Below, piece after piece: positions 1 to 64,000 of a stretch of 64,000 bases of DNA. The stretch is taken from NCBI GenBank assembly GCA_947466585.1, contig CANIEU010000005.1, forward strand, positions 1 to 64,000, read 5' to 3'. Under the pieces are notes generated by a model. It saw only the letters and a program-made list of their open reading frames with translations, made no database searches and was not told where the DNA came from. The position numbers and the translations under genes are program-made. The stretch is from Fibrobacterota bacterium (GTDB lineage Bacteria; Fibrobacterota; Fibrobacteria; UBA11236). Numbering within the stretch: the stretch's first letter is position 1; the number at the start of each line of letters is the position of its first letter.

Positions 1-1
1 A

Positions 2-1453
2 TTCTCCCCCCCCCCCCCCGTCGAACAAGTCATTGTCTGGATCGGCCTCCAAATTGAGTGCGCGAACAGACGCTGGTTGCACATATTTGATCTCATGCTG
101 AATCATTGATCGCAAACTCTCGGAATGACGAGACGGGCCCGCCAATGTGGCGAATCGCGTTTTCATTCGCTGGCGTGGAGTAAGCTGAGCGGTGATTTTG
201 ATTCCTGCGAATTGGGACTGCCCGCCTTGCCGCACGAAAAGTGTCGTACCGATATCACTTGCCCAGCGCGTCCATTCGAAGGTGGGGCCTGCCGACCCAT
301 CACCATACAGTTGCCATCCGATTTCCGTCCAATGGGCGGGGCACCAGAGACGTCTATAGCTCACGGCACCGACCTTGTCGTTCCCTTCGAGGGCGCCCGG
401 TGCCGAAGAATACAGCGCGCCGCGAAGTCGTATCACGTCCGGTACCACGGGGGTAAACACTTGCAACTCACCTTGCGCGCCCCAAGCGGAGAAATGGAAT
501 CTTCCGGTGGAAGCGTTGAGCAACATCCGGTCCCCAAACCAAAGACTTTGGCCAAGGGCGATGGTTTTCATACTCCACGATCACCTCAAGGTGAGCCGAA
601 TCTCCTCGCGTTCCGACACGCACCCGTTCTAGTCCCGCCTGCTCGAGCCGTTGACGCAATGGGGTGAGCGCATCGACCGTTCGAGGTGCGGGCGAGAACA
701 ACGGCGTCGAATCCTGCGTTGCCGATTCGGTTATTTGGACATTTGGGGCGGGCTTCTTCGAACCGTTGTCGATACTACGCCGGGAGGTTTTGAAATTCTT
801 GCGTCGTTCATCGAGGTAGGCGATCGGCCATACGAGGTTGACTGAACCGCTGAGCGCATCGGCATCTCCGCCGCCCGAAAAGGTTGCTCCACCCACATGT
901 TGGATCGTCGCTCCGATTTGGATACCCCCTAAAGGTTCTAACGGGGGAGATTGCCAACGACTTCCACCGTAGAGCGTTCGCCCATCGTGCTCGGCGAGCA
1001 GGGAAAGGCCAAGCGGTGTGATCTGCCACTCGACCCCTCCAAATACGCCCTGATATCCTTCTTCGCACTGGCTCTTGGTTCGCCGAACATACCCAATGCT
1101 TTCGGATAAGGAGTGCCAGGTGTGACTTACGACTCCATACTCGGATTCGAGAATGCCGTTCTCTCCTCCCACATCGTTCCAGCCAAGGGCAAATTGCGGC
1201 CACTTTTCCGGTATCATCGGAATGCGCAGTTTGATATTCTCCGATAGATTTTGTTTGTGAAGGCGGGCTCGGAGTAATTCCCGTAACCAAAGGCGATCGC
1301 TTGATCGGGCAACACATACGCGCTGGGAATAACCAAGCCGCCCGTAATACCCTGCGCAGCGATTCCCTGCTCATGGCTAAAACCGGAGGCGTATCCGACC
1401 AGTGTGAAGAGGAAAACGCGTTTATAAGCGCGAGCCAGCCACATAAGCCGCAA
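2..1453 (-). pseudogene. yjbH: YjbH-like outer-membrane/exopolysaccharide protein, broken into three frames
   Basis: Minus-strand YjbH-family gene (DUF940, linked to exopolysaccharide export in the outer membrane). The start at 1453 opens with a hydrophobic signal segment followed by QGITGGLVIPSAYVLP, the typical YjbH N-terminus. That frame fails near 1214. The family continues in a second frame from about 1265 to 468 (FALGWNDVGG, GVFGGVEW, then the later QRLEQAGLERVRV and VEYEN motifs). A third frame, 571 to 2, carries on without a stop (IALGQSLWFGD, FSAWGAQGEL) to the window edge. Between YSEPAFTN and ENIKLRIP roughly 35-40 residues expected for the family are missing, which points to a real deletion as well as a frameshift. 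The second break, near 570, could be a sequencing error because the contig seems to end at a poly-C run. The gene is incomplete here. Confidence 0.72.
6..19. repeat. 14-base poly-C tract (poly-G on the coding strand)
   Basis: An uninterrupted run of 14 C lies inside the third open frame of the YjbH-like gene (read as G on the minus strand). It is the only homopolymer of this length in the window. It may be a slipping contingency tract or an assembly end. Confidence 0.9.
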
Positions 1454-1579
1454 AGATAGCCCGTAGGCCCTCGACCGTATCCAACCGACTCCCGACTACT
1501 CCCTACTGCTCCCCCCCTCGGTTTTTCTACCCTACACCCCTCCCGAACACTATTCCGCCCCCTGACCGCCCGAGGCCCT

Positions 1580-1909
1580 ATGCCCAACGAAACCGTCGAA
1601 GCCCTTACAATGGATTTCAAAGACGAGGAAGGAAACCTTCTCGTTAAGGAACTCGACAAGGAAGTGCTGACCAAGGGCGGCTGGGCGACTCTGATCTTCC
1701 GTTACCAAGACCTCGACAAGGCCAAGGGAACCTTCAAGGCGCCCAAATACGCCATCCGCCGCTATCAAAAGAGCAGCGGCGAATACAAGATGAAAAGCAA
1801 GTTTGTGGTCTCTTCGGCTGCCCAAGCGCTGAAACTCTCCGAAATCCTCACCCGCTGGGGCAACCAGGATGCGTCTGTTGTCGGTGGTGCCAGTGGGGAA
1901 GAGGACTAG
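1580..1909 (+). CDS. Conserved hypothetical protein, 109 aa
   Basis: Small soluble protein with no signal peptide or membrane segment. The core (KGGWATLIFRYQDLD, then IRRYQKSSGEYKMKSKFVVS, then QALKLSEIL near residues 30-93) resembles an uncharacterised family I recall from deltaproteobacteria and relatives; no function is known to me. It lies 5 nt upstream of ybeY on the same strand, so the two are probably co-transcribed and the protein may have a housekeeping or RNA-related role (inference from position only). The acidic C-terminus (GASGEED) is short and variable-looking. Confidence 0.75.
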   Translation: MPNETVEALTMDFKDEEGNLLVKELDKEVLTKGGWATLIFRYQDLDKAKGTFKAPKYAIRRYQKSSGEYKMKSKFVVSSAAQALKLSEILTRWGNQDASVVGGASGEED

Positions 1910-1914
1910 GGTCG

Positions 1915-2415
1915 ATGGCAGTTTCCCGGATCACTCTTCATTACGAGGATGCCCCTGAAGGGGCGAAGAAAAACCCGTACAAGGTCCCGAACCCAAAGGA
2001 CCTTTTGGAAGTCGCACGCCGGGTGGCCCAGGGTGAAAAGCTCAAGGGTGGAGTGGACATCGTGTTCTGTTCCGACGAAAAAGTCCGGGAATTGAACAAG
2101 GCGTACCGGAAACTCGATAAGGTGACGGACGTGCTTTCTTTTGAGTGGCACGAAGAAGATTTTGCCGGGGAAATTTTCATCGCCACGGCTCAGACGGAAC
2201 GTCAGGCGCCGCGATTCAAGAACAATTATTCCAATGAGTTACGAAGAGTCGTGGTGCATGGGATGTTGCACCTCTGCGGATACGATCACCTGAAGACCGG
2301 GGAGCGTACCGTGATGCGGGCGAAAGAGGATTTTTACCTGAAAACACCGGTAAAACCGCGAAAGAAACTCGTCACAGGGCTGAAACCGGCAGAAAAACGA
2401 CTTAAATCAAAATAA
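1915..2415 (+). CDS. ybeY: Endoribonuclease YbeY (rRNA maturation factor)
   Basis: Zinc-dependent endoribonuclease used in 16S rRNA 3' processing and ribosome quality control in the cytoplasm. The metal-binding signature HGMLHLCGYDH is at residues 115-125, preceded by VTDVLSFEW and GEIFIA, all diagnostic of the family. At 166 aa it matches the usual length, with an extra basic tail of about 25 residues (KTPVKPRKK...). ATG at 1915 follows the previous gene by 5 nt. The CorC-like gene follows after 33 nt. In many bacteria ybeY neighbours corC/ybeX, and that pairing is preserved here. Confidence 0.95.
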   Translation: MAVSRITLHYEDAPEGAKKNPYKVPNPKDLLEVARRVAQGEKLKGGVDIVFCSDEKVRELNKAYRKLDKVTDVLSFEWHEEDFAGEIFIATAQTERQAPRFKNNYSNELRRVVVHGMLHLCGYDHLKTGERTVMRAKEDFYLKTPVKPRKKLVTGLKPAEKRLKSK

Positions 2416-2448
2416 CCCCCCGCGTTACTTATATTCCTATCAGCCCCT

Positions 2449-3825
2449 ATGGACCCCGACCCTAGTTTTTACCCGTTGTATTTCTTCGTGCTTTGTCTTG
2501 CCGTGGGCGTTCTGCTCAATGGCATACGCATCGCTTTGGGTTTTTACCAAAAACAGAATCTTGCCCTGACCGTTTCCGGCAAGGATCCGTCTTTCCGCAA
2601 ATGGATCGATGAGGCCCAGGAAATCTGGACCCGCCCCGGCTTTTTCGAATCCCTGAGCTTAGGCCGGTTTTTTGCCGATGCCGGCGCCCTCTTTGCGGGA
2701 GCGCTGCTGTTCAACCGGTTAGGGATGGGCTGGGGCTGGGGATTTACCGTCGCCGCCCTGATCACCTACCTCGGCTCGCATTGGGGTGCCTCTTTGCTCG
2801 GCAAGGCTTATGCCCCCGTGCTCGGCGGCTTCGTGATCCAGACTTACGGCGTCTATTCCTGGCTATTCATGGGTCGTCTCGGGTCGTGGATCCACGACCT
2901 GAACGAATCCTTGCTCCGCCGAATCGGCTACGAATCACGGCTCGACTTCCTCGGTGCCGAAGACAACGGCCACGCCGAGCAGGAAGGCGAAAACCCCGAC
3001 CGTAGCGGGCTCGAAGAGGAAGAGCGTGAAATGATCCGCTCCATCTTCGACCTGCGCGAGACCCAGGCCAAAGAGGTCATGACCCCGCGCGTCGACATGG
3101 TCGCACTTGAGATCGGCGCGGGCTACAAAGAGGTGATGGAGCTCATCACCCACGAAAAGTTCAGCCGTATTCCCGTCTACGACGACACCATCGACAACAT
3201 CCGCGGCATTCTCCATATCATGAGCCTCATGGGTCTGCCCGCCGAAGCCGTGCAGGAGAACTTCCGCCTCAGCGATTACATCCGTGAAGCCTACTTCGTG
3301 CCGCGCACTAAAAAGATCGGCGAACTCATGCGCGAGTTCCGCCGCAAACAGGTGCACATGGCCGTGGTGGTGGATGAATACGGCGGCGTGTCGGGCATTG
3401 TCACGCTCGAAGACATTCTCGAAGAAATCGTGGGCGAGATCCATGACGAGGACGAGATCGAGACGCTGCGCATACGTAAGGAATCCGATGGGATGTATTT
3501 CATCGATCCCGTGGTTTCCCTGTTCGACATCAAGGAAGAGCTGGGCATCGACCTGCGTCCCGAGGACGAAGAAATCCACATCGACACGCTCGGCGGCTTC
3601 ATCCTCTATGTCCACGGCCGCGTCCCCGCACCCGGTGACGTCATCCGGCACGAGAACCTCTCCTTCGAGATCCTCGAAATGGATGGCAACAAGATCGAAG
3701 GCGTCCGTCTCACGATTCGTGATCCCGAGGCCGAAAAAGCCGAAAAAGCCGAAAAAGCTGAAAAGGCTGAAAAAGCGGACAAAGAAAAATCCGCTTCCGA
3801 AGATACCGTCAGCTCGGGAAAATAA
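2449..3825 (+). CDS. CorC/HlyC-type CBS-domain membrane protein
   Basis: Hemolysin-C/CorC-like membrane protein, a family tied to divalent cation homeostasis. N-terminal hydrophobic segments lie at about residues 8-30, 75-112 and 120-150, standing in for the DUF21 domain. VMTPRVDM at 210-217 begins a CBS pair (about 210-335, ending with VVVDEYGGVSGIVTLEDILEEIVGEI). A CorC_HlyC transporter-associated domain follows at about 350-425. The membrane part is weakly DUF21-like, so the transported ion is unknown. Residues 427-447 are tandem EKA repeats. It follows ybeY, the conserved ybeY-corC arrangement. Confidence 0.88.
   Translation: MDPDPSFYPLYFFVLCLAVGVLLNGIRIALGFYQKQNLALTVSGKDPSFRKWIDEAQEIWTRPGFFESLSLGRFFADAGALFAGALLFNRLGMGWGWGFTVAALITYLGSHWGASLLGKAYAPVLGGFVIQTYGVYSWLFMGRLGSWIHDLNESLLRRIGYESRLDFLGAEDNGHAEQEGENPDRSGLEEEEREMIRSIFDLRETQAKEVMTPRVDMVALEIGAGYKEVMELITHEKFSRIPVYDDTIDNIRGILHIMSLMGLPAEAVQENFRLSDYIREAYFVPRTKKIGELMREFRRKQVHMAVVVDEYGGVSGIVTLEDILEEIVGEIHDEDEIETLRIRKESDGMYFIDPVVSLFDIKEELGIDLRPEDEEIHIDTLGGFILYVHGRVPAPGDVIRHENLSFEILEMDGNKIEGVRLTIRDPEAEKAEKAEKAEKAEKADKEKSASEDTVSSGK
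3729..3780 (+). repeat. 9-base tandem repeat encoding AEK units
   Basis: About five to six copies of a GCCGAAAAA-like unit at the 3' end of the CorC-like gene encode a charged AEKAEK tail. Copies are mostly identical with drift to GCTGAAAAG. Copy number could vary in frame because the unit is a multiple of three. Confidence 0.85.
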
Positions 3826-4017
3826 ACGACCCCGTGCAAAGAGCAACGAAGACGCCCGAGCGAGACCAAGCGAGGCAAGGCTCCCCGAGGAGTGCTACTG
3901 GAGTACCACGACGAGGGGTAACGACGCATCGCGCCTGTCGCAGCCGGGCGACGAAGCATCGTCAGTAATCCTTAACCTTCTGACTCAATTCAAACCCACT
4001 TACCTATCCTTGGGCCA

Positions 4018-5178
4018 ATGCGAATCCTAATTGCGCCATTGGACTGGGGCCTCGGTCATGCCACCCGCTGCATCCCGCTCATCCGCGCTTTGGAAAAAGC
4101 CGGCCACACCGTGATTCCTTGCGCCGGCGGCGCGGGCTTGCGACTCTTGCGCGCTGAGTTTCCACACCTTACTGTCGAACCACTCCCCGGCCATGCGATG
4201 CGCTACACCAAGACGCGCGCCCTGCTGCCGTTGTGGTTGTTCGCGCAACTTCCCCTCTTTCTCCTCGGCATCCGACGCGATGGAATCGAGGCGCGCCGTC
4301 TCGTCCGCAAATACGACGCCAGCTTGGTGATCGCCGATGGACGCTATGGATTCCGCGCGCCGGATTCTTCCGGCATTCCCACGGTTTTCCTCAGCCATCA
4401 AATCGAGATCCTGCCGCCGGGCCCGGCGTGGCTCAGGCCTTTGATCGCACCGCTGCTGCGCCTGCTGAATCGGCGGGCCTTACGGAAATTCACCGAAGTG
4501 TGGGTGCCCGATTTCGCCGGGCCCGAGAATCTCTCCGGAGTACTCGGACATCCCGCGCACGCAGAGGAACTCGATCTGCACTATCTCGGACCGCTCTGCA
4601 GATTCGACGGAATTCCCTCAGCATCCGTGATGCCCGTTATTCCGGACTATCTCGCCTTGGTCAGCGGGCCCGAACCGCAGCGCTCCGTGTTCGAGCAACA
4701 ACTGCGCGTCGCTCTGAACGACTTGCCGGGAACCAAGGTGTTGGTGTGCGGTGTGCCGTCGCCGAGCGGCAATGCGGGCGAGGTTTCCGTGGTGCCGCCT
4801 GGCGAACTGACCGTGATCGATCATCTGCCGGGCGAGGTACTGAGTGGGTTGCTGCGCGACGCGCGGAATGTGGTGTGCCGTTCCGGTTATACCACCGTGA
4901 TGGAGCTGGCTGGTCTCCGCAAACGCAACGTGTTGTTGGTGCCGACTCCTGGGCAACCCGAACAGGAGTATCTGGCCGCGCACGCAGCCTTCTGCGGATT
5001 CGCCGCATGGCAAGACCAGGATCGTTTGGATTTGGTCGAGGGATTCCGTGAGGCCGCCGCGTTGCCCGGGTTCGGGTTCTGGGCTGTTCCCCAGGTTTCC
5101 AGTGACCCAGCGAACATCGATCCGTCGTCGCTCGACGCTTGGGTGGCAGCGCATCCGTTGTTGGCGGATCGGGCGTAG
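4018..5178 (+). CDS. MurG-like (GT-B) glycosyltransferase
   Basis: GT-B fold glycosyltransferase of the group annotated as uncharacterised GT28-like proteins. The N-terminus ILIAPLDWGLGHATRC carries the glycine-rich acceptor loop (GLGHATR, residues 11-17). The C-terminal half has the nucleotide-sugar site pattern (DHLPGEVLSGLLRDARNVVCRSGYTTVMELA, then LLVPTPGQPEQEYLA) at about 270-320. It has no signal peptide and probably acts on the inner face of the membrane. Substrate cannot be told from sequence. It starts after a 192-nt gene-free stretch in which I see no gene or RNA. Confidence 0.82.
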   Translation: MRILIAPLDWGLGHATRCIPLIRALEKAGHTVIPCAGGAGLRLLRAEFPHLTVEPLPGHAMRYTKTRALLPLWLFAQLPLFLLGIRRDGIEARRLVRKYDASLVIADGRYGFRAPDSSGIPTVFLSHQIEILPPGPAWLRPLIAPLLRLLNRRALRKFTEVWVPDFAGPENLSGVLGHPAHAEELDLHYLGPLCRFDGIPSASVMPVIPDYLALVSGPEPQRSVFEQQLRVALNDLPGTKVLVCGVPSPSGNAGEVSVVPPGELTVIDHLPGEVLSGLLRDARNVVCRSGYTTVMELAGLRKRNVLLVPTPGQPEQEYLAAHAAFCGFAAWQDQDRLDLVEGFREAAALPGFGFWAVPQVSSDPANIDPSSLDAWVAAHPLLADRA

Positions 5179-5385
5179 TCGCCGCAAGGGCGGACCTTGC
5201 TCGGGCGGCGCTTGGACCGCGCCTGAATTAATTGTCGTGCACGGGAATGGCTCAAACAATCCGAAAACCTGATTCTGCCCCCGAATATCCCTAAAAATCC
5301 CTACCCAAGGCGGGGCGGGGTACTTAACTTGCTTGCATACCGGGGGTTGCGAAATCCCCTCAGAATTTTGAAGCAGGAGTCGGCA

Positions 5386-5616
5386 TTGGAACAGGATAAA
5401 GCCCAAAAAGTGCGCGCGTTGATCGCCGAAGTGGTGGGGTTCGAACAGGACGAAGTTCAGGACGGCGACCGTTTCATCATCGATTACAACATCGCTTACG
5501 GTGAGCGCAAAGCCCTGTTGGAGCGCTTGAACACCGACTTCAGCAAGGAACTCGACTTCGCCGCATTTTGCGCCCTCGAAGACGTGGGTTCGGTCGTCCG
5601 CACCTACGCCGCATAG
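5386..5616 (+). CDS. Acyl-carrier-like protein lacking the phosphopantetheine serine
   Basis: About 76 aa with the length and pattern of an acyl carrier protein: VRALIAEVVGFEQDEV (helix 1), DRFIIDYNIAYGERKALLERLN where helix 2 should be, and a C-terminal FCALEDVGSVVRTY that mirrors the usual TVGDVVDYI. The canonical D-S-L at the start of helix 2 is replaced by N-I-A, so no serine is available for 4'-phosphopantetheine. I prefer TTG at 5386 because AGGAG sits 6 nt upstream and the length then fits the family. A TTG 57 nt earlier would give 95 aa. It lies 39 nt upstream of an unknown gene. It may be a carrier homologue with a binding-only role. Confidence 0.6.
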   Translation: MEQDKAQKVRALIAEVVGFEQDEVQDGDRFIIDYNIAYGERKALLERLNTDFSKELDFAAFCALEDVGSVVRTYAA

Positions 5617-5655
5617 AGAACGCGAAACGGAGACTGACCAACAGGGGTAATCTCC

Positions 5656-6210
5656 GTGTCCCGCCTTCTCACCGATTCCTGGGATCAGGACCGCCATTTC
5701 AGTTTGAAGCGTTGGGAACGCGGCGCCCAAAAAGCCGCGTGGTCCAAACGCGCTTCCGAACAAGCCGCACCGCCGCTTCCCTGCCCGTGGCGCGCCTCCC
5801 CCGATAGCCCCGTCCTTCTTCGTCAAGCGCACGTGCTTGCCCTGTTCGCGGGCGACCTCGCGCTCGTGCGCTTTCCGGGCTTGGCCGACAATCAAGGCGA
5901 AGCGGGCGGTCTGCGCGTGTTGCGCGGCGGCATTCCGTGGGATCAATGGTGCCCGGTGCTGTTGACCGCCTACCAGCACGCGACCCCCGTACCGGAGCCG
6001 TTTCGTCCGCGTTTGCGGTTGCCGCCCGACTGGCTCGAAAAGGCGTTGCGCTGGGGCGCCGCCGATCAGCGCGCGTTCTTCGAGAAACTGCGTGAGGGGG
6101 GTGCGCTGCCGCCGCTGCGCAAGATCACCGCCGAAGCCGTTGCACCGTGGCTCCAATGGGACGAGCTGCGCGCGCGCCTCATGGACTTTGGGGGAAAATT
6201 GGAAATATGA
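5656..6210 (+). CDS. Hypothetical protein, 184 aa
   Basis: Not recognised. A soluble protein rich in Trp, Pro, Arg and Leu with no signal peptide or transmembrane segment. GTG start chosen: an AGGGG stretch lies about 8 nt upstream and no ATG is nearby. It follows the acyl-carrier-like gene by 39 nt and is likely in the same transcript. The stop codon TGA at 6208-6210 lies inside the left arm of an inverted repeat shared with greB. Coding potential is supported by GC-rich third positions and the co-directional spacing. Confidence 0.6.
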   Translation: MSRLLTDSWDQDRHFSLKRWERGAQKAAWSKRASEQAAPPLPCPWRASPDSPVLLRQAHVLALFAGDLALVRFPGLADNQGEAGGLRVLRGGIPWDQWCPVLLTAYQHATPVPEPFRPRLRLPPDWLEKALRWGAADQRAFFEKLREGGALPPLRKITAEAVAPWLQWDELRARLMDFGGKLEI

Positions 6211-6320
6211 AATCAGAAATATGAAACTAGCATCAAATCAATTTTGAGATCGGTAATGCGAGGGATATCGCACTGCGTTTGCATTCCCTTTCATCTTTCC
6301 TATTTCCTATTTCATATTTC
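6202..6320. repeat. Inverted repeat between convergent genes (word GAAATATGAAAT)
   Basis: GAAATATGAAAT at 6202-6213 is exactly complementary to ATTTCATATTTC at 6309-6320; the spacer is 95 nt. Extra partial copies (CAGAAATATGAAAC, TTTCCTATTTCC) extend both arms. The left arm contains the stop of the gene before it, the right arm touches the greB stop. One of a set of similar junction repeats in this window. Confidence 0.85.
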
Positions 6321-6783
6321 ACTCATACTCCACCTTCGCGATCGTATACTCCATCCTGCCGCGCGGGGTATCTACCTTGACCGTGCCGGAAGGCCGGTGG
6401 CACATGAGTTTCACACCAATCGGTGAGTTGCGCGAGATTTTGCCGGCGACGGGATCGATTTCATCGTCGCCCACGAGTTGTACGATCAGCGTGCCGCCGC
6501 CAGCTTTCTGCAACGTCACCCGCGCACCCAGATAAATCTTGTCGTCTCGGCGGGTTCCTTGAATCACCGTGGCCCGGCCGATTTTGCCGTCGAGTTCGCG
6601 CAGACGTCGATCGATTTCCCGCAGCTTTTTACGCCCGTAGATGTACTCGGCATTTTCGGAGCGATCGCCCTGCGCGGCCGCGGCGGCGATTTCTTCCAGC
6701 AGCTTGGGGCGCACGTTGCGGAACAGGTCGTCCCATTCGGCGCGGAGGTTCTCGAAGCCTTCGGAACTGATGGGGTGGGACAT
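6319..6783 (-). CDS. greB: Transcription elongation factor GreB-like
   Basis: Gre-family factor that rescues backtracked RNA polymerase by stimulating transcript cleavage. The N-terminal coiled coil (about residues 5-75) contains GDRSENAEYIYGRKKLREIDRRL, with the acidic tip D and E residues required for cleavage; the YIYGKK-type tip is more like GreB than GreA. The C-terminal FKBP-like domain covers about 80-154 and includes GDDEIDP and the SPIGVKLM segment. At 154 aa it fits. It is transcribed away from tRNA-Phe, with a repeat-containing 200-nt gap between them. Confidence 0.9.
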   Translation of the reverse strand: MSHPISSEGFENLRAEWDDLFRNVRPKLLEEIAAAAAQGDRSENAEYIYGRKKLREIDRRLRELDGKIGRATVIQGTRRDDKIYLGARVTLQKAGGGTLIVQLVGDDEIDPVAGKISRNSPIGVKLMCHRPSGTVKVDTPRGRMEYTIAKVEYE

Positions 6784-6801
6784 GGGTAGGGGGGAGAAGA
6801 G

Positions 6802-6984
6802 AGCTTACAGCGGACAGCTTACAGCAAACAGCTGAAACGCAATAATTTGAGTACTGAAGGAGAAAGGATCGGTTTCTGACCCGAGAGACTCCGAATTGGA
6901 GTGTAGGTCGAAAAAACAATCGAAAAAACCCTTTTCATTGGCATTTCCGAGCTGTTTCGCGGTTCGCTGTGTACGCTGTCCGCT
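6802..6984. repeat. Long interrupted inverted repeat upstream of greB
   Basis: Outer arms AGCGGACAGC (6809-6818) and GCTGTCCGCT (6975-6984) and inner arms AAACAGCT (6826-6833) and AGCTGTTT (6950-6957) are complementary. The words CAGCTTACAG and CGCTGTGTACGCTG are near-copies. The right arm ends 6 nt from the tRNA-Phe 3' end. It lies between two co-directional minus-strand genes, so it is not simply a convergent terminator. Confidence 0.75.
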
Positions 6985-6990
6985 AAAAAA

Positions 6991-7067
6991 TGGTGCCTCC
7001 TCGCAGAATTGAACTGCGGACACGTGGATTTTCAGTCCACTGCTCTACCAACTGAGCTAAAGAGGCA
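6991..7067 (-). tRNA. tRNA-Phe (anticodon GAA)
   Basis: Minus-strand cloverleaf with acceptor TGCCTCT paired to GGAGGCA and an encoded CCA end. The D-arm is AGCTCAGTTGGTAGAGC, the anticodon stem GTGGA/TCCAC holds loop CTGAAAA (GAA at 7031-7033), and the T-arm has the GTTCAATTC loop. 77 nt including CCA. Confidence 0.96.
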
Positions 7068-7243
7068 AGGGTTGCAAATCTATTCGTCTTTGGAGCCGAT
7101 TTCAAGGCAGGGAGCAGGGGAAATTGAGGTGAATCTGGTGAAAATGTGCGGATAATCCGGAATGCGCGTCGAGCCGTGGCCCGGCCTGGAATGAACGTTT
7201 TCCGCATTCCTGCGTCTAAGCAATCTCGCTACTATTACCGTCC

Positions 7244-7933
7244 ATGTCCGTCCCCGTTCGTTCCATGTTCGACACCATCGCAAAACGTTACGACACGCTG
7301 AATCACTTACTCAGCGGCGGTCGGGATCTCGTGTGGCGGCGCAAGGCGGTGGGATATTTACCACGACTCGGACCGAATGCGCGCGTTCTCGATCTCTGTG
7401 GCGGTACGGGTGATTTCGCTGCGGCCCTTCGCAAATCGGGGCGCGCGGACTCCAATGCACCCTGCTTGCTCGGCGACTTTTCCAGGCCCATGCTGGCCCT
7501 TGCCGCACCTAAAAACATCGCGGTGACGGCCGTTGTGCTCGACGCGCTGAACCCTCCCGTGAAGGCCGCATCGCTCGATGTTGTGCTCTGCGGATTCGGC
7601 ATGCGCAATCTCGACGATACCACCGCAGGTGTGCGCGTCATCCATGCATTGTTGAAGCCCGGCGGCACCTTCGTCACCCTCGAATTTTTTCGACCGGCTA
7701 ACGTGTTCTCCCGGTTTTTCTATGGCGTACTCGCTCCGCTCTTCATCCCGTTTACGGGACGTGCGCTCGGCTCGCGCCGTACGGCTTACGTTTACTTGGT
7801 CGAGTCCGTGCGCCGTTTCAAATCCGCCGAGGAATATGCGGCATTGTGCCGCGCCGAAGGCTTCGCCGATGTCCGCGTCATGACCTATGACTTCGGCATC
7901 GCACACGCCGTGGTCGCCAGCAAACGACCGTAA
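7244..7933 (+). CDS. menG: Demethylmenaquinone methyltransferase (UbiE/MenG)
   Basis: SAM-dependent C-methyltransferase for the last step of menaquinone synthesis. The N-terminal MFDTIAKRYDTLNHLLS and the SAM motif VLDLCGGTGDF (residues 48-58) are family signatures, with FGMRNLDDTTAGV as motif II. 229 aa is typical. Start ATG at 7244 begins MSVPVRSMFD. It leads a run with ubiX and a UbiA-type gene, so the three probably serve quinone synthesis together. No aromatic ring hydroxylases are nearby, which favours menaquinone over ubiquinone (inference). Confidence 0.92.
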   Translation: MSVPVRSMFDTIAKRYDTLNHLLSGGRDLVWRRKAVGYLPRLGPNARVLDLCGGTGDFAAALRKSGRADSNAPCLLGDFSRPMLALAAPKNIAVTAVVLDALNPPVKAASLDVVLCGFGMRNLDDTTAGVRVIHALLKPGGTFVTLEFFRPANVFSRFFYGVLAPLFIPFTGRALGSRRTAYVYLVESVRRFKSAEEYAALCRAEGFADVRVMTYDFGIAHAVVASKRP

Positions 7934-7974
7934 TGCATACTAAGGCATACTAAGGCATCCGAAGAAAGCTCAAC

Positions 7975-8541
7975 ATGGAACCCTACATTCTCGGGATCAC
8001 CGGCGCCTCGGGCGCCATTTACGCACACCGCCTGTTGCGGCATCTCAAGGAGCTCGGCGCCGAGGTGCATCTCGTACTCACGGAACACGGCCGCCAGGTC
8101 CTTGCCTTCGAAGGGCACAAGGAAATGCTCGACGAAGCCGATAAAGTCTACCGCAACGACGACCTTTTCGCACCCATCGCCAGCGGATCGTATCGCCACC
8201 GCGGCATGATCATCGCGCCCTGCAGCATGGCCACCCTCGGAAAAATCGCCCATGGCATCGGCGACTCGCTCTTGGCCCGCGCCGCGGACGTTGCCCTCAA
8301 GGAGCGCCGCCGCCTCATCATCCTGCCGCGCGAGACGCCGATGCACGCCGTCCACTTCCGCAATCAGGCCATCCTCTCTGATCTCGGCGCCGTCATCATG
8401 CCGCCCAACCCGGCGTTCTACCTCAAGCCCAAAACCATCGAAGACCTCGTTGACACCGTCCTTGCACGCGTGCTCGACCATCTCGGCCTTGATCATCCGG
8501 TCAGCCGTCGTTGGCGCGAAATGGGCGCCGACGAGCGTTAA
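7975..8541 (+). CDS. ubiX: Flavin prenyltransferase UbiX
   Basis: Makes prenylated FMN, the cofactor of UbiD-type decarboxylases. The N-terminus ILGITGASGAIYAHRLL holds the FMN-binding GASG motif, followed by PCSMATLGKIAHGIGDSLLARAADVALKERRRLIILPRETP, the dimethylallyl phosphate and FMN-binding block (about 80-122). 188 aa is standard. It sits between menG and the UbiA-like gene. In the futalosine menaquinone route a UbiX/UbiD-type pair acts after the prenyltransferase. No ubiD is visible in the window. Confidence 0.95.
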   Translation: MEPYILGITGASGAIYAHRLLRHLKELGAEVHLVLTEHGRQVLAFEGHKEMLDEADKVYRNDDLFAPIASGSYRHRGMIIAPCSMATLGKIAHGIGDSLLARAADVALKERRRLIILPRETPMHAVHFRNQAILSDLGAVIMPPNPAFYLKPKTIEDLVDTVLARVLDHLGLDHPVSRRWREMGADER

Positions 8542-8555
8542 TTCCAATCCAAAAC

Positions 8556-9419
8556 ATGATAACCAAAATCCGCCATTATCTAGCACTCGTAAGATTCTCA
8601 CACACACTGTTTGCGCTTCCTTTCGCGCTTGCGGCCATGTTCTGGGCAGCGCACGGATTCCCGACAGCACGTGTGTTTGGGCTCATCCTGCTCTGCATGA
8701 TCTTCTGCCGCAACGCCGCCATGGCTTTCAACCGTTTGGCCGACGCCACATACGACGCCGAGAACCCGCGTACCGCGCGCCGCCACATTCCCGCAGGCAT
8801 TCTTTCGCGCCGGGGCGTATTGGCTTTCTTCCTGGTAAACGCCGCATTGTTCATCGTCTGCGCCGCATCGCTAAATGCGCTGGCCTTCGCACTTGCGTTG
8901 CCCGCACTCTTCGCGGTGTGCTTCTACTCCCTCACCAAGCGCTTTACCAACTGGTCGCATCTGTATCTCGGCCTTGCCATCGGCATCTCCCCGGTGGGCG
9001 CTTGGGTCGCCGTGCAGGGGCGCTTCGGCTTGGAAGCCATCCTGCTTTGCCTTTCGCTCCTGTTTTGGATCGCGGGCTTCGACATCATATACGCCACGCA
9101 AGACGAGGCATTTGATCGGAACGCGGGGTTGAACTCGGTGGCGGTACGCTTCGGCAAGGCGGGTGCCCTCCGGGTCAGCCGCTTCCTCCACATCCTCATG
9201 CTCGCCTGCTTGTTCGCGATTGAATTCCGCTTCGGCCTCGGTTGGCCTTTCTGGGCGGCGGTGATCGTGACCACCGGTCTTCTCGGGTACCTGCACTTCT
9301 TTCGCCGCAGCGCCTCGCTCGACGATCTGAACCAGGATTTTTTCCAGGCCAATATCGCCGTCAGCCTCGTGGTCTGCGCGGGAATCACCGCGTCCGTGTT
9401 CTTGAACGGAGCGCCGTGA
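8556..9419 (+). CDS. UbiA-family prenyltransferase (probably MqnP-like)
   Basis: Integral membrane aromatic prenyltransferase with about eight to nine hydrophobic segments. The two Asp-rich prenyl-diphosphate sites are NRLADATYDAENPRT (about residues 52-66) and DIIYATQDEAFDRNAGL (about 173-189). ATG at 8556 gives 287 aa, after the ubiX stop at 8541. Beside menG and ubiX this is most likely the futalosine-pathway enzyme MqnP; 4-hydroxybenzoate octaprenyltransferase is the alternative. I infer menaquinone because of the company it keeps. Confidence 0.85.
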   Translation: MITKIRHYLALVRFSHTLFALPFALAAMFWAAHGFPTARVFGLILLCMIFCRNAAMAFNRLADATYDAENPRTARRHIPAGILSRRGVLAFFLVNAALFIVCAASLNALAFALALPALFAVCFYSLTKRFTNWSHLYLGLAIGISPVGAWVAVQGRFGLEAILLCLSLLFWIAGFDIIYATQDEAFDRNAGLNSVAVRFGKAGALRVSRFLHILMLACLFAIEFRFGLGWPFWAAVIVTTGLLGYLHFFRRSASLDDLNQDFFQANIAVSLVVCAGITASVFLNGAP

Positions 9420-9577
9420 ACAAGTAATTTGTTGTCCCCGGAGCCCACGTTGCGGCAACCGGAGTGTCATAGCGTTCGCACCGATTCCATAAAAAAATCA
9501 AATTCAACGGGGCCGACCCGATATCGCGTATCCAGCGTGTCGGCCTGAAATTTTCGAAACAAATCCCGGAGTCTCTC

Positions 9578-10546
9578 ATGAGTGTCATGCAAGCCGACAA
9601 CAAATTGATCCGTATGGGCGTGGTGTACGACGGAAACTTTTTCCTTCACGTCAGCAACTATTACCTCTACCATCACGACCGCAACGCGCGCATCAGCCTC
9701 GACGGGTTGCACGCCTTCTTGCGCGCCAAGGTGGCCGAACTCGAAGGCACCGAGGCACGGTACTGCCCCATCGTGGACGCCCACTATTTCCGCGGCCGCC
9801 TGCCTTCCAAAATCGTGGAAGAGCGCAACCGTCTTCTCAGCGAACGCGTGTTCGAAGACATTCTGATCCGTCAGAACATCACCACGCACTACCTGCCCGT
9901 CTCCGGCTCGGCAGAAAAAGGCATTGACGTGTGGCTCGCTCTGGAGACCTACGAGCTCGCCGTGCTCAAGCGCTTCAACGTCATCGTGCTCATCGCCGGG
10001 GACGGCGATTTCGTGCCGCTGGTGCGTAAACTGAACGCCCTCGGTACGCGCGTGATGCTGCTCGGCTGGGATTTCCGGTATCAGGATGAAAACGGGGAAG
10101 AGCGCGAGACCAAAACGTCGCAGGCCCTGCAGGCCGAGTGCACCTATCCGCTGATGATGTCGTCCCTCATCGATGCCGCCGACGGTGAAGATACCCGCAT
10201 CAACAATCTCTTCGTTCCCGCGCCGGCCTTTCCGCGCACGGCTTCCCCCCGCGCGTCGTCTGTGTCGGAAGGCCGCTCCCCGTATTCGGCCTCTTCCTCT
10301 TCATCATCCTTTGCATCTTCCGCCTCCGCAGGCGACGACGACACGGTGTACGAAGGGAACATCAAGCGCATCAAGGAAGGCTACGGATTCATCATCGCCC
10401 CGCAACTCGAAGGCGACATCTTCTTTTACCACACAGACGTGCTGAACGGAGACTTTGGCAACCTTGTTGAGGGCGATCCGGTCGAGTTCAAGCTGGGAAA
10501 GAACGAAAAGGGCATCACCGCCCGCGAGATCGTCCTGACGGATTGA
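9578..10546 (+). CDS. NYN/PIN-like nuclease domain fused to a cold-shock-like domain
   Basis: Residues about 10-185 are a NYN (LabA/DUF88-like) domain: GVVYDGNFF, the acidic GIDVWLALETYE, and VIVLIAGDGDFVPLVRKL provide the conserved Asp residues of a PIN-type metal nuclease. A Ser/Pro-rich linker of about 50 residues (about 207-255) follows. The last 66 residues form an OB/cold-shock-like domain with RNP-like motifs GYGFII and DIFFYHTD. This arrangement suggests an RNA-binding endonuclease acting in the cytoplasm (inference). SD-like CCGGAG precedes ATG 9578. Convergent with the next gene across a perfect palindrome. Confidence 0.8.
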   Translation: MSVMQADNKLIRMGVVYDGNFFLHVSNYYLYHHDRNARISLDGLHAFLRAKVAELEGTEARYCPIVDAHYFRGRLPSKIVEERNRLLSERVFEDILIRQNITTHYLPVSGSAEKGIDVWLALETYELAVLKRFNVIVLIAGDGDFVPLVRKLNALGTRVMLLGWDFRYQDENGEERETKTSQALQAECTYPLMMSSLIDAADGEDTRINNLFVPAPAFPRTASPRASSVSEGRSPYSASSSSSSFASSASAGDDDTVYEGNIKRIKEGYGFIIAPQLEGDIFFYHTDVLNGDFGNLVEGDPVEFKLGKNEKGITAREIVLTD

Positions 10547-10560
10547 TCTATGCACGCGCA

Positions 10561-10590
10561 TGTAGGGGCAAATAATTATTTGCCCCTACA
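10561..10590. terminator. Perfect 30-base palindrome at a convergent junction
   Basis: TGTAGGGGCAAATAA is followed directly by its exact reverse complement. No T-run follows on either strand, so it is not a classic intrinsic terminator. It sits 14 nt after the NYN gene and 8 nt from the stop of the convergent gene, and may act as a bidirectional terminator or protein site. The GTAGGGGC...GCCCCTAC form resembles dispersed palindromes I recall from other bacteria. Confidence 0.7.
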
Positions 10591-10598
10591 ACCGTGGC

Positions 10599-11129
10599 CT
10601 ACATCAAACGCGCGTGCCAGCTGTCTTTTGCCGCAAGCGCGAACTTGCCGGTAAACAGCGCGTCGGTTTCCCGGATGGTGGTATCGAATACCACCGTTTC
10701 GGGAGTGACTACGCCCGCTGCCTTGTCTGCGGCCAAGGCTCGGAATCCCGGCCGGTCGACGTCGACAACGCGCCCCGAGGCATCGCGGTAGAACACACGG
10801 GATCCACCGACCCACTCCACACCAAGGTTCATCCCCGCATCCTTCAAAAAGAACAGCAGCGCATCGCGCGAGCACCCTGCGATTTCGTGAGGTCGATGTG
10901 CGATGAGGACGAAACGGTTTTCGAGTACGGTCCCGGCACCATCCACCGGGGAACCGTGGCTGGCCCATCCCGTCAGAAAGCCGTTCAGTGCGGATTGCAG
11001 CGTCCGCGTTTCCGCATCGGTCAGCGACCGCGCGGCGGCGAACACGATGCACGGTTGGCTGCGATAGGGGGTCAGGGTGTCGAGGGCGGCGTCGTTTGCG
11101 GTTTCGGACGAGGTGTTCATCAGAGGCAT
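10599..11129 (-). CDS. Conserved hypothetical protein, 176 aa
   Basis: Soluble, no signal peptide. The pattern CIVFAAARSLTDAETRTLQSALNGFLTGWASHG, then RFVLIA and AGCSRDALLFFLKD (about residues 27-95), matches a family seen in Bacteroidota and relatives whose members are sometimes labelled ABC transporter ATPase without any ATPase motif. No P-loop is present here either, so that label should not be used. It is 7 nt downstream of the lipoprotein gene and probably co-transcribed with it. Function unknown. Confidence 0.7.
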   Translation of the reverse strand: MPLMNTSSETANDAALDTLTPYRSQPCIVFAAARSLTDAETRTLQSALNGFLTGWASHGSPVDGAGTVLENRFVLIAHRPHEIAGCSRDALLFFLKDAGMNLGVEWVGGSRVFYRDASGRVVDVDRPGFRALAADKAAGVVTPETVVFDTTIRETDALFTGKFALAAKDSWHARLM

Positions 11130-11136
11130 TTCGATT

Positions 11137-11895
11137 TTATTCGGCTGTGATTTCGCGAAACAAGGTTCCCGCTGAGGCGGGAGAGGGCGTGAACCCGGAC
11201 CATAGGGATTGGTGTTTGACGAGGCCGCGTGCGCCCATCCAGGTGGTGCCGGTGCCGATCGGAGTCGCGCCGTTGTCCGCCCAAAACGTGCTCTCTGCGA
11301 AGGCCCAGCATTCGAACCGGGTACCCGCCTGGGTCAACGATTCCACCCGGTCGAGCACGCGCACAAAGCGCAGCGCACCGACGGTGGTGTCGAGGCGCCA
11401 GCCGAGTGCCGGTGCGGCAGGGAAGGGGAGGCCCGGGCCGGGGTCGGATACGAGCGTACTGTCGAACAAGACAAGCCCGGGCTGGAACCCGATGCGGGTG
11501 AGGGTCGCGACGGGAGCAGGTCCGGTGGAAGACCGGCGTGCGAGATTGAGCCGGGTCTTTATGACGCCGCCAATCAAGGTATCTCCGAGGCGGGAAGCCA
11601 CCAAAACGGTTTGGCCGACAAGCGAATCCGACTTCCCGGGGCGGCGCAAGCTTTCATCCCAGGTGTACACCCGCGATGCCGCCTTACTGAAGGCATCCTG
11701 TTCGGGTTGCAAGGTCGCCGGTTTCGTCACGGAGGTATCGGAGCCGCCATCAAACAGGTTGCACCCGCCGAGAAAAAGCGCACCACACAGTCCGCCGGTG
11801 GCGAACAGGAATCGCAACGAAGGGCGATGCCTCAGAAGGGCTATGCGGGTAAGGTGGGAAAGGTGAGTAAGGCGGGGCACGGGCTCAATATACAT
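11137..11895 (-). CDS. Putative lipoprotein of unknown function
   Basis: A basic start is followed by a hydrophobic stretch ending in the lipobox-like ALFLGGC, so the protein is probably exported and lipidated. The mature part (about 190 aa) has alternating hydrophobic residues suggesting beta structure; I do not recognise a domain. Start is uncertain: ATG at 11895 (MYIEPVPRL) is chosen because an ATG at 11982 would run into the divergent ridA gene, whose ATG is at 11920. Other starts within the next 20 codons are possible. Followed after 7 nt by the 176-aa gene. Confidence 0.6.
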   Translation of the reverse strand: MYIEPVPRLTHLSHLTRIALLRHRPSLRFLFATGGLCGALFLGGCNLFDGGSDTSVTKPATLQPEQDAFSKAASRVYTWDESLRRPGKSDSLVGQTVLVASRLGDTLIGGVIKTRLNLARRSSTGPAPVATLTRIGFQPGLVLFDSTLVSDPGPGLPFPAAPALGWRLDTTVGALRFVRVLDRVESLTQAGTRFECWAFAESTFWADNGATPIGTGTTWMGARGLVKHQSLWSGFTPSPASAGTLFREITAE

Positions 11896-11919
11896 GCCTG
11901 CCGTCTTATTATTTGGACC

Positions 11920-12402
11920 ATGAATCCTCTGCACAATCTGCATGCGCTCGGCCTCGAGCTTCCCGCCGCACCCAGGCCTCAAGGGTGGTATGTACCCATG
12001 GTTCGAAGCGGCGACCTGGTGTTCGTTTCGGGACAGTTGCCAATGCGGGATGGCGTGGTGGCGGTGACGGGAGCGGTAGGGGATAATGTCTCCATGGTTT
12101 CCGTGGTTTCCTTGGAGGCCGCACGCGAGGCGGCGCGTCTGTGCCTACTCAACATCCTTGCGGCACTGGAAGGCAACGGTGTGCCACTGGCTTCGGTTCG
12201 TCGCGTGGTGAAGCTCACGGGCTACGTGCAATCGCATCCCGACTTTCATGATCAGCCCAAGGTCCTGAATGCGGCGTCGGAGCTGCTGACGGAAATCTTC
12301 GGTGATGCGGGCAAACACGCACGCGCGGCGTTGGGTGTTAACGCCCTGCCGCTCGACGCGACCGTGGAGATCGAGGCGATCTTCGAGATCGCCTCGATCT
12401 GA
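11920..12402 (+). CDS. ridA: RidA/YjgF family imine deaminase-like protein
   Basis: 160-aa RidA superfamily member, which hydrolyses reactive enamine/imine intermediates from PLP enzymes. Features include GDLVFVSGQLPMRDG, SLEAAREAARLCLLNILAALE, and KLTGYVQSHPDFHDQPKVLNAASELL; the C-terminal segment RAALGVNALPLDATVEIEAIFEI carries the position where canonical RidA has the Arg of the active site (here in HARAALGV). It belongs to the longer YjgF subgroup. The last 11 codons form a strong hairpin and the stop abuts the stop of brxA on the other strand with no spacer. Confidence 0.88.
   Translation: MNPLHNLHALGLELPAAPRPQGWYVPMVRSGDLVFVSGQLPMRDGVVAVTGAVGDNVSMVSVVSLEAAREAARLCLLNILAALEGNGVPLASVRRVVKLTGYVQSHPDFHDQPKVLNAASELLTEIFGDAGKHARAALGVNALPLDATVEIEAIFEIASI
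12368..12400. other. 14-bp stem hairpin inside the 3' end of ridA
   Basis: AGATCGAGGCGATC (12368-12381), loop TTCGA, GATCGCCTCGATCT (12387-12400): a perfect 14-bp stem made of the final codons of ridA up to its stop. No T-run follows. It may block ribosome or exonuclease passage or mark the end of two convergent transcripts. Confidence 0.85.
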
Positions 12403-12819
12403 TCAGCAGTACTGTTCGATCGCCTGGGCGAGATCGGTGCCGATTGCGTGCGCATCGCGGCCCGAAATTTGGTAGCGCTCCAGCATGAACACGACGTCGC
12501 CGTCCTTGATGAGGGCGATCGACGGAGAAGAGGGTTGGTAGCCCACGAAGTGCGCGCGCGCAGCCGCGGTGGCTTCACGATCGTTGCCGGCGAACACCGT
12601 GATGGCGTGGTCGGGCTTCTTCGTGATTTTGCCGAAGGCTTCGGCGACACCGGGACGGGCCTGGGCAGCGGCGCAGCCGCACACCGAGTTCACCACCACG
12701 AGCGTCGTACCTTTGGCGGCCAACACTTTCTCGACCTCATCCGGGGTGCGGGTTTCCTGAATGCCCAGTTCCGTGAGTTCCTGGCGCATCGGGGCGATCA
12801 TGTCTTCATCGTACATCAT
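12403..12819 (-). CDS. brxA: Bacilliredoxin BrxA/BrxB (YphP/YqiW family)
   Basis: 138-aa thioredoxin-fold protein that removes bacillithiol or related thiols from oxidised proteins. The CGC active site lies in VVNSVCGCAAAQARP (about residues 42-56); YQPSSPSIALIKDG and FMLERYQISGRD are also family motifs. It is slightly shorter than Bacillus BrxA. AGGAGG-like sequence (ACGGAGGTTTGCC) precedes the ATG. It probably follows trmFO on the minus strand after 101 nt. Whether this organism makes bacillithiol cannot be judged here; other FCB bacteria do carry these proteins. Confidence 0.9.
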   Translation of the reverse strand: MMYDEDMIAPMRQELTELGIQETRTPDEVEKVLAAKGTTLVVVNSVCGCAAAQARPGVAEAFGKITKKPDHAITVFAGNDREATAAARAHFVGYQPSSPSIALIKDGDVVFMLERYQISGRDAHAIGTDLAQAIEQYC

Positions 12820-12841
12820 GGCAAACCTCCGTAATTCATGG

Positions 12842-12872
12842 GGTTACAATGTTCGTGTAACCTGTTTTTTTT
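12842..12872 (+). terminator. Plus-strand intrinsic terminator upstream of brxA
   Basis: GGTTACA (12842-12848), 7-nt loop, TGTAACC (12856-12862), TG, then eight T (12865-12872). The T-run is on the plus strand, but the only plus-strand gene before it is ridA, 440 nt upstream with brxA lying antisense between. It could end ridA read-through. On the minus strand the A-run precedes the stem, so it would not terminate trmFO. Confidence 0.7.
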
Positions 12873-12920
12873 CAACGTCTTAAGAAAAAGATAGCAAATT
12901 GGTAGGGGATAGGGTAGCGT

Positions 12921-14282
12921 CTAGGTGGAGGCTGCTTCGACGCTTTCCGCCGTCTTCAGTCCCATCGGATCGAAACCTTCCCATGCCTTCTGGCATTCTT
13001 CGATCTGCCGCTCCTTGCGTTCCTTCTTCTTCCAGACCGGGTTCGAAGGCAACAGACCGAAGTTGAAGTTCATGGGCTGAAAGTCGGGATTGGGGCTCGT
13101 GAGGTGTTCGGTGAGGGCGGCGAGGCAGGTGCCCTGCGGCCAGCGGAAGTTTTCGCGTCCTTCGATCGCCGCGTGCAAGGCGGCAGCAGCGTAGAGGCCG
13201 GTGGAGAGCGCTTCGGTGTAGCCTTCGGCACCGGTGATTTGCCCCGCGCAGAAGATCTTGGTGCCCCTGAGGCGCAGCGTGGGCTCGAGCACCTTGGGCG
13301 CGTCAAGGAAGGTGTTGCGATGCATGGCGCCGAGTCGGGCGAACTGTGCGGTGCGCAGCCCGGGGATCTTGGTGAGAATGTCCTTTTGCGTTCCCCACTT
13401 GAGCCGGGTCTGGAAACCGACGAGGTTATACAGGCTGCGCTGGGCGTTTTCGGCGCGGAGCTGGATGACGGCGAAGGGGCGCTTGTCGGTGCGCGGGTCG
13501 TGCAGGCCGATGGGGCGCATGGGGCCGTAGCGTAGAGTCTCGCGTCCGCGACGCGCCATCTCCTCGATGGGCAGGCAGCCTTCGAAGAGCTGCCCCTTCT
13601 CGAACGGCTTCGCTTCGACCGTGTCGGCGGCCACGAGGGCGTCCACGAACTCGAAGTACTGTTCCTTGTCGAGCGGAACGTTGAGAAAGTCGGGTGCGTC
13701 CCCCTTGTCCCAACGGTTTTTGGCGAAGAGGAATTCCTCTTCGAGGCTGTCCGCCATCACCACGGGAGCGATGGAGTCGAAGAAGAACAGGCGCTTGGCG
13801 TCGGGGCTGCCGTTCGCGGCGCCGATGGCGGCCACGCGCGCGAAGAGATCCTGAGCGAGGGATTCCGACGTCAGAGGACCCGTTGCCAGAATCGTCCACT
13901 GATCCGGATCCAAGGTCTTCACCTCGTCGCGGATCAGGTGGATGTTCGGGCGCGCCTCGAGGGCCGCCTTCACGTTGGCGGAGAATACGTCGCGGTCGAT
14001 GGCGAGGCTTTCGCCCGCCGGTACGCGGGATTCAAAGGCCAGCGGCAGGAGTTTGGATCCGCAGCGGGCGATCTCTTCCTTCAGCAACCCGTGGGCGGAG
14101 GTAAAGGCGAGGCCTTTGAACGAGTTGGAACACACCAGTTCGGCGAGTCCGTCGGTTTTGTGCGCGGGCGTCTGCACGGTCGGGCGCATCTCGTGCAGCT
14201 CGACCTGATAACCCGCATCGGCGAGTTGCAGCGCGGCCTCGCAGCCCGAAAGCCCGCCGCCGATGACGCGAACGGAAGTCAA
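12921..14282 (-). CDS. trmFO: Methylenetetrahydrofolate-tRNA-(uracil-5-)-methyltransferase TrmFO
   Basis: FAD- and folate-dependent enzyme that makes ribothymidine at position 54 of the tRNA T-loop. The Rossmann motif VIGGGLSGCEAALQLADAG (about residues 5-23), ELHEMRP, TDGLAELVCSNSFK and the C-terminal GQITGAEGYTEALSTGLYAA are family hallmarks. 453 aa fits. The start is a TTG at 14282, with no good SD; no in-frame ATG is close. It follows purH on the minus strand, separated by a 26-bp inverted repeat that lies within its leader. Confidence 0.93.
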   Translation of the reverse strand: MTSVRVIGGGLSGCEAALQLADAGYQVELHEMRPTVQTPAHKTDGLAELVCSNSFKGLAFTSAHGLLKEEIARCGSKLLPLAFESRVPAGESLAIDRDVFSANVKAALEARPNIHLIRDEVKTLDPDQWTILATGPLTSESLAQDLFARVAAIGAANGSPDAKRLFFFDSIAPVVMADSLEEEFLFAKNRWDKGDAPDFLNVPLDKEQYFEFVDALVAADTVEAKPFEKGQLFEGCLPIEEMARRGRETLRYGPMRPIGLHDPRTDKRPFAVIQLRAENAQRSLYNLVGFQTRLKWGTQKDILTKIPGLRTAQFARLGAMHRNTFLDAPKVLEPTLRLRGTKIFCAGQITGAEGYTEALSTGLYAAAALHAAIEGRENFRWPQGTCLAALTEHLTSPNPDFQPMNFNFGLLPSNPVWKKKERKERQIEECQKAWEGFDPMGLKTAESVEAAST

Positions 14283-14299
14283 GAAATCGTGTCCATCTG

Positions 14300-14432
14300 G
14301 AAATGATGAATGAGAAATGAGAAATGAGAAATGGAACGCAGAAATTTTGACGTGGAATTTGAAATCATGGATGCGTGTCCCGAAGGCCAGATTTCATTTT
14401 GTCTTTATTTCTCATTTCTCATTCATCATTTC
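14300..14432. repeat. Perfect 26-bp inverted repeat (word GAAATGA) between purH and trmFO
   Basis: 14300-14325 (begins GAAATGATGAATGAGAAATG) is exactly complementary to 14407-14432, spacer 81 nt. Both arms run on into further copies of GAGAAATGA / TCATTTCTC. The arms are C-free on the left and G-free on the right. It lies between two co-directional minus-strand genes, 17 nt upstream of the trmFO start and 9 nt after the purH stop. Confidence 0.92.
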
Positions 14433-14441
14433 TCATTTTCT

Positions 14442-16055
14442 TTAGTGTCTAAAATGCCGTGTCCCCGTGAACACCATGGAGATGCCGAGCTTGTCGGCGG
14501 TGGCGATCACTTCGGGATCGCGGAGCGAGCCGCCGGGTTGAACGATGTGCTTGATGCCGCCCTCGTGCGCGGCGAGCACGTTGTCGTCGAACGGGAAGAA
14601 GGCGTCGGACGCGAGCACGCAATGCGACATCGCCTGCTTCACAAATGCTTCGGCTTCGGCACCGGTGAGGCCCTGCTGTTCCGCAATGCGGGCGAGGTTC
14701 TCGCGGGCGCGCGGCTGCGCGAGCTTCAGATTGGAGTCGATACGGTTCGGTTGGCCCGGACCCATACCCACCAGCGTGTAGCCGCCGGGAGCATACTCGT
14801 ACCCTAACACGATCGCGTTCGACTTCACGTGCTTGCAGGCCTTCCACGTGAACTCGGCCAATGGGCGCATGTTCTCGGGCATCTTCGCGGCAGTCGCCGA
14901 TTCCCATTTGCGGTACAGGTCGACATCGCGGTCCTGTTCGAGCATACCGCCGAGAATGTGCTTATAGACCTTGCGATGCTTGGGCGGGATCATGGTGCCG
15001 ATATCGAGCAAGCGGATGTCCTTGCTCTTCTTCTGCAGGTATTCCAGGGCGTCGAGGTCGTAGCCCGGTGCGATCAGGAGTTCCACGAAACGGCCCTTGA
15101 GGCGTTCCGCCGTGGCCAGATCGACCTTCCGCGACACGGCGATCACCGAACCGAAGGCCGAGACCGGATCGCCCTGCCAGGCCGCTTCGAACGCGCCTTC
15201 AAGGGTTTTGCCGGTGGCGTAACCGCACGGGTTCATGTGCTTGATGATGGCGACCGCTGCGTCCGCCTGCAGGTCGCGCACGGCCTCGAGCGCAGCATCG
15301 GCGTCCACGAGATTGTTGTAACTGAGTTCCTTGCCGTGCAGCTGCTTGGCGGAACCGAGGTTCGATTCGCCCAGCGAGGCGGTTTCGAACTCGGGATAAA
15401 AGGAGGCCTTCTGGTGATCGTTCTCGCCATATCGCAATGTGGAGCCAGGGCGGAATCCGAGGCGAAGCACCTGTTCGCCAAGCAAAGCCTTCGAGAGGTG
15501 GGCGTCGATGGCCGAGTCGTAATCGGCGGTGTGGCGGAAGGCCGTCACGGCCAAGCGGCGGCGCATTTCAAGCGTGGTCGAACCCGCGGCTTGCAGTTCC
15601 GCGAGTACCGGCGCATAATCATCCGGATTGCAGATCACGGTCACGTCGTTGTGATTCTTCGCCGACGAACGCAGCATGCTCGGGCCGCCGATATCGATGT
15701 TCTCGATGGCGTCCTCGAGCGTGACGCCTTCCTTGGCCACGGTTTCGCGGAACGGATAGAGGTTGACGGCCACCAGATCAATGGGGGCGATGCCGTGCTC
15801 GACGAGTTGCTTTACGTGCTCCGCGTCGTCGCGGCGGGCGAGAATGCCGCCGTGGATTTTTGGATGCAGGGTCTTCACGCGGCCGTCAAGGATTTCTGGA
15901 GAGCCGGTGTGATCCGAAACCTGCGTCGCAAGAACGCCATTGTCGTTCAGGAATTTGAGCGTGCCGCCCGTGCTGAGGATGCGCCAGCCGAGGGCGTGCA
16001 GGCCCTGCGCGAAGGGGAGGAGGCCGCGCTTGTCGGAGACGCTGATGAGCGCCAT
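14442..16055 (-). CDS. purH: Bifunctional AICAR transformylase / IMP cyclohydrolase PurH
   Basis: Last two steps of de novo purine synthesis. The N-terminal MGS-like IMP cyclohydrolase domain (about 1-195) begins [11 protein letters not shown] and has [15 protein letters not shown] and [16 protein letters not shown]. The C-terminal AICAR transformylase domain (about 200-537) has [32 protein letters not shown] and [14 protein letters not shown] at 16055 is chosen because family members start exactly there; a TTG 27 nt upstream overlaps the purC stop. It is directly downstream of purC, the two forming a purine operon. Confidence 0.95.
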
Positions 16056-16074
16056 CTGGACAGTTGGGGGGGAC

Positions 16075-16968
16075 TTAGACAACTTTGAAATCCTTTCCGG
16101 TCAGAAGCCGGTAGGCCTCCAAGTATTTGTTGCGCGTGTTTTCGACCACGTCTTCGGGAAGTTCGGGGCCCGGGGCCTCCTTATTCCAGGTCAGGGTCTC
16201 GAGCCAATCGCGCAGATATTGCTTGTCGAAGCTCTGTTGGTCGCGACCGGCCTGGTAGTCCTTCGCCGGCCAGAACCGGGACGAATCGGGCGTGAGCACC
16301 TCGTCGATGAGGATCATCTCGCCGTCCTTCATACCGAACTCGAACTTGGTGTCGGCGAGGATCACGCCGCAAACCTTGGCGTAATCGCGCGCACGCTGAT
16401 AAATCTTGAGGCTGCGCTCGCGCAGTTCCTCGGCCTGATCCTCGCCCGTGATCTCGATCATTTCTTCGAAAGAGATGTTCTCATCGTGACCGATATCATT
16501 TTTCGCCGCAGGCGTGAAGATCGGCTGGGCCAGCTTGGCGCATGGTTCCAGATCGAAGGGTAACGGTATGCCGCACACCATACCGGTCTTGCGGTATTCC
16601 TTCCAACCCGAACCGGCAAGGTAGCCGCGCACCACGCATTCCACGTCGAAGCGATCGGCCTTCTTCACCAGCATCGAGCGGCCGCGCAGCCAGTCTCGGT
16701 GTTTGCGCAGCGCGGAAGGGAAGTGCTCCACATCCGCGGTGACCAAGTGGTTCGGTTCCTTGAGGAAATCGAACCAAAACAGGGACAGTTGCGTCAGGAT
16801 GCGTCCCTTGTCCGGGATCGGCGTGGGCAAAACCACGTCGAACGCGGAGATGCGGTCGGAAGCGACGATGAGTAGGTTTTCCCCGAGGTCGTACACGTCG
16901 CGCACTTTGCCGCGGCGGTAGAGGGGGACTTCGGTGATCTGGGGTTCGGGCGCGGAGTGGTTTGGCAC
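16075..16968 (-). CDS. purC: Phosphoribosylaminoimidazole-succinocarboxamide synthase PurC
   Basis: SAICAR synthase of the purine pathway. LYRRGKVRDVYDLG, LIVASDRISAFDVVLP, RSMLVKKADRFDVECVVRGYLAGSGW and LIDEVLTPDSSRFWP are conserved ATP- and substrate-binding blocks. The C-terminus matches the longer, yeast-like form (QSFDKQYLRDWLETLTWNKEAPGPELP). Start GTG at 16968 (VPNHSAPEPQIT) gives about 297 aa. An ATG at 17127 would add a Pro/Arg/Ser-rich tail and nearly meet the divergent gene at 17153, so I judge it unlikely. No clear SD was seen. Confidence 0.92.
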   Translation of the reverse strand: MPNHSAPEPQITEVPLYRRGKVRDVYDLGENLLIVASDRISAFDVVLPTPIPDKGRILTQLSLFWFDFLKEPNHLVTADVEHFPSALRKHRDWLRGRSMLVKKADRFDVECVVRGYLAGSGWKEYRKTGMVCGIPLPFDLEPCAKLAQPIFTPAAKNDIGHDENISFEEMIEITGEDQAEELRERSLKIYQRARDYAKVCGVILADTKFEFGMKDGEMILIDEVLTPDSSRFWPAKDYQAGRDQQSFDKQYLRDWLETLTWNKEAPGPELPEDVVENTRNKYLEAYRLLTGKDFKVV

Positions 16969-17152
16969 GCGGGGCAAGGTAGCAAACGCGGGCTTTGAGG
17001 CAGACCGGCAAGGGGGGGGCGATTGCCCGGTTTCGGACGATTCCCGTCGGGAATCCTTGCGGACGCTTGGTGCGCGGGGCCCGGCCGGAATGGGATTGTT
17101 TACTTTCTCGCTGCGGATCAGGGCCATTCACGAGGCCCCGCAAGGAGTTTCC

Positions 17153-17686
17153 ATGGCCGTCAGCGAAGAAGCCCGATTCATCACCCTCGGACCCGAAGTC
17201 GGGTCGCGCATCCAATCACGCGAACTGGTTTTGCTCTACTACATGGTGCTCTCCGGCACCTTGCTTTCCGCCGCCCTCACCAACCCCGACCGGGTCGAAT
17301 TCGCCCTGGCGATTCCCTATCTCGCACTCGCCAGCGCGCTTTTGGGCATGCACCACGACCTGATCATAGGGGTCCTGTCCGATTTCATGAAGGATCTCTC
17401 CAAGGATTCCACCGGGCCACGCTGGCATCACGACCCCAATTACCTCCCGCGCGCGCTCCGGTTTCGAACCATCCGCGACATCGGTGCCGGATTCTTCAAG
17501 GTTTTCAGTGTAGGCGTTGCTCTTTTCGTGACCCAAACTGATGTGTCGGGGCACAAGGCCACGCCTTTGATTTCGGTGCTCTGGTGGGGCGGCTTGCTCT
17601 GCGGGATGGGCGTGGTCGCCTTGATGGTCTTCACCTGGGGTGCCCGTAATGAGAAATGGTTCGCCCGGTGGTTCTGGTCGGTTTAA
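17153..17686 (+). CDS. Hypothetical inner-membrane protein with four predicted helices
   Basis: 177 aa. Hydrophobic segments at about residues 24-42, 48-75, 122-138 and 146-168; the loops contain a charged stretch MKDLSKDSTGPRWHHDPNYLP between helices 2 and 3. AAGGAG lies 6 nt before the ATG, a clear ribosome binding site that settles the start. No recognised domain. It is divergent from purC and convergent with the LamG-type gene across a strong terminator, so it appears to be a single-gene unit. Confidence 0.75.
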   Translation: MAVSEEARFITLGPEVGSRIQSRELVLLYYMVLSGTLLSAALTNPDRVEFALAIPYLALASALLGMHHDLIIGVLSDFMKDLSKDSTGPRWHHDPNYLPRALRFRTIRDIGAGFFKVFSVGVALFVTQTDVSGHKATPLISVLWWGGLLCGMGVVALMVFTWGARNEKWFARWFWSV

Positions 17687-17707
17687 AGGCAGAAAAAAAA
17701 AGACCAC

Positions 17708-17746
17708 AAAAAAAAGGACCGGAGCAATGCTCCGGTCCTTTTTTTT
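17708..17746. terminator. Bidirectional intrinsic terminator
   Basis: A-run 17708-17715, stem GGACCGGAGC (17716-17725), loop AAT, GCTCCGGTCC (17729-17738), T-run 17739-17746. It serves the plus-strand membrane protein and the convergent minus-strand LamG-type gene. Confidence 0.95.
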
Positions 17747-17761
17747 AGAACCTAGAATCGC

Positions 17762-19237
17762 TTACGGGTTGTAAGCGAACTTGCGCTCAAGGGTCGCACC
17801 CTTGAGGGACTCGAAGCGCGCCACGTAGACACCGCGTGAGGCGTTGCCGTTGCGGCCCATGCCGTCCCAAGCGATCGCCGAAGCAGTAGCCGTGACGTTG
17901 CTGCTCCAGACCGTGCGTCCGAAGACGTCGAGCACGGAAACCTTGCCGGCGGTCGCGGCGGGCAGGTTGAAGAACACCTGACGACCGGCGACGCGCGTGG
18001 CGAAGCTATGCGTACCGTGCGAACCCGCACCAAGGATGCCGGTGTAGTCGCTGCCGCCGGCTGCCGGAGCGGCCGTCGTGCCGACTACGATGGCGTTGGC
18101 GCCTGCCTTCTGGGTCTCGTAGCTGAGTTTGGCCCAAGCGGCCGAGCGAGCAGCCTTCGCAAAGCTGACTTCGTCGAACATGCCCTGGAAGTAGGGATCC
18201 GAGGCAGTCACCGAGGAGCGGCCCATGTACACGTAGTTGCGCAGGCCCACGGCCAGATCGGGTAGGTCGGCAGTCACGTCCGTCTCAACGCCGTTCGCGT
18301 AGATCGTCATGGGAGCGGTGCCGGCCGGCTTGGTGAAGACGAGGTGATACCAGGCATTCGGGGCGTACAGATTGTCGACGGCACTGTTGTAGGTTCCGCT
18401 CGCACCCCAACGCACTGAGAAGGCGTTGACGGCGGGATTCTGACGGTTGCCGAACAGAATGATGCGCGTATCACTTGAGGCCGACGACGTGGTGTCGTCG
18501 AGGATTTCGACGAAGCGTTCGGCGAATACCGGACCCGTGCTGTAAAGCCAGGTTGAGAAGGTGAAGCCGGCGCTGAAGTCCGAGAAGCCTTCATAGCTGC
18601 GGCGATTCAGATCGATGAAGTCGTGCGAGCCAGCAAGGTTATCACCAGCGCCGCCACGCAAGGCATCGGCACGGCCGATCACGCCTTCGGGAGCAACGTA
18701 GGTTGCAGGGGTCGGATCTTCGGTGGTCGGCATGCCGAAATTGGTGAGAAGACCCGTTGGGGCGCCAACCACCTGGTTCGGGCGGGGATTAGTGCCTGTG
18801 GAGTCTCCGAGATGCAGTACGCTCACGAAGCCGTTGGCGGTCGTGAACACGGCGGAGCCCTTGGAGCTGTCGGCCGCGCCGGCCTTGTTCCAGAGCATCT
18901 TGATGGAGGTATTGGTGTTGGCGGCGATGCTATCGACGAGCACCCAGATTTCCGCCTTCTGACCGGCACTGTCCCAACGCTCGATCTGGTGCGGGTAACG
19001 GGTGGTCAGGTTCGACTTGGTGAAGCGGATATCCGCACCCTTGCCCTTGGAGTTCGCAAACACGTCGGCTTGGGCCGAGGTCAAACGAACCAGCAGCGGA
19101 AACTTGGTGACCGTTCCACCACCGACACTACCGTTGATGGTCAGGAAGCGCATAGAGCCCCAAGTGCTGTAATTTTCCTGGGCGAGGGCGACGCTGGCGC
19201 TCATCGCCAAAGCAATCAGTCCTAATTTGAATTTCAT
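17762..19237 (-). CDS. Secreted DUF2341/LamG-domain protein with C-terminal sorting-like tail
   Basis: 491 aa. Signal peptide MKFKLGLIALAMSASVALA at 1-19. Residues about 30-150 match DUF2341 (FPLLVRLTSAQADVFANS, DIRFTKSN). Residues about 190-380 form a LamG/concanavalin-like domain (FTFSTWLY, NAWYHLVFTK, YVYMGRSS, FQGMFDEVSFAKAARS). The last 80 residues (VFFNLPAATAGKVSVLDVFG to YVARFES) look like a FlgD/T9SS-type tail found on secreted FCB proteins. Probably cell-surface carbohydrate or protein binding (inference). AGGAGAT lies 6 nt before the ATG. Confidence 0.82.
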   Translation of the reverse strand: MKFKLGLIALAMSASVALAQENYSTWGSMRFLTINGSVGGGTVTKFPLLVRLTSAQADVFANSKGKGADIRFTKSNLTTRYPHQIERWDSAGQKAEIWVLVDSIAANTNTSIKMLWNKAGAADSSKGSAVFTTANGFVSVLHLGDSTGTNPRPNQVVGAPTGLLTNFGMPTTEDPTPATYVAPEGVIGRADALRGGAGDNLAGSHDFIDLNRRSYEGFSDFSAGFTFSTWLYSTGPVFAERFVEILDDTTSSASSDTRIILFGNRQNPAVNAFSVRWGASGTYNSAVDNLYAPNAWYHLVFTKPAGTAPMTIYANGVETDVTADLPDLAVGLRNYVYMGRSSVTASDPYFQGMFDEVSFAKAARSAAWAKLSYETQKAGANAIVVGTTAAPAAGGSDYTGILGAGSHGTHSFATRVAGRQVFFNLPAATAGKVSVLDVFGRTVWSSNVTATASAIAWDGMGRNGNASRGVYVARFESLKGATLERKFAYNP

Positions 19238-19446
19238 GTTCTATCTCCTTTTTCGAGACGGAATGCCTCGAACCTCGAGCCTTTAAAGTAATGCCGGACC
19301 TCAAAAAAGAAGCGAAAAAACCTGATTTAGCCAAAAAAATGAGACAAATCGGCTGTCGAAGCAAGAAATAATACGATAATGATTTCTAAAAGTTGTTGAA
19401 ACAGATTTAATTCGGATCGCAGGCAGTTCGCGAATCGGAAAAAAAG

Positions 19447-19905
19447 TCAAATCTTCCGGTTTTTATACTCGCTGTAGTCCGCCACCATGCGCGGGTAAAT
19501 CTCGTCCATCAACGGGGAGGAAATCAGGAAGTCGGCCGTTGAACGGTTGCATGCCACGGGAATGTTCCATACGGCGGCCAAGCGCAGCAAGGCCTTCACA
19601 TCCGGGTCGTGGGGGGCCTGGGCGAGGGGGTCCCAGAAAAAGATGAGAAAGTCGACTTCGCCCGTCACGATCGCCGAACCGATTTGTTGGTCACCACCGA
19701 GCGGTCCGCTTTGGAACTTGAGCACAGGCGTACCCAGCACTTTTTCAATAAGGCCTCCGGTGGTGCCGGTCGCAAAGATCGTGTGATGCGAAAGCAAGAC
19801 CTTGTTGAACTTGACCCACTCTACCAGATCGGCCTTGAGATGATCGTGGGCCACAAGGGCGATCCGCTTGTCTTTGTGCAGGGGGATGGTGTTAAACTTT
19901 TTCAT
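19447..19905 (-). CDS. mgsA: Methylglyoxal synthase
   Basis: Converts dihydroxyacetone phosphate to methylglyoxal and phosphate, a glycolytic overflow bypass. [17 protein letters not shown] carries the phosphate-binding and catalytic His/Asp region; [31 protein letters not shown] (catalytic Asp in GGDQQ), [22 protein letters not shown] and [11 protein letters not shown] follow. 152 aa is the usual length. It is followed by a 209-nt A-rich gap before the LamG gene in which I find no hairpin. Confidence 0.96.
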
Positions 19906-19999
19906 GGGGACTCCTTGGGGAGTGATGAGTGCGGAGTGATGACTGATAAGTCATGAAAGGCGCCTTTTCGGATCTATTCGGATCTTATTGTCGCGCGTT

Positions 20000-20458
20000 T
20001 CACTTCTCGATATCGTTTGATTCCGGGAACAAAGCGATCAACGCTTCGGGCGGGCGCAAGGGACGCCCCGCAGGGGTGACGAAGCCGTGCTCGGTGAAGC
20101 CGGTGGCCAGAGGGGTTTCGTCGCCGGGACCGTTTTCGCGCAATACCACATAATCAAAGCGGATGCGGGCACGCCCGAGCCGCGCACGGTGCGTGCGGAC
20201 GATCAGGTTATCGCCGTAGCGCGCGGGGCTTTGGTAGGCGCAATGCGCCTGCAAAACGGGGATGAGAAATCCCTGCTTTTCCATTTCCCAATAGGGATGC
20301 CCGAGATCCGCGAGCGCGGTGGTCCTGGCTACTTCGAAGTAGACGAGGTAGTTCGCGTAGTAGACCACGCCCATGGCATCGGTTTCGGAATAGCGCGGTT
20401 GGAGGCGCAGCTCCGATAGGGGAGACGATGGATTGGAAGCGGGAGTGGAATCGTGCAT
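20000..20458 (-). CDS. YbgC-type acyl-CoA thioesterase (hot-dog fold)
   Basis: 152 aa. The catalytic pattern RYSETDAMGVVYYANYLVYFEVAR (about residues 20-43) with the Asp of the 4-hydroxybenzoyl-CoA thioesterase family is clear. Related to YbgC proteins associated with Tol-Pal or fatty-acyl turnover, though no tol genes are nearby. It begins 7 nt after the MATE transporter stop on the minus strand. Substrate unknown. The 94 nt after it hold repeated GGAGTGATGA words and a small hairpin (ATGACT/AGTCAT). Confidence 0.87.
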   Translation of the reverse strand: MHDSTPASNPSSPLSELRLQPRYSETDAMGVVYYANYLVYFEVARTTALADLGHPYWEMEKQGFLIPVLQAHCAYQSPARYGDNLIVRTHRARLGRARIRFDYVVLRENGPGDETPLATGFTEHGFVTPAGRPLRPPEALIALFPESNDIEK

Positions 20459-20465
20459 GCGGAGA

Positions 20466-21866
20466 CTACGCGGCCGGCAGCCCCGCGGTGTGGGCTTTGT
20501 GCAGCTTCTTCAGCACTGTCAGGATCCACAACAAGGCGATCACGGCGGTGACGAAGTTGGCGATCACCGGGGCGTAATGCATGCCCGGCGCACCGAGATG
20601 TGTATGCAACGACAGGAACCAAGCGAGCGGGGCCGCGATGACCAACAGGCGCATCACCGTCAGAAACAGGAAGGGCAGGCCGCGTCCCAAACCCTGGAAA
20701 GCGCCACTGCAGACGATGTTGATGCCTACCAGCATGAAGCCGAGGCACTGCCAACTGAAGTAGTGTACTGCCAGTTTGTGGGTTTCGGGATCCTGATGGA
20801 AGAGACCGATCAGTCCCTGGCGGAACAGGAATCCGGTGAGGCCGATGGTGGCCAATAGAATGACGGCGGTCAAAATGCCCGCACGCACGGCAGCACGCAC
20901 GCGGTCGATACGGCCTGCGCCGAAGTTTTGCCCGACCAGCGTCAGCACCGAGGTCATCACGGCGAGGGCGGGAAACACCGACAGCAAGTCCAGTCGACCG
21001 CCGATGCCGATGGCCGCCACCGAGGCCTCGTCGAAGTTGGCGGCGATGCGGGTCATCAGAATCCAGTTCAGTCCGATGAGAATCTGGGACAGGCTCGAAG
21101 GCACGCCCACGGTGAAAATGCCGCGCACGCCTTCGAGGTTATTCCACTTGGGCCACTTCACCCAGCGCAATTGGGTTTTACCGCCGAGGTAGATGCGCAG
21201 GATATACAGTGCTGCCAGCGTGTTCGCGACGCTGGAGGCCAGGCCGGCGCCCTTGACGCCCCAACCGAGGCCGTGCAGATCCATCCCGAAGGCGTGGAAG
21301 GCATCGAAAATCAGAAAGGGCGCGATGAAGATGTTCGCGAGCACTGCCAAAATCTGGGCACTGGCCAGCGTCCGCATGTTGCCTTCGGCCCGCAGGCCGC
21401 CCCCGAGCATAAGGGTGAGCAGCATGAAAGGCATGCCGAGAAACACATAGGTGAGAAAGTCGTGGGCGAGGGCGGTGGTCGACGCGGACGCTTTCAAAAA
21501 CATTAAGTAGCGTGGGACCGCAAGGGGGTAGACCAGCATGGCGGCAACGAAAATGCCCATGCAGATCCAGACGATTTGTCCGAGCGTCCGTTCTGCGTCG
21601 GCGCTACGCTTGGCCCCGATATAGCGCGACAGCACCGATGAAGTGCCGATGCTGAGGCCGTTGAAAAACGCGAAGAGCAGGTAGAAAACGGGGATGCCGT
21701 AATTCAGCACCGCCACGCTTTCGTCGCGGCCTAAGCGCCCGACGTAGATCCCGTCGATGATGTTGAGGACCATTTGGGCCGACATGCCGATCAAAATCGG
21801 GAGGGACATGCGGAGGATGTGGCCGGTAACCGGGCCTTGGGTCAGATCGCGAGGTGTTTTTTTCAA
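20466..21866 (-). CDS. MATE family efflux transporter
   Basis: 466 aa with about twelve hydrophobic segments in two similar halves. The N-terminal RDLTQGPVTGHILRMSLPILIGMSAQMVLNIIDGIYVGRLG and SVLSRYIGAKRSADAE, and the C-terminal VLTLVGQNFGAGRIDRVRAAV, are typical NorM/DinF features. Cation-coupled drug or metabolite export from the cytoplasm. It heads a minus-strand run with the YbgC thioesterase and mgsA. The substrate cannot be predicted. Confidence 0.92.
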   Translation of the reverse strand: MKKTPRDLTQGPVTGHILRMSLPILIGMSAQMVLNIIDGIYVGRLGRDESVAVLNYGIPVFYLLFAFFNGLSIGTSSVLSRYIGAKRSADAERTLGQIVWICMGIFVAAMLVYPLAVPRYLMFLKASASTTALAHDFLTYVFLGMPFMLLTLMLGGGLRAEGNMRTLASAQILAVLANIFIAPFLIFDAFHAFGMDLHGLGWGVKGAGLASSVANTLAALYILRIYLGGKTQLRWVKWPKWNNLEGVRGIFTVGVPSSLSQILIGLNWILMTRIAANFDEASVAAIGIGGRLDLLSVFPALAVMTSVLTLVGQNFGAGRIDRVRAAVRAGILTAVILLATIGLTGFLFRQGLIGLFHQDPETHKLAVHYFSWQCLGFMLVGINIVCSGAFQGLGRGLPFLFLTVMRLLVIAAPLAWFLSLHTHLGAPGMHYAPVIANFVTAVIALLWILTVLKKLHKAHTAGLPAA

Positions 21867-21983
21867 GTGGTGGAATATAACAAGGGGGAGGGAGAGGGGG
21901 CGGTTCCCGATTGCCGAAAAATGATGGTTTCGAGGGGGTGCCCAGTACCTTCCCTGCGATTATGATGGTACCTTTGCACCTGA

Positions 21984-22685
21984 ATGCAAAAGTTTTCAAT
22001 AAATGTGCCAACGTGGTTGGCACGGATATTCCCAAGATCCGGGAGATCCCGAATATTCCATTTTGCAATGCTTTCGTTTCTGCCGGTTCTCCTGATTTCC
22101 GGCTGCTCCAGGGTGGGGCCCCCCAAAGTTGAGGGAACTGACGGACCGCTGCCCCTCACAGAGTATCGGGACACCACCGTTTTGGACATGCACGACGGGT
22201 CCCGCTTGAGCTGGCGTTTGAAGACTCAACGTCTGGTTCGGTGGCCGGGCAGCGAGCTGGTCAATGCCGTTCCGGTCGATCTGACCGTATTCGACAGCCT
22301 CGGGGTGCTTCTGATGCGGGTCAAGTCCGATTCGGGGGCCGTGGACGAGGCCGTCACCTTTTTGCTGGCCCAAGGCCATGTGCACGGCCAATCGAGCAAG
22401 GGCATGGACTTGCGGACCGACTCCCTCCGTTGGAGCAAAACTCTGAATCAGGTCACGACCGATGCCTCCGTGCGGGTCGTATCGGAGAATGGCGACATCC
22501 TGACCGGACGGGGCTTCATCTCCGACGCGAACCTCGACCATTGGCAAATTCTTTCCGACGTCAAGGGTGTCTTCCAGCAAGCGGGTGACCGCGCTGGAAC
22601 GTTGGGAGGCAAATCTTCTGGAAGTTCCGGTTCTGGTTCTCGTTCCGATTCCGGTTCGGTGCCACGTGATGAGGGGCCGTTGTGA
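21984..22685 (+). CDS. lptC: LPS export protein LptC
   Basis: Periplasmic bitopic component that hands lipopolysaccharide from LptBFG to LptA. The N-terminal hydrophobic segment ends in LLISGC, resembling a lipobox. The DUF1239/LptC domain (about residues 60-200) shows the repeating pattern LTVFDSLG...SDSGAVDE and DSLRWSKTLNQVTTDASVRV typical of the family. The C-terminus is a Ser/Gly-rich tail of about 25 residues. The final codons overlap the start of lptA, indicating translational coupling. Confidence 0.87.
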   Translation: MQKFSINVPTWLARIFPRSGRSRIFHFAMLSFLPVLLISGCSRVGPPKVEGTDGPLPLTEYRDTTVLDMHDGSRLSWRLKTQRLVRWPGSELVNAVPVDLTVFDSLGVLLMRVKSDSGAVDEAVTFLLAQGHVHGQSSKGMDLRTDSLRWSKTLNQVTTDASVRVVSENGDILTGRGFISDANLDHWQILSDVKGVFQQAGDRAGTLGGKSSGSSGSGSRSDSGSVPRDEGPL

Positions 22686-23950
22686 AACCGGGATTCCTAT
22701 GGCATGCGGCCTTGCCCGTGTGCCTCGGTCTCTTGATGTTGGCCGCAGCCCATCGTCCTTCGCCGCCGTTGGTGATGGAAAATGCCGACCGGCTCGAGGG
22801 CGTTCGCTCCACCGGAGAATACGTTCTGTCCGGCAATGTGCGCTTTCGGCACGGCGACCTGCGCCTCGAGACCCAAAGAGCGTTGTGGGAGCGCGTTCGC
22901 AACCGCGTAACCTGTGAAACCGCGATGCGCATCACGCACCACGGATCCTTGCTGACCGCCGACCGGGGCATGTACGACCGCGAGGCCGACCGCGCGCAGG
23001 CCGAAGGGAACGTGGTGATGCGCGACTCGTCGGGCGAGGTCAACGCCACCGGGGATCGGCTCGATTACGATCGCGTGCTGCGCGTTGCCGTCCTGTCTGG
23101 TAATCCCGTCGCGCGCCGTTTTTATCAGCGGAGGTTGGTGTATCCCGAAGGCGATTCGACGCGCGTCCCCGAAGAAAAACCCGCCGACACGCTGACGATC
23201 CGGGCGTTGAAATTGAAGTACAACGATTCCACTGGCGTTTCCGTGGCGGAAGGCAACGTGGTGATCACGCGGCGCGATTTGCGCATCACCTGCGGCCGCG
23301 CCGAGTACCGCCAGAAACAGGACTCCCTGATTCTGCAAGAGAACCCGGTGGCGAAGGTGGAAGACAGCGAGATCAAGGGCAAGTTGATCCGTATGGGCAT
23401 GGCGGGTGAGGAATTGCGCGGGTTGCGCGTGCGCGGTCAGGCCGAGGCGCTTTCATTCGAAAAAGCCACCGACAGCACGCCCGCCCGCAATTCCAAGGTC
23501 ACCGGCGATTCATTGTTCGCGGTATTTCGTGACGGCGGCCTCGACAGCGTGGAGGTGTTCACGAAGGCTGAAGGCACCTATTGGGAAGTCAATCGACCCG
23601 ATTACGTGAACCGGATGAACGGGGATTACATGGTCATGCGGTTCCGGGACCGCGAAGCGCGCGAAGCCGAAGTGCTGGGTTCCGCACGCAGCACCTATTA
23701 TCATTTCGAAGGCGACACCCTCAAGGGCAAAAATCGCGCCGAGGGCAACGTTATCAGCCTCGCCTTTTCGGACGGTAAGATCTCCGAGGTATTGGTAATA
23801 GGGAAGGCCAGCGGCGTCTACGAAGGAACAGGTTTGGGTTCCGGCAAAATCAGCGGGCCCGCTGCGGATTCGGCCAAGACCAAGGCCGTAAAACCGGACT
23901 CCACCAACAAAGGCAAGAAGTCCGCCGGGCAGAAGAAGGGACAACCGTGA
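22682..23950 (+). CDS. lptA: LptA/OstA-like LPS transport protein, long form
   Basis: 422 aa, GTG start overlapping the lptC stop by 4 nt. A signal segment (about 1-24) is followed by OstA repeats: GEYVLSGNVRFRHGDLRLETQRALWE, LTADRGMYDREADRAQAEGNVVMRDSSGEV and LKYNDSTGVSVAEGNVVITRRDLRITCGRAEY. It is about twice the length of enterobacterial LptA, as in Bacteroidota/Fibrobacterota OstA-like proteins, giving a longer beta-jellyroll bridge. The C-terminus is a Lys/Ser-rich tail. Its 3' end overlaps lptB by 4 nt. Confidence 0.88.
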   Translation: MKPGFLWHAALPVCLGLLMLAAAHRPSPPLVMENADRLEGVRSTGEYVLSGNVRFRHGDLRLETQRALWERVRNRVTCETAMRITHHGSLLTADRGMYDREADRAQAEGNVVMRDSSGEVNATGDRLDYDRVLRVAVLSGNPVARRFYQRRLVYPEGDSTRVPEEKPADTLTIRALKLKYNDSTGVSVAEGNVVITRRDLRITCGRAEYRQKQDSLILQENPVAKVEDSEIKGKLIRMGMAGEELRGLRVRGQAEALSFEKATDSTPARNSKVTGDSLFAVFRDGGLDSVEVFTKAEGTYWEVNRPDYVNRMNGDYMVMRFRDREAREAEVLGSARSTYYHFEGDTLKGKNRAEGNVISLAFSDGKISEVLVIGKASGVYEGTGLGSGKISGPAADSAKTKAVKPDSTNKGKKSAGQKKGQP

Positions 23951-24675
23951 AGCGTATCCGCACCGAAAAATTGACGAAGACGTATGGCGGCCGTCGTGTG
24001 GTGGACGGCGTATCGGTGCACGTGGGCCAGGGCGAGGTCGTGGGACTGCTCGGGCCGAACGGCGCGGGTAAAACCACCTCCTTTTACATGATCACCGGCA
24101 TGATCCGCTGTGATTCGGGGCGCGTGCTGGTCGACGATCAGGACGTGACCTCGCTGCCGATGTACAAGCGCGCCCGCCTCGGAGTCGGGTATTTGCCCCA
24201 AGAGAGTTCGGTGTTCCGGAAGCTTACGGTCGAGCAGAACCTGCTCGCGGTACTGGAGACCCGCACCCAACTCGACCGCAAGCAGCGCCGCGAAGAAGCC
24301 GATCGACTCATGGAAGAATTCAAGATCGCCCGGTTATCCAAGAGCAAGGCCTTTACGCTGTCGGGTGGAGAACGCCGCCGGCTTGAAATCGCCCGTGCAC
24401 TCACCACACGCCCCGACTTTCTCCTGCTCGACGAACCCTTCGCGGGCATCGACCCTATCGCCGTGGAAGACATCCAGTCGGTGATCTTCACCCTGCGCGA
24501 CCGGGGCATGGGGATTCTCATCACCGACCACAGCGTGCGCGAAACGCTCGCCACCACCAACCGCGCTTATATCATGTTCGAGGGACGGGTACTCGTCGAA
24601 GGTTCCGCCGAGCATCTCGCCCAAGACGAAGAGGCGCGGCGCATCTATCTCGGCAAATCCTTCTCTCTCGGCTAA
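23947..24675 (+). CDS. lptB: LPS export ABC ATPase LptB
   Basis: 242 aa ABC ATPase powering LPS extraction from the inner membrane. Walker A GPNGAGKTT (about residues 37-45), LptB-typical DVTSLPMYKRARLGVGYLPQESSVFRKL, signature LSGGERRRLEIARAL and Walker B FLLLDEPFAGIDPIAV are all present. It starts 4 nt inside lptA. The partner permeases lptF and lptG are not in the window. Followed 16 nt later by rpoN, as in the widely conserved lptB-rpoN linkage. Confidence 0.97.
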   Translation: MKRIRTEKLTKTYGGRRVVDGVSVHVGQGEVVGLLGPNGAGKTTSFYMITGMIRCDSGRVLVDDQDVTSLPMYKRARLGVGYLPQESSVFRKLTVEQNLLAVLETRTQLDRKQRREEADRLMEEFKIARLSKSKAFTLSGGERRRLEIARALTTRPDFLLLDEPFAGIDPIAVEDIQSVIFTLRDRGMGILITDHSVRETLATTNRAYIMFEGRVLVEGSAEHLAQDEEARRIYLGKSFSLG

Positions 24676-24691
24676 CGGGAAATCGTGATCC

Positions 24692-26296
24692 ATGAATCTC
24701 GGGCTTGAATTTGGCATGAATATGGGGTTGGAGCAAAAGCTCTCGCCCCAAATGATCCAGTCCCTCCAGCTGTTGCAAATGAATTCGCTAGAGTTGGAGA
24801 TGGCCGTAAAACAGGAGCTGGAGACCAATCCTCTGCTCGAGACCCTGGAAGACGGCGATGAAGACGAAGGCCCCGATTTGGTGCTGCCCGCCGATGGAGA
24901 GAACTCCGAGGCCCCTCCGGAAACCCCGGTTGACGATGGCAAAACGGCTTCTACCGAAGACCCTTTCGACATTCCTTCAGGGGATAATCTGGGTGACAAC
25001 CTATCCGACCCGGTTGCAGAGGCTCCCGACACCTCCGAGGGCGACGAGATCGATTGGGAGGCCTATCTCGAGGACGGTTACGATCCCGCCGAAGGGGTGC
25101 GAGAAGAACGCGAGTCCCCTGATGAAGTGTTCGAGCGCACGCCGGTGTACGACATCTCGTTGCAGGATCACTTGCTTGAGCAGCTCAAAGACCGTGAAGT
25201 AGACCCGGACATTCATGAACTGGTGGAGTACCTGATTTACAGCCTCGACGACCGCGGCTGGCTCGTGGTGGAAGGCCCGGCGAATGCGGAAATCGGCGAG
25301 CGGGTCGCTTCCTCCGACGCCGATCCGAGACATCGTCAGGTACAGTCTGTGATCGAAGGGGTGCTTGATCCTGCGGCCGCCGATGCGCCGGTGCGCGAGG
25401 CGCTGCACGTGCTGCAGTCGTTCGATCCGCCGGGTATCGGCGCGCGCAATTTGCGCGAATGCCTGCTGCTGCAGATGCGTCGGTCCGACCGGGTTTCCCC
25501 GCTGGCGCGCCGCATCGTGGAAGAAGAGTTCCCGCTGCTGGAGCGACTCAAAATCGCCGCCCTCGCCAAAAAACTCGACACATCGCCCGAGGCGGTGCAA
25601 TCGGCCGTGCGTGAGATCGGCACGCTGGAGCCGCATCCCGGCCGCCTGCTTGCGCCCACTGCCGCGGCGTCCGTGATCCCCGATCTGATCGTCGAGGAGA
25701 TCGAGGGCGAACTCGTGTTGCTGTTGAACGATCGGACCATGCCGTCGCTGCGCGTGTCGCGCGCCTACGCCAACCTTTTGCGCAAAGGCAGTCGGGCCAC
25801 GGTGGATGAGAAGAAATACGTGCGCGGTAAATTGAATGCCGCCACCTGGCTGATCCGCGCCATCGAGCAGCGGAAGTCCACCATGTTGAAGGTGATGCAC
25901 GCCATCCTCGAAAGCCAGCCGGAGTTCTTCCGCTCGGGCGCGGCGCATCTGCGTCCGCTCATTCTCCAGCAGGTGGCCGACAAGATCGGCATGCATATTT
26001 CCACTGTGAGCCGGGTGACCAACGGCAAGTACGTTCAGACGCCTCACGGCATCTTCGAACTCAAGTATTTCTTCTCGGCCAGCGTGACCCAAAGCGACGG
26101 CAGCGAAGTCTCCTCTGTGGCGGCGCGCGATGAAATTAAGCGATTGATCGGCTCCGAGGACCCTCAAAACCCCCTGAGTGACCAAAAAATCGTGGAAATC
26201 CTCAAATCACGCGGACTCGACGTGGCGCGCCGTACCGTCGCCAAATATCGCGACCAGCTCGAAATATTGCCCGCCCGCCTTCGGAAAAAATATTGA
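24692..26296 (+). CDS. rpoN: RNA polymerase sigma-54 factor RpoN
   Basis: 534 aa. Region I (LEFGMNMGLEQKLSPQMIQSLQLLQMNSLELE, about 5-36) is the Gln/Leu-rich activator-response segment. Region II is a long acidic stretch (about 48-140). Region III has the core-binding and HTH parts, and the C-terminus holds the RpoN box ARRTVAKYR (about 515-523). Directs -24/-12 promoters that need AAA+ activators; none is encoded in the window. Placed between lptB and hpf, the conserved arrangement of many proteobacteria. Confidence 0.97.
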   Translation: MNLGLEFGMNMGLEQKLSPQMIQSLQLLQMNSLELEMAVKQELETNPLLETLEDGDEDEGPDLVLPADGENSEAPPETPVDDGKTASTEDPFDIPSGDNLGDNLSDPVAEAPDTSEGDEIDWEAYLEDGYDPAEGVREERESPDEVFERTPVYDISLQDHLLEQLKDREVDPDIHELVEYLIYSLDDRGWLVVEGPANAEIGERVASSDADPRHRQVQSVIEGVLDPAAADAPVREALHVLQSFDPPGIGARNLRECLLLQMRRSDRVSPLARRIVEEEFPLLERLKIAALAKKLDTSPEAVQSAVREIGTLEPHPGRLLAPTAAASVIPDLIVEEIEGELVLLLNDRTMPSLRVSRAYANLLRKGSRATVDEKKYVRGKLNAATWLIRAIEQRKSTMLKVMHAILESQPEFFRSGAAHLRPLILQQVADKIGMHISTVSRVTNGKYVQTPHGIFELKYFFSASVTQSDGSEVSSVAARDEIKRLIGSEDPQNPLSDQKIVEILKSRGLDVARRTVAKYRDQLEILPARLRKKY

Positions 26297-26437
26297 GTCG
26301 AATGGAAGCTTTTCCTTCGCGAATTGATTGTTTGGGACCCATAACGGAGTAGATTAAGACCGGAGAGACCAGTGTCTGTTGAGTGTCAACTAAGTGAGAA
26401 TGTAAGCAGTTGGTAGACGCACAAAAGGAGTCCTTCG

Positions 26438-26770
26438 ATGAAAATTCAGATTACCGCCCGCCATTACCATACCACCGCCCACATTCAGGAAAACCTCACC
26501 GAAAACGCCGAGCGATTCGCGCGGTTCAATGATTCGGTTCAGGGGGTGCATTTTATTCTCGACGCCGGTCAGGGCGGCGTGGGACGGGCCGAAGGGATCG
26601 TCAAAATCCGCGACAAGGCGGTTGTGGCCCATGCCGAAGAAGGCACCATGGGCAAGGCTATCGAGATGATGCTCGAGAAGCTGGAACGCCAGCTAAAAAA
26701 GGAAAACGAGAAACTGAAACTCCACAAATCGGAACCTCTGTCCGCCACTTTGGCGGCCGTCGCCGCATAA
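26438..26770 (+). CDS. hpf: Ribosome hibernation-promoting factor (short HPF)
   Basis: 110 aa sigma-54 modulation/YfiA family protein that binds the 30S decoding region in stationary phase. MKIQITARHYHTTAHIQENLTENAERFARF and the C-terminal KAIEMMLEKLERQLKKENEKLK are characteristic. It lacks the C-terminal dimerisation domain of long HPF. AAGGAGTCC lies just before the ATG. The 141 nt between rpoN and hpf contain only a small GTTGA-gtg-TCAAC hairpin. Confidence 0.92.
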   Translation: MKIQITARHYHTTAHIQENLTENAERFARFNDSVQGVHFILDAGQGGVGRAEGIVKIRDKAVVAHAEEGTMGKAIEMMLEKLERQLKKENEKLKLHKSEPLSATLAAVAA

Positions 26771-26803
26771 AAAGGTTCCCGTCCACGATCTCAGGAGAGC
26801 GCA

Positions 26804-27820
26804 TTGCCCGAAACCATCGACTTTACACGTTTGGACATTCACCGGAAAAGGTCCCTCCCCGTGAGGGACTTTTTCGTGCAGTTCCGGGAAGAGCTTTCGC
26901 TTGCGCTGCGCACACCCGAAGCGTCTCTTGCGACGGAGATCATCGAATCGAGCCTGCACCGCCCCGGACTCGCACTGGCGGGTTTCACCCAAGTTTTCAG
27001 CTATCAGCGCGTACAGATCATCGGCACCACGGAGTGGTTCTATCTGGAATCGGCCGGAGCGGAGAAGCGTCGCGAAATCTTCGATCGTTTGCGCGAGTTC
27101 CGATCGCCGTTGTGGGTGCTCACCCACAACGCCAGTCCGCACGATGAATTGCTCGAAATGTGCCGGGAGCAAAACGTTCCCATCTTTTCCACTGCGCGTG
27201 AAACCCTCGACTTCTGCACCGAGGTGCAGGACCTGCTTGAAGATTGGTTCGCACCCTATTGCTCCGTGCACGCCTCGCTCGTCGACGTTTACGGCGTGGG
27301 TATGCTCTACATCGGCGAAAGCGGGGTAGGGAAGAGCGAGTGCGTGCTCGACCTCGTGGAGCGCGGGCACCGTCTCGTCGCCGACGACATCGTGAACCTC
27401 ACGCGCAAAGGCCGTTCCATCATCGGGCGCGGTAACAAAATCCTCGGCCATCATATGGAGATCCGCGGCGTCGGCATCGTAGACGTGGGCAAGTTGTTCG
27501 GCATCCGCGCCATTCGCAACACCAAAAAGGTCGAGGTCGTGGTCGAACTGCAGCGCTGGATCGACGGAGAGAATTACGACCGCACCGGTCTCGATCCCAT
27601 GAAAACGGAGATGATCGGCATTCCGGTTCCCAAGGTGATCATTCCTATCTCACCTGGCAAAAACATCACGGTGATTTCCGAAGTCATCGCCATGAACATG
27701 CTGCTCAAAATGAACGGCGTCGACGCAGCCAAGCTCTTCAACGACAAGCTGATCGAGACCATGAAGGAAAAGGCCAAGCCCGAAGGCCTTTCTCGACTCG
27801 GCAGCGAAGTGCACGAATAA
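26804..27820 (+). CDS. hprK: HPr kinase/phosphorylase HprK
   Basis: 338 aa, TTG start with AGGAG 5 nt upstream. The N-terminal HprK_N domain covers about 1-135. The C-terminal kinase domain has the P-loop GESGVGKS at 171-178 and the signature MEIRGVGIVDV at 218-228. It phosphorylates or dephosphorylates Ser46 of HPr, and ptsH in this window encodes that Ser46. It occupies the position held by ptsN/rapZ in enteric rpoN operons. The downstream 150 nt hold a long inverted repeat before mlaD. Confidence 0.96.
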   Translation: MPETIDFTRLDIHRKRSLPVRDFFVQFREELSLALRTPEASLATEIIESSLHRPGLALAGFTQVFSYQRVQIIGTTEWFYLESAGAEKRREIFDRLREFRSPLWVLTHNASPHDELLEMCREQNVPIFSTARETLDFCTEVQDLLEDWFAPYCSVHASLVDVYGVGMLYIGESGVGKSECVLDLVERGHRLVADDIVNLTRKGRSIIGRGNKILGHHMEIRGVGIVDVGKLFGIRAIRNTKKVEVVVELQRWIDGENYDRTGLDPMKTEMIGIPVPKVIIPISPGKNITVISEVIAMNMLLKMNGVDAAKLFNDKLIETMKEKAKPEGLSRLGSEVHE

Positions 27821-27825
27821 TAGAC

Positions 27826-27962
27826 GGTAGTAGGTAGACGGTAGACTGTAGATGGCGATTACTCCAGGAATCTCGCTTACGAACTAAGGAATTAAACGCA
27901 AATAGGGTCTAGCCCTAGCATTCTACCGTCAACCGTCTACCGTCTACCGTCTACCTACTACC
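27826..27962. repeat. 21-bp inverted repeat (word GTAGGTAGACG) between hprK and mlaD
   Basis: 27826-27846 (GGTAGTAGGTAGACGGTAGA...) is exactly complementary to 27942-27962; the spacer is 95 nt. Both arms are tandem copies of GGTAGAC / GTCTACC. The same word recurs at 54457-54614 and 56697-56829. The left arm starts just after the hprK stop and the right arm ends 9 nt before the mlaD ATG. Confidence 0.93.
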
Positions 27963-27971
27963 TTTCCTCCC

Positions 27972-28877
27972 ATGTCCTCCCGATCCCAAAACATCGCAGT
28001 CGGCGCCTTTGTGATCGGCGCCTTGGCGACCATGGTCTTCGGAGTGTATTTCCTGAAGGAGACGGTGCCCGGTCGGGCCACGGACGTGTACTTCGCCCGT
28101 TTCGATCAGGTCTCCACCTTGCAGGAGAGCGACCCTGTAAAGGTCAACGGCGTAAAAGCCGGTCGGGTGACGGGCATCGCCTTGGAAGGCCGCCTTGTGC
28201 GGGTCACCTTCGAGGTCACGCGCGGCCTCCGGTTGCCAAAAGACTCCGAAGTACGCATCCAGAACATCGGTTTAATGGGGGAGCGGCAGCTCGGACTGCG
28301 CATGGGTCCCGGCGAGGCATTCGCGAAACCGGGGGACACCTTCGAAGGTACCCTTGATGCAGGTATCGCCGAGGCCATGGGCGCCGCGGGTGAAGCCATT
28401 GCCGAAGCCCAGGCCCTCGTCCGCTCTGTACGTGTGGCAGTCGACAGCACCGTCGGTCGTCCCGAATTCGCCACGCGGGTGAACACCCTGCTGAGCTCTA
28501 CCGAGGACCTGACACGCCGTCTCGACCGCCTTGCCGCCGATGTGGACCCGCAAATTCGTGACGGCGTCCGTTCCTTCCACGCCGTGGGCCGTGAGGCCGA
28601 AGCCTTTACCAAACGCCAACAGCCGCAGCTCGAAAAAATGATCGGCGACGGTGCCGAAGCTGCCGCCCGTGCGCGGGTGCTTGCCGAACGGGGCGAACGC
28701 GCCGCCCAGACCCTTGAAGAGATTCTCGCCAAGCTCAATGCGGGCAAGGGCACGGCGGGTGCGCTGCTGAATGATACGACGCTGCACCGCGACCTTTCCG
28801 CCGCCGTCCGCAGCGCCGATTCCCTCTTCCGCGCCATGCGCAAAAAGGGTTTGGACGTGAATGTGGATTTGTTTTGA
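27972..28877 (+). CDS. mlaD: MlaD/MCE family lipid-transport protein
   Basis: 301 aa. A single N-terminal membrane anchor (IAVGAFVIGALATMVFGVYFL, about 9-29) precedes the MCE domain (about 38-115) with VYFARFDQVSTLQESDPVKVNGVKAGRVTGI and VRIQNIGLMGERQLGLRMG. The C-terminal half is Ala/Arg-rich and likely helical, as in MlaD-like proteins that form a periplasmic barrel extension. Mediates phospholipid movement between membranes together with MlaE/MlaF, which are not seen here. Confidence 0.88.
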   Translation: MSSRSQNIAVGAFVIGALATMVFGVYFLKETVPGRATDVYFARFDQVSTLQESDPVKVNGVKAGRVTGIALEGRLVRVTFEVTRGLRLPKDSEVRIQNIGLMGERQLGLRMGPGEAFAKPGDTFEGTLDAGIAEAMGAAGEAIAEAQALVRSVRVAVDSTVGRPEFATRVNTLLSSTEDLTRRLDRLAADVDPQIRDGVRSFHAVGREAEAFTKRQQPQLEKMIGDGAEAAARARVLAERGERAAQTLEEILAKLNAGKGTAGALLNDTTLHRDLSAAVRSADSLFRAMRKKGLDVNVDLF

Positions 28878-29000
28878 GTTTACCGTTCACGATTTACAGT
28901 TGACAGTTTGACCCAGGCGCAGGGGTTGGTGCCCTCCAGTCTTCGCGAATCTTCTTTTGGATCTGTCTTTCTGAAAACTGTGAACTGTAAACCGTAAACT
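28877..29000. repeat. Interrupted inverted repeat (word AGTTTAC) between mlaD and GH57
   Basis: AGTTTAC 28877-28883 pairs with GTAAACT 28994-29000; TTTACAGTT 28893-28901 with AACTGTAAA 28983-28991; ACAGTTT 28903-28909 with AAACTGT 28975-28981. The spacer is about 65 nt. Same architecture as the other junction repeats but with a different word. The left arm begins on the last base of the mlaD stop codon. Confidence 0.85.
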
Positions 29001-29011
29001 ATTTTTCCCCC

Positions 29012-31150
29012 ATGATCCACCTCCTTTGGGCCGTTCACAATCACCAGCCGGTGGGAAATTTCGATTTCATTTTCGAGCGGGCTTATGAGCGGGCGTACAA
29101 GCCGTTTCTCGAGGTGTTGAAGGCACATCCGCGTGTCCACCTCAGCATCCACTACACCGGCATTCTCCTCGATTGGCTCGAAGCCAACCACCCTGAATAT
29201 TTAAACGACGTGCGCACTATTTGCGCTTCGGGACAACTAGAGGTGCTCGGCGGCGGCTACTACGAACCCATTCTGCCCATGCTCAGCGAGGCCGACCGGT
29301 TGGGGCAGGTGTCGGCGCTCAGCCGTCGCGTCGAAGAACTTTTCGGCGCGCGTCCGCGGGGGATGTGGCTGGCCGAACGCGTGTGGGAGCCCTCGCTCGT
29401 TTCGTGCATAGCGGATGCAGGCATCGAATACGTTGTGCTCGACGGCAGCCATTTCAAAATGGTGGGAAAACGTGACACAGATCTCGACGGATATTTCGAA
29501 ACTGAAGATCAGGGAAGGTCGATCAAGCTGTTGCCCATTCACGACGCCGTTCGGGACACCATCCCGTTCCGCCCCGTGGAGGATGTGATCAGTCTCTTGC
29601 GTTCCCTGAACAATGCGCCGCGCGTGCAGATCGTTTTTGGCGACGACGGTGAAAAATTCGGGGATTGGCCGCAAACCTTCGAAACCGTCTACACCAACGG
29701 ATGGCTCGACCGCTTCTTCACCGCCATCGAATCGGAGCCGGAAACTTTTGTCATCCGCCCGCTGCGCGAAGGGGTGGACGCAGGTAAAAGCCTCGGACTG
29801 GTGTACCTTCCGCCGGCATCTTACGGCGAGATGATGGTGTGGGCGCAAAATCCCGAAGACATTCCCCGTTACCGGTCGGTGCGTCAAATGCTGTGGGACG
29901 CGGGGCGCGGCGAGGACGCCGAACGCTTCGTGCGCGGCACCTTCTGGCGCAACTTTCTCGTCAAGTACCCTGAAAGCAATCGCATGCATAAGCAGGCGTT
30001 ACGGCTGTCGCGTGCGATTGACGGTGCCCGCCTCCCATCCGCTGAGGCCTCCGCCGCGCGCAACCACGTGTGGCAGGGACAATGCAACTGCGGATACTGG
30101 CACGGCGTGTTCGGCGGCCTGTATCTGCCGCATTTGCGTTTCGGATTGTACACCCATTTGATTGCCGCGCAAAAAATCCTCGACCAAAAGTTGTTGGCGC
30201 GCAAAACCGCGGTGTGGGAAAAGACCGACTGGAACTTCGACGGGCACGACGAACATTTTCTGCATACGCGCGACCTCTTGGTGGGTTTTACCGCCGGCGC
30301 TGCCGTGGACCAACTCTGGTTCAAGCGCACCGGTCTCAATCTGTGCGACACACTGACGCGCCGCCGCGAGGCGTATCACGCGAACATCGCGTCAGGCGGC
30401 GGCGGCGGAACCAAACTCGAGGATCAGATCGGCGCGAAAGAGGGGGGACTCGAATCGTTTCTGCTTTACGATCAGCGCGTTCGCGAAACCTTCGCACAGT
30501 GGCTGCTCCCTGCCGATACGACCTTTGAGACGTACCGTACCCAGGCTTTCACGGCTGTGGCGTCCTTTGTTTTCGGCGAGCCGTCGTTGCGGAACCTGAA
30601 GTCCGGGACAGAAATCCGGTTCGAAGGAGCGGCCCCGCATGGTTCGGGCGTCTTGCGCCTGACAAAAACATATCTGGTGGCGACCGACGGCTCCCGTATC
30701 GAATTGCGCTGGAAGCTGCATGCGGAGAATACCGGAGTGCGCGCGTGCCTAGTGGCGGAATCGATCTTTTGCCTTTTGGCCGGAAATGCCCCGGATCGCT
30801 ATGTACTTTGGGAAGATGCTCCCGGCAGCGAAGGAATCGCCGGAACGACCCGGCGCGATATTCTGGCTTCCCACGGAGAAATGCCGGGCAACGCCTCGGT
30901 CCGGGTGGTGGACGAATGGCTCCGATTTTCGGCGAAGATGCAGGCTACCGGAAAAGGGACCTCGCCCCGCACTCTTTGGCGCGACGCCATTGAAACCGTC
31001 AGCCAGAGCGAGGGTGGTTACGAACGGGTGTATCAGGGCACGGTGCTCGCGCCCGTTTGGGATGTGAACCTCGCCGAGGGCGAGACGCTGGAAGTTGGAT
31101 TGCGCATCGAATTTGAAGAAGGGAAAACGCATGGTCAGCAAATTGCTTAA
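29012..31150 (+). CDS. Glycoside hydrolase family 57 (alpha-amylase / 4-alpha-glucanotransferase type)
   Basis: 712 aa. LLWAVHNHQPVGNFDFIFERAYERAY is the GH57 N-terminal region. The nucleophile is Glu122 in LAERVWEP and the acid/base is Asp213 in VFGDDGEKFG, matching Thermococcus 4-alpha-glucanotransferase. DUF1925-like (about 300-380) and DUF1926-like (about 430-705) domains follow, also as in that enzyme. No signal peptide, so it probably works on intracellular glycogen or maltodextrin. Its 3' end overlaps ptsH by 20 nt, tying glucan metabolism to the HPr relay. Confidence 0.9.
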   Translation: MIHLLWAVHNHQPVGNFDFIFERAYERAYKPFLEVLKAHPRVHLSIHYTGILLDWLEANHPEYLNDVRTICASGQLEVLGGGYYEPILPMLSEADRLGQVSALSRRVEELFGARPRGMWLAERVWEPSLVSCIADAGIEYVVLDGSHFKMVGKRDTDLDGYFETEDQGRSIKLLPIHDAVRDTIPFRPVEDVISLLRSLNNAPRVQIVFGDDGEKFGDWPQTFETVYTNGWLDRFFTAIESEPETFVIRPLREGVDAGKSLGLVYLPPASYGEMMVWAQNPEDIPRYRSVRQMLWDAGRGEDAERFVRGTFWRNFLVKYPESNRMHKQALRLSRAIDGARLPSAEASAARNHVWQGQCNCGYWHGVFGGLYLPHLRFGLYTHLIAAQKILDQKLLARKTAVWEKTDWNFDGHDEHFLHTRDLLVGFTAGAAVDQLWFKRTGLNLCDTLTRRREAYHANIASGGGGGTKLEDQIGAKEGGLESFLLYDQRVRETFAQWLLPADTTFETYRTQAFTAVASFVFGEPSLRNLKSGTEIRFEGAAPHGSGVLRLTKTYLVATDGSRIELRWKLHAENTGVRACLVAESIFCLLAGNAPDRYVLWEDAPGSEGIAGTTRRDILASHGEMPGNASVRVVDEWLRFSAKMQATGKGTSPRTLWRDAIETVSQSEGGYERVYQGTVLAPVWDVNLAEGETLEVGLRIEFEEGKTHGQQIA

Positions 31151-31397
31151 GGTTACCAACGAGGCCGGAATTCATGCCCGCCCCGCCGCCGCCGTGGTGG
31201 AAACCTGTTCCGCCTTCAAAAGCGGAGTGTGGTTCGTGAAGGGCGACATCCGCGCCAACGCGAAGAGTATCATGAACATCATGCTGCTGGCCGCGGAGTA
31301 TGGTTCCGAAATCCTCGTCGAGGCCGAAGGAACCGACGAAACGGAGGCCCTCGCCGCGGTTGAAAAACTTTTCGCCGAGAGGTTCCGGCAGGATTAA
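31131..31397 (+). CDS. ptsH: Phosphocarrier protein HPr
   Basis: 88 aa. His15 in AGIHARPA is the EI-phosphorylated residue and Ser46 in NAKSIMNIM is the HprK target, both at the canonical positions. ATG at 31131 lies 20 nt inside the GH57 gene, preceded by GAAGAAGGGAAAA, so translation is probably coupled. ptsI follows 22 nt later. With HprK and EI but no EII genes in view, the protein may serve regulation instead of sugar uptake (inference). Confidence 0.95.
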   Translation: MVSKLLKVTNEAGIHARPAAAVVETCSAFKSGVWFVKGDIRANAKSIMNIMLLAAEYGSEILVEAEGTDETEALAAVEKLFAERFRQD

Positions 31398-31419
31398 ACC
31401 GGAGTCATTCCGAGTCACC

Positions 31420-33201
31420 ATGGACGCATTCGCCCCGTCGACGATCCCGCGCAGAGTACTGCGCGGCGTACCCGTTTCTCCCGGTATCGCGATCGGACCC
31501 GCGTATTTGCTGCATCCGCGCAAACGCGAGGTGGCGCGCCATCCCATCGCACCCGAACATGCCGAGCGTGAGATTCTGCGTCTACGCCGCGCCCTCGACG
31601 CCGCAGCCAAGGAAATCCTCGCCATCCGCGACCGCATCGGTGGTGGAGTGGGAGAATACGAGGCGCGTATTTTCGACAGCCACGCCCTCATTCTGCGCGA
31701 CGAAGAAATCCTCGCCGCCGTTATGCGCGACATTCGTGAAAATCTTCACAATGCGGAATACGCCTTCTACCGGCAGATGAATATTCTGGCGGAGCGTTTC
31801 GATGCCGCCAAAGGCGGGTTCCTCAAGGAACATCTGGTGGACCTGCGCGACGTCGCCGCGCGCGTCATCGATATCTTGTCGCTCGCAGGCGGCGGGGCGG
31901 GAGAGGTCGCTCCCAAGCTGCCCGATCCAGTGGTATTGCTCGCCCGCGCGCTCACCCCCTCGGGGCTATCCCAATTCGCGCCCGGCAAGCTGCTTGGCCT
32001 CTGCCTCGAAACCGGGGGCAAGGCCTCCCATACGGCTATTCTCGCACGCTCCATGGAGATCCCTGCGGTTTCGGGTATTCCCTGGGCCGACCTCGGCATC
32101 GATGCGGGCCGCATGGTGATCGTGGACGGAGATCAAGGTCACGTCATTCTCAACCCCTCGCTGCGAGACATCAAGGAACACGAGAACCGCCGTGCGGCCC
32201 GCCTGGCTCGTGAAAGCGAACTCGAAGGCCTTCGAGAATTGGAGCCCGTGACACGGGACGGCAAGCACGTTTCTCTCGCGGCCAACGTGGAGCTTCCCGG
32301 AGAGTCATTAAGCGTGTTGCGTCACGGCGCCGGTGGCGTGGGCCTGTACCGTTCCGAATTTCTGTTCCTAGGCCGCGACGACATGCCCGGTGAAGACGAA
32401 CAGTACGAGGCTTACCGCACCTTGGCCGAAGCATTGGCGCCCCGCCACGTGACCATTCGAACACTCGATGCAGGCGGCGACAAGCGCGTGGCCGGCATGG
32501 AAGACGGAGACGAGCGTAACCCGCACATGGGTTGGCGTTCCATCCGAGTGAGTCTGCGTAACCCCGGCCCCTTCAAGACCCAGCTCCGCGCGATCTTGCG
32601 CGCAGGCGCCTCGCGCAACGTGCGTCTGCTGTTTCCCATGATCAGCAACCTGCAGGAATTCCGTGCGGCGCGCAAGCTGGCGGAAGAGGCCCGTGCCGAA
32701 TTGGCCGCGGAGGGGATTCCCCATGACCCCGACATGGAAACGGGTTGCATGATCGAGGTGCCCTCCGCTGCCCTGATGGCGGCCGACCTGGCGCGGGAAG
32801 CCGACTTCTTCAGCATCGGTACGAACGATCTCGCGCAGTTCACCCTCGCGGTGGACCGCTCCAACGAGCGTGTGTCCGATCTGCTCGAACCGCACAGCCC
32901 TGCGGTGTTGCGTGAGATTCAGGGCGTGATCGAGGCCGCGCGCACACAGGGCATTCCGGTGACGATCTGTGGCGAAATGGCGGCCGACCCGCATCTCGCG
33001 CTGATGTTCGTGGGCATGGGCGTGGACGAACTTTCCATGAGCCCTGTTTCGATTCCCGAAATGAAGCGTCTCATCCGCGCCGTGGGATACGAAGAAGCCC
33101 GCCTCTGCGCCCGCGAAGCCCTTCGTCGCGGAACGGCCGAGGAAGTGCACGCGTATGTTGAGGAACGATTTGTGGAAGTTTATGGGAGGACGAAGAAATA
33201 G
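31420..33201 (+). CDS. ptsI: PTS enzyme I (phosphoenolpyruvate-protein phosphotransferase)
   Basis: 593 aa. The N-terminal domain has LRGVPVSPGIAIGPAYLL, the phospho-histidine site GGKASHTAILARSMEIPA and the HPr-binding helices. The C-terminal PEP-binding TIM barrel has GVGLYRSEFLFLGR, RTLDAGGDK, FSIGTNDLAQFTLAVDRSN and ICGEMAADP with the catalytic Cys. ATG at 31420 fits the family; longer starts overlap ptsH. Transfers phosphate from PEP to HPr. It is the last gene of the lptC-to-ptsI run. Confidence 0.96.
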   Translation: MDAFAPSTIPRRVLRGVPVSPGIAIGPAYLLHPRKREVARHPIAPEHAEREILRLRRALDAAAKEILAIRDRIGGGVGEYEARIFDSHALILRDEEILAAVMRDIRENLHNAEYAFYRQMNILAERFDAAKGGFLKEHLVDLRDVAARVIDILSLAGGGAGEVAPKLPDPVVLLARALTPSGLSQFAPGKLLGLCLETGGKASHTAILARSMEIPAVSGIPWADLGIDAGRMVIVDGDQGHVILNPSLRDIKEHENRRAARLARESELEGLRELEPVTRDGKHVSLAANVELPGESLSVLRHGAGGVGLYRSEFLFLGRDDMPGEDEQYEAYRTLAEALAPRHVTIRTLDAGGDKRVAGMEDGDERNPHMGWRSIRVSLRNPGPFKTQLRAILRAGASRNVRLLFPMISNLQEFRAARKLAEEARAELAAEGIPHDPDMETGCMIEVPSAALMAADLAREADFFSIGTNDLAQFTLAVDRSNERVSDLLEPHSPAVLREIQGVIEAARTQGIPVTICGEMAADPHLALMFVGMGVDELSMSPVSIPEMKRLIRAVGYEEARLCAREALRRGTAEEVHAYVEERFVEVYGRTKK

Positions 33202-33205
33202 AGAA

Positions 33206-33284
33206 TAGTGGATAGTGGATAGTGAATAGTGGCGAGTAAAAATAGAACGCCAAGTGCGCGTTTCCTTCTAACCACTATCCACTA
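33206..33284. repeat. Inverted repeat (word TAGTGGA) between convergent ptsI and epmB
   Basis: TAGTGGATAGTGG 33206-33218 is complementary to CCACTATCCACTA 33272-33284. Further near-copies (GATAGTGAATAGTGG, AACCACTAATTCC) extend the arms; spacer 53 nt. The right arm contains the epmB stop codon. Confidence 0.88.
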
Positions 33285-34373
33285 ACCACTAATTCCTGTC
33301 TTCGACTTTTCTCCCGCGATCTCCCGCACGTACCGTGGCAGCCCGTAGCCTGGCACCCGCTTCCGAAGCTCGTTCATCAAGCGCATTCCCTCTTCTTCCG
33401 CTACTTCGAACTCCTGCGCACCGCGCACGCGGTCGAGCTGGTGCAGGTAGTAGGGGAGGATGCCGATATCGAGCAGACGCAGGGACAGGGCCTCCAGCGC
33501 TTCCACCGAGTCGTTCACGCCGCGCAGCAACACCGATTGATTGAGCAGAATCGCACCGGCCGAACGCAGGGCTTTGGCCGCGGCTTCGAGCGCGGGGCTG
33601 ATTTCTTGCGTGTGGTTGATATGCAATACGAGGTGAAAGGGTTTCTGCGCGGCGACCTCGCGGATCAAGGACAAAAAGGATTCATCGACGCGAGCGGGCA
33701 GCACGACGGGGACGCGGGTGTGCACGCGCACGCGTCGGAGATTGGCCAACCGAAGTGCCCGAACGAAGTGCCAACGCAGCTTGGCATCGGAGAGCGACAG
33801 GGGGTCACCGCCTGAAAACAAAATCTCCTCCACCTCCGGATCGGCGTCGAGTTTCGTATACACTTTTTCCCATGCGTCACGATCGAGCGCTTGATCGGCG
33901 TAAGGGTATTCGCGGCGAAAGCAGTAGCGGCAATGCACGGCGCATTCACCGGTGAGCACGAGCAGGGCGCGGCCCTTGTATTTGCGGAGCACCGCGGGTC
34001 CGTCCTGCGCGGCGGTATCACCCACGGCATCTGTAGTGAAACCGTGAGCCTCGATATTTTCGGAAGTGCGTGCGAGCACTTGACGCAGGAGCGGATCGTT
34101 CCAATCACCGTGGCACATCCGTTCGGCGTAGGCGCGCGGAACACGTAACGGAAATGCAGGATCGAAATCGACGGTGGATGAAGGCGTAGGGTCGGGCCGA
34201 ACTCCGGTCGGCTCGGCTGTCCGGTCCGGATTCAAACCCAAGAACTGCAGGAGGTCCCGCGCCGTACGGAACGACTCACCCCAAGCCCTTTGCCACGCCG
34301 GGGAGGAAACCCGCTCGGAAACAGGCGTTTCCCGGCTTGTTTCGGCGGTGTCGAGCGTTGGAAGGGGGCCCAT
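33282..34373 (-). CDS. epmB: EF-P (R)-beta-lysine pathway radical-SAM aminomutase EpmB
   Basis: 363 aa KamA-family protein. The radical-SAM cluster motif is CAVHCRYCFRREYPY (CxxxCxxC), followed by EEILFSGGDPLSLSD (SAM-binding GGDP) and VRVHTRVPVVLP. It lacks the long C-terminal part of clostridial lysine 2,3-aminomutase and has EpmB length. It converts (S)-alpha-lysine to (R)-beta-lysine for EF-P modification. The assignment over general KamA rests on the divergent neighbour efp and on epmA. The unusual N-terminal extension (about 50 aa) is Pro/Thr-rich. Confidence 0.9.
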   Translation of the reverse strand: MGPLPTLDTAETSRETPVSERVSSPAWQRAWGESFRTARDLLQFLGLNPDRTAEPTGVRPDPTPSSTVDFDPAFPLRVPRAYAERMCHGDWNDPLLRQVLARTSENIEAHGFTTDAVGDTAAQDGPAVLRKYKGRALLVLTGECAVHCRYCFRREYPYADQALDRDAWEKVYTKLDADPEVEEILFSGGDPLSLSDAKLRWHFVRALRLANLRRVRVHTRVPVVLPARVDESFLSLIREVAAQKPFHLVLHINHTQEISPALEAAAKALRSAGAILLNQSVLLRGVNDSVEALEALSLRLLDIGILPYYLHQLDRVRGAQEFEVAEEEGMRLMNELRKRVPGYGLPRYVREIAGEKSKTGISG

Positions 34374-34535
34374 GTTTTTCTACATCCTGACGGGTTTTAC
34401 ACGCAAAATCGGGCGTTTTTCCGGCTTTGGTTTGGTCTTTGTTTGGCTTTTCGGGCGTTTCCAGAAGGGGACGCCGGAGACCACAAACTAGCAACGCCGG
34501 GAATGACGACGGTTTTTGAGAAAGGCAAGATTGTC

Positions 34536-35102
34536 ATGGGCATGATTAGCACCAGCGATTTCCGCAAACGTCTTCGCGTCATGATCGACGGCCAACCGTA
34601 TATGATCGTGGAAAACGAATTCGTGAAGCCGGGTAAGGGCCAAGCCTTCAACCGCGTCAAGCTCAAGAACCTGGTGACGGGCCGCCAACTCGAGCGGACG
34701 TTCAAATCCGGTGAGGCTTTGGAAGAGGCGGACATTTCCCACGCGACCCTGCAGTACCTGTACACCGACGGGAACATCTACACCTTTATGGATACGGCGA
34801 GCTTCGAGCAAGCCGAAATCACGAAGGACGCGATGGAAGGCGCCGAGAAGTGGTTGCTCGAAAACACCGAGTGTGAGGTTTCGTACTGGGGCGACAAGCC
34901 CATCTCCGTGACCCCGCCGATCTTCATGGATCTGGTGATCACCTACACCGAACCCGCCGTGAAGGGCGATACGGCCAATAGCGTGATGAAGAAGGCCACG
35001 GTCGAAACCGGTGCCGAGATCGACATCCCCTTGTTCCTCGGCGAAGGCATGAAGGTTCGGATCGACACTCGCACGGGCGAGTACGTCGAGCGCGCGAAGT
35101 AA
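34536..35102 (+). CDS. efp: Translation elongation factor P
   Basis: 188 aa, same length as E. coli EF-P. KOW-like domain I has NEFVKPGKGQAFNRVKLKNL with Lys34 in the loop, the lysylation site. OB domains II and III end in KVRIDTRTGEYVERAK, the EF-P signature. ATG at 34536 is preceded by AAAGG. It rescues ribosomes stalled at polyproline. It is flanked by the divergent epmB and downstream epmA, so this EF-P is of the beta-lysylated type. A terminator follows it. Confidence 0.97.
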   Translation: MGMISTSDFRKRLRVMIDGQPYMIVENEFVKPGKGQAFNRVKLKNLVTGRQLERTFKSGEALEEADISHATLQYLYTDGNIYTFMDTASFEQAEITKDAMEGAEKWLLENTECEVSYWGDKPISVTPPIFMDLVITYTEPAVKGDTANSVMKKATVETGAEIDIPLFLGEGMKVRIDTRTGEYVERAK

Positions 35103-35128
35103 AGACTTCGCGGATTACATTCATTACA

Positions 35129-35159
35129 AGGGCGGTCCTCGGGCCGCCTTTGTTTTTTC
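35129..35159 (+). terminator. Intrinsic terminator after efp
   Basis: AAGGGCGGTC (35129-35138) pairs with GGCCGCCTTT-type sequence at 35143-35152 with two G-T wobbles and a short loop, followed by TTGTTTTTT. The epmA start is only 15 nt beyond, so epmA must be made by read-through or from a promoter within efp. Confidence 0.8.
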
Positions 35160-35173
35160 CGGGAGCAGGATTC

Positions 35174-36154
35174 GTGACGGACATCCCGAACAGTACTGCA
35201 GCGCGCATGCAAGCCGCACGGTTTCGCGCGGATAAACTAGCCGCGCTGCGCGCCTACTTCGCCGCACAGAACGTGCTCGAAGTCGAAGCGCCTCTGCTCT
35301 CGCGCGGAGCTTCGCACGACGCCCACATCGGGGTTTTTCCCGTGCCCGATCCCACGCGCCCCGAAGGGGCAATGCGGTATCTTCAAACCTCGCCTGAGCC
35401 GCATCTGAAGCGGCTGTTGGCGCAGGGGTTCCCTGACATCTATTCCATCTGCAAAGCGTTCCGCCTCGAAGAGAACGGCGCGCGTCACAACTCCGAATTC
35501 ACCATGATCGAGTGGTACCGCCTCGGGTTCAAGCTGCGCCGCATGCTCGAAGAGACGGTGGAGGTCTGTGCCTTGGTCTCCGGGCCGCGCGAGATGGTGT
35601 CCCTCCTCTATGTGGAGACGTTCGTTGCGGTCACCGGTCTGCACCCACGTAAGGCCACGCGCGAGCAGTTTCTGGAACACCCGGTGTTCACCGCCAGGGG
35701 TTTCGCCGCGGAGGATTTATCGATCCTCTTTCCCGAAAAAACCGACGTTCTGAATTTTCTGATGTCCGAGGTGGTGGAGCCGTCCTTCGATCCGGCGAAG
35801 TTTACAGTGGTGCATCATTTCCCCATCGACTTGGCGGCGCAGGCCGAGCCCGACCAGGAAGAGCCGTTTCTGGCCCAGCGCTTCGAGGTTTATGCGGGCG
35901 GGATGGAACTCGCGAACGGGTACAAGGAGTTGATCGACACGCGTGAATACCGCACGCGGTTTACCGCGGAGAATGCGAAGCGCCTGGCGACCGGGAAGCT
36001 GGAAATTCCGTTACACGAAGAATTTTTCAAGGATTTGGGATCGGGACTTCCTGCCTGCGCCGGTGTCGCAGTGGGCTTCGACCGACTCGTGATGCTGGGC
36101 CTCGGCACAACCGACATCCGGGAAACACTGCTGTTCCCGTGGGATGCGGCGTAA
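35174..36154 (+). CDS. epmA: EF-P--(R)-beta-lysine ligase EpmA (PoxA/GenX)
   Basis: 326 aa class II lysyl-tRNA-synthetase-like ligase lacking the anticodon-binding domain. Motif 2 CKAFRLEENGARHNSEFTMIEWYR, and motif 3 GVAVGFDRLVMLGLG are clear; AGGMELANGYKELID is the substrate pocket. GTG at 35174 has GAGCAGGA upstream. It attaches beta-lysine to EF-P Lys34. Located immediately after the efp terminator. Convergent with the giant di-haem gene with only 19 nt between stops. Confidence 0.93.
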   Translation: MTDIPNSTAARMQAARFRADKLAALRAYFAAQNVLEVEAPLLSRGASHDAHIGVFPVPDPTRPEGAMRYLQTSPEPHLKRLLAQGFPDIYSICKAFRLEENGARHNSEFTMIEWYRLGFKLRRMLEETVEVCALVSGPREMVSLLYVETFVAVTGLHPRKATREQFLEHPVFTARGFAAEDLSILFPEKTDVLNFLMSEVVEPSFDPAKFTVVHHFPIDLAAQAEPDQEEPFLAQRFEVYAGGMELANGYKELIDTREYRTRFTAENAKRLATGKLEIPLHEEFFKDLGSGLPACAGVAVGFDRLVMLGLGTTDIRETLLFPWDAA

Positions 36155-36173
36155 GGGTTTTTAAGGGTTAGGG

Positions 36174-39100
36174 TTACGGGGTCAGCACGAACCGCTGTGC
36201 GTAACGGAATCCCGGAGTCTTGAGAGAGGCGAAAAACAGACCTTGAACGGAGCGAGCGCTTTGGCCGAGGCTGGTATCCCAACGGAACTGCGTTCTGTTT
36301 GAAGGCGAGTGCGTGGCGGGCAAAAGGCGCGCCACCAAGGTGCCTCGTGCGTCATGAATTTCAAGCACCACATTGAAAAGGGGCTTCGGCCAATTGAATT
36401 CCACCAGCGAATTCGTTTGGGAGACCGATAGGAAAGGCGACCGCGATACCGTGTACGGCTTGCCGGAAATGACGGGGAAGGGCGCGTCGCTTTGATCGAC
36501 CTGATTCAAAAAGGCAACGAGCTGAGTCTTTTCCTGCAAGGATAAATGCTGGGTTCTGCCGTGGTGATTCTCCATGTTTTGAGTGGTAATCACATCCATC
36601 AGCGTGTTCGCGGAACCATCGTGCAGGTACGGGCCTCCTTCCCACAGGCCTAGCAGGGAGGGCGTGTCCAACCCCGGTAAGGTTTTGCCCAACCGTTTTC
36701 CCGACGACGCCTTGAGAGTCCCCACATCCTGAAGTAAAAACCCTTCCTGCGTCAGCGTGCTGTTGTTGTAAATCAGCGGAGGCAAGGTGGGAATAGTGGT
36801 ATAGCCCAGCAGGGAAGGGCCACCGCTCCCGCTGTTGGTGTAGCGCGGGGGAACGTGACAGGCGGCGCATCCAACGTCCGGACGGTTGAACAGGGCTTCG
36901 CCGGCAAGCGCGTCTCCCGTGAGCTTGCCGGCGGACTCGCGATAGGGGCTGGGACGCGGGGTGATCAAGGATGTGACATACTCGCTCAACGCGTCCAGAT
37001 CCGGAGAAAATCCCGCCTTGGATCCGCCCAGCGCAGTATTACGCCCTCCATCCTGGAAATCATGATCGGACATAAAGCCCGTGCCGCCGAATTCGTTGCG
37101 TATGTCCTGTTCGAAATCCTGAACTTCATCGAAATTCGCAGACCAATGCAGGGGTCCTTGCGAAAGGCCTCCGCGCCCGAGCAGAGATATCGTACGGCGC
37201 AAACCCTCGCCCTTGTGGGTGAAATCCCAGACGCGTCTGTCGGTGCCGCCACCATCGAAATGGCAGACCACGCAGCTCATGTAACTGTCCTTCGCCATGC
37301 GAGGGTCGTCTGCGTTGTAAAAAACCTGTTTCCCCCGCAACACGTTGGGCGTCAGGTGTTCCGACTCCACGGTCCGGATCAGTGCCGTGCGGTTGATCTG
37401 GTTGCTTTTTCCAACGGTACTGACATCGTACACACCAACCTGCCGCGAGAGGTAGTAATGGATGAAAAGCAAACTGTCGTTGGACGAAAGCACGAGCCCA
37501 TCGGGTGCCAGTTCGTTCGGGGAGCCTGAAGAGACAACGGCCGAAATATTCTGACCATTGGCCCCGTTCAAAATATTGGTGTGGTTGGAAGCGCCGGTGG
37601 TGATGTATGCGAACTTTCCAGTGCGCGAAAAGGTGATCGCATTGGCGAGATTGCGGTTGTCGAAATCCATCCGCTGGGCCGGATCTTCCAAACCGGTTTC
37701 AACCTGTATTTGCCCGATGGCTGTACGCACGGTGTTTTGGAAGCTCAAGGGAACCGCGCGGCCCGCTTCGGTGGAAAGCAGTCCGCGATGGACGTTGTCC
37801 TTCAGGAACGGTACCCATGCATTACGACCGTCGGGGGTGAAAGTCACTGCGGCCACCGCATTCGGGACGCCTCCGCCTCCGGTCGGCGTATCCATGTCGT
37901 CGTCGTAGGCCAAGTCGATGGTTCGGAGCAAGCCGAAGGGCTCTACCTGCACTTCCGCCACCATGCCCTTTTCATTACCGGATACGTAGCGGGACACGTA
38001 AATCCGTAGGCCGTCTCCGCTAATGGAAACACCACGGGCGGAAGGGAAAAGTGGGAGGCTGTTCGTGACCGTAAGCGTTTTCGCGCTGATTTGCAGCAAG
38101 GTGCCCGTTGCCTCCAGAGTCACGTATGCCGTGGTATCCCCGGGAGCGAATACGATTCCGAAAGGGCGGGAGGATTTCGGGAGTTGGATGATACGGATGG
38201 GCTCACCGTTTTCGGCATCGATCAAAGTGATGGTCGCGTCGTCCTGGTTCGTCACCCAGATGCGTTCGTTAAAATCCAGTGCCAGGGTGCGTGGATTTGT
38301 GCCCACAGGAATCTCGCGTATACGGCCCAGCGTGGTCGCGTTTGAAACCGAAATCGAATTGTTGTCGGCATTCACGTTCCAAATGTGTTTGAACCGAGCA
38401 TCGAGCAGGATGGTCGAAGAATTCCGCGCGCGCATGGGAACGGGCGGATACAGGGTGGTATGCCGGATCGAGAGTCCGCCGATCAATTCACCATTAATGC
38501 GCGCGAACACGTTATAGGACCCGCGCTTGTTGTAGGCATGCCGTACGATCGTCTGACCCAGCTCGTACGGGAGTTCCCTGCCGTCGCCCAGTTCCCACGA
38601 GACACCGGTTGTGATGGGGACCTGGCAACTTACGGAGAACGTCACGCTATCGCCCACCCAAGAGTCTGTGGGGCCATTGATGTGGCAGTCGGAGCGGTCA
38701 CCCGTGGTAAAGGTGCTGCGAAAGTTTCGGGTGGAAGGGTTACCCACGTAATCGCGCACGCCTCCCGCCCGAACGAGTACTTCGTATTGGGTGTTGGGTT
38801 TCAGCAACGAAAGCGGGTGGAAGTTAATGATGGCGGTCTGGTGTGACAACAATCCGGGTAGGGTGTCGCCGCCGACTTCGCGTACCACAATATTTTTCAG
38901 CGTAACGCTTTGCCCTTCGATCTGATCGGTAAAGGTGAGGCCGATGCGGGACGTTGTCGCTTGTCGCGTCGATCCGTCCACGGGAATGACCATGTTCACT
39001 TCGGGACCGAGCGTATCCCGTCCGGCTTGGTGGACGATGAGTCCGCTGCCGTAACCGGGGTAGTTGTGATGATCGTTGCCCGCGAACACGAGATTGCCCA

Positions 39101-40106
39101 GCGGCGTCGGAAATCCTTCGTCCGCCTGACCCGCGGTGAACACGCCGACCACCGGAAAATCGGGGTTGTTCATGTCAATTTTTTTAACGCCGCCCACTCC
39201 GCCGACGAAGGCATAGCCATCGGCGAAATTGACGTAGCCGCCTCCGCCGTTTTCGGTGATGAAGGGTTTGCCGATGCGCACGACGTGATCCGGGTGGGTT
39301 AGGTCGTAAACCACGGCCGCATTCTCGGGCCGGTTGCGGGCTCCCAGCACGAGGCGGTATCCGTTGACCATGGAGGCGTAGGAGGAGACCTCCCGCACCG
39401 TGGAGAGAAGTTTCGGGTTCACCGGGTCGCTGATATCCAGTACCGAAACGCCTGAGGGGCCGTCGTCGAACCCGGTTAGAACGAGCATGTTGCCGATGGC
39501 GTGGGTGGCTCCCACGCGAAACCCACCGAGTTCGTTGATGGGCACTTTTTTCAAAAATACCGGGTGGAGAGGGTCGAGGGCGTCTGCGATGTACAGCCCG
39601 TTGTCGGTTCCCCCTGCATACAAATACCGACCCTGCCAATGCGTCCACCAAATGGCGTTATTGTAATCGCGATTGTGGGCATCGGGAAACTCGAGGGCGC
39701 TTATAAAGGTGAACTTCCTTCCTGGTCCCAATTTCCAGAACTGAACGCCCGTATAGGCTTGCACGACGATGGTATCTCCGCGAAAACCCCAACCGTGCGA
39801 TTCGCGCAACTCGAACGCCGGCCCGCTGTCGGTGCTCCACCAGGTTTCCGGCTCACTCGGGTTGGTGAGATCGATGGAGACCAGCATGCCATTCTTATAC
39901 CCGCCGTCAGGTGCGGTGACGCCGATCAGTCTGCCATGGCTCATTGCCACTTGCGAAAAGCCGTAGCGTGCAGTGACCGTGCCGACGGTCATTCCGACTT
40001 GGTCGGGCCGGTAATCGGTGTTTGGCAAGGACTCACTGAAGGCCATGCCTATCAGCATGATCAGAACAAAAAGTCCTCCCAAAAATTTTGTGCGTAAAAC
40101 GGTCAT
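36174..40106 (-). CDS. Giant secreted propeller protein with two c-type haem sites
   Basis: 1310 aa. Signal segment at about 8-24. The N-terminal half has LVIVD-type propeller repeats (GLYIADALDPLHPVFLKKV, GVSVLDISDPVNPKLLSTV), then an Ig-like SbsA-type domain (about 370-465) and a PKD-like domain (GVSWELGDGRELP). A YVTN propeller follows (about 590-930; IPVGTNPRTLALDFNERIWV). Haem motifs CVVCH at 945-949 and CAACH at 1080-1084, with the distal GGPYLHDGSANTLMDV, match di-haem cytochrome c peroxidase/MauG-like domains. The tail (EIHDARGTLVARLL) resembles a sorting domain. Probably an outer-surface redox protein; partner unknown. Confidence 0.82.
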   Translation of the reverse strand: MTVLRTKFLGGLFVLIMLIGMAFSESLPNTDYRPDQVGMTVGTVTARYGFSQVAMSHGRLIGVTAPDGGYKNGMLVSIDLTNPSEPETWWSTDSGPAFELRESHGWGFRGDTIVVQAYTGVQFWKLGPGRKFTFISALEFPDAHNRDYNNAIWWTHWQGRYLYAGGTDNGLYIADALDPLHPVFLKKVPINELGGFRVGATHAIGNMLVLTGFDDGPSGVSVLDISDPVNPKLLSTVREVSSYASMVNGYRLVLGARNRPENAAVVYDLTHPDHVVRIGKPFITENGGGGYVNFADGYAFVGGVGGVKKIDMNNPDFPVVGVFTAGQADEGFPTPLGNLVFAGNDHHNYPGYGSGLIVHQAGRDTLGPEVNMVIPVDGSTRQATTSRIGLTFTDQIEGQSVTLKNIVVREVGGDTLPGLLSHQTAIINFHPLSLLKPNTQYEVLVRAGGVRDYVGNPSTRNFRSTFTTGDRSDCHINGPTDSWVGDSVTFSVSCQVPITTGVSWELGDGRELPYELGQTIVRHAYNKRGSYNVFARINGELIGGLSIRHTTLYPPVPMRARNSSTILLDARFKHIWNVNADNNSISVSNATTLGRIREIPVGTNPRTLALDFNERIWVTNQDDATITLIDAENGEPIRIIQLPKSSRPFGIVFAPGDTTAYVTLEATGTLLQISAKTLTVTNSLPLFPSARGVSISGDGLRIYVSRYVSGNEKGMVAEVQVEPFGLLRTIDLAYDDDMDTPTGGGGVPNAVAAVTFTPDGRNAWVPFLKDNVHRGLLSTEAGRAVPLSFQNTVRTAIGQIQVETGLEDPAQRMDFDNRNLANAITFSRTGKFAYITTGASNHTNILNGANGQNISAVVSSGSPNELAPDGLVLSSNDSLLFIHYYLSRQVGVYDVSTVGKSNQINRTALIRTVESEHLTPNVLRGKQVFYNADDPRMAKDSYMSCVVCHFDGGGTDRRVWDFTHKGEGLRRTISLLGRGGLSQGPLHWSANFDEVQDFEQDIRNEFGGTGFMSDHDFQDGGRNTALGGSKAGFSPDLDALSEYVTSLITPRPSPYRESAGKLTGDALAGEALFNRPDVGCAACHVPPRYTNSGSGGPSLLGYTTIPTLPPLIYNNSTLTQEGFLLQDVGTLKASSGKRLGKTLPGLDTPSLLGLWEGGPYLHDGSANTLMDVITTQNMENHHGRTQHLSLQEKTQLVAFLNQVDQSDAPFPVISGKPYTVSRSPFLSVSQTNSLVEFNWPKPLFNVVLEIHDARGTLVARLLPATHSPSNRTQFRWDTSLGQSARSVQGLFFASLKTPGFRYAQRFVLTP

Positions 40107-40390
40107 GGCGAAGTTTTGTTCATATTCGTTTCAACGTTTACGATCACCAGTTTGAAAGACCAAGGCTCAGGACGCGACCCTTCGAGATTCTGCAGGCAAT
40201 AAAACCTCGAATTTGGGCTCAATAGGACACCAGACGACGAATTTGGGAAATTTGGGAAATTTTGGAAAAGCCTTTCCCGGATTTCCCCCATTTATCGCCT
40301 GAAATTGTACAACCATTTGGGGCCCATCCCGTTATCGGAAGGCACAGATTTTAGGGGAAATCCGGCAATCCTAGGATCCGTTGCTTGGCG
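40107..40390. other. Gene-free stretch upstream of the di-haem gene and toxin-antitoxin pair
   Basis: With the operator at its right end it separates divergent genes by 309 nt. It contains TTTGGGAAA as adjacent direct repeats (40242-40250, 40251-40259) and CGAATTTGGG twice (40208-40217, 40238-40247), then a TTTCCC complement near 40273. I see no gene or RNA in it. It presumably holds the promoter of the minus-strand gene. Confidence 0.55.
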
Positions 40391-40408
40391 GTATAACTTT
40401 GGTTATAC
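40391..40408 (+). promoter_or_regulatory. Palindromic operator overlapping the antitoxin promoter
   Basis: GTATAAC-TTTG-GTTATAC is a perfect 7-bp inverted repeat ending 7 nt before the antitoxin ATG; GTTATAC may also serve as the -10 element. Ribbon-helix-helix antitoxins usually autoregulate through such a site. Confidence 0.65.
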
Positions 40409-40415
40409 TTTTGGT

Positions 40416-40664
40416 ATGAAAACCGCCATTTCCATCCCTGACGATGTTTTTGCCGAATTCGAGGTGCTGGCCAAGGAGCGCGGCCTGTCGCGCAGCCGGA
40501 TTTACGTGTTGGCCTTGAGTGCGTTCCTGGAGAAGGAGCGTGACGCCAAAATCACAGGGCAGTTGAACGCGATTTATTCCAAGGAGAAGAACGACCTCGA
40601 TCCCGGGTTGCATCGGGCCCAGGCCAAGACGTTTTACGAGAACACAAAGGATGATGTGTGGTAA
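40416..40664 (+). CDS. Ribbon-helix-helix antitoxin (MazE/CopG-like)
   Basis: 82 aa. MKTAISIPDDVFAEFEVLAKERGLSRSRIYVLALSAFL is a CopG/RHH DNA-binding domain at residues 1-38; the C-terminal half (LHRAQAKTFYENTKDDVW) would be the toxin-neutralising tail. Its last codons overlap the toxin start by 7 nt. Start ATG 40416 directly follows the palindromic operator. It is co-transcribed with the downstream MazF-like toxin. Confidence 0.86.
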   Translation: MKTAISIPDDVFAEFEVLAKERGLSRSRIYVLALSAFLEKERDAKITGQLNAIYSKEKNDLDPGLHRAQAKTFYENTKDDVW

Positions 40665-41017
40665 GGGGGGATCACGAGATCCGCTGGGGGGATATTTGGT
40701 GGGCGGATCTGGGAGAACCCGAGTGCTCCGAGCCCGGGTATCGGCGTCCTGTTCTGGTGGTTCAGGCGAATGGTTTCAACCAATCGATGATGAACACCGT
40801 GGTTTTGGTTTCGCTGACGCGCAACCTTTCGCGAGCCGCTTCGCCGGGGAACGTGCTGCTTCCCAAGAGTAAGTCCGGATTGCCGCACGATTCGGTTGCG
40901 AACGTGACCCAGGTTTCGACGCAAGACAAGAGTGTATTGGCAGAGCGATGCGGACGTTTGGATCCGGCCCTCATGCAGCGCGTCGGGGAGGGGCTGAAGT
41001 TGGTGTTGGGGTTATAG
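40658..41017 (+). CDS. mazF: MazF/PemK-family mRNA interferase toxin
   Basis: 119 aa with IRWGDIWWADLGEPECSEPGYRRPVLVVQANGFN, the standard MazF/PemK beta-barrel opening, and the central TVVLVSLTRNL. GTG start overlaps the antitoxin stop, giving translational coupling. It cleaves RNA at short motifs when free of antitoxin; sequence specificity cannot be read. It sits next to an IS3-family element in what appears to be a small accessory insertion. Confidence 0.9.
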   Translation: MVRGDHEIRWGDIWWADLGEPECSEPGYRRPVLVVQANGFNQSMMNTVVLVSLTRNLSRAASPGNVLLPKSKSGLPHDSVANVTQVSTQDKSVLAERCGRLDPALMQRVGEGLKLVLGL

Positions 41018-41087
41018 GGAATTCAGATCGAGATCGTGTGGGTCGCGCGAGGTTCGGTTCGCTTCGGTTCGAGTACCCTGGTCCCGC

Positions 41088-41103
41088 CCCCGCCTTCGCG
41101 GGG
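41088..41103. repeat. Short CTTC-loop hairpin (CCCCGC-CTTC-GCGGGG)
   Basis: Perfect 6-bp stem with CTTC loop between mazF and the IS element. A second, similar hairpin is at 42332-42351 on the far side of the element. These resemble REP-type CGCCTTCGCG elements of proteobacteria. Confidence 0.75.
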
Positions 41104-41196
41104 TTAAACTGCGGCGCGGCGTGAACACGGATACTTACCGGACCACCCTTTCCACATTCACTTGCACTTCCTGAAAAACTGCTCGGAACAGAATAA

Positions 41197-42181
41197 TGGA
41201 GTTCCCAGGATTTCGTGGACACTTTCTGACCCTCAACCGACATGAGCGGCCTCATACTGCTCCGGGCTGACTCCACCAAGATGGCTATGACGTCTGGTGC
41301 TGTTGTAGAATGCAATGTAGCCCGCGATATCAGCGGTCGCCAAGTCTCGGTTCCTGTAGATCAATTTTTTGATCCGTTCCTTCTTTAGACTGGCAAAGTA
41401 GGCCTCGACCACAGCGTTGTCATAGCAGTTACCCTTCCGGCTCATGCTAGGCTCGAGCCTGTTCGTACGGCAGAACCTCCGCCAAGCATCGCTGCTAAAC
41501 TGAGAACCTTGATCCGAGTGGATGATGGTTCCTTTCGGCCGCCGAGTTTGAACGGCCTTGAGAAGGGCATCGAGCACCAGTTCAGGCCGCATTGAGGGCG
41601 AAACAGCCCAGCCCACGACCTTGCGCGAGAACAGGTCTATCACGACAGCCAGGTAGAGCCAACCTTGCCATGTGCGGATGTAGGTAATGTCCGTGACCCA
41701 TGCGCGGTTCGGCTGGCTGACACTGAACTGACGTTTCAGGTGGTTCGGAACTAGTACCGCAGGCTTCCCGACCGTCCATCGGCGAGTCCGGTAGCCATGT
41801 AGCGCTTTCAAGCCAGCTTCCCGCATGAGGCGGGTCACTCGATGTTTACTGCAAGTTTCTCCAGCCTCACGTAAATCCAAGAACACACGCGGTGCCCCAT
41901 AAATCCCTTGGCTTGCCTTGTAGGATGCCCGAATCAGGCGAAGCAATCGCGCGTCTTCAAGACCACGATCCGATACCGGCTTCTTCAGCCATTTGTAGTA
42001 GCCGCTGCGGGTTACGCCAAGTACGCGACACATGACATCAACAGGAAATTTGGACTGATGACTCTTAATGAATTCGTAGGCCTTACGAATACTGCCGTAT
42101 CGTTGCTGCGCAGGCATGTGGACCTCCTAAAAATGGCAACATAATTGCCCTTAGACTGTCCACAAAATCCTGGGAACTCCA
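41197..42181 (-). mobile_element. Short IS3-family insertion sequence (985 bp)
   Basis: 25-bp terminal inverted repeats at 41197-41221 and 42157-42181 (TGGAGTTCCCAGGATTT...) differ at one position and have TG/CA ends. The interior holds only the orfB-type transposase. No matching target-site duplication is evident: the flanks are TAA and AAC. Usual IS3-family elements are 1.2-1.5 kb with an additional orfA, which this one lacks. Confidence 0.88.
41233..42117 (-). CDS. IS3-family transposase (OrfB, DDE)
   Basis: 294 aa. The N-terminal HTH_21 region (VDVMCRVLGVTRSGYYKWLKKP, YKASQGIYGAPRVFLDL) precedes an rve integrase core with the acidic triad in WVTDITYI, IHSDQGSQF and NAVVEAYFASLKKE. The C-terminus YNSTRRHSHLGGVSPEQYE is standard. 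A strong AGGAGGT lies 6 nt before the ATG, so the protein is translated alone without the usual -1 frameshift from orfA. It looks intact. Confidence 0.95.
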   Translation of the reverse strand: MPAQQRYGSIRKAYEFIKSHQSKFPVDVMCRVLGVTRSGYYKWLKKPVSDRGLEDARLLRLIRASYKASQGIYGAPRVFLDLREAGETCSKHRVTRLMREAGLKALHGYRTRRWTVGKPAVLVPNHLKRQFSVSQPNRAWVTDITYIRTWQGWLYLAVVIDLFSRKVVGWAVSPSMRPELVLDALLKAVQTRRPKGTIIHSDQGSQFSSDAWRRFCRTNRLEPSMSRKGNCYDNAVVEAYFASLKKERIKKLIYRNRDLATADIAGYIAFYNSTRRHSHLGGVSPEQYEAAHVG

Positions 42182-42477
42182 AACTGGGGCAGTCCGCAAT
42201 ATTTTCCTTACTCTTGCTCATATTCATCCTCAGATTTATTTGGGAAACTGAAAAAACCGTTAAGGATTCAGCAAGTGCACAGGGCGGGGAAGTAGTGCAA
42301 GCCCGATTTCCAGCAAGACGTTGCCGACTGGATTCCCGCCTTCGCGGGAATGACGGATGTGGGTCGAAGTTCTCTTAATTTCACCCTTGTGCACCAAGCA
42401 AAACACAAGCGGCCCGTCTTTCGACGAGCCGCTTGTGAGTCAACTAGGAGTCCCGAACAGCCGAAAGGCCGTCGGAG
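42182..42477. other. Gene-free stretch between IS element and pyc
   Basis: 296 nt. It contains the hairpin ATTCCCGC-CTTC-GCGGGAAT (42332-42351) and a terminator near pyc (listed separately). I see no coding region. Confidence 0.6.
42404..42437 (-). terminator. Terminator hairpin downstream of pyc
   Basis: CACAAGCGGC (42404-42413) pairs with GCCGCTTGTG (42428-42437), and the interior CGTC/GACG pair extends the stem with one mismatch and a TTTC loop. On the minus strand it is followed by TTTTGC. Lies 40 nt beyond the pyc stop. Confidence 0.75.
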
Positions 42478-45400
42478 CTACTCGACCTCGAAACTCAAAT
42501 CCCCCGCCTGAAGGTCGTCGCCCTTCGCGACGTGAACCTTCCGCACCACACCGGCAATCGGCGCCTTGATCACGTTCAGCATCTTCATCGCCTCCGTGAC
42601 CATCATCTTCTGGCCTTCTTCGACCTCCTCGCCGACCTTGACGACCATCTCCACCACCTTGCCCGACATGGGCGCGCCCACGTGGCCTGGGGTGGCGGGA
42701 TCGGCCTTGTCGCGGTTCTTCGTCTTCACGCCCGACGATTGATCGTGCACGAATCCGTTGCGGCGGCGGCCGTTGAGTTCATAGAAGATCACGCGCGTGC
42801 CATCGGCTTGGAGTTCGCCCACGGCCAGCAGCTTCACGATCAAAGTCTTGCCTTCTTCGATCGCGAAGGCGGTTTCCTTGCCCGCCTCGAGGCCGTAGAA
42901 GAACGTCGGGGTATCGAGAACCGACACGTCTCCGAACACACGGTTGAAGGCCACATAGTCTTCGTAGACCTTCTGATACAGCGCGTAGCTCAGCAATTCC
43001 TCTTCCGAGAAATCACGACCGTGACGGGTCTTCAGCAATTTCGCCGCGGCATCGAAGTCGAAGTCCTCGAGCAACTCGCCCGGACGGCAGGTCACCGGCT
43101 CCTCGTCGCCCAGTACGGCCTTCACCAGCGCCGGCGGCCATCCGCCCGGAGGCTGGCCCATCAAACCCTTGATCAGCTGCACGAACGATTCGGGGTAGGC
43201 GAGGTCCTGACCCTTGGTCAGCACGTCTTCCGCCGTGAGATTGTTCTGCACCATGAACAGCGCCATGTCACCAACGGCCTTTGAGGACGGCGTCACCTTG
43301 ATGATGTCGCCGCACATGTCGTTGACCACGCGGTACATGCGCTTGATCTCTTCCCAACGCGGGCCGAGGCCGAGCGAGAAGGCCTGCGCGCGCAGGTTGG
43401 AGTATTGGCCGCCCGGCATTTCATGGAGGTACACGTCGGCGGTGCCAGCCTTGAGGCCGCATTCGAACGGCGCGTAAGGTTCGCGCGCCAGTTCCCAGTA
43501 ATCTGCCAGCTTTTGCAGATCCATCGCGTCCACGCCGGTGTCGCGCGAGGTGCCCTGCAGGGCCGTCACCACGGCGTTCAGCGAAGGCTGCGAGGTCATT
43601 CCTGACATCGAGCTCAGCGCCGCGTCCACCACATCCACGCCGGCCTTCGCCGCTTCGAGCAATGCCGCCACTTGGTTGCCCGAAGTATCGTGCGTGTGCA
43701 GGTGCAGCGGGATTTTGATTTTGTTTTTGAGCTCCGTCACGAGAATGCGTGCGGCTTCGGGCTTGAGCAGCCCGGCCATGTCCTTGATGGCCAGAATGTG
43801 CGCGCCGGCGTCTTCCAGTTCCTTGGCGAGCTTCACGTAGTAGTCGAGTGTGTACTTCACGCGGCGGTTGTCGGTGATGTCGCCCGTATAGCAGATCGCC
43901 GCCTCGGCGACCTTGCCCGTCTTGCGCACCGCCTCGATGCACGGGCGCAGGCCCACGATCCAGTTCAGCGAGTCGAAGATGCGGAAAATGTCGACGCCGT
44001 TTTTTGCGGCCGCGTCGACGAAGCGGTTGACCACGTTGTCAGGGTAGTTGGTGTAACCCACCGCATTGCCCGAGCGCAGCAGCATCTGCAGCAGCGTGCC
44101 CGGCATGAGCTTGCGCATCTTCCGCAAACGCTCCCACGGGTCTTCGTGGAGAAAGCGCATGGCCGTATCGAAGGTCGCTCCGCCCCACATCTCTTGCGAA
44201 TACAGGGTGGGAGCGAGGTGCGCGGTGGCATGGGCCACGCGGAACATGTCGTGCCCACGCAGGCGGGTCGCGAATAGCGACTGGTGCGCGTCGCGCAGGG
44301 TGGTGTCGGTCAGCAGCAATTGCTTTTGGTCGAGCGTCCACTTGGCGAGACCTTCGGCGCCCTTTTCCTGAAACACCTTGAAGGCGGGGGAGACCGGCGG
44401 CTTACCGCGCGGAACCGCGGGAATGGGGGCGGGTTCCTGGCGCACGGCCACGAACGTTTTGGGAATCTCCGGAAACCCGTTGACTGCGACCTGGGCGAGG
44501 TAGCCCAGCACCTTGTTGGCGCGGTCTTGGCGCGGCTTGAAGTCGAACAATTCCTTGTGGTGTTCGATGAAGCCCGTGTCGCACTTGCCTTCAAGGAAGA
44601 TCGGGTGCTTGAGCACGTTTTCGAGGAACGGGATATTCGTCTTCACGCCGCGGATGCGGAACTCGCGGATGGAGCGCAGCGCCTTCTTGGCAGCGCCGTC
44701 GAAGTCAAGCGACCAGCTGCACACCTTGATGAGCAGCGAGTCGTAGTGCGGTGAGATCACCGCGCCGTCGAAGCCGTTGCCCGAGTCGAGGCGGATGCCA
44801 TAGCCTTCGCCCGCACGAAAGGCCGTGACCTTGCCGAAGTCGGGCGCGAAGTTGTTGGCCGGGTCTTCCGCGGTGATGCGCAGTTGAATGGCGTAGCCGC
44901 TCTGCGTGATGTCCTTTTGCGAGGCGATGCGGATGGCATCGCTGTCGAGGCGGTGCCCTTCGGCCACGCGGATCTGGCATTGCACGAGATCGCGCCCGGT
45001 GATTTCCTCGGTGATGGTGTGTTCCACCTGGATGCGCGGGTTCACCTCAATGAAGTAGTGGTTGCCCGCCTTGTCGACTAGGAATTCCACCGTACCGGCG
45101 TTCACGTAACCCACCGCATCTGCGATGGAGAGCGCGTCGCGGTAAAGGGCTGAGCGCTGCTTGTCGGAGAGGTTGCGCGCGGGTGCGAGTTCCACCACCT
45201 TCTGGTGACGGCGCTGGATCGAACAGTCGCGCTCGAACAGATGCACGCGGTTGCCGTGCTTGTCGCCGAGGACTTGGATCTCGATGTGACGCGGACCTTC
45301 GAGGTAGCGCTCGATGAAGATTTTGGGGTTGCCGAATGCCGCTTGCGCTTCGTCGCGCGAGCGTGCGATGGCCGTCACGAGTTCTTCGCGATTGCGCACG

Positions 45401-46029
45401 ATGGTCATGCCGCGGCCGCCGCCGCCGAGCGCCGCCTTGATGATCAGCGGGTACCCGACTTCCTTCGCAAAGATCAGCGCTTCCTGCTCCGTTTCGATCG
45501 GGTCGCGGGTGCCGGGAATCACGGGCACCTTTGCTTCTTCGGCGATGGCGCGCGCGGTCACCTTGTCACCGAGCGCGTCGATGACGGTGGAGTCGGGGCC
45601 GATGAATACGATGCCGGCCTTTTCGCAGGCGCGGGCGAAGTCGGCGTTTTCCGAGAGGAAGCCGTAACCCGGATGAATGGCGTCCACGCCCTTCTCGAGC
45701 GCCAGTTCGATGATCTCGTCGATGCCGAGGTAGGCGGCCACGGGCGCCTTGCCCACGCCGATCAGGTAGGCTTCATCGGCCTTGTAGCGGTGTAGGTTCA
45801 GACGGTCTTCAGACGAATAGATGGCAACGGTTTGAATCCCGAGTTCATTCGCGGCACGGAACACGCGGATGGCGATCTCGCCACGGTTGGCCACCATGAT
45901 TTTGCGGAAGGATTTGATTTCGACCGCGTCCTTGGTTTTCTTCGCGCCGGGTTTCGGTGTTGCTGCCAGGGATTTCACCGTCGTTTTTACCCGTGTTTTC
46001 GGCGTGGTTTTCGGCATGGTTCTCGCCAT
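42478..46029 (-). CDS. pyc: Pyruvate carboxylase (biotin-dependent)
   Basis: About 1183 aa, all domains on one chain. Biotin carboxylase (about 45-500): IMVANRGEIAIRVFRAANELG, ATP-grasp GGGGRGMTIV, EVNPRIQVEHTITEE. Carboxyltransferase: LTDTTLRDAHQSLFATRLR and LHTHDTSGNQVA with catalytic metal/substrate residues. C-terminal carrier: MVTEAMKMLNVIKAP, with Lys for biotin. It makes oxaloacetate from pyruvate. A basic N-terminal extension of about 40 residues (PKTTPKTRVKTTVK...) precedes the first domain and is not usual. ATG at 46029 chosen; TTG 12 nt earlier and ATG at 46017 are alternatives. Confidence 0.95.
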   Translation of the reverse strand: MARTMPKTTPKTRVKTTVKSLAATPKPGAKKTKDAVEIKSFRKIMVANRGEIAIRVFRAANELGIQTVAIYSSEDRLNLHRYKADEAYLIGVGKAPVAAYLGIDEIIELALEKGVDAIHPGYGFLSENADFARACEKAGIVFIGPDSTVIDALGDKVTARAIAEEAKVPVIPGTRDPIETEQEALIFAKEVGYPLIIKAALGGGGRGMTIVRNREELVTAIARSRDEAQAAFGNPKIFIERYLEGPRHIEIQVLGDKHGNRVHLFERDCSIQRRHQKVVELAPARNLSDKQRSALYRDALSIADAVGYVNAGTVEFLVDKAGNHYFIEVNPRIQVEHTITEEITGRDLVQCQIRVAEGHRLDSDAIRIASQKDITQSGYAIQLRITAEDPANNFAPDFGKVTAFRAGEGYGIRLDSGNGFDGAVISPHYDSLLIKVCSWSLDFDGAAKKALRSIREFRIRGVKTNIPFLENVLKHPIFLEGKCDTGFIEHHKELFDFKPRQDRANKVLGYLAQVAVNGFPEIPKTFVAVRQEPAPIPAVPRGKPPVSPAFKVFQEKGAEGLAKWTLDQKQLLLTDTTLRDAHQSLFATRLRGHDMFRVAHATAHLAPTLYSQEMWGGATFDTAMRFLHEDPWERLRKMRKLMPGTLLQMLLRSGNAVGYTNYPDNVVNRFVDAAAKNGVDIFRIFDSLNWIVGLRPCIEAVRKTGKVAEAAICYTGDITDNRRVKYTLDYYVKLAKELEDAGAHILAIKDMAGLLKPEAARILVTELKNKIKIPLHLHTHDTSGNQVAALLEAAKAGVDVVDAALSSMSGMTSQPSLNAVVTALQGTSRDTGVDAMDLQKLADYWELAREPYAPFECGLKAGTADVYLHEMPGGQYSNLRAQAFSLGLGPRWEEIKRMYRVVNDMCGDIIKVTPSSKAVGDMALFMVQNNLTAEDVLTKGQDLAYPESFVQLIKGLMGQPPGGWPPALVKAVLGDEEPVTCRPGELLEDFDFDAAAKLLKTRHGRDFSEEELLSYALYQKVYEDYVAFNRVFGDVSVLDTPTFFYGLEAGKETAFAIEEGKTLIVKLLAVGELQADGTRVIFYELNGRRRNGFVHDQSSGVKTKNRDKADPATPGHVGAPMSGKVVEMVVKVGEEVEEGQKMMVTEAMKMLNVIKAPIAGVVRKVHVAKGDDLQAGDLSFEVE

Positions 46030-46467
46030 TCTTTGCGTCAATGTGATCAGATTTCGCCGGACCGCCCGGAATCGGACGAAGTGCGTGAACCCGAGAAATT
46101 AGAAAAGGCTTTCGGATTTTTATCATCGAAAACCCTATTTTACCCAGTCTAAATTAACTCGACTCTGAAAAGGTCGGTTTTGGAGCCAATAAAACCCGGG
46201 TAAAATAGATATATGGCTTTTTTTCCTCTCGAAGGAGGATCGTCATAGCGTTGGCGCAAAACGGATTTCACATCACTCGAACCTCTGAGGGTTTTTTGAC
46301 TGGTTGGTGATACTTTCAGGCCATTTACCGTGCTATAAACGCTCGCTTGTAAGAATCACACGGCATTTTGAGCTGCTTTGCGGTAGTTTTCTTAAGAACC
46401 TTCAGGTTGTACCGAGCCACTCAGCAAGATCATTTCCGGGCACGTTCTGCCCTCAAAGGAATCCAGT
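46030..46467. promoter_or_regulatory. 438-nt divergent promoter region (pyc / propeller gene)
   Basis: No gene seen. CTATTTTACCC (46135-46145) and GGGTAAAATAG (46198-46208) form an exact 11-bp inverted repeat with a 52-nt spacer. Further on, AACC-loop-GGTT followed by TTTTTT lies near 46280-46300. AAAGGA about 8 nt before the ATG at 46468 is the ribosome site. The region probably contains both promoters. Confidence 0.5.
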
Positions 46468-48411
46468 ATGGTGAACATTCGCCGCCGACTCATCCTCGCT
46501 GCCTTGACCATGGTTTCCGGTCACGCAGCCTTTGCTCAACGTCCTTACTTTCTCGTAAACGGTGTGCACCCGGGCTATTCATTGGTCAACATGAAGCCGA
46601 GCAGCGCGCCTGCCAACCAACCGAACGTGGGTGCGATGGCGTGGCTGCCCGATGGTCGGCTTTTCGTTGCCGGTATGAGCACCAATGCGGCCGGCGGCAC
46701 CAACGCGAACCGCCTCGGCGCGTCAAACGGCTACATCTTCTCCGGCCTCACCACTGCAACCACGGCTTCTACAGTGACCATAGCCACTGCGGGCTCCGGA
46801 TACCAAATGCCCTCCGGTGCCGTGGTGTTGGGGGACACCATCTACGTGCTCGACAATGATAGCGGGCTCACGCGTCTCGTACCTAATGGTGGCGGTTATA
46901 CCAAGCAGGTTGTTTACTCCGGCTTGCTGGGTTACTTGACGGGTAAGTCGGGTTCGGGCTACCGCACCTGGACAGGCGGTTTGGCCTATAAGGACGATTA
47001 CTTCTACGCCGTCGTGGGCATGGGCCTGATTCCCGGGGGTACTTCGGAGTTCACGGACGCCAACATCTATCGCGGTAAAGGTACCGTTCTTAAGATTTCC
47101 AAAACCGGTCAGGTGGTGGATACCGTCGCCGGCGGCGTGCGCAACCCCGTGACCTTGCAGTTCGGTCCCGAAGGTCAATTGTTCTACGCCGACAATCAAG
47201 GCAGCTTCATGCCCGCGTCGGCGCTTTTTCCGGTGAACAACGGAAGCTTCTTCGGCCATTTGAAAACTCCGTACGACAACCAGAAGCGCACCACGCCCGC
47301 GATTATTTTCCCGTACGGTTCTGATTTGACCGGTGGGACCGCGACCAATGCTTGTGTTTCGCGCGTGGCCACCGGCTTTGTGCAGCTGAAGACCGGTCGT
47401 TACGCGGGCCAAATGCTTATTGGGTCCAATCCGCAGAACGGCATCAACCGCATCTTCATGGAGAAAGTCGGCGGGCAATTCCAAGGCGCGCTGTTCCCCT
47501 TTAGCCAAGGCTTTGGCGTCGGCCCGGGGTCGGGTTCGGTTGCAGCCCTTCCGGGCGTTTTGCCCGAGTTCCGTGCCAACGTGCATCGTCTCACGATCGG
47601 TCCCGATGGTCTGATTTACGTGGGCGGCGGTAATTCCCCGGGCGGCGCTTCGTCCGGTTCGCACGGCATCGACGGAACCCCCACAGGTGGCTTGGCCCGC
47701 TTGGTTCCCAACAACGACACCATCTTCGAGATGAAGGCGATCCGCTCCCTGGACAGCACGCATTTTGAAATCGAATTCACCGAGCCCATCGTGACGGCGG
47801 CCACCAGCAATTTCTCCGTGACTCAGGGCATTTCGGTGCAGTCCACGGGCACCGGTTATGGTTCGGGCTATACGGCACCCTCCACTGTAGCCACCGTGTC
47901 GGCGGTATCACTCAGCTCGGATAAGACCAAGGTCACACTCACGATCAGCGGCATCAAGCAGCGTCCCGTGGTCACCACCGCCGGCAGCACCGAAGATCGC
48001 ACTTGGGGCACCTTGATCCAGTTTCGGGTGACGGGCCTCAGCGCGGTGTCGAGTCATGCGATGTGGGGTGACGGCACCGGCGGCGGCGTGGGCTGGTATA
48101 CGCTCAACAAGTACGGCCCGGGTGTGGATGCAGGCATCGAACCGGTTTCGATTTCGCGCTCGACCTCCGCGCCGCGCGGTTCGCTCGGTTTGCAAGTCGT
48201 CCGCAAAGCGGAAGGCCTGCTAGTCATCGCCCCGCAGGTCGGGGGTTACACCGTGCACATCAGCGATCTGCGCGGAAAAACCCTCGGGAGCTTTCAGGTT
48301 TCCGGCGGCGATTATTTCGTTCCCGCAGCAGCCTTGGGCGGCGGCGTGAGCGTGGTCGAAGCGTATGGAGCTGGCGCACAGCGCTTCGCCGCCGTCGTTC
48401 CGAAGATGTAA
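46468..48411 (+). CDS. Secreted sugar-dehydrogenase-like beta-propeller with C-terminal tail
   Basis: 647 aa. Signal peptide at about 1-23 (ending GHAAFAQ). The core (about 25-410) has the pattern of PQQ-type/sorbosone dehydrogenase propellers: GAMAWLPDGRLFVAGM, AGGVRNPVTLQFGPEGQLFYADNQGSF, GSFFGH, and VHRLTIGPDGLIYVGGG. An Ig-like segment follows (about 415-525; FEIEFTEPIVTAATSNFSV), then a tail (VHISDLRGKTLGSFQV) like those of other secreted proteins here. No c-type haem motif. Substrate unknown. It leads the exported cassette. Confidence 0.78.
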   Translation: MVNIRRRLILAALTMVSGHAAFAQRPYFLVNGVHPGYSLVNMKPSSAPANQPNVGAMAWLPDGRLFVAGMSTNAAGGTNANRLGASNGYIFSGLTTATTASTVTIATAGSGYQMPSGAVVLGDTIYVLDNDSGLTRLVPNGGGYTKQVVYSGLLGYLTGKSGSGYRTWTGGLAYKDDYFYAVVGMGLIPGGTSEFTDANIYRGKGTVLKISKTGQVVDTVAGGVRNPVTLQFGPEGQLFYADNQGSFMPASALFPVNNGSFFGHLKTPYDNQKRTTPAIIFPYGSDLTGGTATNACVSRVATGFVQLKTGRYAGQMLIGSNPQNGINRIFMEKVGGQFQGALFPFSQGFGVGPGSGSVAALPGVLPEFRANVHRLTIGPDGLIYVGGGNSPGGASSGSHGIDGTPTGGLARLVPNNDTIFEMKAIRSLDSTHFEIEFTEPIVTAATSNFSVTQGISVQSTGTGYGSGYTAPSTVATVSAVSLSSDKTKVTLTISGIKQRPVVTTAGSTEDRTWGTLIQFRVTGLSAVSSHAMWGDGTGGGVGWYTLNKYGPGVDAGIEPVSISRSTSAPRGSLGLQVVRKAEGLLVIAPQVGGYTVHISDLRGKTLGSFQVSGGDYFVPAAALGGGVSVVEAYGAGAQRFAAVVPKM

Positions 48412-48505
48412 TACCTCCCGGTGCGAAGCACTCCGGCGCGCTGGCCCGGATTGACTTGTCGCGCCGGGACTCTAAAGATTCAATAGATTCCAGGGAGTAT
48501 CGATC

Positions 48506-49681
48506 ATGAAAACCAAACATCCTTTTTTGCTGGGTGCTGTTGTCGTTGCGTGCATGGCTTTCGCTAGTGTAGACGCGGACGCCCGCGATTACGGCCCGGT
48601 CACCTCGCGATTGACCACGGCGAAGTTCTCACTGATGAAAGGATGGTGGGGTAGCGATCACGATGCAAGCACACCTGTCAATTTCAAGTACTTCAAGGCC
48701 TTGGCCACCACCTACGGCGTGACCATGGACACCTTCAATCTCGCCACCTCCACTTCGCCTCTGACCGCTACAAACCTGGACAAGTACGACGCGATGGTGT
48801 GGTACAACGTGTACCGCATGTACGAGCATTTCGACACGGCGACCGGCGGACGCATTCAACGTTGGTTCGAAAACGGGAACAAGGGATTGGCCTGCATCCA
48901 CCAGTGCGTGCGGAGCTCCAACACCTCGGCCGGTCTCAAGTGGAACTGGTGGATCGATATGATGGGTAAGGATTACACCGATTTCGCGGCTTCCGGGGTG
49001 ACGGGTCCGGTATTTGTGGATAGCGAAGCGATGGCCGACATCTACCCTCCGGGCATGGTCACGGCCCGGCAGAAATTCAGTTGGAGCGACGAGTGGTACA
49101 TCTATGCGGGTAATACCCGCGGTACCCCCGGCACGAAAATGGTCTGGACGACCGCGGATTCACTGTTCACCGGGTCCTACAAAAAGACGATGGGCAACGA
49201 TCATCCGCTTCTCTGGATCCGGAATTACGACGGTGGCCGCTTCGTTTTGAACTCGATGTACCACACCACTGCGCTGGCGACCGCAACGGGCTCGCTCCGA
49301 GCCTTCGCCGATTCCAGCTTCATCGGCCAACTGCGTTTCCTCGCCGGCTATACCGGCTGCACGGATTCCAATTACGTCGAATACAATCCCCAAGCGACGC
49401 ACCTTGGCGCGGGCGCGTGCGCGACGCCCGCCGTCAGCACACTGGGGGCTCTCGAATCGGTCGAACGCGTGAGGTTGGACGCCTTCAAGGTTTCCTTTTC
49501 GCAACCGGGAAACCACAGCGTTGAAATATTCGACACGCGGGGTTCAAAGTTGGTCGCCCACCACGGAAGCGGAACACAGGAATATCGCTTCGCAGAAATT
49601 CGTCAGCCGGGCATTTATTATGTGAAAATCATGACGGCGGACATGAAGGCGCCCGTGAGTCGCAGAGTCGTACTACTGTAA
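48506..49681 (+). CDS. Secreted ThuA-like protein
   Basis: 391 aa. Signal peptide about 1-27. Residues about 50-285 match the ThuA/glutamine-amidotransferase-like fold: LDKYDAMVWYNVYRM, GGRIQRWFENGNKGLACIHQCVRSS, WIDMMGKDY, and NDHPLLWIRNYDGGRFVLNSMYHT. The C-terminal 70 residues (HSVEIFDTRGSKLVAHHG...GIYYVKIM) are a sorting-like tail. ThuA proteins often accompany sugar-dehydrogenase-like propellers in Planctomycetes and Verrucomicrobia. GGGAGT precedes the ATG. Confidence 0.85.
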   Translation: MKTKHPFLLGAVVVACMAFASVDADARDYGPVTSRLTTAKFSLMKGWWGSDHDASTPVNFKYFKALATTYGVTMDTFNLATSTSPLTATNLDKYDAMVWYNVYRMYEHFDTATGGRIQRWFENGNKGLACIHQCVRSSNTSAGLKWNWWIDMMGKDYTDFAASGVTGPVFVDSEAMADIYPPGMVTARQKFSWSDEWYIYAGNTRGTPGTKMVWTTADSLFTGSYKKTMGNDHPLLWIRNYDGGRFVLNSMYHTTALATATGSLRAFADSSFIGQLRFLAGYTGCTDSNYVEYNPQATHLGAGACATPAVSTLGALESVERVRLDAFKVSFSQPGNHSVEIFDTRGSKLVAHHGSGTQEYRFAEIRQPGIYYVKIMTADMKAPVSRRVVLL

Positions 49682-49772
49682 TCGCGGAATTGCGCGCGCC
49701 TCGGCTTCTGTTCTTTCCGTTCGGTTTCTGTCATCTGGTTTATTGAACATTCCCTGGAAAGGTGGTTGAATC

Positions 49773-51302
49773 GTGAGTCACTTCGCAAAAGTTTTCTTCA
49801 CCGGTATTTCTCTATGCACCGGATTCGCACTCGCGCAGGCCACGCCCGATACGATCGAGCGCAAGCCTCTCGTGATCGGCACGAAAATCGAGACCGGGCA
49901 GATCGTCCAGGGTTCGAAGGTCATCGGCATCGACCCCGACGACTACTACATCTCGCAGATCGGCGTCAGCCTCACGCAGGAAGTTATCGTCAACAAACGT
50001 CTGAACGTGAAGGTGGGTGCGGGTGGCGTCTTCTATAATGCCTACCCCACGGCCATCCGCAGCGACGGCGGCGGCTACGGCGTCAAATTCGGCCCTGGCA
50101 TCACTCAAGCTCAGGCCCTATACAAGTTCGGCGAACCGAGCAACTCCTGGGGAGCCCTGCGCGTGGGTTACTTCGCCTACAAATACAATCCGGATGCAAA
50201 AAACTTGGGTGAATACCTGTTCCGGGCAGGCGCCTATCCGACCTTTGCCATGACGGGCGGCTGGTCCATCATGGACAATGCACAAGCCAAGGTGCAGGGC
50301 CTCGAATTCAGCGTTAACCAACTGGATGGAGCCCTGAAACACAGCTTCTTGTTGTACAACGAGCGCGATTTCCGCCCCCCGGGTGATTTTACGCCCGCTT
50401 ATCTGGGAGAGTATACCAAGGGCCCCATTCAAATCGGTGCGGGCGTTTCCTTCTATCACTATCTCCCGATCAAAAACAAACTCACCTCGCCCAAGTCCCC
50501 CAACAACACCGTTTACACATTCAACAACATGCCGGCGATCAACACCGTCGATCCTTTGACGGGCGACTCGCTGCATTACGCAGCGAACCAGCATCTTGTG
50601 GCGGGATATGGCGATCTTACCAGCATCATCGCCCCGGCCATCGACCCGGATTGGACTGCGGACTCGGTGATCGCGCATTACAATCCGTCGGTGGACTATT
50701 TCTCATTCAAGGCCATCAAGCTGATGGCCCGGGCTTCGTTCAACATCCAGAAGGTGATGCCGATCGCGATTCTCAATCCCGAGGACTTGAAGGTATATGG
50801 TGAAGTCGATCTGCTTGGATTGAAGAACTATCCCGGCGTCTATGAGGATCGAACCGAACGCATGCCGATCATGCTGGGCGTCAACCTGCCCACCTTCCGC
50901 GTGTTGAACGCGCTTTCCTTCGAGCTCGAGTATTTCAAGAACGGGAACCCCGACGACATGGGCAGTCAGCAGGCGAAGCTGAACCCGGGCTATGCCCACA
51001 ATACGGTTACGGATAACACGCCCCAGGACAACGGGGGAGGCCTCGGAAGCCCTGTGAATCCAGGGCAACAGGACTATTACTCCGTGCTGTTGAAGGACGA
51101 CTTCAACAACCATCGCGACGATTGGAAATGGACCCTCTACGGCGTTAAGCAGGTCATGACGGGCGTCTCGGTGCGGGCGCAGGTTGCGAACGACCACTTC
51201 CGCGCCCAAGACTCTTATTTCCCGGGTTACTGGAACGGTCCGAGCATGCTGCGCACGCCCAAGGACTGGTATTACGTCGTCAGCGTGAACCTCGGCATTT
51301 GA
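49773..51302 (+). CDS. Outer-membrane beta-barrel protein
   Basis: 509 aa, GTG start with AAAGGTGG about 8 nt upstream. Signal peptide about 1-22 (FALAQA). The rest alternates aromatic and polar residues with many short turns (VGYFAYKYNPDAKNLGEYLFRAG, FSVNQLDGALKHSFLLYNERD) and ends in an aromatic-rich strand (WYYVVSVNLGI), as expected for a barrel. I do not recognise a specific family; similar proteins exist in Fibrobacter. Likely a porin or surface protein serving the cassette. Confidence 0.65.
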   Translation: MSHFAKVFFTGISLCTGFALAQATPDTIERKPLVIGTKIETGQIVQGSKVIGIDPDDYYISQIGVSLTQEVIVNKRLNVKVGAGGVFYNAYPTAIRSDGGGYGVKFGPGITQAQALYKFGEPSNSWGALRVGYFAYKYNPDAKNLGEYLFRAGAYPTFAMTGGWSIMDNAQAKVQGLEFSVNQLDGALKHSFLLYNERDFRPPGDFTPAYLGEYTKGPIQIGAGVSFYHYLPIKNKLTSPKSPNNTVYTFNNMPAINTVDPLTGDSLHYAANQHLVAGYGDLTSIIAPAIDPDWTADSVIAHYNPSVDYFSFKAIKLMARASFNIQKVMPIAILNPEDLKVYGEVDLLGLKNYPGVYEDRTERMPIMLGVNLPTFRVLNALSFELEYFKNGNPDDMGSQQAKLNPGYAHNTVTDNTPQDNGGGLGSPVNPGQQDYYSVLLKDDFNNHRDDWKWTLYGVKQVMTGVSVRAQVANDHFRAQDSYFPGYWNGPSMLRTPKDWYYVVSVNLGI

Positions 51303-51336
51303 TTTTCCCACGGTCTCTTTTCTCGGAGAAGCACGC

Positions 51337-52620
51337 ATGAGTATGGACCGCAGGGATTTTTCCAAGACCATGGCCTTCGCCGCCATGGCCGGCCTTTTAA
51401 ACGCCCGCAAGGTGTTCTCGGAACCCGCTCCGGCTGTCGCGGGTTCTCCACTGCCTCATGACGCGCTCTATCCGGAGTTTTCCCACGCCCCGTTGACCAT
51501 CGACAAGATCGAGATCTTTCCCGTGCGCTATCCGATGGTGATGCGCTTCAAGTTTTTCGAGGGGCCTGTGAGTTCGGGAGGTCGCCCTTCCATCATCATC
51601 AAGATCACCGCCAACGACGGTACGGTAGGGTGGGGCGAGAGCGTGCCGATTCCGCGCTGGAGCGGGGAGACGCTCGAGGGTGCCGTCGCCTGCCTCAAGA
51701 ATTATCTGGTGCCGGTGCTGATCGGAAAGAACGTTTTCGATCTGGAAGACATCCACCACACGATGACCAAGGAGTTGGCCGGAGATTTTTCGACCACCTA
51801 CCCGATCACCAAGGCCGGCATCGACATTGCACTGTACGACCTGATCGGCAAGGCCATGGGCAAAAATGTGGCGGAGCTGTGGGGCCGCACCACGCCCGAG
51901 GATCTGGTGCTAAGCTGGACCCTCAACCCCGTCAAGCTGGACGATGTCGAAGGACTGATCCAGAAGGGGCGCGACCGCGGTTTCGAGAATTTCAACGTGA
52001 AGGTTTCGCCCGACACGAAGGTGGACTTGGAGCTCTGCAAGATGGTCCGAAAGGCCGCGCCCAAAGGCTTTCTGTGGATCGATGCGAATTGCGGTTATGA
52101 CACCGCGACGGCTCTGCAAATGGCCCCCAAGTTCGCCGACATCGGGGTGGAGGTCTTCGAAGGCCCGCTGCATCCCAACTGCATCTCGGGTTACCAGGCT
52201 CTCGTAAAACAGGGGGCCTTGCCGATCATCATGGATGAAGGCTGCGTCTCTCCCGTTGAGGTCGCAGAGTTCATGAAGCTGAAGATGATGAACGGTATCG
52301 CCATGAAGCCGTCGCGCTGCGGCGGTCTGACGTCGGCGGTGGGCCAGCTCCGGCTGCTCGAGAAAAACAAGATGTTGTTCCTCGGCAGCGGTCTGACCGA
52401 CCCGGACATATCGCTAGCAGCCACACTGAACCTCTATGGCGCGTTCGGTCTCAAGAAACCGGCTGCGCTTAACGGTCCGCAGTTTCTGGGCGAGAGCGTG
52501 CTCAAGGACCCGTTCAAGGTCGTGGGCGGAAAGGTCAAGATCCCCAAGGGCCACGGCCTGGGCATCGAGGTGGATGAGGACAAGGTGCGCGATCTATCCG
52601 CGCGGACGGGGACGATTTAG
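51337..52620 (+). CDS. Tat-exported enolase-superfamily enzyme (mandelate racemase/muconate lactonizing type)
   Basis: 427 aa. A twin-arginine signal RRDFSK is at residues 5-10, followed by a hydrophobic stretch (MAFAAMAGLL). The N-terminal capping domain is about 50-165; the barrel carries the acid-sugar dehydratase/racemase residues: NVKVS (KxK), WIDANCGY, VFEGPLHP, IIMDEG and MKPSRCGG. Export is unusual because most relatives are cytosolic, though Tat-signalled members occur in Planctomycetes. GGAGAAG precedes the ATG. Probable reaction is dehydration, epimerisation or lactonisation of a carboxylic acid. Confidence 0.85.
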   Translation: MSMDRRDFSKTMAFAAMAGLLNARKVFSEPAPAVAGSPLPHDALYPEFSHAPLTIDKIEIFPVRYPMVMRFKFFEGPVSSGGRPSIIIKITANDGTVGWGESVPIPRWSGETLEGAVACLKNYLVPVLIGKNVFDLEDIHHTMTKELAGDFSTTYPITKAGIDIALYDLIGKAMGKNVAELWGRTTPEDLVLSWTLNPVKLDDVEGLIQKGRDRGFENFNVKVSPDTKVDLELCKMVRKAAPKGFLWIDANCGYDTATALQMAPKFADIGVEVFEGPLHPNCISGYQALVKQGALPIIMDEGCVSPVEVAEFMKLKMMNGIAMKPSRCGGLTSAVGQLRLLEKNKMLFLGSGLTDPDISLAATLNLYGAFGLKKPAALNGPQFLGESVLKDPFKVVGGKVKIPKGHGLGIEVDEDKVRDLSARTGTI

Positions 52621-52642
52621 CCGATACAGAGATCGACCCAAC

Positions 52643-52674
52643 AAAAAAGCCTTCCAGCGACGGAAGGCTTTTTT
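52643..52674. terminator. Bidirectional intrinsic terminator
   Basis: A-run (52643-52648), GCCTTCC (52649-52655), loop AGCGAC, GGAAGGC (52662-52668), T-run (52669-52674). It lies between the enolase-superfamily gene and the convergent proS. Confidence 0.95.
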
Positions 52675-52716
52675 GTTTCAGGTAGTTTCAGGAACGGTCC
52701 CTAGGATACTTCGATC

Positions 52717-54441
52717 CTATGCGTACCACTCCTTCAACTTGGCCGCAACGTCTCCCGTTTTCACGAGGGTGAATTCCTTCTCGCTGCGCAGCTTCCATTC
52801 CACACTGGGTCCAGCCTCGTTTGCCAGCGTCTTCTTGCTCACGGCTACGCGCACCGGAATGCCCCACAGATCGGCGTCCTTGAACTTCACCCCCGGGCGC
52901 TCGTCGCGATCGTCGTAAAGAACTTCGAAGCCCGCGGCCTCAAGTTCAGTCTTCAACGACTCGCAAGCCGCCACCACGTCAGCTTCTTGGCCGATGTTGA
53001 CCAGATGCAGGTGGAAGGGCGTGATTTCCTTCGGCCAGATGGGGCCGAAGTCGTCGTGTGCATTCTCGACCGCAGAAGCCATGAGGCGCCCCACGCCGAT
53101 ACCGTAGCAGCCCATGATGGGCACCTGATGCTTGCCCGCCTCGTCGAGATACTGGCAGCTCATCGAATCGGTGAACTTGGTGCCGAGCTTGAAGATGTTG
53201 CCTATTTCGATGCCGCGCACGGCTTTAAGGCGGGATTTTCCGTCCGGAGCCAAGTGCCCGGCTTCCGCTTTGGCGAAGTCGCCCACATTCGCGGCCACCA
53301 CGGCGAAGTCGCGGCCGAAGTTCACGTTGGTATAGTGGAAACCGTCTTCGTTGGCGCCGCCCACGAAGTTGCTGCCTTCGGCGATGGAGAGATCGGCGAG
53401 CACGACCAGATCGTGCCGGGAGGCGATGTCGACCGGAGAGGCGTAACCGGGAACGATGCCGAACGAGCGGATGAATTCATCCTGCGCCGGCAACAGAAAA
53501 GGCGCCTTCAAGTGATTGCGGATCTTGACGTCGCTGGCTTCAAGATCTCCGCGCACCACGGCGAACACCAAGGTCTTGCGACCGCCGAGTTCGGTTTCAA
53601 AGAGTACAGCCTTCATGGCCTGCTTCGCCGTCATTCCCAGGAATCCAGTCATTTCCTCGATGGTTTTTTTGTGCGGCGTCGCCACCTTTTCGCGCGCGCC
53701 GTGCTCCGCGGAAACCGATTCGCGATCGAAGGCCGCGATCTCCTGGTTGGCGGAGTAGGTGCCGTCCTCGGAGAGGATCAAATAATCTTCGCCATGTTCG
53801 GTCTCGAGCATGAACTCGTGCGCAACCTTGCCGCCCATGATGCCGGTGTCGGATTGTACGATAACCGGTTTGATGCCGACTCGGGCGAAGATGCGTTCGT
53901 AGGCCGCGTACGCCTTCTCGTAATACGTATCGAGGTCTTCGGGCGTGCGGTGAAAGCTGTATGCATCCTTCATGGTGAATTCGCGCACCCTCACGAGTCC
54001 GCCGCGCGAACGCGGTTCGTCGCGGAACTTCAGCTGAAATTGATAGAGCATGAACGGAAGTTGCTTGTAGCTGCTCAGGTAATAGCGCGCGAGGTCGGTG
54101 ATCGCTTCTTCGTGCGTCATCGCCAGCACCATCGGGTGTTCGCTGCGGTCCTTGAAGCGCAGCATTTCCGCGCCGATTGCGGCGTAGCGGCCCGACTCTT
54201 CCCAGAGCTCGGCCGGTTGCGCCAGTGGCAACTCGACTTCCTGACCTTCGATCGCGTTCATCTCTTCGCGGATCACGCGCTCGATCTTCTGCAGCACCCG
54301 TTTGCCGAGAGGCATCATCGAGTATAGGCCCGAGGCCAGTTGCTTGACGTAGCCGCCGCGGAGAAGGAAAATGTGACTGGGGAGCTCGGCGCCTGTGGGG
54401 GCCTCGCGGAGGGTCTTGACGACGAATTTTGAGACGCGCAT
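52717..54441 (-). CDS. proS: Prolyl-tRNA synthetase (bacterial type)
   Basis: 574 aa class II synthetase. Motif 1 GKRVLQKIERVIREEMNAIEGQEV, motif 2 FRDEPRSRGGLVRVREFTMKDAYSFH and motif 3 CYGIGVGRLMASAVE are intact. The YbaK-like editing insertion spans about residues 220-390 (KTIEEMTGFLGMTAKQAMKAVLFE, VVRGDLEASDVKI), so mischarged Ala-tRNA(Pro) can be cleared. Anticodon-binding domain at the C-terminus. Upstream on the minus strand is amiC, with a repeat-filled gap before proS. Confidence 0.97.
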   Translation of the reverse strand: MRVSKFVVKTLREAPTGAELPSHIFLLRGGYVKQLASGLYSMMPLGKRVLQKIERVIREEMNAIEGQEVELPLAQPAELWEESGRYAAIGAEMLRFKDRSEHPMVLAMTHEEAITDLARYYLSSYKQLPFMLYQFQLKFRDEPRSRGGLVRVREFTMKDAYSFHRTPEDLDTYYEKAYAAYERIFARVGIKPVIVQSDTGIMGGKVAHEFMLETEHGEDYLILSEDGTYSANQEIAAFDRESVSAEHGAREKVATPHKKTIEEMTGFLGMTAKQAMKAVLFETELGGRKTLVFAVVRGDLEASDVKIRNHLKAPFLLPAQDEFIRSFGIVPGYASPVDIASRHDLVVLADLSIAEGSNFVGGANEDGFHYTNVNFGRDFAVVAANVGDFAKAEAGHLAPDGKSRLKAVRGIEIGNIFKLGTKFTDSMSCQYLDEAGKHQVPIMGCYGIGVGRLMASAVENAHDDFGPIWPKEITPFHLHLVNIGQEADVVAACESLKTELEAAGFEVLYDDRDERPGVKFKDADLWGIPVRVAVSKKTLANEAGPSVEWKLRSEKEFTLVKTGDVAAKLKEWYA

Positions 54442-54456
54442 AGTGGGGGGAAAGAT

Positions 54457-54614
54457 AGTAGGTAGACGGTAGTAGGTAGACGGTAGTAGGTAGTGAACGC
54501 AGTGGCGATGCGAAAACCGGGGGATTTGGTTTGTTTACTTCCGTCCTCAATGTTAGGAGAGGGTAGAAGAGACGACGAAGTACGCTACCGTATACCTACT
54601 ACCGTCTACCTACT
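54457..54614. repeat. 22-bp inverted repeat (word GTAGGTAGACG) between amiC and proS
   Basis: 54457-54478 is exactly complementary to 54593-54614; spacer 114 nt. The left arm continues as three tandem copies of TAGTAGGTAGACGG. The right arm covers the amiC stop codon (54610-54612). Same word as at 27826-27962 and 56697-56829. Confidence 0.93.
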
Positions 54615-56226
54615 GCCCATTGTTCCGCTGCTTCTGGAATGCGTCGATGGCCACGCCAAGGCGCTGGGCGATTTCACGCTGACCGTCCCGTGAAGACAGG
54701 ACCTCGCGATCGTGGTCGTGGGTGATGAAACCCATCTCGAAAAGGACCGCCGGCATATAGGCACCCACCAGCACAAAGAATCCGGCCTGCCGCGCACCAG
54801 TCGTGTATTTGGGGATATCGAAGCCCGCGAAGTTTTTAATGATCGATTCGGCCAGCGACTCGCTCTGTTTGGAATACAGGTTCAGTTGATGTTCGAGCAG
54901 GATCCAGTCGAGCGGGGAGATTTCGGTTTTCTTCGCTTTGCCGTTCTGTTCTTCGATGGCCTTGTTCTCGCGCCGGGCGATCGCCTTATCCTCTTCGCTC
55001 TCCGCTTCGCGGAGAATGTAGGCCACATGTCCTGTAACGCCTTGGAGGCGGCTCGCCGTGCCCGCGAGCGAGTTGCAGTGCAAGCTGATGAACAGGTCGC
55101 CCGCACTGTCGGATGCGAATTTGGGACGCTCGGGAAGGGTTTTGAAGGTGTCGTCCTCGCGGGTCAGCAGCACTCGGTACCCGCGCTCCTGCAACTCACG
55201 GCGTAGTTCCTTGGCCACGGCTAAATTGATTGCGGCCTCTTGCGCCCCCTTCATCATCGCGCCGGGATCGGTGCCGCCGTGACCCGCATCCACAATGATG
55301 GTGCCGCGCGCCGTGGTGGGCTCGGCCGATGGTCGCCGCACCGTGACCCGCCAGCCGGCGGAGTCTTGCGCCAATTCCACGCTGTCGCGCGATCCGCGTA
55401 ACCGGATCGTGAATTGGGCGGTTTTCCCTTGCTGGCGTAATTCCACGCTTTGGACACCACCCTCACCCTCGAGACGGCGCGGCAGATCGGGGGCTAAGGT
55501 ACCGCCGAAGGCGCGCACCAAAAAGTGCGGTCGTGTCAGAACACCCTGGAACTGCGCGGCAGGCTCTCCGTCTGGCCCGCGGATCGGGGTCTCGATACGG
55601 AGCACCGTGCCGTCGGGGGTTTCCTCCAAGGTCACCCCTGTGATGCGGCCGGGCGTTGTGCGGCTCCCGCCGGCACGGGGTAGGGGGGCGGTGATGGGAA
55701 CCTTGATCGAACCGGATCCCGAGGGCATCGATTTGCCGGCCGCCGCGCCGGCCGCACCTTCAGAAGGAACCAAGGGCAGATCAATGCCGAAGCGTGACCG
55801 CAGCAACCGTAAAACCGGATGCAGGGGCAAATAGACGCGCTCTGGGCCCCGACGCACGGGGTAGGTGAGATTGTAGGTGTCGGCCTTCCCGCCGGGCGTA
55901 GTGACCGCGACGAAGGGATTATCGAGGGTGAACACCCAATCGCGTCCGCGGGTGTCGCGTAGGCGCATTTGCTGGGCGGCGGGCTCCCAGCGAGGTTTGG
56001 CGGCGAACAATTCGCCGAGAAAATCCACCGAAACGTAGACGACGTCTTCGAAGGTGGTGTCGGCGTAGGTTCCGCCGGAGAAGTTGATCCCCGAGGAAGA
56101 AGAAGATGCCGCGGGAATCCGAATGGTGTGCGCAGCCGAGACGGAAACCATTGAAAGCACCAAGAACAGAACACTCACGATGGCGACGCGGGCCGCGCCC
56201 TTAGTCCGCTGCATGATTCGATCCAT
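54610..56226 (-). CDS. amiC: N-acetylmuramoyl-L-alanine amidase (Amidase_3)
   Basis: About 538 aa. A signal segment (about 14-30) precedes a copper-amine-oxidase-like N-terminal domain (VYVSVDFLGELF...), then an AMIN-like region (LEGEGGVQSVELRQQGKTAQFTIRL). The C-terminal catalytic Amidase_3 domain has zinc ligands in IVDAGHGGTDPGA, a Glu in QEAAINLAVAKELRREL, and LFISLHCNS. It cleaves peptide stems from peptidoglycan in the periplasm. ATG at 56226 lies 2 nt after the smpB stop, so the pair is probably translationally linked. Confidence 0.92.
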   Translation of the reverse strand: MDRIMQRTKGAARVAIVSVLFLVLSMVSVSAAHTIRIPAASSSSSGINFSGGTYADTTFEDVVYVSVDFLGELFAAKPRWEPAAQQMRLRDTRGRDWVFTLDNPFVAVTTPGGKADTYNLTYPVRRGPERVYLPLHPVLRLLRSRFGIDLPLVPSEGAAGAAAGKSMPSGSGSIKVPITAPLPRAGGSRTTPGRITGVTLEETPDGTVLRIETPIRGPDGEPAAQFQGVLTRPHFLVRAFGGTLAPDLPRRLEGEGGVQSVELRQQGKTAQFTIRLRGSRDSVELAQDSAGWRVTVRRPSAEPTTARGTIIVDAGHGGTDPGAMMKGAQEAAINLAVAKELRRELQERGYRVLLTREDDTFKTLPERPKFASDSAGDLFISLHCNSLAGTASRLQGVTGHVAYILREAESEEDKAIARRENKAIEEQNGKAKKTEISPLDWILLEHQLNLYSKQSESLAESIIKNFAGFDIPKYTTGARQAGFFVLVGAYMPAVLFEMGFITHDHDREVLSSRDGQREIAQRLGVAIDAFQKQRNNGQ

Positions 56227-56228
56227 GC

Positions 56229-56681
56229 TCAACGGTTCCGGGCACGCATGGCGCGTGCGATTTCGATCTTGGCTTCCTGTTTGGACTTATCGGCGCGCTT
56301 GTCATGGGCGGCCTTGCCCTTGCCTACCCCGATCAAGACCTTGAGGTTGTCGCCCTTGAAATAGGCCTTGAGCGGCACCAAGGTATGACCCTGGCGAGAG
56401 GTCGCCTCGTCGAGCTCGCGGATTTCCTTGGTGTGGGCGAGCAGCTTGCGTTCCCGGCGCACGGCGTGGTTGAAATGCGCCGCCTTCACGTATTCGTCGA
56501 TATGGGCGTTCACGAGGAACAATTCACCGTTCCGGACGATGGCGAACGCTTCGGCCAACGACAGCTTACCCATGCGGATGGACTTGATTTCCGTCCCTTT
56601 GAGCACGATTCCAGTCTCGTAGGTCTCGAGAATATGGTAATCATGCCGCGCGCGGCGGTTTTCGATGACGGGGAGGGACAT
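56229..56681 (-). CDS. smpB: SsrA-binding protein SmpB
   Basis: 150 aa. ENRRARHDYHILETYETGIVLKGTEIKSIR and EYVKAAHFNHAVRRERKLLAHTKEI, with the basic C-terminal tail KGKAAHDKRADKSKQEAKIEIARAMR, match SmpB, the tmRNA partner in trans-translation. ATG at 56681 is the family start; an upstream in-frame extension is made of repeat sequence. No tmRNA gene lies in the window. amiC follows after 2 nt. Confidence 0.97.
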   Translation of the reverse strand: MSLPVIENRRARHDYHILETYETGIVLKGTEIKSIRMGKLSLAEAFAIVRNGELFLVNAHIDEYVKAAHFNHAVRRERKLLAHTKEIRELDEATSRQGHTLVPLKAYFKGDNLKVLIGVGKGKAAHDKRADKSKQEAKIEIARAMRARNR

Positions 56682-56696
56682 GGGGGAAAAGTAGGT

Positions 56697-56829
56697 AGTA
56701 GGTAGACGGTAGTAGGTAGAGAAAAGAGGGGAAGTTTGTTCTCTGGAGTCCGGAAAGAGCAAAATAAAAAAGGTGGCCTGTAAGCCACCCCATCTTCATC
56801 TACCGTCTACCTACTACCGTCTACCTACT
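56697..56829. repeat. 24-bp inverted repeat (word GTAGGTAGACG) between the HU/IHF gene and smpB
   Basis: 56697-56720 is exactly complementary to 56806-56829; spacer 85 nt, and this spacer holds a true intrinsic terminator. The right arm contains the stop codon of the HU/IHF gene (56825-56827). Third copy of the same word family. Confidence 0.93.
56765..56789 (-). terminator. Intrinsic terminator of the HU/IHF gene
   Basis: On the minus strand GGTGGC / GCCACC (56772-56777 and 56784-56789) with a 6-nt loop is followed by a T-run (A-run 56765-56771 on the plus strand). Confidence 0.85.
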
Positions 56830-57133
56830 CCTTGCCCGCCTTCTTCTTCTCACCGTTCAGAACCGACTTCAGTTCCTTGCTGGCCTCGAAGACAGGTTTG
56901 AAACCCGCATCGATATGCACCATTTCGCCGGTGCGGGGGTTGCGCGCCTCTCGCGCCTTTTTCTCTTTCACCTTGAAACGGCCGAAGCCGCGGATTTCAA
57001 TGTTCTTGCCGTCGCGCAGCGACTTGGCAATTGAATCGAGAAAGCACTCGACGATCACCTTCGTGTCCACTTGCGTGAGCCCGGTGCGATCGGCGATGGC
57101 GTCGACGATGTCTTTTTTGGTCACGTTTCCCAT
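56825..57133 (-). CDS. HU/IHF-family DNA-binding protein
   Basis: 102 aa bacterial histone-like protein. MGNVTKKDIVDAIADRTGLTQVDTKVIVECFLDSI and the DNA-binding arm GFGRFKVKEKKAREARNPRTGEMVHI are typical, closer to IHF-type (ARNPRTGE) than to standard HU. ATG at 57133 is selected on family start; an ATG 24 nt earlier would add eight residues. Single gene followed by a terminator. Confidence 0.92.
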   Translation of the reverse strand: MGNVTKKDIVDAIADRTGLTQVDTKVIVECFLDSIAKSLRDGKNIEIRGFGRFKVKEKKAREARNPRTGEMVHIDAGFKPVFEASKELKSVLNGEKKKAGKE

Positions 57134-57193
57134 GGTATAGGGATAAACATATAACACATCGGACGGAAGAAATGCAAGGCGGGGAAGCGGGAC

Positions 57194-57976
57194 TTAATTT
57201 CCCCGGTTCAACCCCGCAAAATCCCGCTGACGGGCGGTCTCGTAGAGAGCCAGGGCCAGGGCCACGGACGCGTTGTAGGAGTGTACCCCTTCGGCCATGG
57301 GAAGGATGATGCGGCCGGTCAGGCAGCGGGCGATATGCGGCGGAATCCCCCGGTCCTCGCCCCCAGCGACGATCACCACGGGGCCGGTCAGGTCGGCCTG
57401 ATGGGCCTGCTGGGTGGCCTGGGCATCGAGCCCGAGGACCGCGAAGCCCGCCTCAGCGAGTTCTTTAAGGTCCTTGGCGATGTCTTGCGAGCGGCTGACC
57501 GGAACGAGGTTTTCGGTTCCCGCGGCGGCCTTGGCGCCTGCTGGGGTGAGCCCGGTCGACCCTTTGCCCGGAAGGAGCAGGGCGTCTACACCGAGTCCCG
57601 CCGCAGCACGGACGCAGGCGCCCAGATTGCGGGGGTCTTCGAACGCGGCGGGCACCACGATCACGGGGTTCCGACCCGCCTTTTTATCGACCAACAAACG
57701 GTCGCGTACGGTCTCCCATTCTTCCAGTTCACGGGACTCGCAAAAGGCGAGCACGCCCTGATGCGGACCTGGAAACCACTGATCGAGCTGCGATTTGGAA
57801 AGCTGCTGCACCTGCACGCCTGCGTTTTCGGCGAGCTTTTGCAAGGCATGCAGACGACGCTCTTGGGCTCCCAGTTGAAAAACCACCCGGCGCACCCGGC
57901 GGGGCGTGTCGCGGAGGAGGGATTCCACGGCGTGCAGACCGCCGGTGACGGCGGAGTTGTCGATTCTACGGGGCAT
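57194..57976 (-). CDS. rlmB: 23S rRNA 2'-O-methyltransferase RlmB/TrmH-type (SpoU)
   Basis: 260 aa. The N-terminal substrate-binding domain (about 10-85) precedes the SPOUT knot with motif 1 DPRNLGACVRAAAGLGVDALLL, motif 2 VIVAGGEDRGIP and motif 3 LPMAEGVHSYNASVALALALYE. The arrangement with the N-terminal domain matches RlmB, which modifies G2251 of 23S rRNA; other SpoU members are possible. It lies downstream of carA on the minus strand, with a repeat region in between. Confidence 0.88.
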   Translation of the reverse strand: MPRRIDNSAVTGGLHAVESLLRDTPRRVRRVVFQLGAQERRLHALQKLAENAGVQVQQLSKSQLDQWFPGPHQGVLAFCESRELEEWETVRDRLLVDKKAGRNPVIVVPAAFEDPRNLGACVRAAAGLGVDALLLPGKGSTGLTPAGAKAAAGTENLVPVSRSQDIAKDLKELAEAGFAVLGLDAQATQQAHQADLTGPVVIVAGGEDRGIPPHIARCLTGRIILPMAEGVHSYNASVALALALYETARQRDFAGLNRGN

Positions 57977-58010
57977 ACTGATGGGCCTTACAGGGAATGA
58001 TCAATGGTCC

Positions 58011-58080
58011 ATGAACAATGGTCAATGAATGATTCTCATTCATCCACAGGCATGAGCATTGTGCATTGCCCATTGTTCAT
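58011..58080. repeat. Inverted repeat (word AATGGTC) between carA and rlmB
   Basis: ATGAACAATGG 58011-58021 is complementary to CCATTGTTCAT 58070-58080. Inside it ATGAATGA-TTC-TCATTCAT (58025-58043) forms a second hairpin. Words CAATGGTC and GCATTG recur along both arms. Lies between two co-directional minus-strand genes. Confidence 0.82.
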
Positions 58081-58086
58081 TTCAAA

Positions 58087-59226
58087 TCAGGTTTTCGCAG
58101 CGGCGAACTTCTCGATCGAGGCTAAAAATTCCTCGAACAAATAGTGCGAATCTTTCGGGCCCGGGCTGGCTTCGGGGTGGTATTGCACCGAGTAGGCAGG
58201 CAGGGATTTGTGTCGCAGGCCCGCAACGGTATTGTCGTTCAGGTTGATGTGCGTCACCTCGGCGATGGACGAATCGATGGAGGCGGGATCGACGGCGAAG
58301 CCGTGATTCTGCGAGGTGATTTCCACCTTGTGGGTGCGCAGATCCTGCACGGGATGGTTGCCGCCCCGATGGCCGAACTTGAGTTTGAACGTTTCGCCGC
58401 CGAGCGCGCGGGCGAGCAACTGGTGGCCGAGGCAGATGCCGAAGATGGGACGCTTGCCCACGAGTCCGCGGATGGTTTCCACGGCATAGTCGAGCACGGC
58501 CGGATCGCCGGGACCGTTGCTGAGCAAAATGCCGTCGGGATTGACGGCGAGCACTTCGGCGGCGGTAGCAGTCGCTGGGAACCGGATGACCTTGGCGCCA
58601 AGATCGTGCAGCTTGCGGAGAATGTTGTGCTTGGCGCCGTAGTCGATGGCGGCGATGGTCCACTTTACCGGCCGAGCGGCAGGAGCAACGAACGAGATTT
58701 CATGCTCGCCCGTTTCCCACTCGCAATTTTCGGCAACCGTGACCTTGGCCACAAAATCGGTCTCGGAGAGCGAGCGCACTTTGCGCGCCGCTGCGAGCAC
58801 TTCCTGAAGGTCGTAGGCGCCGGTGACGAGCACGCCGTTCTTGGCGCCGGTCTCGCGGAGAATGCGCGTGAGGCGGCGGGTGTCGATGCCCTGAATGCCG
58901 GGAATGCCCTGCGATTTGAGGTAGTCCGAAACGGTGGAAATTTTACCGCCGGCACGGAAGTTGGAAGGGTAGGGGCAGACGTTCTTGACCACGAAACCCG
59001 CCGCTTGGATGCGGGTGGATTCCACGTCTTCGGCATTTACGCCGTAGTTGCCGATTTCGGGATAGGTCAGCGTGACGATCTGCCCGGCGTAAGAAGGGTC
59101 GGTGAGTATTTCCTGATAGCCGGTGAGCGAGGTGTTGAAACAAACCTCGCCCTCAACGCGGGCCTCCGCGCCAAAGCCTTCGCCTTCGAAGTAATTTCCG
59201 TCTTCCAGGGCCAGAATCGCTTGCAC
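58087..59226 (-). CDS. carA: Carbamoyl-phosphate synthase small subunit
   Basis: 379 aa. N-terminal CPSase_sm domain (LALEDGNYFEGEGFG, CFNTSLTGYQEILTDPSYAGQIVTLTYP) and C-terminal class I glutaminase with nucleophile Cys in FGICLGHQLLARALGG and His/Glu in YHPEASPGPKDS. It supplies ammonia from glutamine to CarB for arginine and pyrimidine synthesis. GTG start at 59226. carB is not in the window. The upstream tat genes are separated by only 42 nt. Confidence 0.96.
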   Translation of the reverse strand: MQAILALEDGNYFEGEGFGAEARVEGEVCFNTSLTGYQEILTDPSYAGQIVTLTYPEIGNYGVNAEDVESTRIQAAGFVVKNVCPYPSNFRAGGKISTVSDYLKSQGIPGIQGIDTRRLTRILRETGAKNGVLVTGAYDLQEVLAAARKVRSLSETDFVAKVTVAENCEWETGEHEISFVAPAARPVKWTIAAIDYGAKHNILRKLHDLGAKVIRFPATATAAEVLAVNPDGILLSNGPGDPAVLDYAVETIRGLVGKRPIFGICLGHQLLARALGGETFKLKFGHRGGNHPVQDLRTHKVEITSQNHGFAVDPASIDSSIAEVTHINLNDNTVAGLRHKSLPAYSVQYHPEASPGPKDSHYLFEEFLASIEKFAAAKT

Positions 59227-59268
59227 CGTTGCCTGCCTTCTTTTGATTTATGCCAGAACCTGCCGTTT

Positions 59269-60072
59269 TTACGCGGTTTGGGGCTGCGCGTAGTCCAGTC
59301 GCCGCTTTTCGGTGACGAGAGTATCCAACAGTTGGTCGTGGGGCTCCAAAGGTAGTTTTTTGCGCACAATCTGGGCCTCGAACGCCAGCCCGGCCCGTAC
59401 CTCGCTCCGTACGCCGCGGGCACCCAAAAAGCGATCGTAAAAGCCCTTGCCACGGCCCACACGGCCTCCCCGTTCATCGAAGGCCGTACCGGGCACCAAA
59501 ATCAGGTCGAGGGTGGGGTTGTCTTCCCCGGGCAAATCGGAGCGGGGCTCCAGAATGCCGAAAGTGCCTTCCGCAAGATCCCGGTCGTAATCGCGGATCA
59601 GAGCGAGTTTCATGTCGGTGCTCCCTGCAGGCCCGTCTTCGACTCGAGGCAGGTACACGGTCTTCCCTTCCGCAAGAGCATGCCGGATGATGCTCTCGGT
59701 GTCAATCTCTTCTCGGGTGCCGCAGAACAAGGCGAGGGACTTCGCCTGTTGATACACGGGCCATTCCCTAAGTTGGTACAGAACGGCCTGTGCGGCTTCG
59801 GCGCGGTCGGCAGAGGGGAGGGCGCGCACGGCCTCCAAGGCTTCGCGACGCAGGGCGACCTTCGCAGAGCGCACCGCATCGGCGCTTTCCTTGAGGTTTT
59901 CTTCGAGGGTCAGGGTGTCGAACTGCTGTTTCACATCGCGTTGCAGGTTGGCCCACTTGCGACGCAAGTTGCCGAGGCCGCGCGCCAGCATGCCGATCTT
60001 GGAAGGATCAATGAAGATCATGGCGACCACGAAGATCAGGCCGAGTTCGCCGATGCCGAGTGAGTCAAACAC
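59269..60072 (-). CDS. Fusion of a TatB-like domain with 5-formyltetrahydrofolate cyclo-ligase
   Basis: 267 aa. Residues 1-60 (MFDSLGIGELGLIFVVAMIF helix, PSKIGMLARGLGNLRRKW amphipathic helix) match TatA/TatB and start in the TatB-style MFD. From about 68 to 260 the sequence is a 5-formyl-THF cyclo-ligase (MTHFS/YgfA): VALRREALEAVRALPSADRAE, LALFCGTREEIDTESIIRHAL, TVYLPRV, and the catalytic LDLILVPGTAFDERGGRVGRGKGFYDRFL. The start overlaps the tatC stop by 8 nt. One open frame without interruption, so not an obvious frameshift artefact. It would anchor folate recycling to the membrane or serve both roles. Confidence 0.85.
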   Translation of the reverse strand: MFDSLGIGELGLIFVVAMIFIDPSKIGMLARGLGNLRRKWANLQRDVKQQFDTLTLEENLKESADAVRSAKVALRREALEAVRALPSADRAEAAQAVLYQLREWPVYQQAKSLALFCGTREEIDTESIIRHALAEGKTVYLPRVEDGPAGSTDMKLALIRDYDRDLAEGTFGILEPRSDLPGEDNPTLDLILVPGTAFDERGGRVGRGKGFYDRFLGARGVRSEVRAGLAFEAQIVRKKLPLEPHDQLLDTLVTEKRRLDYAQPQTA

Positions 60073-60829
60073 GGAAATTCTCCATTGCAGGGCGATCGGG
60101 GACGGTATCGTGACCCTTGCGGCCGGCGAGCGCGCAGACGCCGATGGAGACGATGTACAGGGCGCAAAGCGGCAGTGCCATCAGCAGCTGCGAGACTGGA
60201 TCGGGTCCCGGTGTGAGCACCGCGGCGAGGATGAAAATGATGACTACGGCGTACCGAAAAAAGCTCCACATTCCCCGTGCGCTAATGAGGTCGAGCCGCG
60301 CCAGCAAAAAGACCGCCACCGGCAACTCAAAGATCACGCCAAAGGCGAGCAGAAACTGAATCACGAAGGAGGCGTAGGAAGACTGCTGCCAGTTTTGATG
60401 AATGCTTCCGTTTGCGAAATTCGCCAAAAACGCGAGGCCCGCGGGAAGCACGGTGTAGTAGCAGAAGGCTGCGCCCGCGATAAACATGACGACGAACCCC
60501 AGAAAGGTTCCCAAAAACAATCGGCGTTCGTTCCGGTAAAGGCCGGGGGCTAGAAAACGCCAGACCTGCCAGGTGATCCACGGAAACGCAAGAAAGATGC
60601 CGACCACAATCGAAAGCTTGAAGGTCGTCATGACGCCTTCCATGGCGGCAAGATTGACGAGCGACACCGGCAGCTTTTGCCGGGTGATGGGCGCGGCGAT
60701 CCAATCCCAAACCACGTTTCTTTTCAAATAGGCCAGCACCGCGCCAACGACGACTCCGGCAAGCGATTTAACGAGCCGGCTGCGAAGTTCCTGGAAGTGG
60801 CTCCAGAACGTAGGGGCGTCGGAAGACAA
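60065..60829 (-). CDS. tatC: Twin-arginine translocase subunit TatC
   Basis: 254 aa with six hydrophobic helices. The N-terminal FWSHFQELRSRLVKSL is the conserved cytosolic Arg-signal-binding segment. The periplasmic/helix motif FYTVLPAG-like CYYTVLPAGLAFLANF and the C-terminal LTPGPDPVSQLLMALPLCALYIVSI are family hallmarks. It recognises RR signal peptides such as that of the enolase-superfamily protein in this window. It follows tatA by 36 nt and overlaps the TatB-like fusion gene. Confidence 0.95.
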   Translation of the reverse strand: MSSDAPTFWSHFQELRSRLVKSLAGVVVGAVLAYLKRNVVWDWIAAPITRQKLPVSLVNLAAMEGVMTTFKLSIVVGIFLAFPWITWQVWRFLAPGLYRNERRLFLGTFLGFVVMFIAGAAFCYYTVLPAGLAFLANFANGSIHQNWQQSSYASFVIQFLLAFGVIFELPVAVFLLARLDLISARGMWSFFRYAVVIIFILAAVLTPGPDPVSQLLMALPLCALYIVSIGVCALAGRKGHDTVPDRPAMENFRV

Positions 60830-60865
60830 GGAAGCGCGCGGAAGTTAGACGGAAGTTAGGCGAGG

Positions 60866-61069
60866 TTATGCAGAAGGACGGTTTTCGGAATCGCCCGGCT
60901 TGGAAACAGCCTTCGGTTCTTCGGGCGTTTCGCCGTCCTTCATGGCACCCTTGAAGTCGCGAATGCCTTTGCCGAGGCCTTTTGCGATTTCGGGGATCTT
61001 TTTGGCGCCAAAAAGCAGGACGACGATGAGAAGGATGATGATCAGTTCGGTGGGGCCGAGATTCGGCAT
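60866..61069 (-). CDS. tatA: Twin-arginine translocase subunit TatA
   Basis: 67 aa. One N-terminal helix ([21 protein letters not shown]), the [21 protein letters not shown] hinge and amphipathic helix, and a charged, Pro/Glu-rich tail make it a standard TatA. AGGTCCCC-type sequence precedes the ATG. It leads tatA-tatC-tatB::cyclo-ligase and so probably sets the transcription of all three. It is 84 nt downstream of the rnd stop region. Confidence 0.95.
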
Positions 61070-61153
61070 GGGGACCTCCGGGGTTCGGGGGCTAAAGGTA
61101 GCTATCGCAGGAGGGAGGGAAAATCCAAAAAAGAAGGGACGAAAACTTCTTTT

Positions 61154-62338
61154 TTACCGCTTCCGCCGGTATTTTTCCGCGGCCTTGGTCCACGGCTCCA
61201 GCAGCAGGTTTTCCTGCCATTTCATCCATTGGGCGGCTTCCCGAACGGTTTCGGGCGAGGTGAATCCGCTGGTCGCCACGGACATCATCACGGCTTTGGG
61301 AGAAAGCAGGGACGGATCGATCTCGAGCCGCGCGGCGATGCCGTCGCGGATTTCGCGCATGTCGATCAACAATTCCGGATGCGGTGCGCGTGGAGCGCGT
61401 TTGGGCGGCGGCAAAAGGCCTGGCCACGCGGTGGGCGGCAGATCCAGAGCATCCTCATAAACATCAAGCAGACGATCGCGCAGTTGAGGATTTAGGCGGG
61501 AGGGCAGACGCGGTGGTTCCTCGGGAAACCCTTCGTCGGCGACGCCTTCCGCAAACCGCAACAACAAATCGGCAGGAAGAACCTTGAAACTCGGCAGGTC
61601 GCGCTCGCTGGCGGCGGCCTCGCGCACTTCCCACATCGCCTTAAGCACGGCCAATTGGCGCGGGCGGAATCGGGACGAGCCGGTGATGCGCCATGCTTCT
61701 TCGCGGTCGTTTTCCTTCACGCGCTGCGTGGCGCGGATCAGCGTATCGCAGCTTTCGCGGTGCCAGTCGAGCCGGCCTTTCGCTTCGAGCTCGCGCGTAA
61801 GAATGCCGTGCAGCGCAGGCAGGTAGAACGTGTCTTGGGCGGCGTAGTCGACCAGATCCTGGGTGAGCGGGCGGCGCGACCAATCGGCCTTCTGGCCTTC
61901 TTTCGGAATCGTGATGTCGAAATGATGCTGGATGAGGGCGGCCAAACCGAAGGCAGAGCGTCCCAGCAACTGCGCCGCAAGCATGGTGTCGAAAATCGCG
62001 GCAGGCTTGAAGTTCTGCTGCCTCAGCATGCGCATGTCGTAATCGAGGCCGTGGCCGATCAGTGTTTTGTTGCGCAGCGCAATGTAGAGCGGCTTTACGT
62101 CGATTTTCGCGAGCGGGTCGATCAGCCAGCACCGGCCCTTCGCGAGAATCTGCATCAGGCAGATTTTGGCGTGATAGTGGTGCATGCTGTCGGCTTCGAG
62201 GTCGAAATAGACCAGCGAGGAAGCCTTGATGGCGCGGATGGCCCGGTCGAGCGCGGCAGGCGTATCCACCCATTCGGAGGGGTAGCGTGTAGCGGGGGCT
62301 GCGGGTTTAAAGAAACGGCTGAAAATTCGGGTAATCAA
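61154..62338 (-). CDS. rnd: Ribonuclease D
   Basis: About 394 aa. DEDD exonuclease domain: VYFDLEADSMHHYHAKICLMQI (Exo I DxE), LIGHGLDYDMRMLRQ (Exo II) and LVDYAAQDTFYLPALH (Exo III Y..D). The HRDC domain is at about 215-285 (FRPRQLAVLKAMWEVREAAASERDLPSFKVLP). The start is uncertain. TTG at 62338 (LITRIFSRFFKP) is the first plausible codon that does not cross the divergent trpS; ATG codons upstream would lie in trpS. Confidence 0.88.
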   Translation of the reverse strand: MITRIFSRFFKPAAPATRYPSEWVDTPAALDRAIRAIKASSLVYFDLEADSMHHYHAKICLMQILAKGRCWLIDPLAKIDVKPLYIALRNKTLIGHGLDYDMRMLRQQNFKPAAIFDTMLAAQLLGRSAFGLAALIQHHFDITIPKEGQKADWSRRPLTQDLVDYAAQDTFYLPALHGILTRELEAKGRLDWHRESCDTLIRATQRVKENDREEAWRITGSSRFRPRQLAVLKAMWEVREAAASERDLPSFKVLPADLLLRFAEGVADEGFPEEPPRLPSRLNPQLRDRLLDVYEDALDLPPTAWPGLLPPPKRAPRAPHPELLIDMREIRDGIAARLEIDPSLLSPKAVMMSVATSGFTSPETVREAAQWMKWQENLLLEPWTKAAEKYRRKR

Positions 62339-62476
62339 GCGCCAAAATCTAACAAACAGCCAACAATTACAGCGGCAGGATTTATTTTGACCTTCCGGCT
62401 GTCTGCTGTCGGGATTCGACCTCGTCTTCGGGGCCCGGGTGCAGATAGCCACACGACCCACGGCAAAGGACTCTCC

Positions 62477-63472
62477 ATGGCGCAACGCGCGCTGACCGGC
62501 ATCAAACCCACCGGCGAACCGCATCTCGGCAACTGGCTGGGCGCCATTCGTCCCGCTCTCGAGTTGGCCCGCAAATACGAGGCCTATTACTTCATCGCGG
62601 ACTATCATGCACTCACCACGGTGCATACCGGCGAGGCATTACGGAAATATGTTCGGGATATCACCGCGGCCTACCTGGCCTTCGGTCTCGATCCCGAAGC
62701 CTCCGTGTTTTATCGGCAATCCGATGTTCCCGAGATTTTCGAGTTGTCGTGGATTCTTTCGTGCTTCACGCCGAAGGGTTTCATGAACCGCGCGCATGCC
62801 TACAAGGACTTTGTGGCGCGCAACCAGAAAGCCGAGAAGGATGACGACGCGGATATCAACATGGGCCTGTTCGGTTACCCCGTGCTGATGTCGGCCGATA
62901 TTCTGATGTTCAACGCGGACGTGGTTCCCGTCGGCGCCGACCAGATCCAGCACATCGAGTTCGCCCGTGACATCGCCGAAAAGTTCAACCGCAACTACGG
63001 CGAATCCGTGTTCCATTTGCCCGAACCGCGCGTCGATGATTCGGTGAAGACCATCATCGGGCTCGACGGGCGCAAGATGAGCAAGAGTTACGACAATACC
63101 ATTCCTCTCTTTCTCGACGAAAAGCCTCTGCAAAAGCGCATCAATCAGATCGTGACCAATTCTCAGACACCCGAAGAGCCGAAGAATCCCGACGACTGCC
63201 ACGTGTTCAAGCTGCATCAGTTGCTGCTGAACGATGCGGAAGAGCAAGCGGTCCGGAAGGTGTACCTCGCGGGCGGCATGGGCTGGGGTCAGGCGAAGAA
63301 GATGTTCTTCGAAACCCTGAACGATCAGCTCAAGGCCCCGCGCGCCGAGTACAACCGCCTTCTCGCCGACCCCGGCCACCTCGATGCGGTGCTCGCGCAG
63401 GGGCGCGACAAGGCCCGCGCCGTGGCCGTGCCGTTTTTGGAGCGCATCCGGTCCCTGATTGGTGTGCGGTAA
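62477..63472 (+). CDS. trpS: Tryptophanyl-tRNA synthetase
   Basis: 331 aa class I synthetase. The HIGH-equivalent is PTGEPHLGNWLGA, the specificity pocket includes GYPVLMSADILMFNADVVPVGADQIQHIEF, and the KMSKS loop is GRKMSKSYDN. AAAGGA lies 9 nt before the ATG at 62477, which decides the start over longer frames. The divergent neighbour is rnd. Standard bacterial form with no insertions noted. Confidence 0.97.
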   Translation: MAQRALTGIKPTGEPHLGNWLGAIRPALELARKYEAYYFIADYHALTTVHTGEALRKYVRDITAAYLAFGLDPEASVFYRQSDVPEIFELSWILSCFTPKGFMNRAHAYKDFVARNQKAEKDDDADINMGLFGYPVLMSADILMFNADVVPVGADQIQHIEFARDIAEKFNRNYGESVFHLPEPRVDDSVKTIIGLDGRKMSKSYDNTIPLFLDEKPLQKRINQIVTNSQTPEEPKNPDDCHVFKLHQLLLNDAEEQAVRKVYLAGGMGWGQAKKMFFETLNDQLKAPRAEYNRLLADPGHLDAVLAQGRDKARAVAVPFLERIRSLIGVR

Positions 63473-63512
63473 CATTCTTCATTTTTTTAATCGATAGACG
63501 ACGGAGTTATTC

Positions 63513-64000
63513 ATGTTCACAATTCCCATCGGCAGCAAAGCCCCCGAATTCAACCTCCCCGGCAGCGACGGAAGGAACCACTCTTTCTTCGGCGAGAATC
63601 CCGTATCCGGTAAAAACGGAACGCTGATCTTTTTCACGTGCAATCACTGTCCCTATGTGATCGGCAGTGAGGCCCGGATGAAGGAGTTGTTCACGGAGGT
63701 TGCCGGACAAGGCATCTCCATGGTCGCGATCCATTCCAATGAAACGGTAGGGCACCCGACCGACACCTTCCCTCTCGTTCTTGAACGCATGAAGGAAATG
63801 GGATTCGAGTGGCTGTCGCTCGACGACATTCAACAGTTTACGGCCCGTGCCTACGGGGCGCAACGCACTCCGCATTATTTCCTGTTCGACGCGAACGGTT
63901 CACTCGTTTATTCCGGCCGCATGGACAACTCGCCGCGCGACGTGACCAAGGTGGAGACCCACGAATTGCACGACGCCGTCGAGGACCTTATTGCGGGACG
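63513..64000 (+). CDS. Thioredoxin-fold redoxin, truncated by the window end
   Basis: N-terminal 162 codons of an AhpC/TSA-like redoxin. IPIGSKAPEFNLPGSDG is the usual opening, TCNHCPYVIG holds a CxxC pair (Cys43, Cys46), and TPHYFLFDANGSLVYSGRMDN resembles resA/TlpA-like proteins. No signal peptide. ACGGAG lies 6 nt before the ATG. The reading frame is open at the window end. The exact substrate is not predictable. Confidence 0.85.
   Translation, partial: MFTIPIGSKAPEFNLPGSDGRNHSFFGENPVSGKNGTLIFFTCNHCPYVIGSEARMKELFTEVAGQGISMVAIHSNETVGHPTDTFPLVLERMKEMGFEWLSLDDIQQFTARAYGAQRTPHYFLFDANGSLVYSGRMDNSPRDVTKVETHELHDAVEDLIAG

Follow-up and report, generated by a model that had tools for sequence, protein, structure and literature searches.

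A gene joining a TatB-like domain to 5-formyltetrahydrofolate cyclo-ligase in the tat operon of Fibrobacterota

Introduction

TatB of the Escherichia coli type (TIGR01410; PF02416) has a transmembrane (TM) helix with a conserved glutamate, a hinge and an amphipathic helix, is encoded in a tat operon, and has a C-terminus that is inessential. TatA and TatB require only the TM helix, the amphipathic helix and a few residues, while the C-terminal part is dispensable (PMC13186574). In E. coli, residues 1-51 of TatB are enough for cell division (PMC9436932), and TatB with a C-terminal mCherry substitutes for TatB (PMC3732296), a case in which a folded soluble domain on the C-terminus is compatible with function. 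The second family considered here, 5-formyltetrahydrofolate cyclo-ligase (MTHFS; PF01812, TIGR02727; PDB 2jcb, 1sou, 3hy6), is likewise a known one.

The present gene encodes the two families in one protein, which shares with TatB all the features listed above and with MTHFS the whole fold and the nucleotide motif. It differs from TatB of the E. coli type in that the gene order is tatA-tatC-tatB rather than tatA-tatB-tatC, in that the hinge reads IDP or FGSKELP, in that the disordered tail is replaced by an enzyme of 200 residues, and in that it scores under the curated TatB cut-off. From known MTHFS it differs by a membrane-inserted N-terminal domain and by a helix 1 that is predicted to continue the amphipathic helix of TatB. 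The mCherry fusion was man-made, whereas here the fusion is natural and the added domain is an enzyme.

Results

The locus

The window, by which we mean the whole stretch of 64,000 nucleotides that was analysed, has on its minus strand the gene order rnd-tatA-tatC-tatB::MTHFS-carA, with the following features.

61154..62626, minus strand: rnd (RNase D), upstream of tatA (PF01612 and HRDC; same neighbour in relatives)
60866..61069, minus strand: tatA, 67 aa (PF02416 69.7 bits, TIGR01411 tatAE 74 bits)
60065..60829, minus strand: tatC, 254 aa (PF00902 221 bits, TIGR00945 197 bits)
60065..60072, minus strand: overlap of 8 nt between the tatC end and the fusion start (from ORF coordinates; relatives mostly 4 nt, 21 of 46)
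59269..60072, minus strand: tatB::MTHFS fusion gene, 267 aa, GTG start (single open frame; full-length homologues in the same genus, family, order and phylum)
59884..60072, minus strand: TatB-like domain, residues 1-63, with TM helix, hinge and amphipathic helix (TIGR01410, PF02416, model)
60016..60054, minus strand: TM helix, residues 7-19 in the model (hydrophobicity, AlphaFold2 model)
60046-60048, minus strand: invariant Glu9 inside the TM helix
59308..59862, minus strand: MTHFS domain, residues 71-255 (PF01812, TIGR02727, Foldseek)
59425..59463, minus strand: MTHFS nucleotide-binding motif RVGRGKGFYDRFL, residues 204-216 (conserved in other phyla and in 46 of 46 fusions)
58087..59226, minus strand: carA, downstream, 42 nt past the fusion stop (PF00988 and GATase)

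The original prediction had placed between 59269 and 60072 a TatA/B-type helix and hinge followed by a complete cyclo-ligase with its motif. Profiles and a structure model bear this out for one intact ORF; the coordinates hold, with the addition that the gene lies on the minus strand and runs from 60072 down to 59269. It does follow directly on tatC, as had been claimed, with its start inside the tatC ORF, and from this overlap its translation is probably coupled to that of tatC. The true start of rnd is probably inside the ORF listed above.

The source genome (98% complete) has a single MTHFS, a single TatA and a single TatC, and a genome-wide profile search found in it neither a second TatB-like ORF nor a second MTHFS, in agreement with the earlier remark that no separate tatB is seen. 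The fusion, encoded together with tatA and tatC, is the second TatA/B protein of the genome. Elsewhere in the same genome (contig C3, L268:464-1516) there is an intradiol-dioxygenase-like protein with a twin-arginine (RR) signal peptide, MDRRDFFRTAGLGG, which is likely to be a Tat client, with a match to the Tat-signal profile PF10518 that scores under its cut-off.

The TatB half

Hydrophobicity and the AlphaFold2 model both give the TatB architecture, i.e., an N-terminal TM helix, a hinge and an amphipathic helix, with a polar glutamate, Glu9, close to the start of the TM helix. Glu9 is the sole invariant residue of the domain, and a glutamate is present at residues 7-11 in 46 of 46 fusions. 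The profile scores are modest. PF02416 (TatA_B_E) matches residues 5-35 with 19 bits in a protein scan, against a cut-off of 21, and with 21.9 bits in the genome search. TIGR01410 tatB matches residues 5-79 of the whole protein with 27 bits; for the isolated domain it is the best-scoring family, with 29 bits and E 1.2e-6, and in neither case is its cut-off of 56.5 reached. When the fused N-termini of relatives are included, TIGR01410 matches 24 of 24 (best E 2.6e-13), tatAE 16 of 24 and PF02416 14 of 24; in the genome survey PF02416 alone detects the N-terminus in eleven genomes. The pooled dN/dS of the TatB half is about 0.04-0.41, and codon comparison thus places this half under purifying selection.

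The modest score of the window's protein, together with the existence of TatAC systems (PMC13186574), leads to the question whether the N-terminus has ceased to be a TatB and merely anchors the enzyme to the membrane, while Tat runs as TatA-TatC. A further point in its favour is genus g4 (see below), in which MTHFS has a TM anchor without glutamate that is constrained even in Tat-less species. The invariant Glu9, the better fit of the TatB model and the overlap with tatC in fused genomes all go against it, as does the fact that a stand-alone TatB occupies the same slot in other relatives, and that the N-terminus is gone in most other Tat-less lineages. We regard a pure anchor as quite unlikely for the window's gene. 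Between the two readings that the original prediction had left side by side, a TatB with an attached enzyme and a membrane-anchored enzyme, the first is favoured here, and the second is what is seen in the derived genus g4.

The MTHFS half and the predicted structure

The C-terminal half is recognised by PF01812 (5-FTHF_cyc-lig) over residues 71-255 with 147.9 bits (E 4e-43, cut-off 27 bits) and by TIGR02727 with 142.6 bits, over its cut-off of 84.9. Nearly all positions of the nucleotide-binding motif are invariant among MTHFS from other phyla. Within it, RxGxGxGxYDR corresponds to R204-D213, and RxGxG(4)D is kept in 46 of 46 fusions. The substrate glutamate is E122; Lys10, Arg14 and Glu61 of human MTHFS align with Lys71, Arg75 and Glu122 of the fusion. 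The pooled dN/dS is 0.11-0.25, so that this half, too, is under purifying selection by the same comparison.

The AlphaFold2 model of the fusion has a mean pLDDT of 88.5, built on an alignment of MTHFS relatives; since a single sequence supports the N-terminus, that part is less certain (pLDDT 50-75 for residues 1-30). In the model, TM helix 7-19 is followed by a break at 20-22 and by a single helix 23-83, in which the amphipathic helix of TatB continues into helix 1 of MTHFS. The enzyme part resembles the MTHFS structures 2jcb (Foldseek E 2e-17, TM-score 0.89 by target) and 3hy6. The first MTHFS helix is absent from the fusions of genera g8, g10 and g16. One genome (G007, locus L092) has an in-frame TAG within the MTHFS motif, which may be a sequencing error or mark a dying gene.

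A catalytically dead MTHFS domain that binds Tat clients or acts in their quality control as a soluble module would find a precedent in the chaperone-like activity of the extrinsic domain of TatB (PMC9436932), but is very improbable when the catalytic motif is present in 46 of 46 fusions, when the protein is the only MTHFS of its genome, and when the enzyme is retained after loss of tat.

Spread of the fusion in the phylum

The phylum was surveyed in 168 genomes for PF01812, PF00902 and PF02416, and the N-terminus of the MTHFS ORF was read in 147 of them; relatives are designated by group codes (f for family, g for genus). The domain order, which the original prediction had proposed to look for, is widespread: the full TatB::MTHFS fusion occurs in 46 of the 147 genomes, in 25 genera and in 11 of 14 family codes, and the window's protein aligns over its full length with members of the same genus, the same family and other families. 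The fusion starts at -4 nt relative to the tatC stop in 21 of the 46, and at -1 or -8 in 10. Three fusion genomes have 216-238 nt between the tatC stop and the fusion start, and in G080 tatA, not tatC, precedes the fusion. TatC is present in all 46 fusion genomes, while unfused MTHFS outside g4 comes from 20 genomes with and 14 without TatC. In g8, a second, distant tatA-tatC pair occurs beside the fused operon (L240, on G044:C10, and G024:C70) and is related to the pair of g4.

That sequencing, assembly or a frameshift should have joined two genes artificially, as a break near residues 62-70 would have indicated, is next to inconceivable and was rejected: the reading frame is continuous across the junction in 46 independent genomes, and 12 of these have no internal ATG, GTG or TTG from which the enzyme alone could start. 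By the same count, separate synthesis of the enzyme from an internal start is not general, although the window itself has a GTG at residue 67.

Lineages with separate or differently joined parts

Among the genomes of g11, g21, g28 and g31 that have Tat and an unfused MTHFS, most of those read have a stand-alone TatB of 53-54 aa behind tatC, for example MTSGIGFSEILLILVILVIFVDAKEIPGLIRKALKITRQIRAEIKKFIDEMDVK. These proteins match both the profile of the fused domain and the TatB model, and thus share slot and sequence family with the fused domain, while no MTHFS is attached to them and MTHFS is encoded elsewhere in the genome. Four of them are:

L234:1251-1412, stand-alone TatB behind tatC
L235:1259-1417, stand-alone TatB behind tatC
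L236:1232-1393, stand-alone TatB behind tatC
L237:1148-1309, stand-alone TatB behind tatC

An ORF scan limited to at least 55 aa had suggested unfused tat loci without tatB, which was rejected when the profile search found these short genes. The TatCs of the separated operons come from three families and fall into a single clade (100/99); from this follows that the separated TatB operon arose once, and it has probably spread by transfer.

In Tat-less genomes of g6, g9 and g15, MTHFS without a TM helix lies directly behind rnd, and in those of g19 it lies beside rlmB, where fused relatives have the tat operon. Judged by gene content, the tat cassette and the TatB part are gone in these genomes and the enzyme is retained. 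In g11 and g14, RNase D and MTHFS form one ORF of 583 aa, in which MTHFS follows the exonuclease and HRDC domains (L267:2542-4293 in G057; also L276 and L277), where relatives have rnd-tatA-tatC-tatB::MTHFS. A deletion that removed the tat genes in between would produce this arrangement.

In g4, MTHFS lies behind rnd and has a short TM anchor without glutamate. Some g4 species have a distant tatA-tatC pair, which forms a separate clade, and 27 of 67 g4 genomes read have no TatC and still have the anchor on MTHFS. The dN/dS of the anchor is low, 0.07, from non-independent pairs. Species without tatA or tatC that carry the anchor (MAASIVIVILVLLIFGSSPIVE...) are found at L174, L176, L183 and other loci (G021, G028, G032, G042 and others). 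An anchor on MTHFS that appears constrained in Tat-less species is unexpected. At L097 and L101 (G053 and G054, Tat-less f5), MTHFS is extended at its C-terminus, within a single ORF, by a long polytopic membrane protein that has a weak DUF2142 match.

Two further readings may be weighed against these lineages. In the first, export would be tied to the folate or ATP state through the placement of MTHFS at the Tat receptor, or a folate unit would be assembled on the membrane side. Retention across 25 genera, the g4 anchor that is constrained after loss of Tat, and the f5 polytopic proteins speak for such functional coupling; unfused MTHFS in related Tat-containing lineages speaks against it, and so does the fusion to RNase D in g11 and g14, a case in which gene order, and not function, seems to have decided what was fused. 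On balance we consider it unlikely. In the second, selection would act on membrane tethering of MTHFS itself, with TatB as the tether in most lineages, a leftover anchor in Tat-less species of g4 and a polytopic protein in f5, and 5-formyl-THF recycling would have a membrane-side role, possibly coupled to Tat export. The argument that tethering has value comes from the anchor of Tat-less g4 species, and we put this idea forward as a speculative possibility only.

Evolutionary history

Both deep halves of the phylum contain fusions in the MTHFS tree, on which the fusion state needs 6 changes; in the TatC tree, the proteins of fused members cluster by family code. One early fusion with later losses would be the simplest reading, with weak deep nodes, and the trees point to an old origin of the fusion within the phylum and to mostly vertical inheritance. 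When phylogeny is considered, the association of TatC with the TatB domain comes down to few independent contrasts, 4 to 0 (sign test, p = 0.125). Joint loss of the tat genes and the TatB domain, with these four contrasts, was therefore dropped as statistical proof and is taken as support only.

Outside the phylum, in a sample of bacteria, the fusion was found neither in 82 genomes of the KSB1 phylum nor in 28 genomes to which MTHFS loci from a variety of groups had led, and MTHFS and TatA/B are separate in all these genomes. An N-terminal hydrophobic segment on MTHFS was seen in 0 of 80 MTHFS loci outside the phylum.

Discussion

The observations are well accounted for by a bifunctional protein, which is quite probably the right description: a working TatB at the N-terminus and a working MTHFS on its dispensable tail. 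Residues 1 to about 63 would serve as TatB in the TatA-TatB-TatC translocase of this operon, with the TM helix in the membrane and the amphipathic helix on the cytosolic face, and would pair with TatC to accept precursors with a twin-arginine signal. Residues 71 to 267 would form a complete MTHFS, held on the otherwise dispensable C-terminal tail of TatB, and would use ATP to turn 5-formyl-THF into 5,10-methenyl-THF in the cytosol; the protein would stay uncleaved in the cell. We infer the activity of each half. The N-terminus is taken to be TatB because the TatB model matches every fused N-terminus compared, because of the invariant glutamate, the presence of TatC in all fusion genomes and the overlap with tatC, and because a stand-alone TatB has the same slot in unfused relatives. 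The enzyme is taken to work because it is the only MTHFS, has profile scores over the cut-offs, the intact motif and the MTHFS fold, and is retained after loss of tat. Chemical coupling of export and folate recycling is not needed to explain the data.

In the literature searched, no paper links TatB and MTHFS or describes the joined protein, in keeping with the original prediction, which knew of no described link; a Tat receptor subunit that is naturally joined to a soluble metabolic enzyme across a phylum is unreported there. The joined protein may be called a TatB of new architecture, a name kept provisional because its score stays under the curated TatB cut-off, and pending functional tests.

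The fusion is nature's parallel to the truncation and tagging experiments, in that the first two helices of TatB are nearly all that it needs and a large cargo on the tail is tolerated, and the stand-alone TatBs of relatives are near-minimal natural TatBs. For annotation it is a warning, as such a TatB is easily missed, so that the gene gets annotated as MTHFS and its genome is counted among TatAC species. It raises the question why a folate-recycling enzyme should sit at the export gate, and with an anchor under constraint in Tat-less species, a possible membrane role of MTHFS can be put to a direct test.
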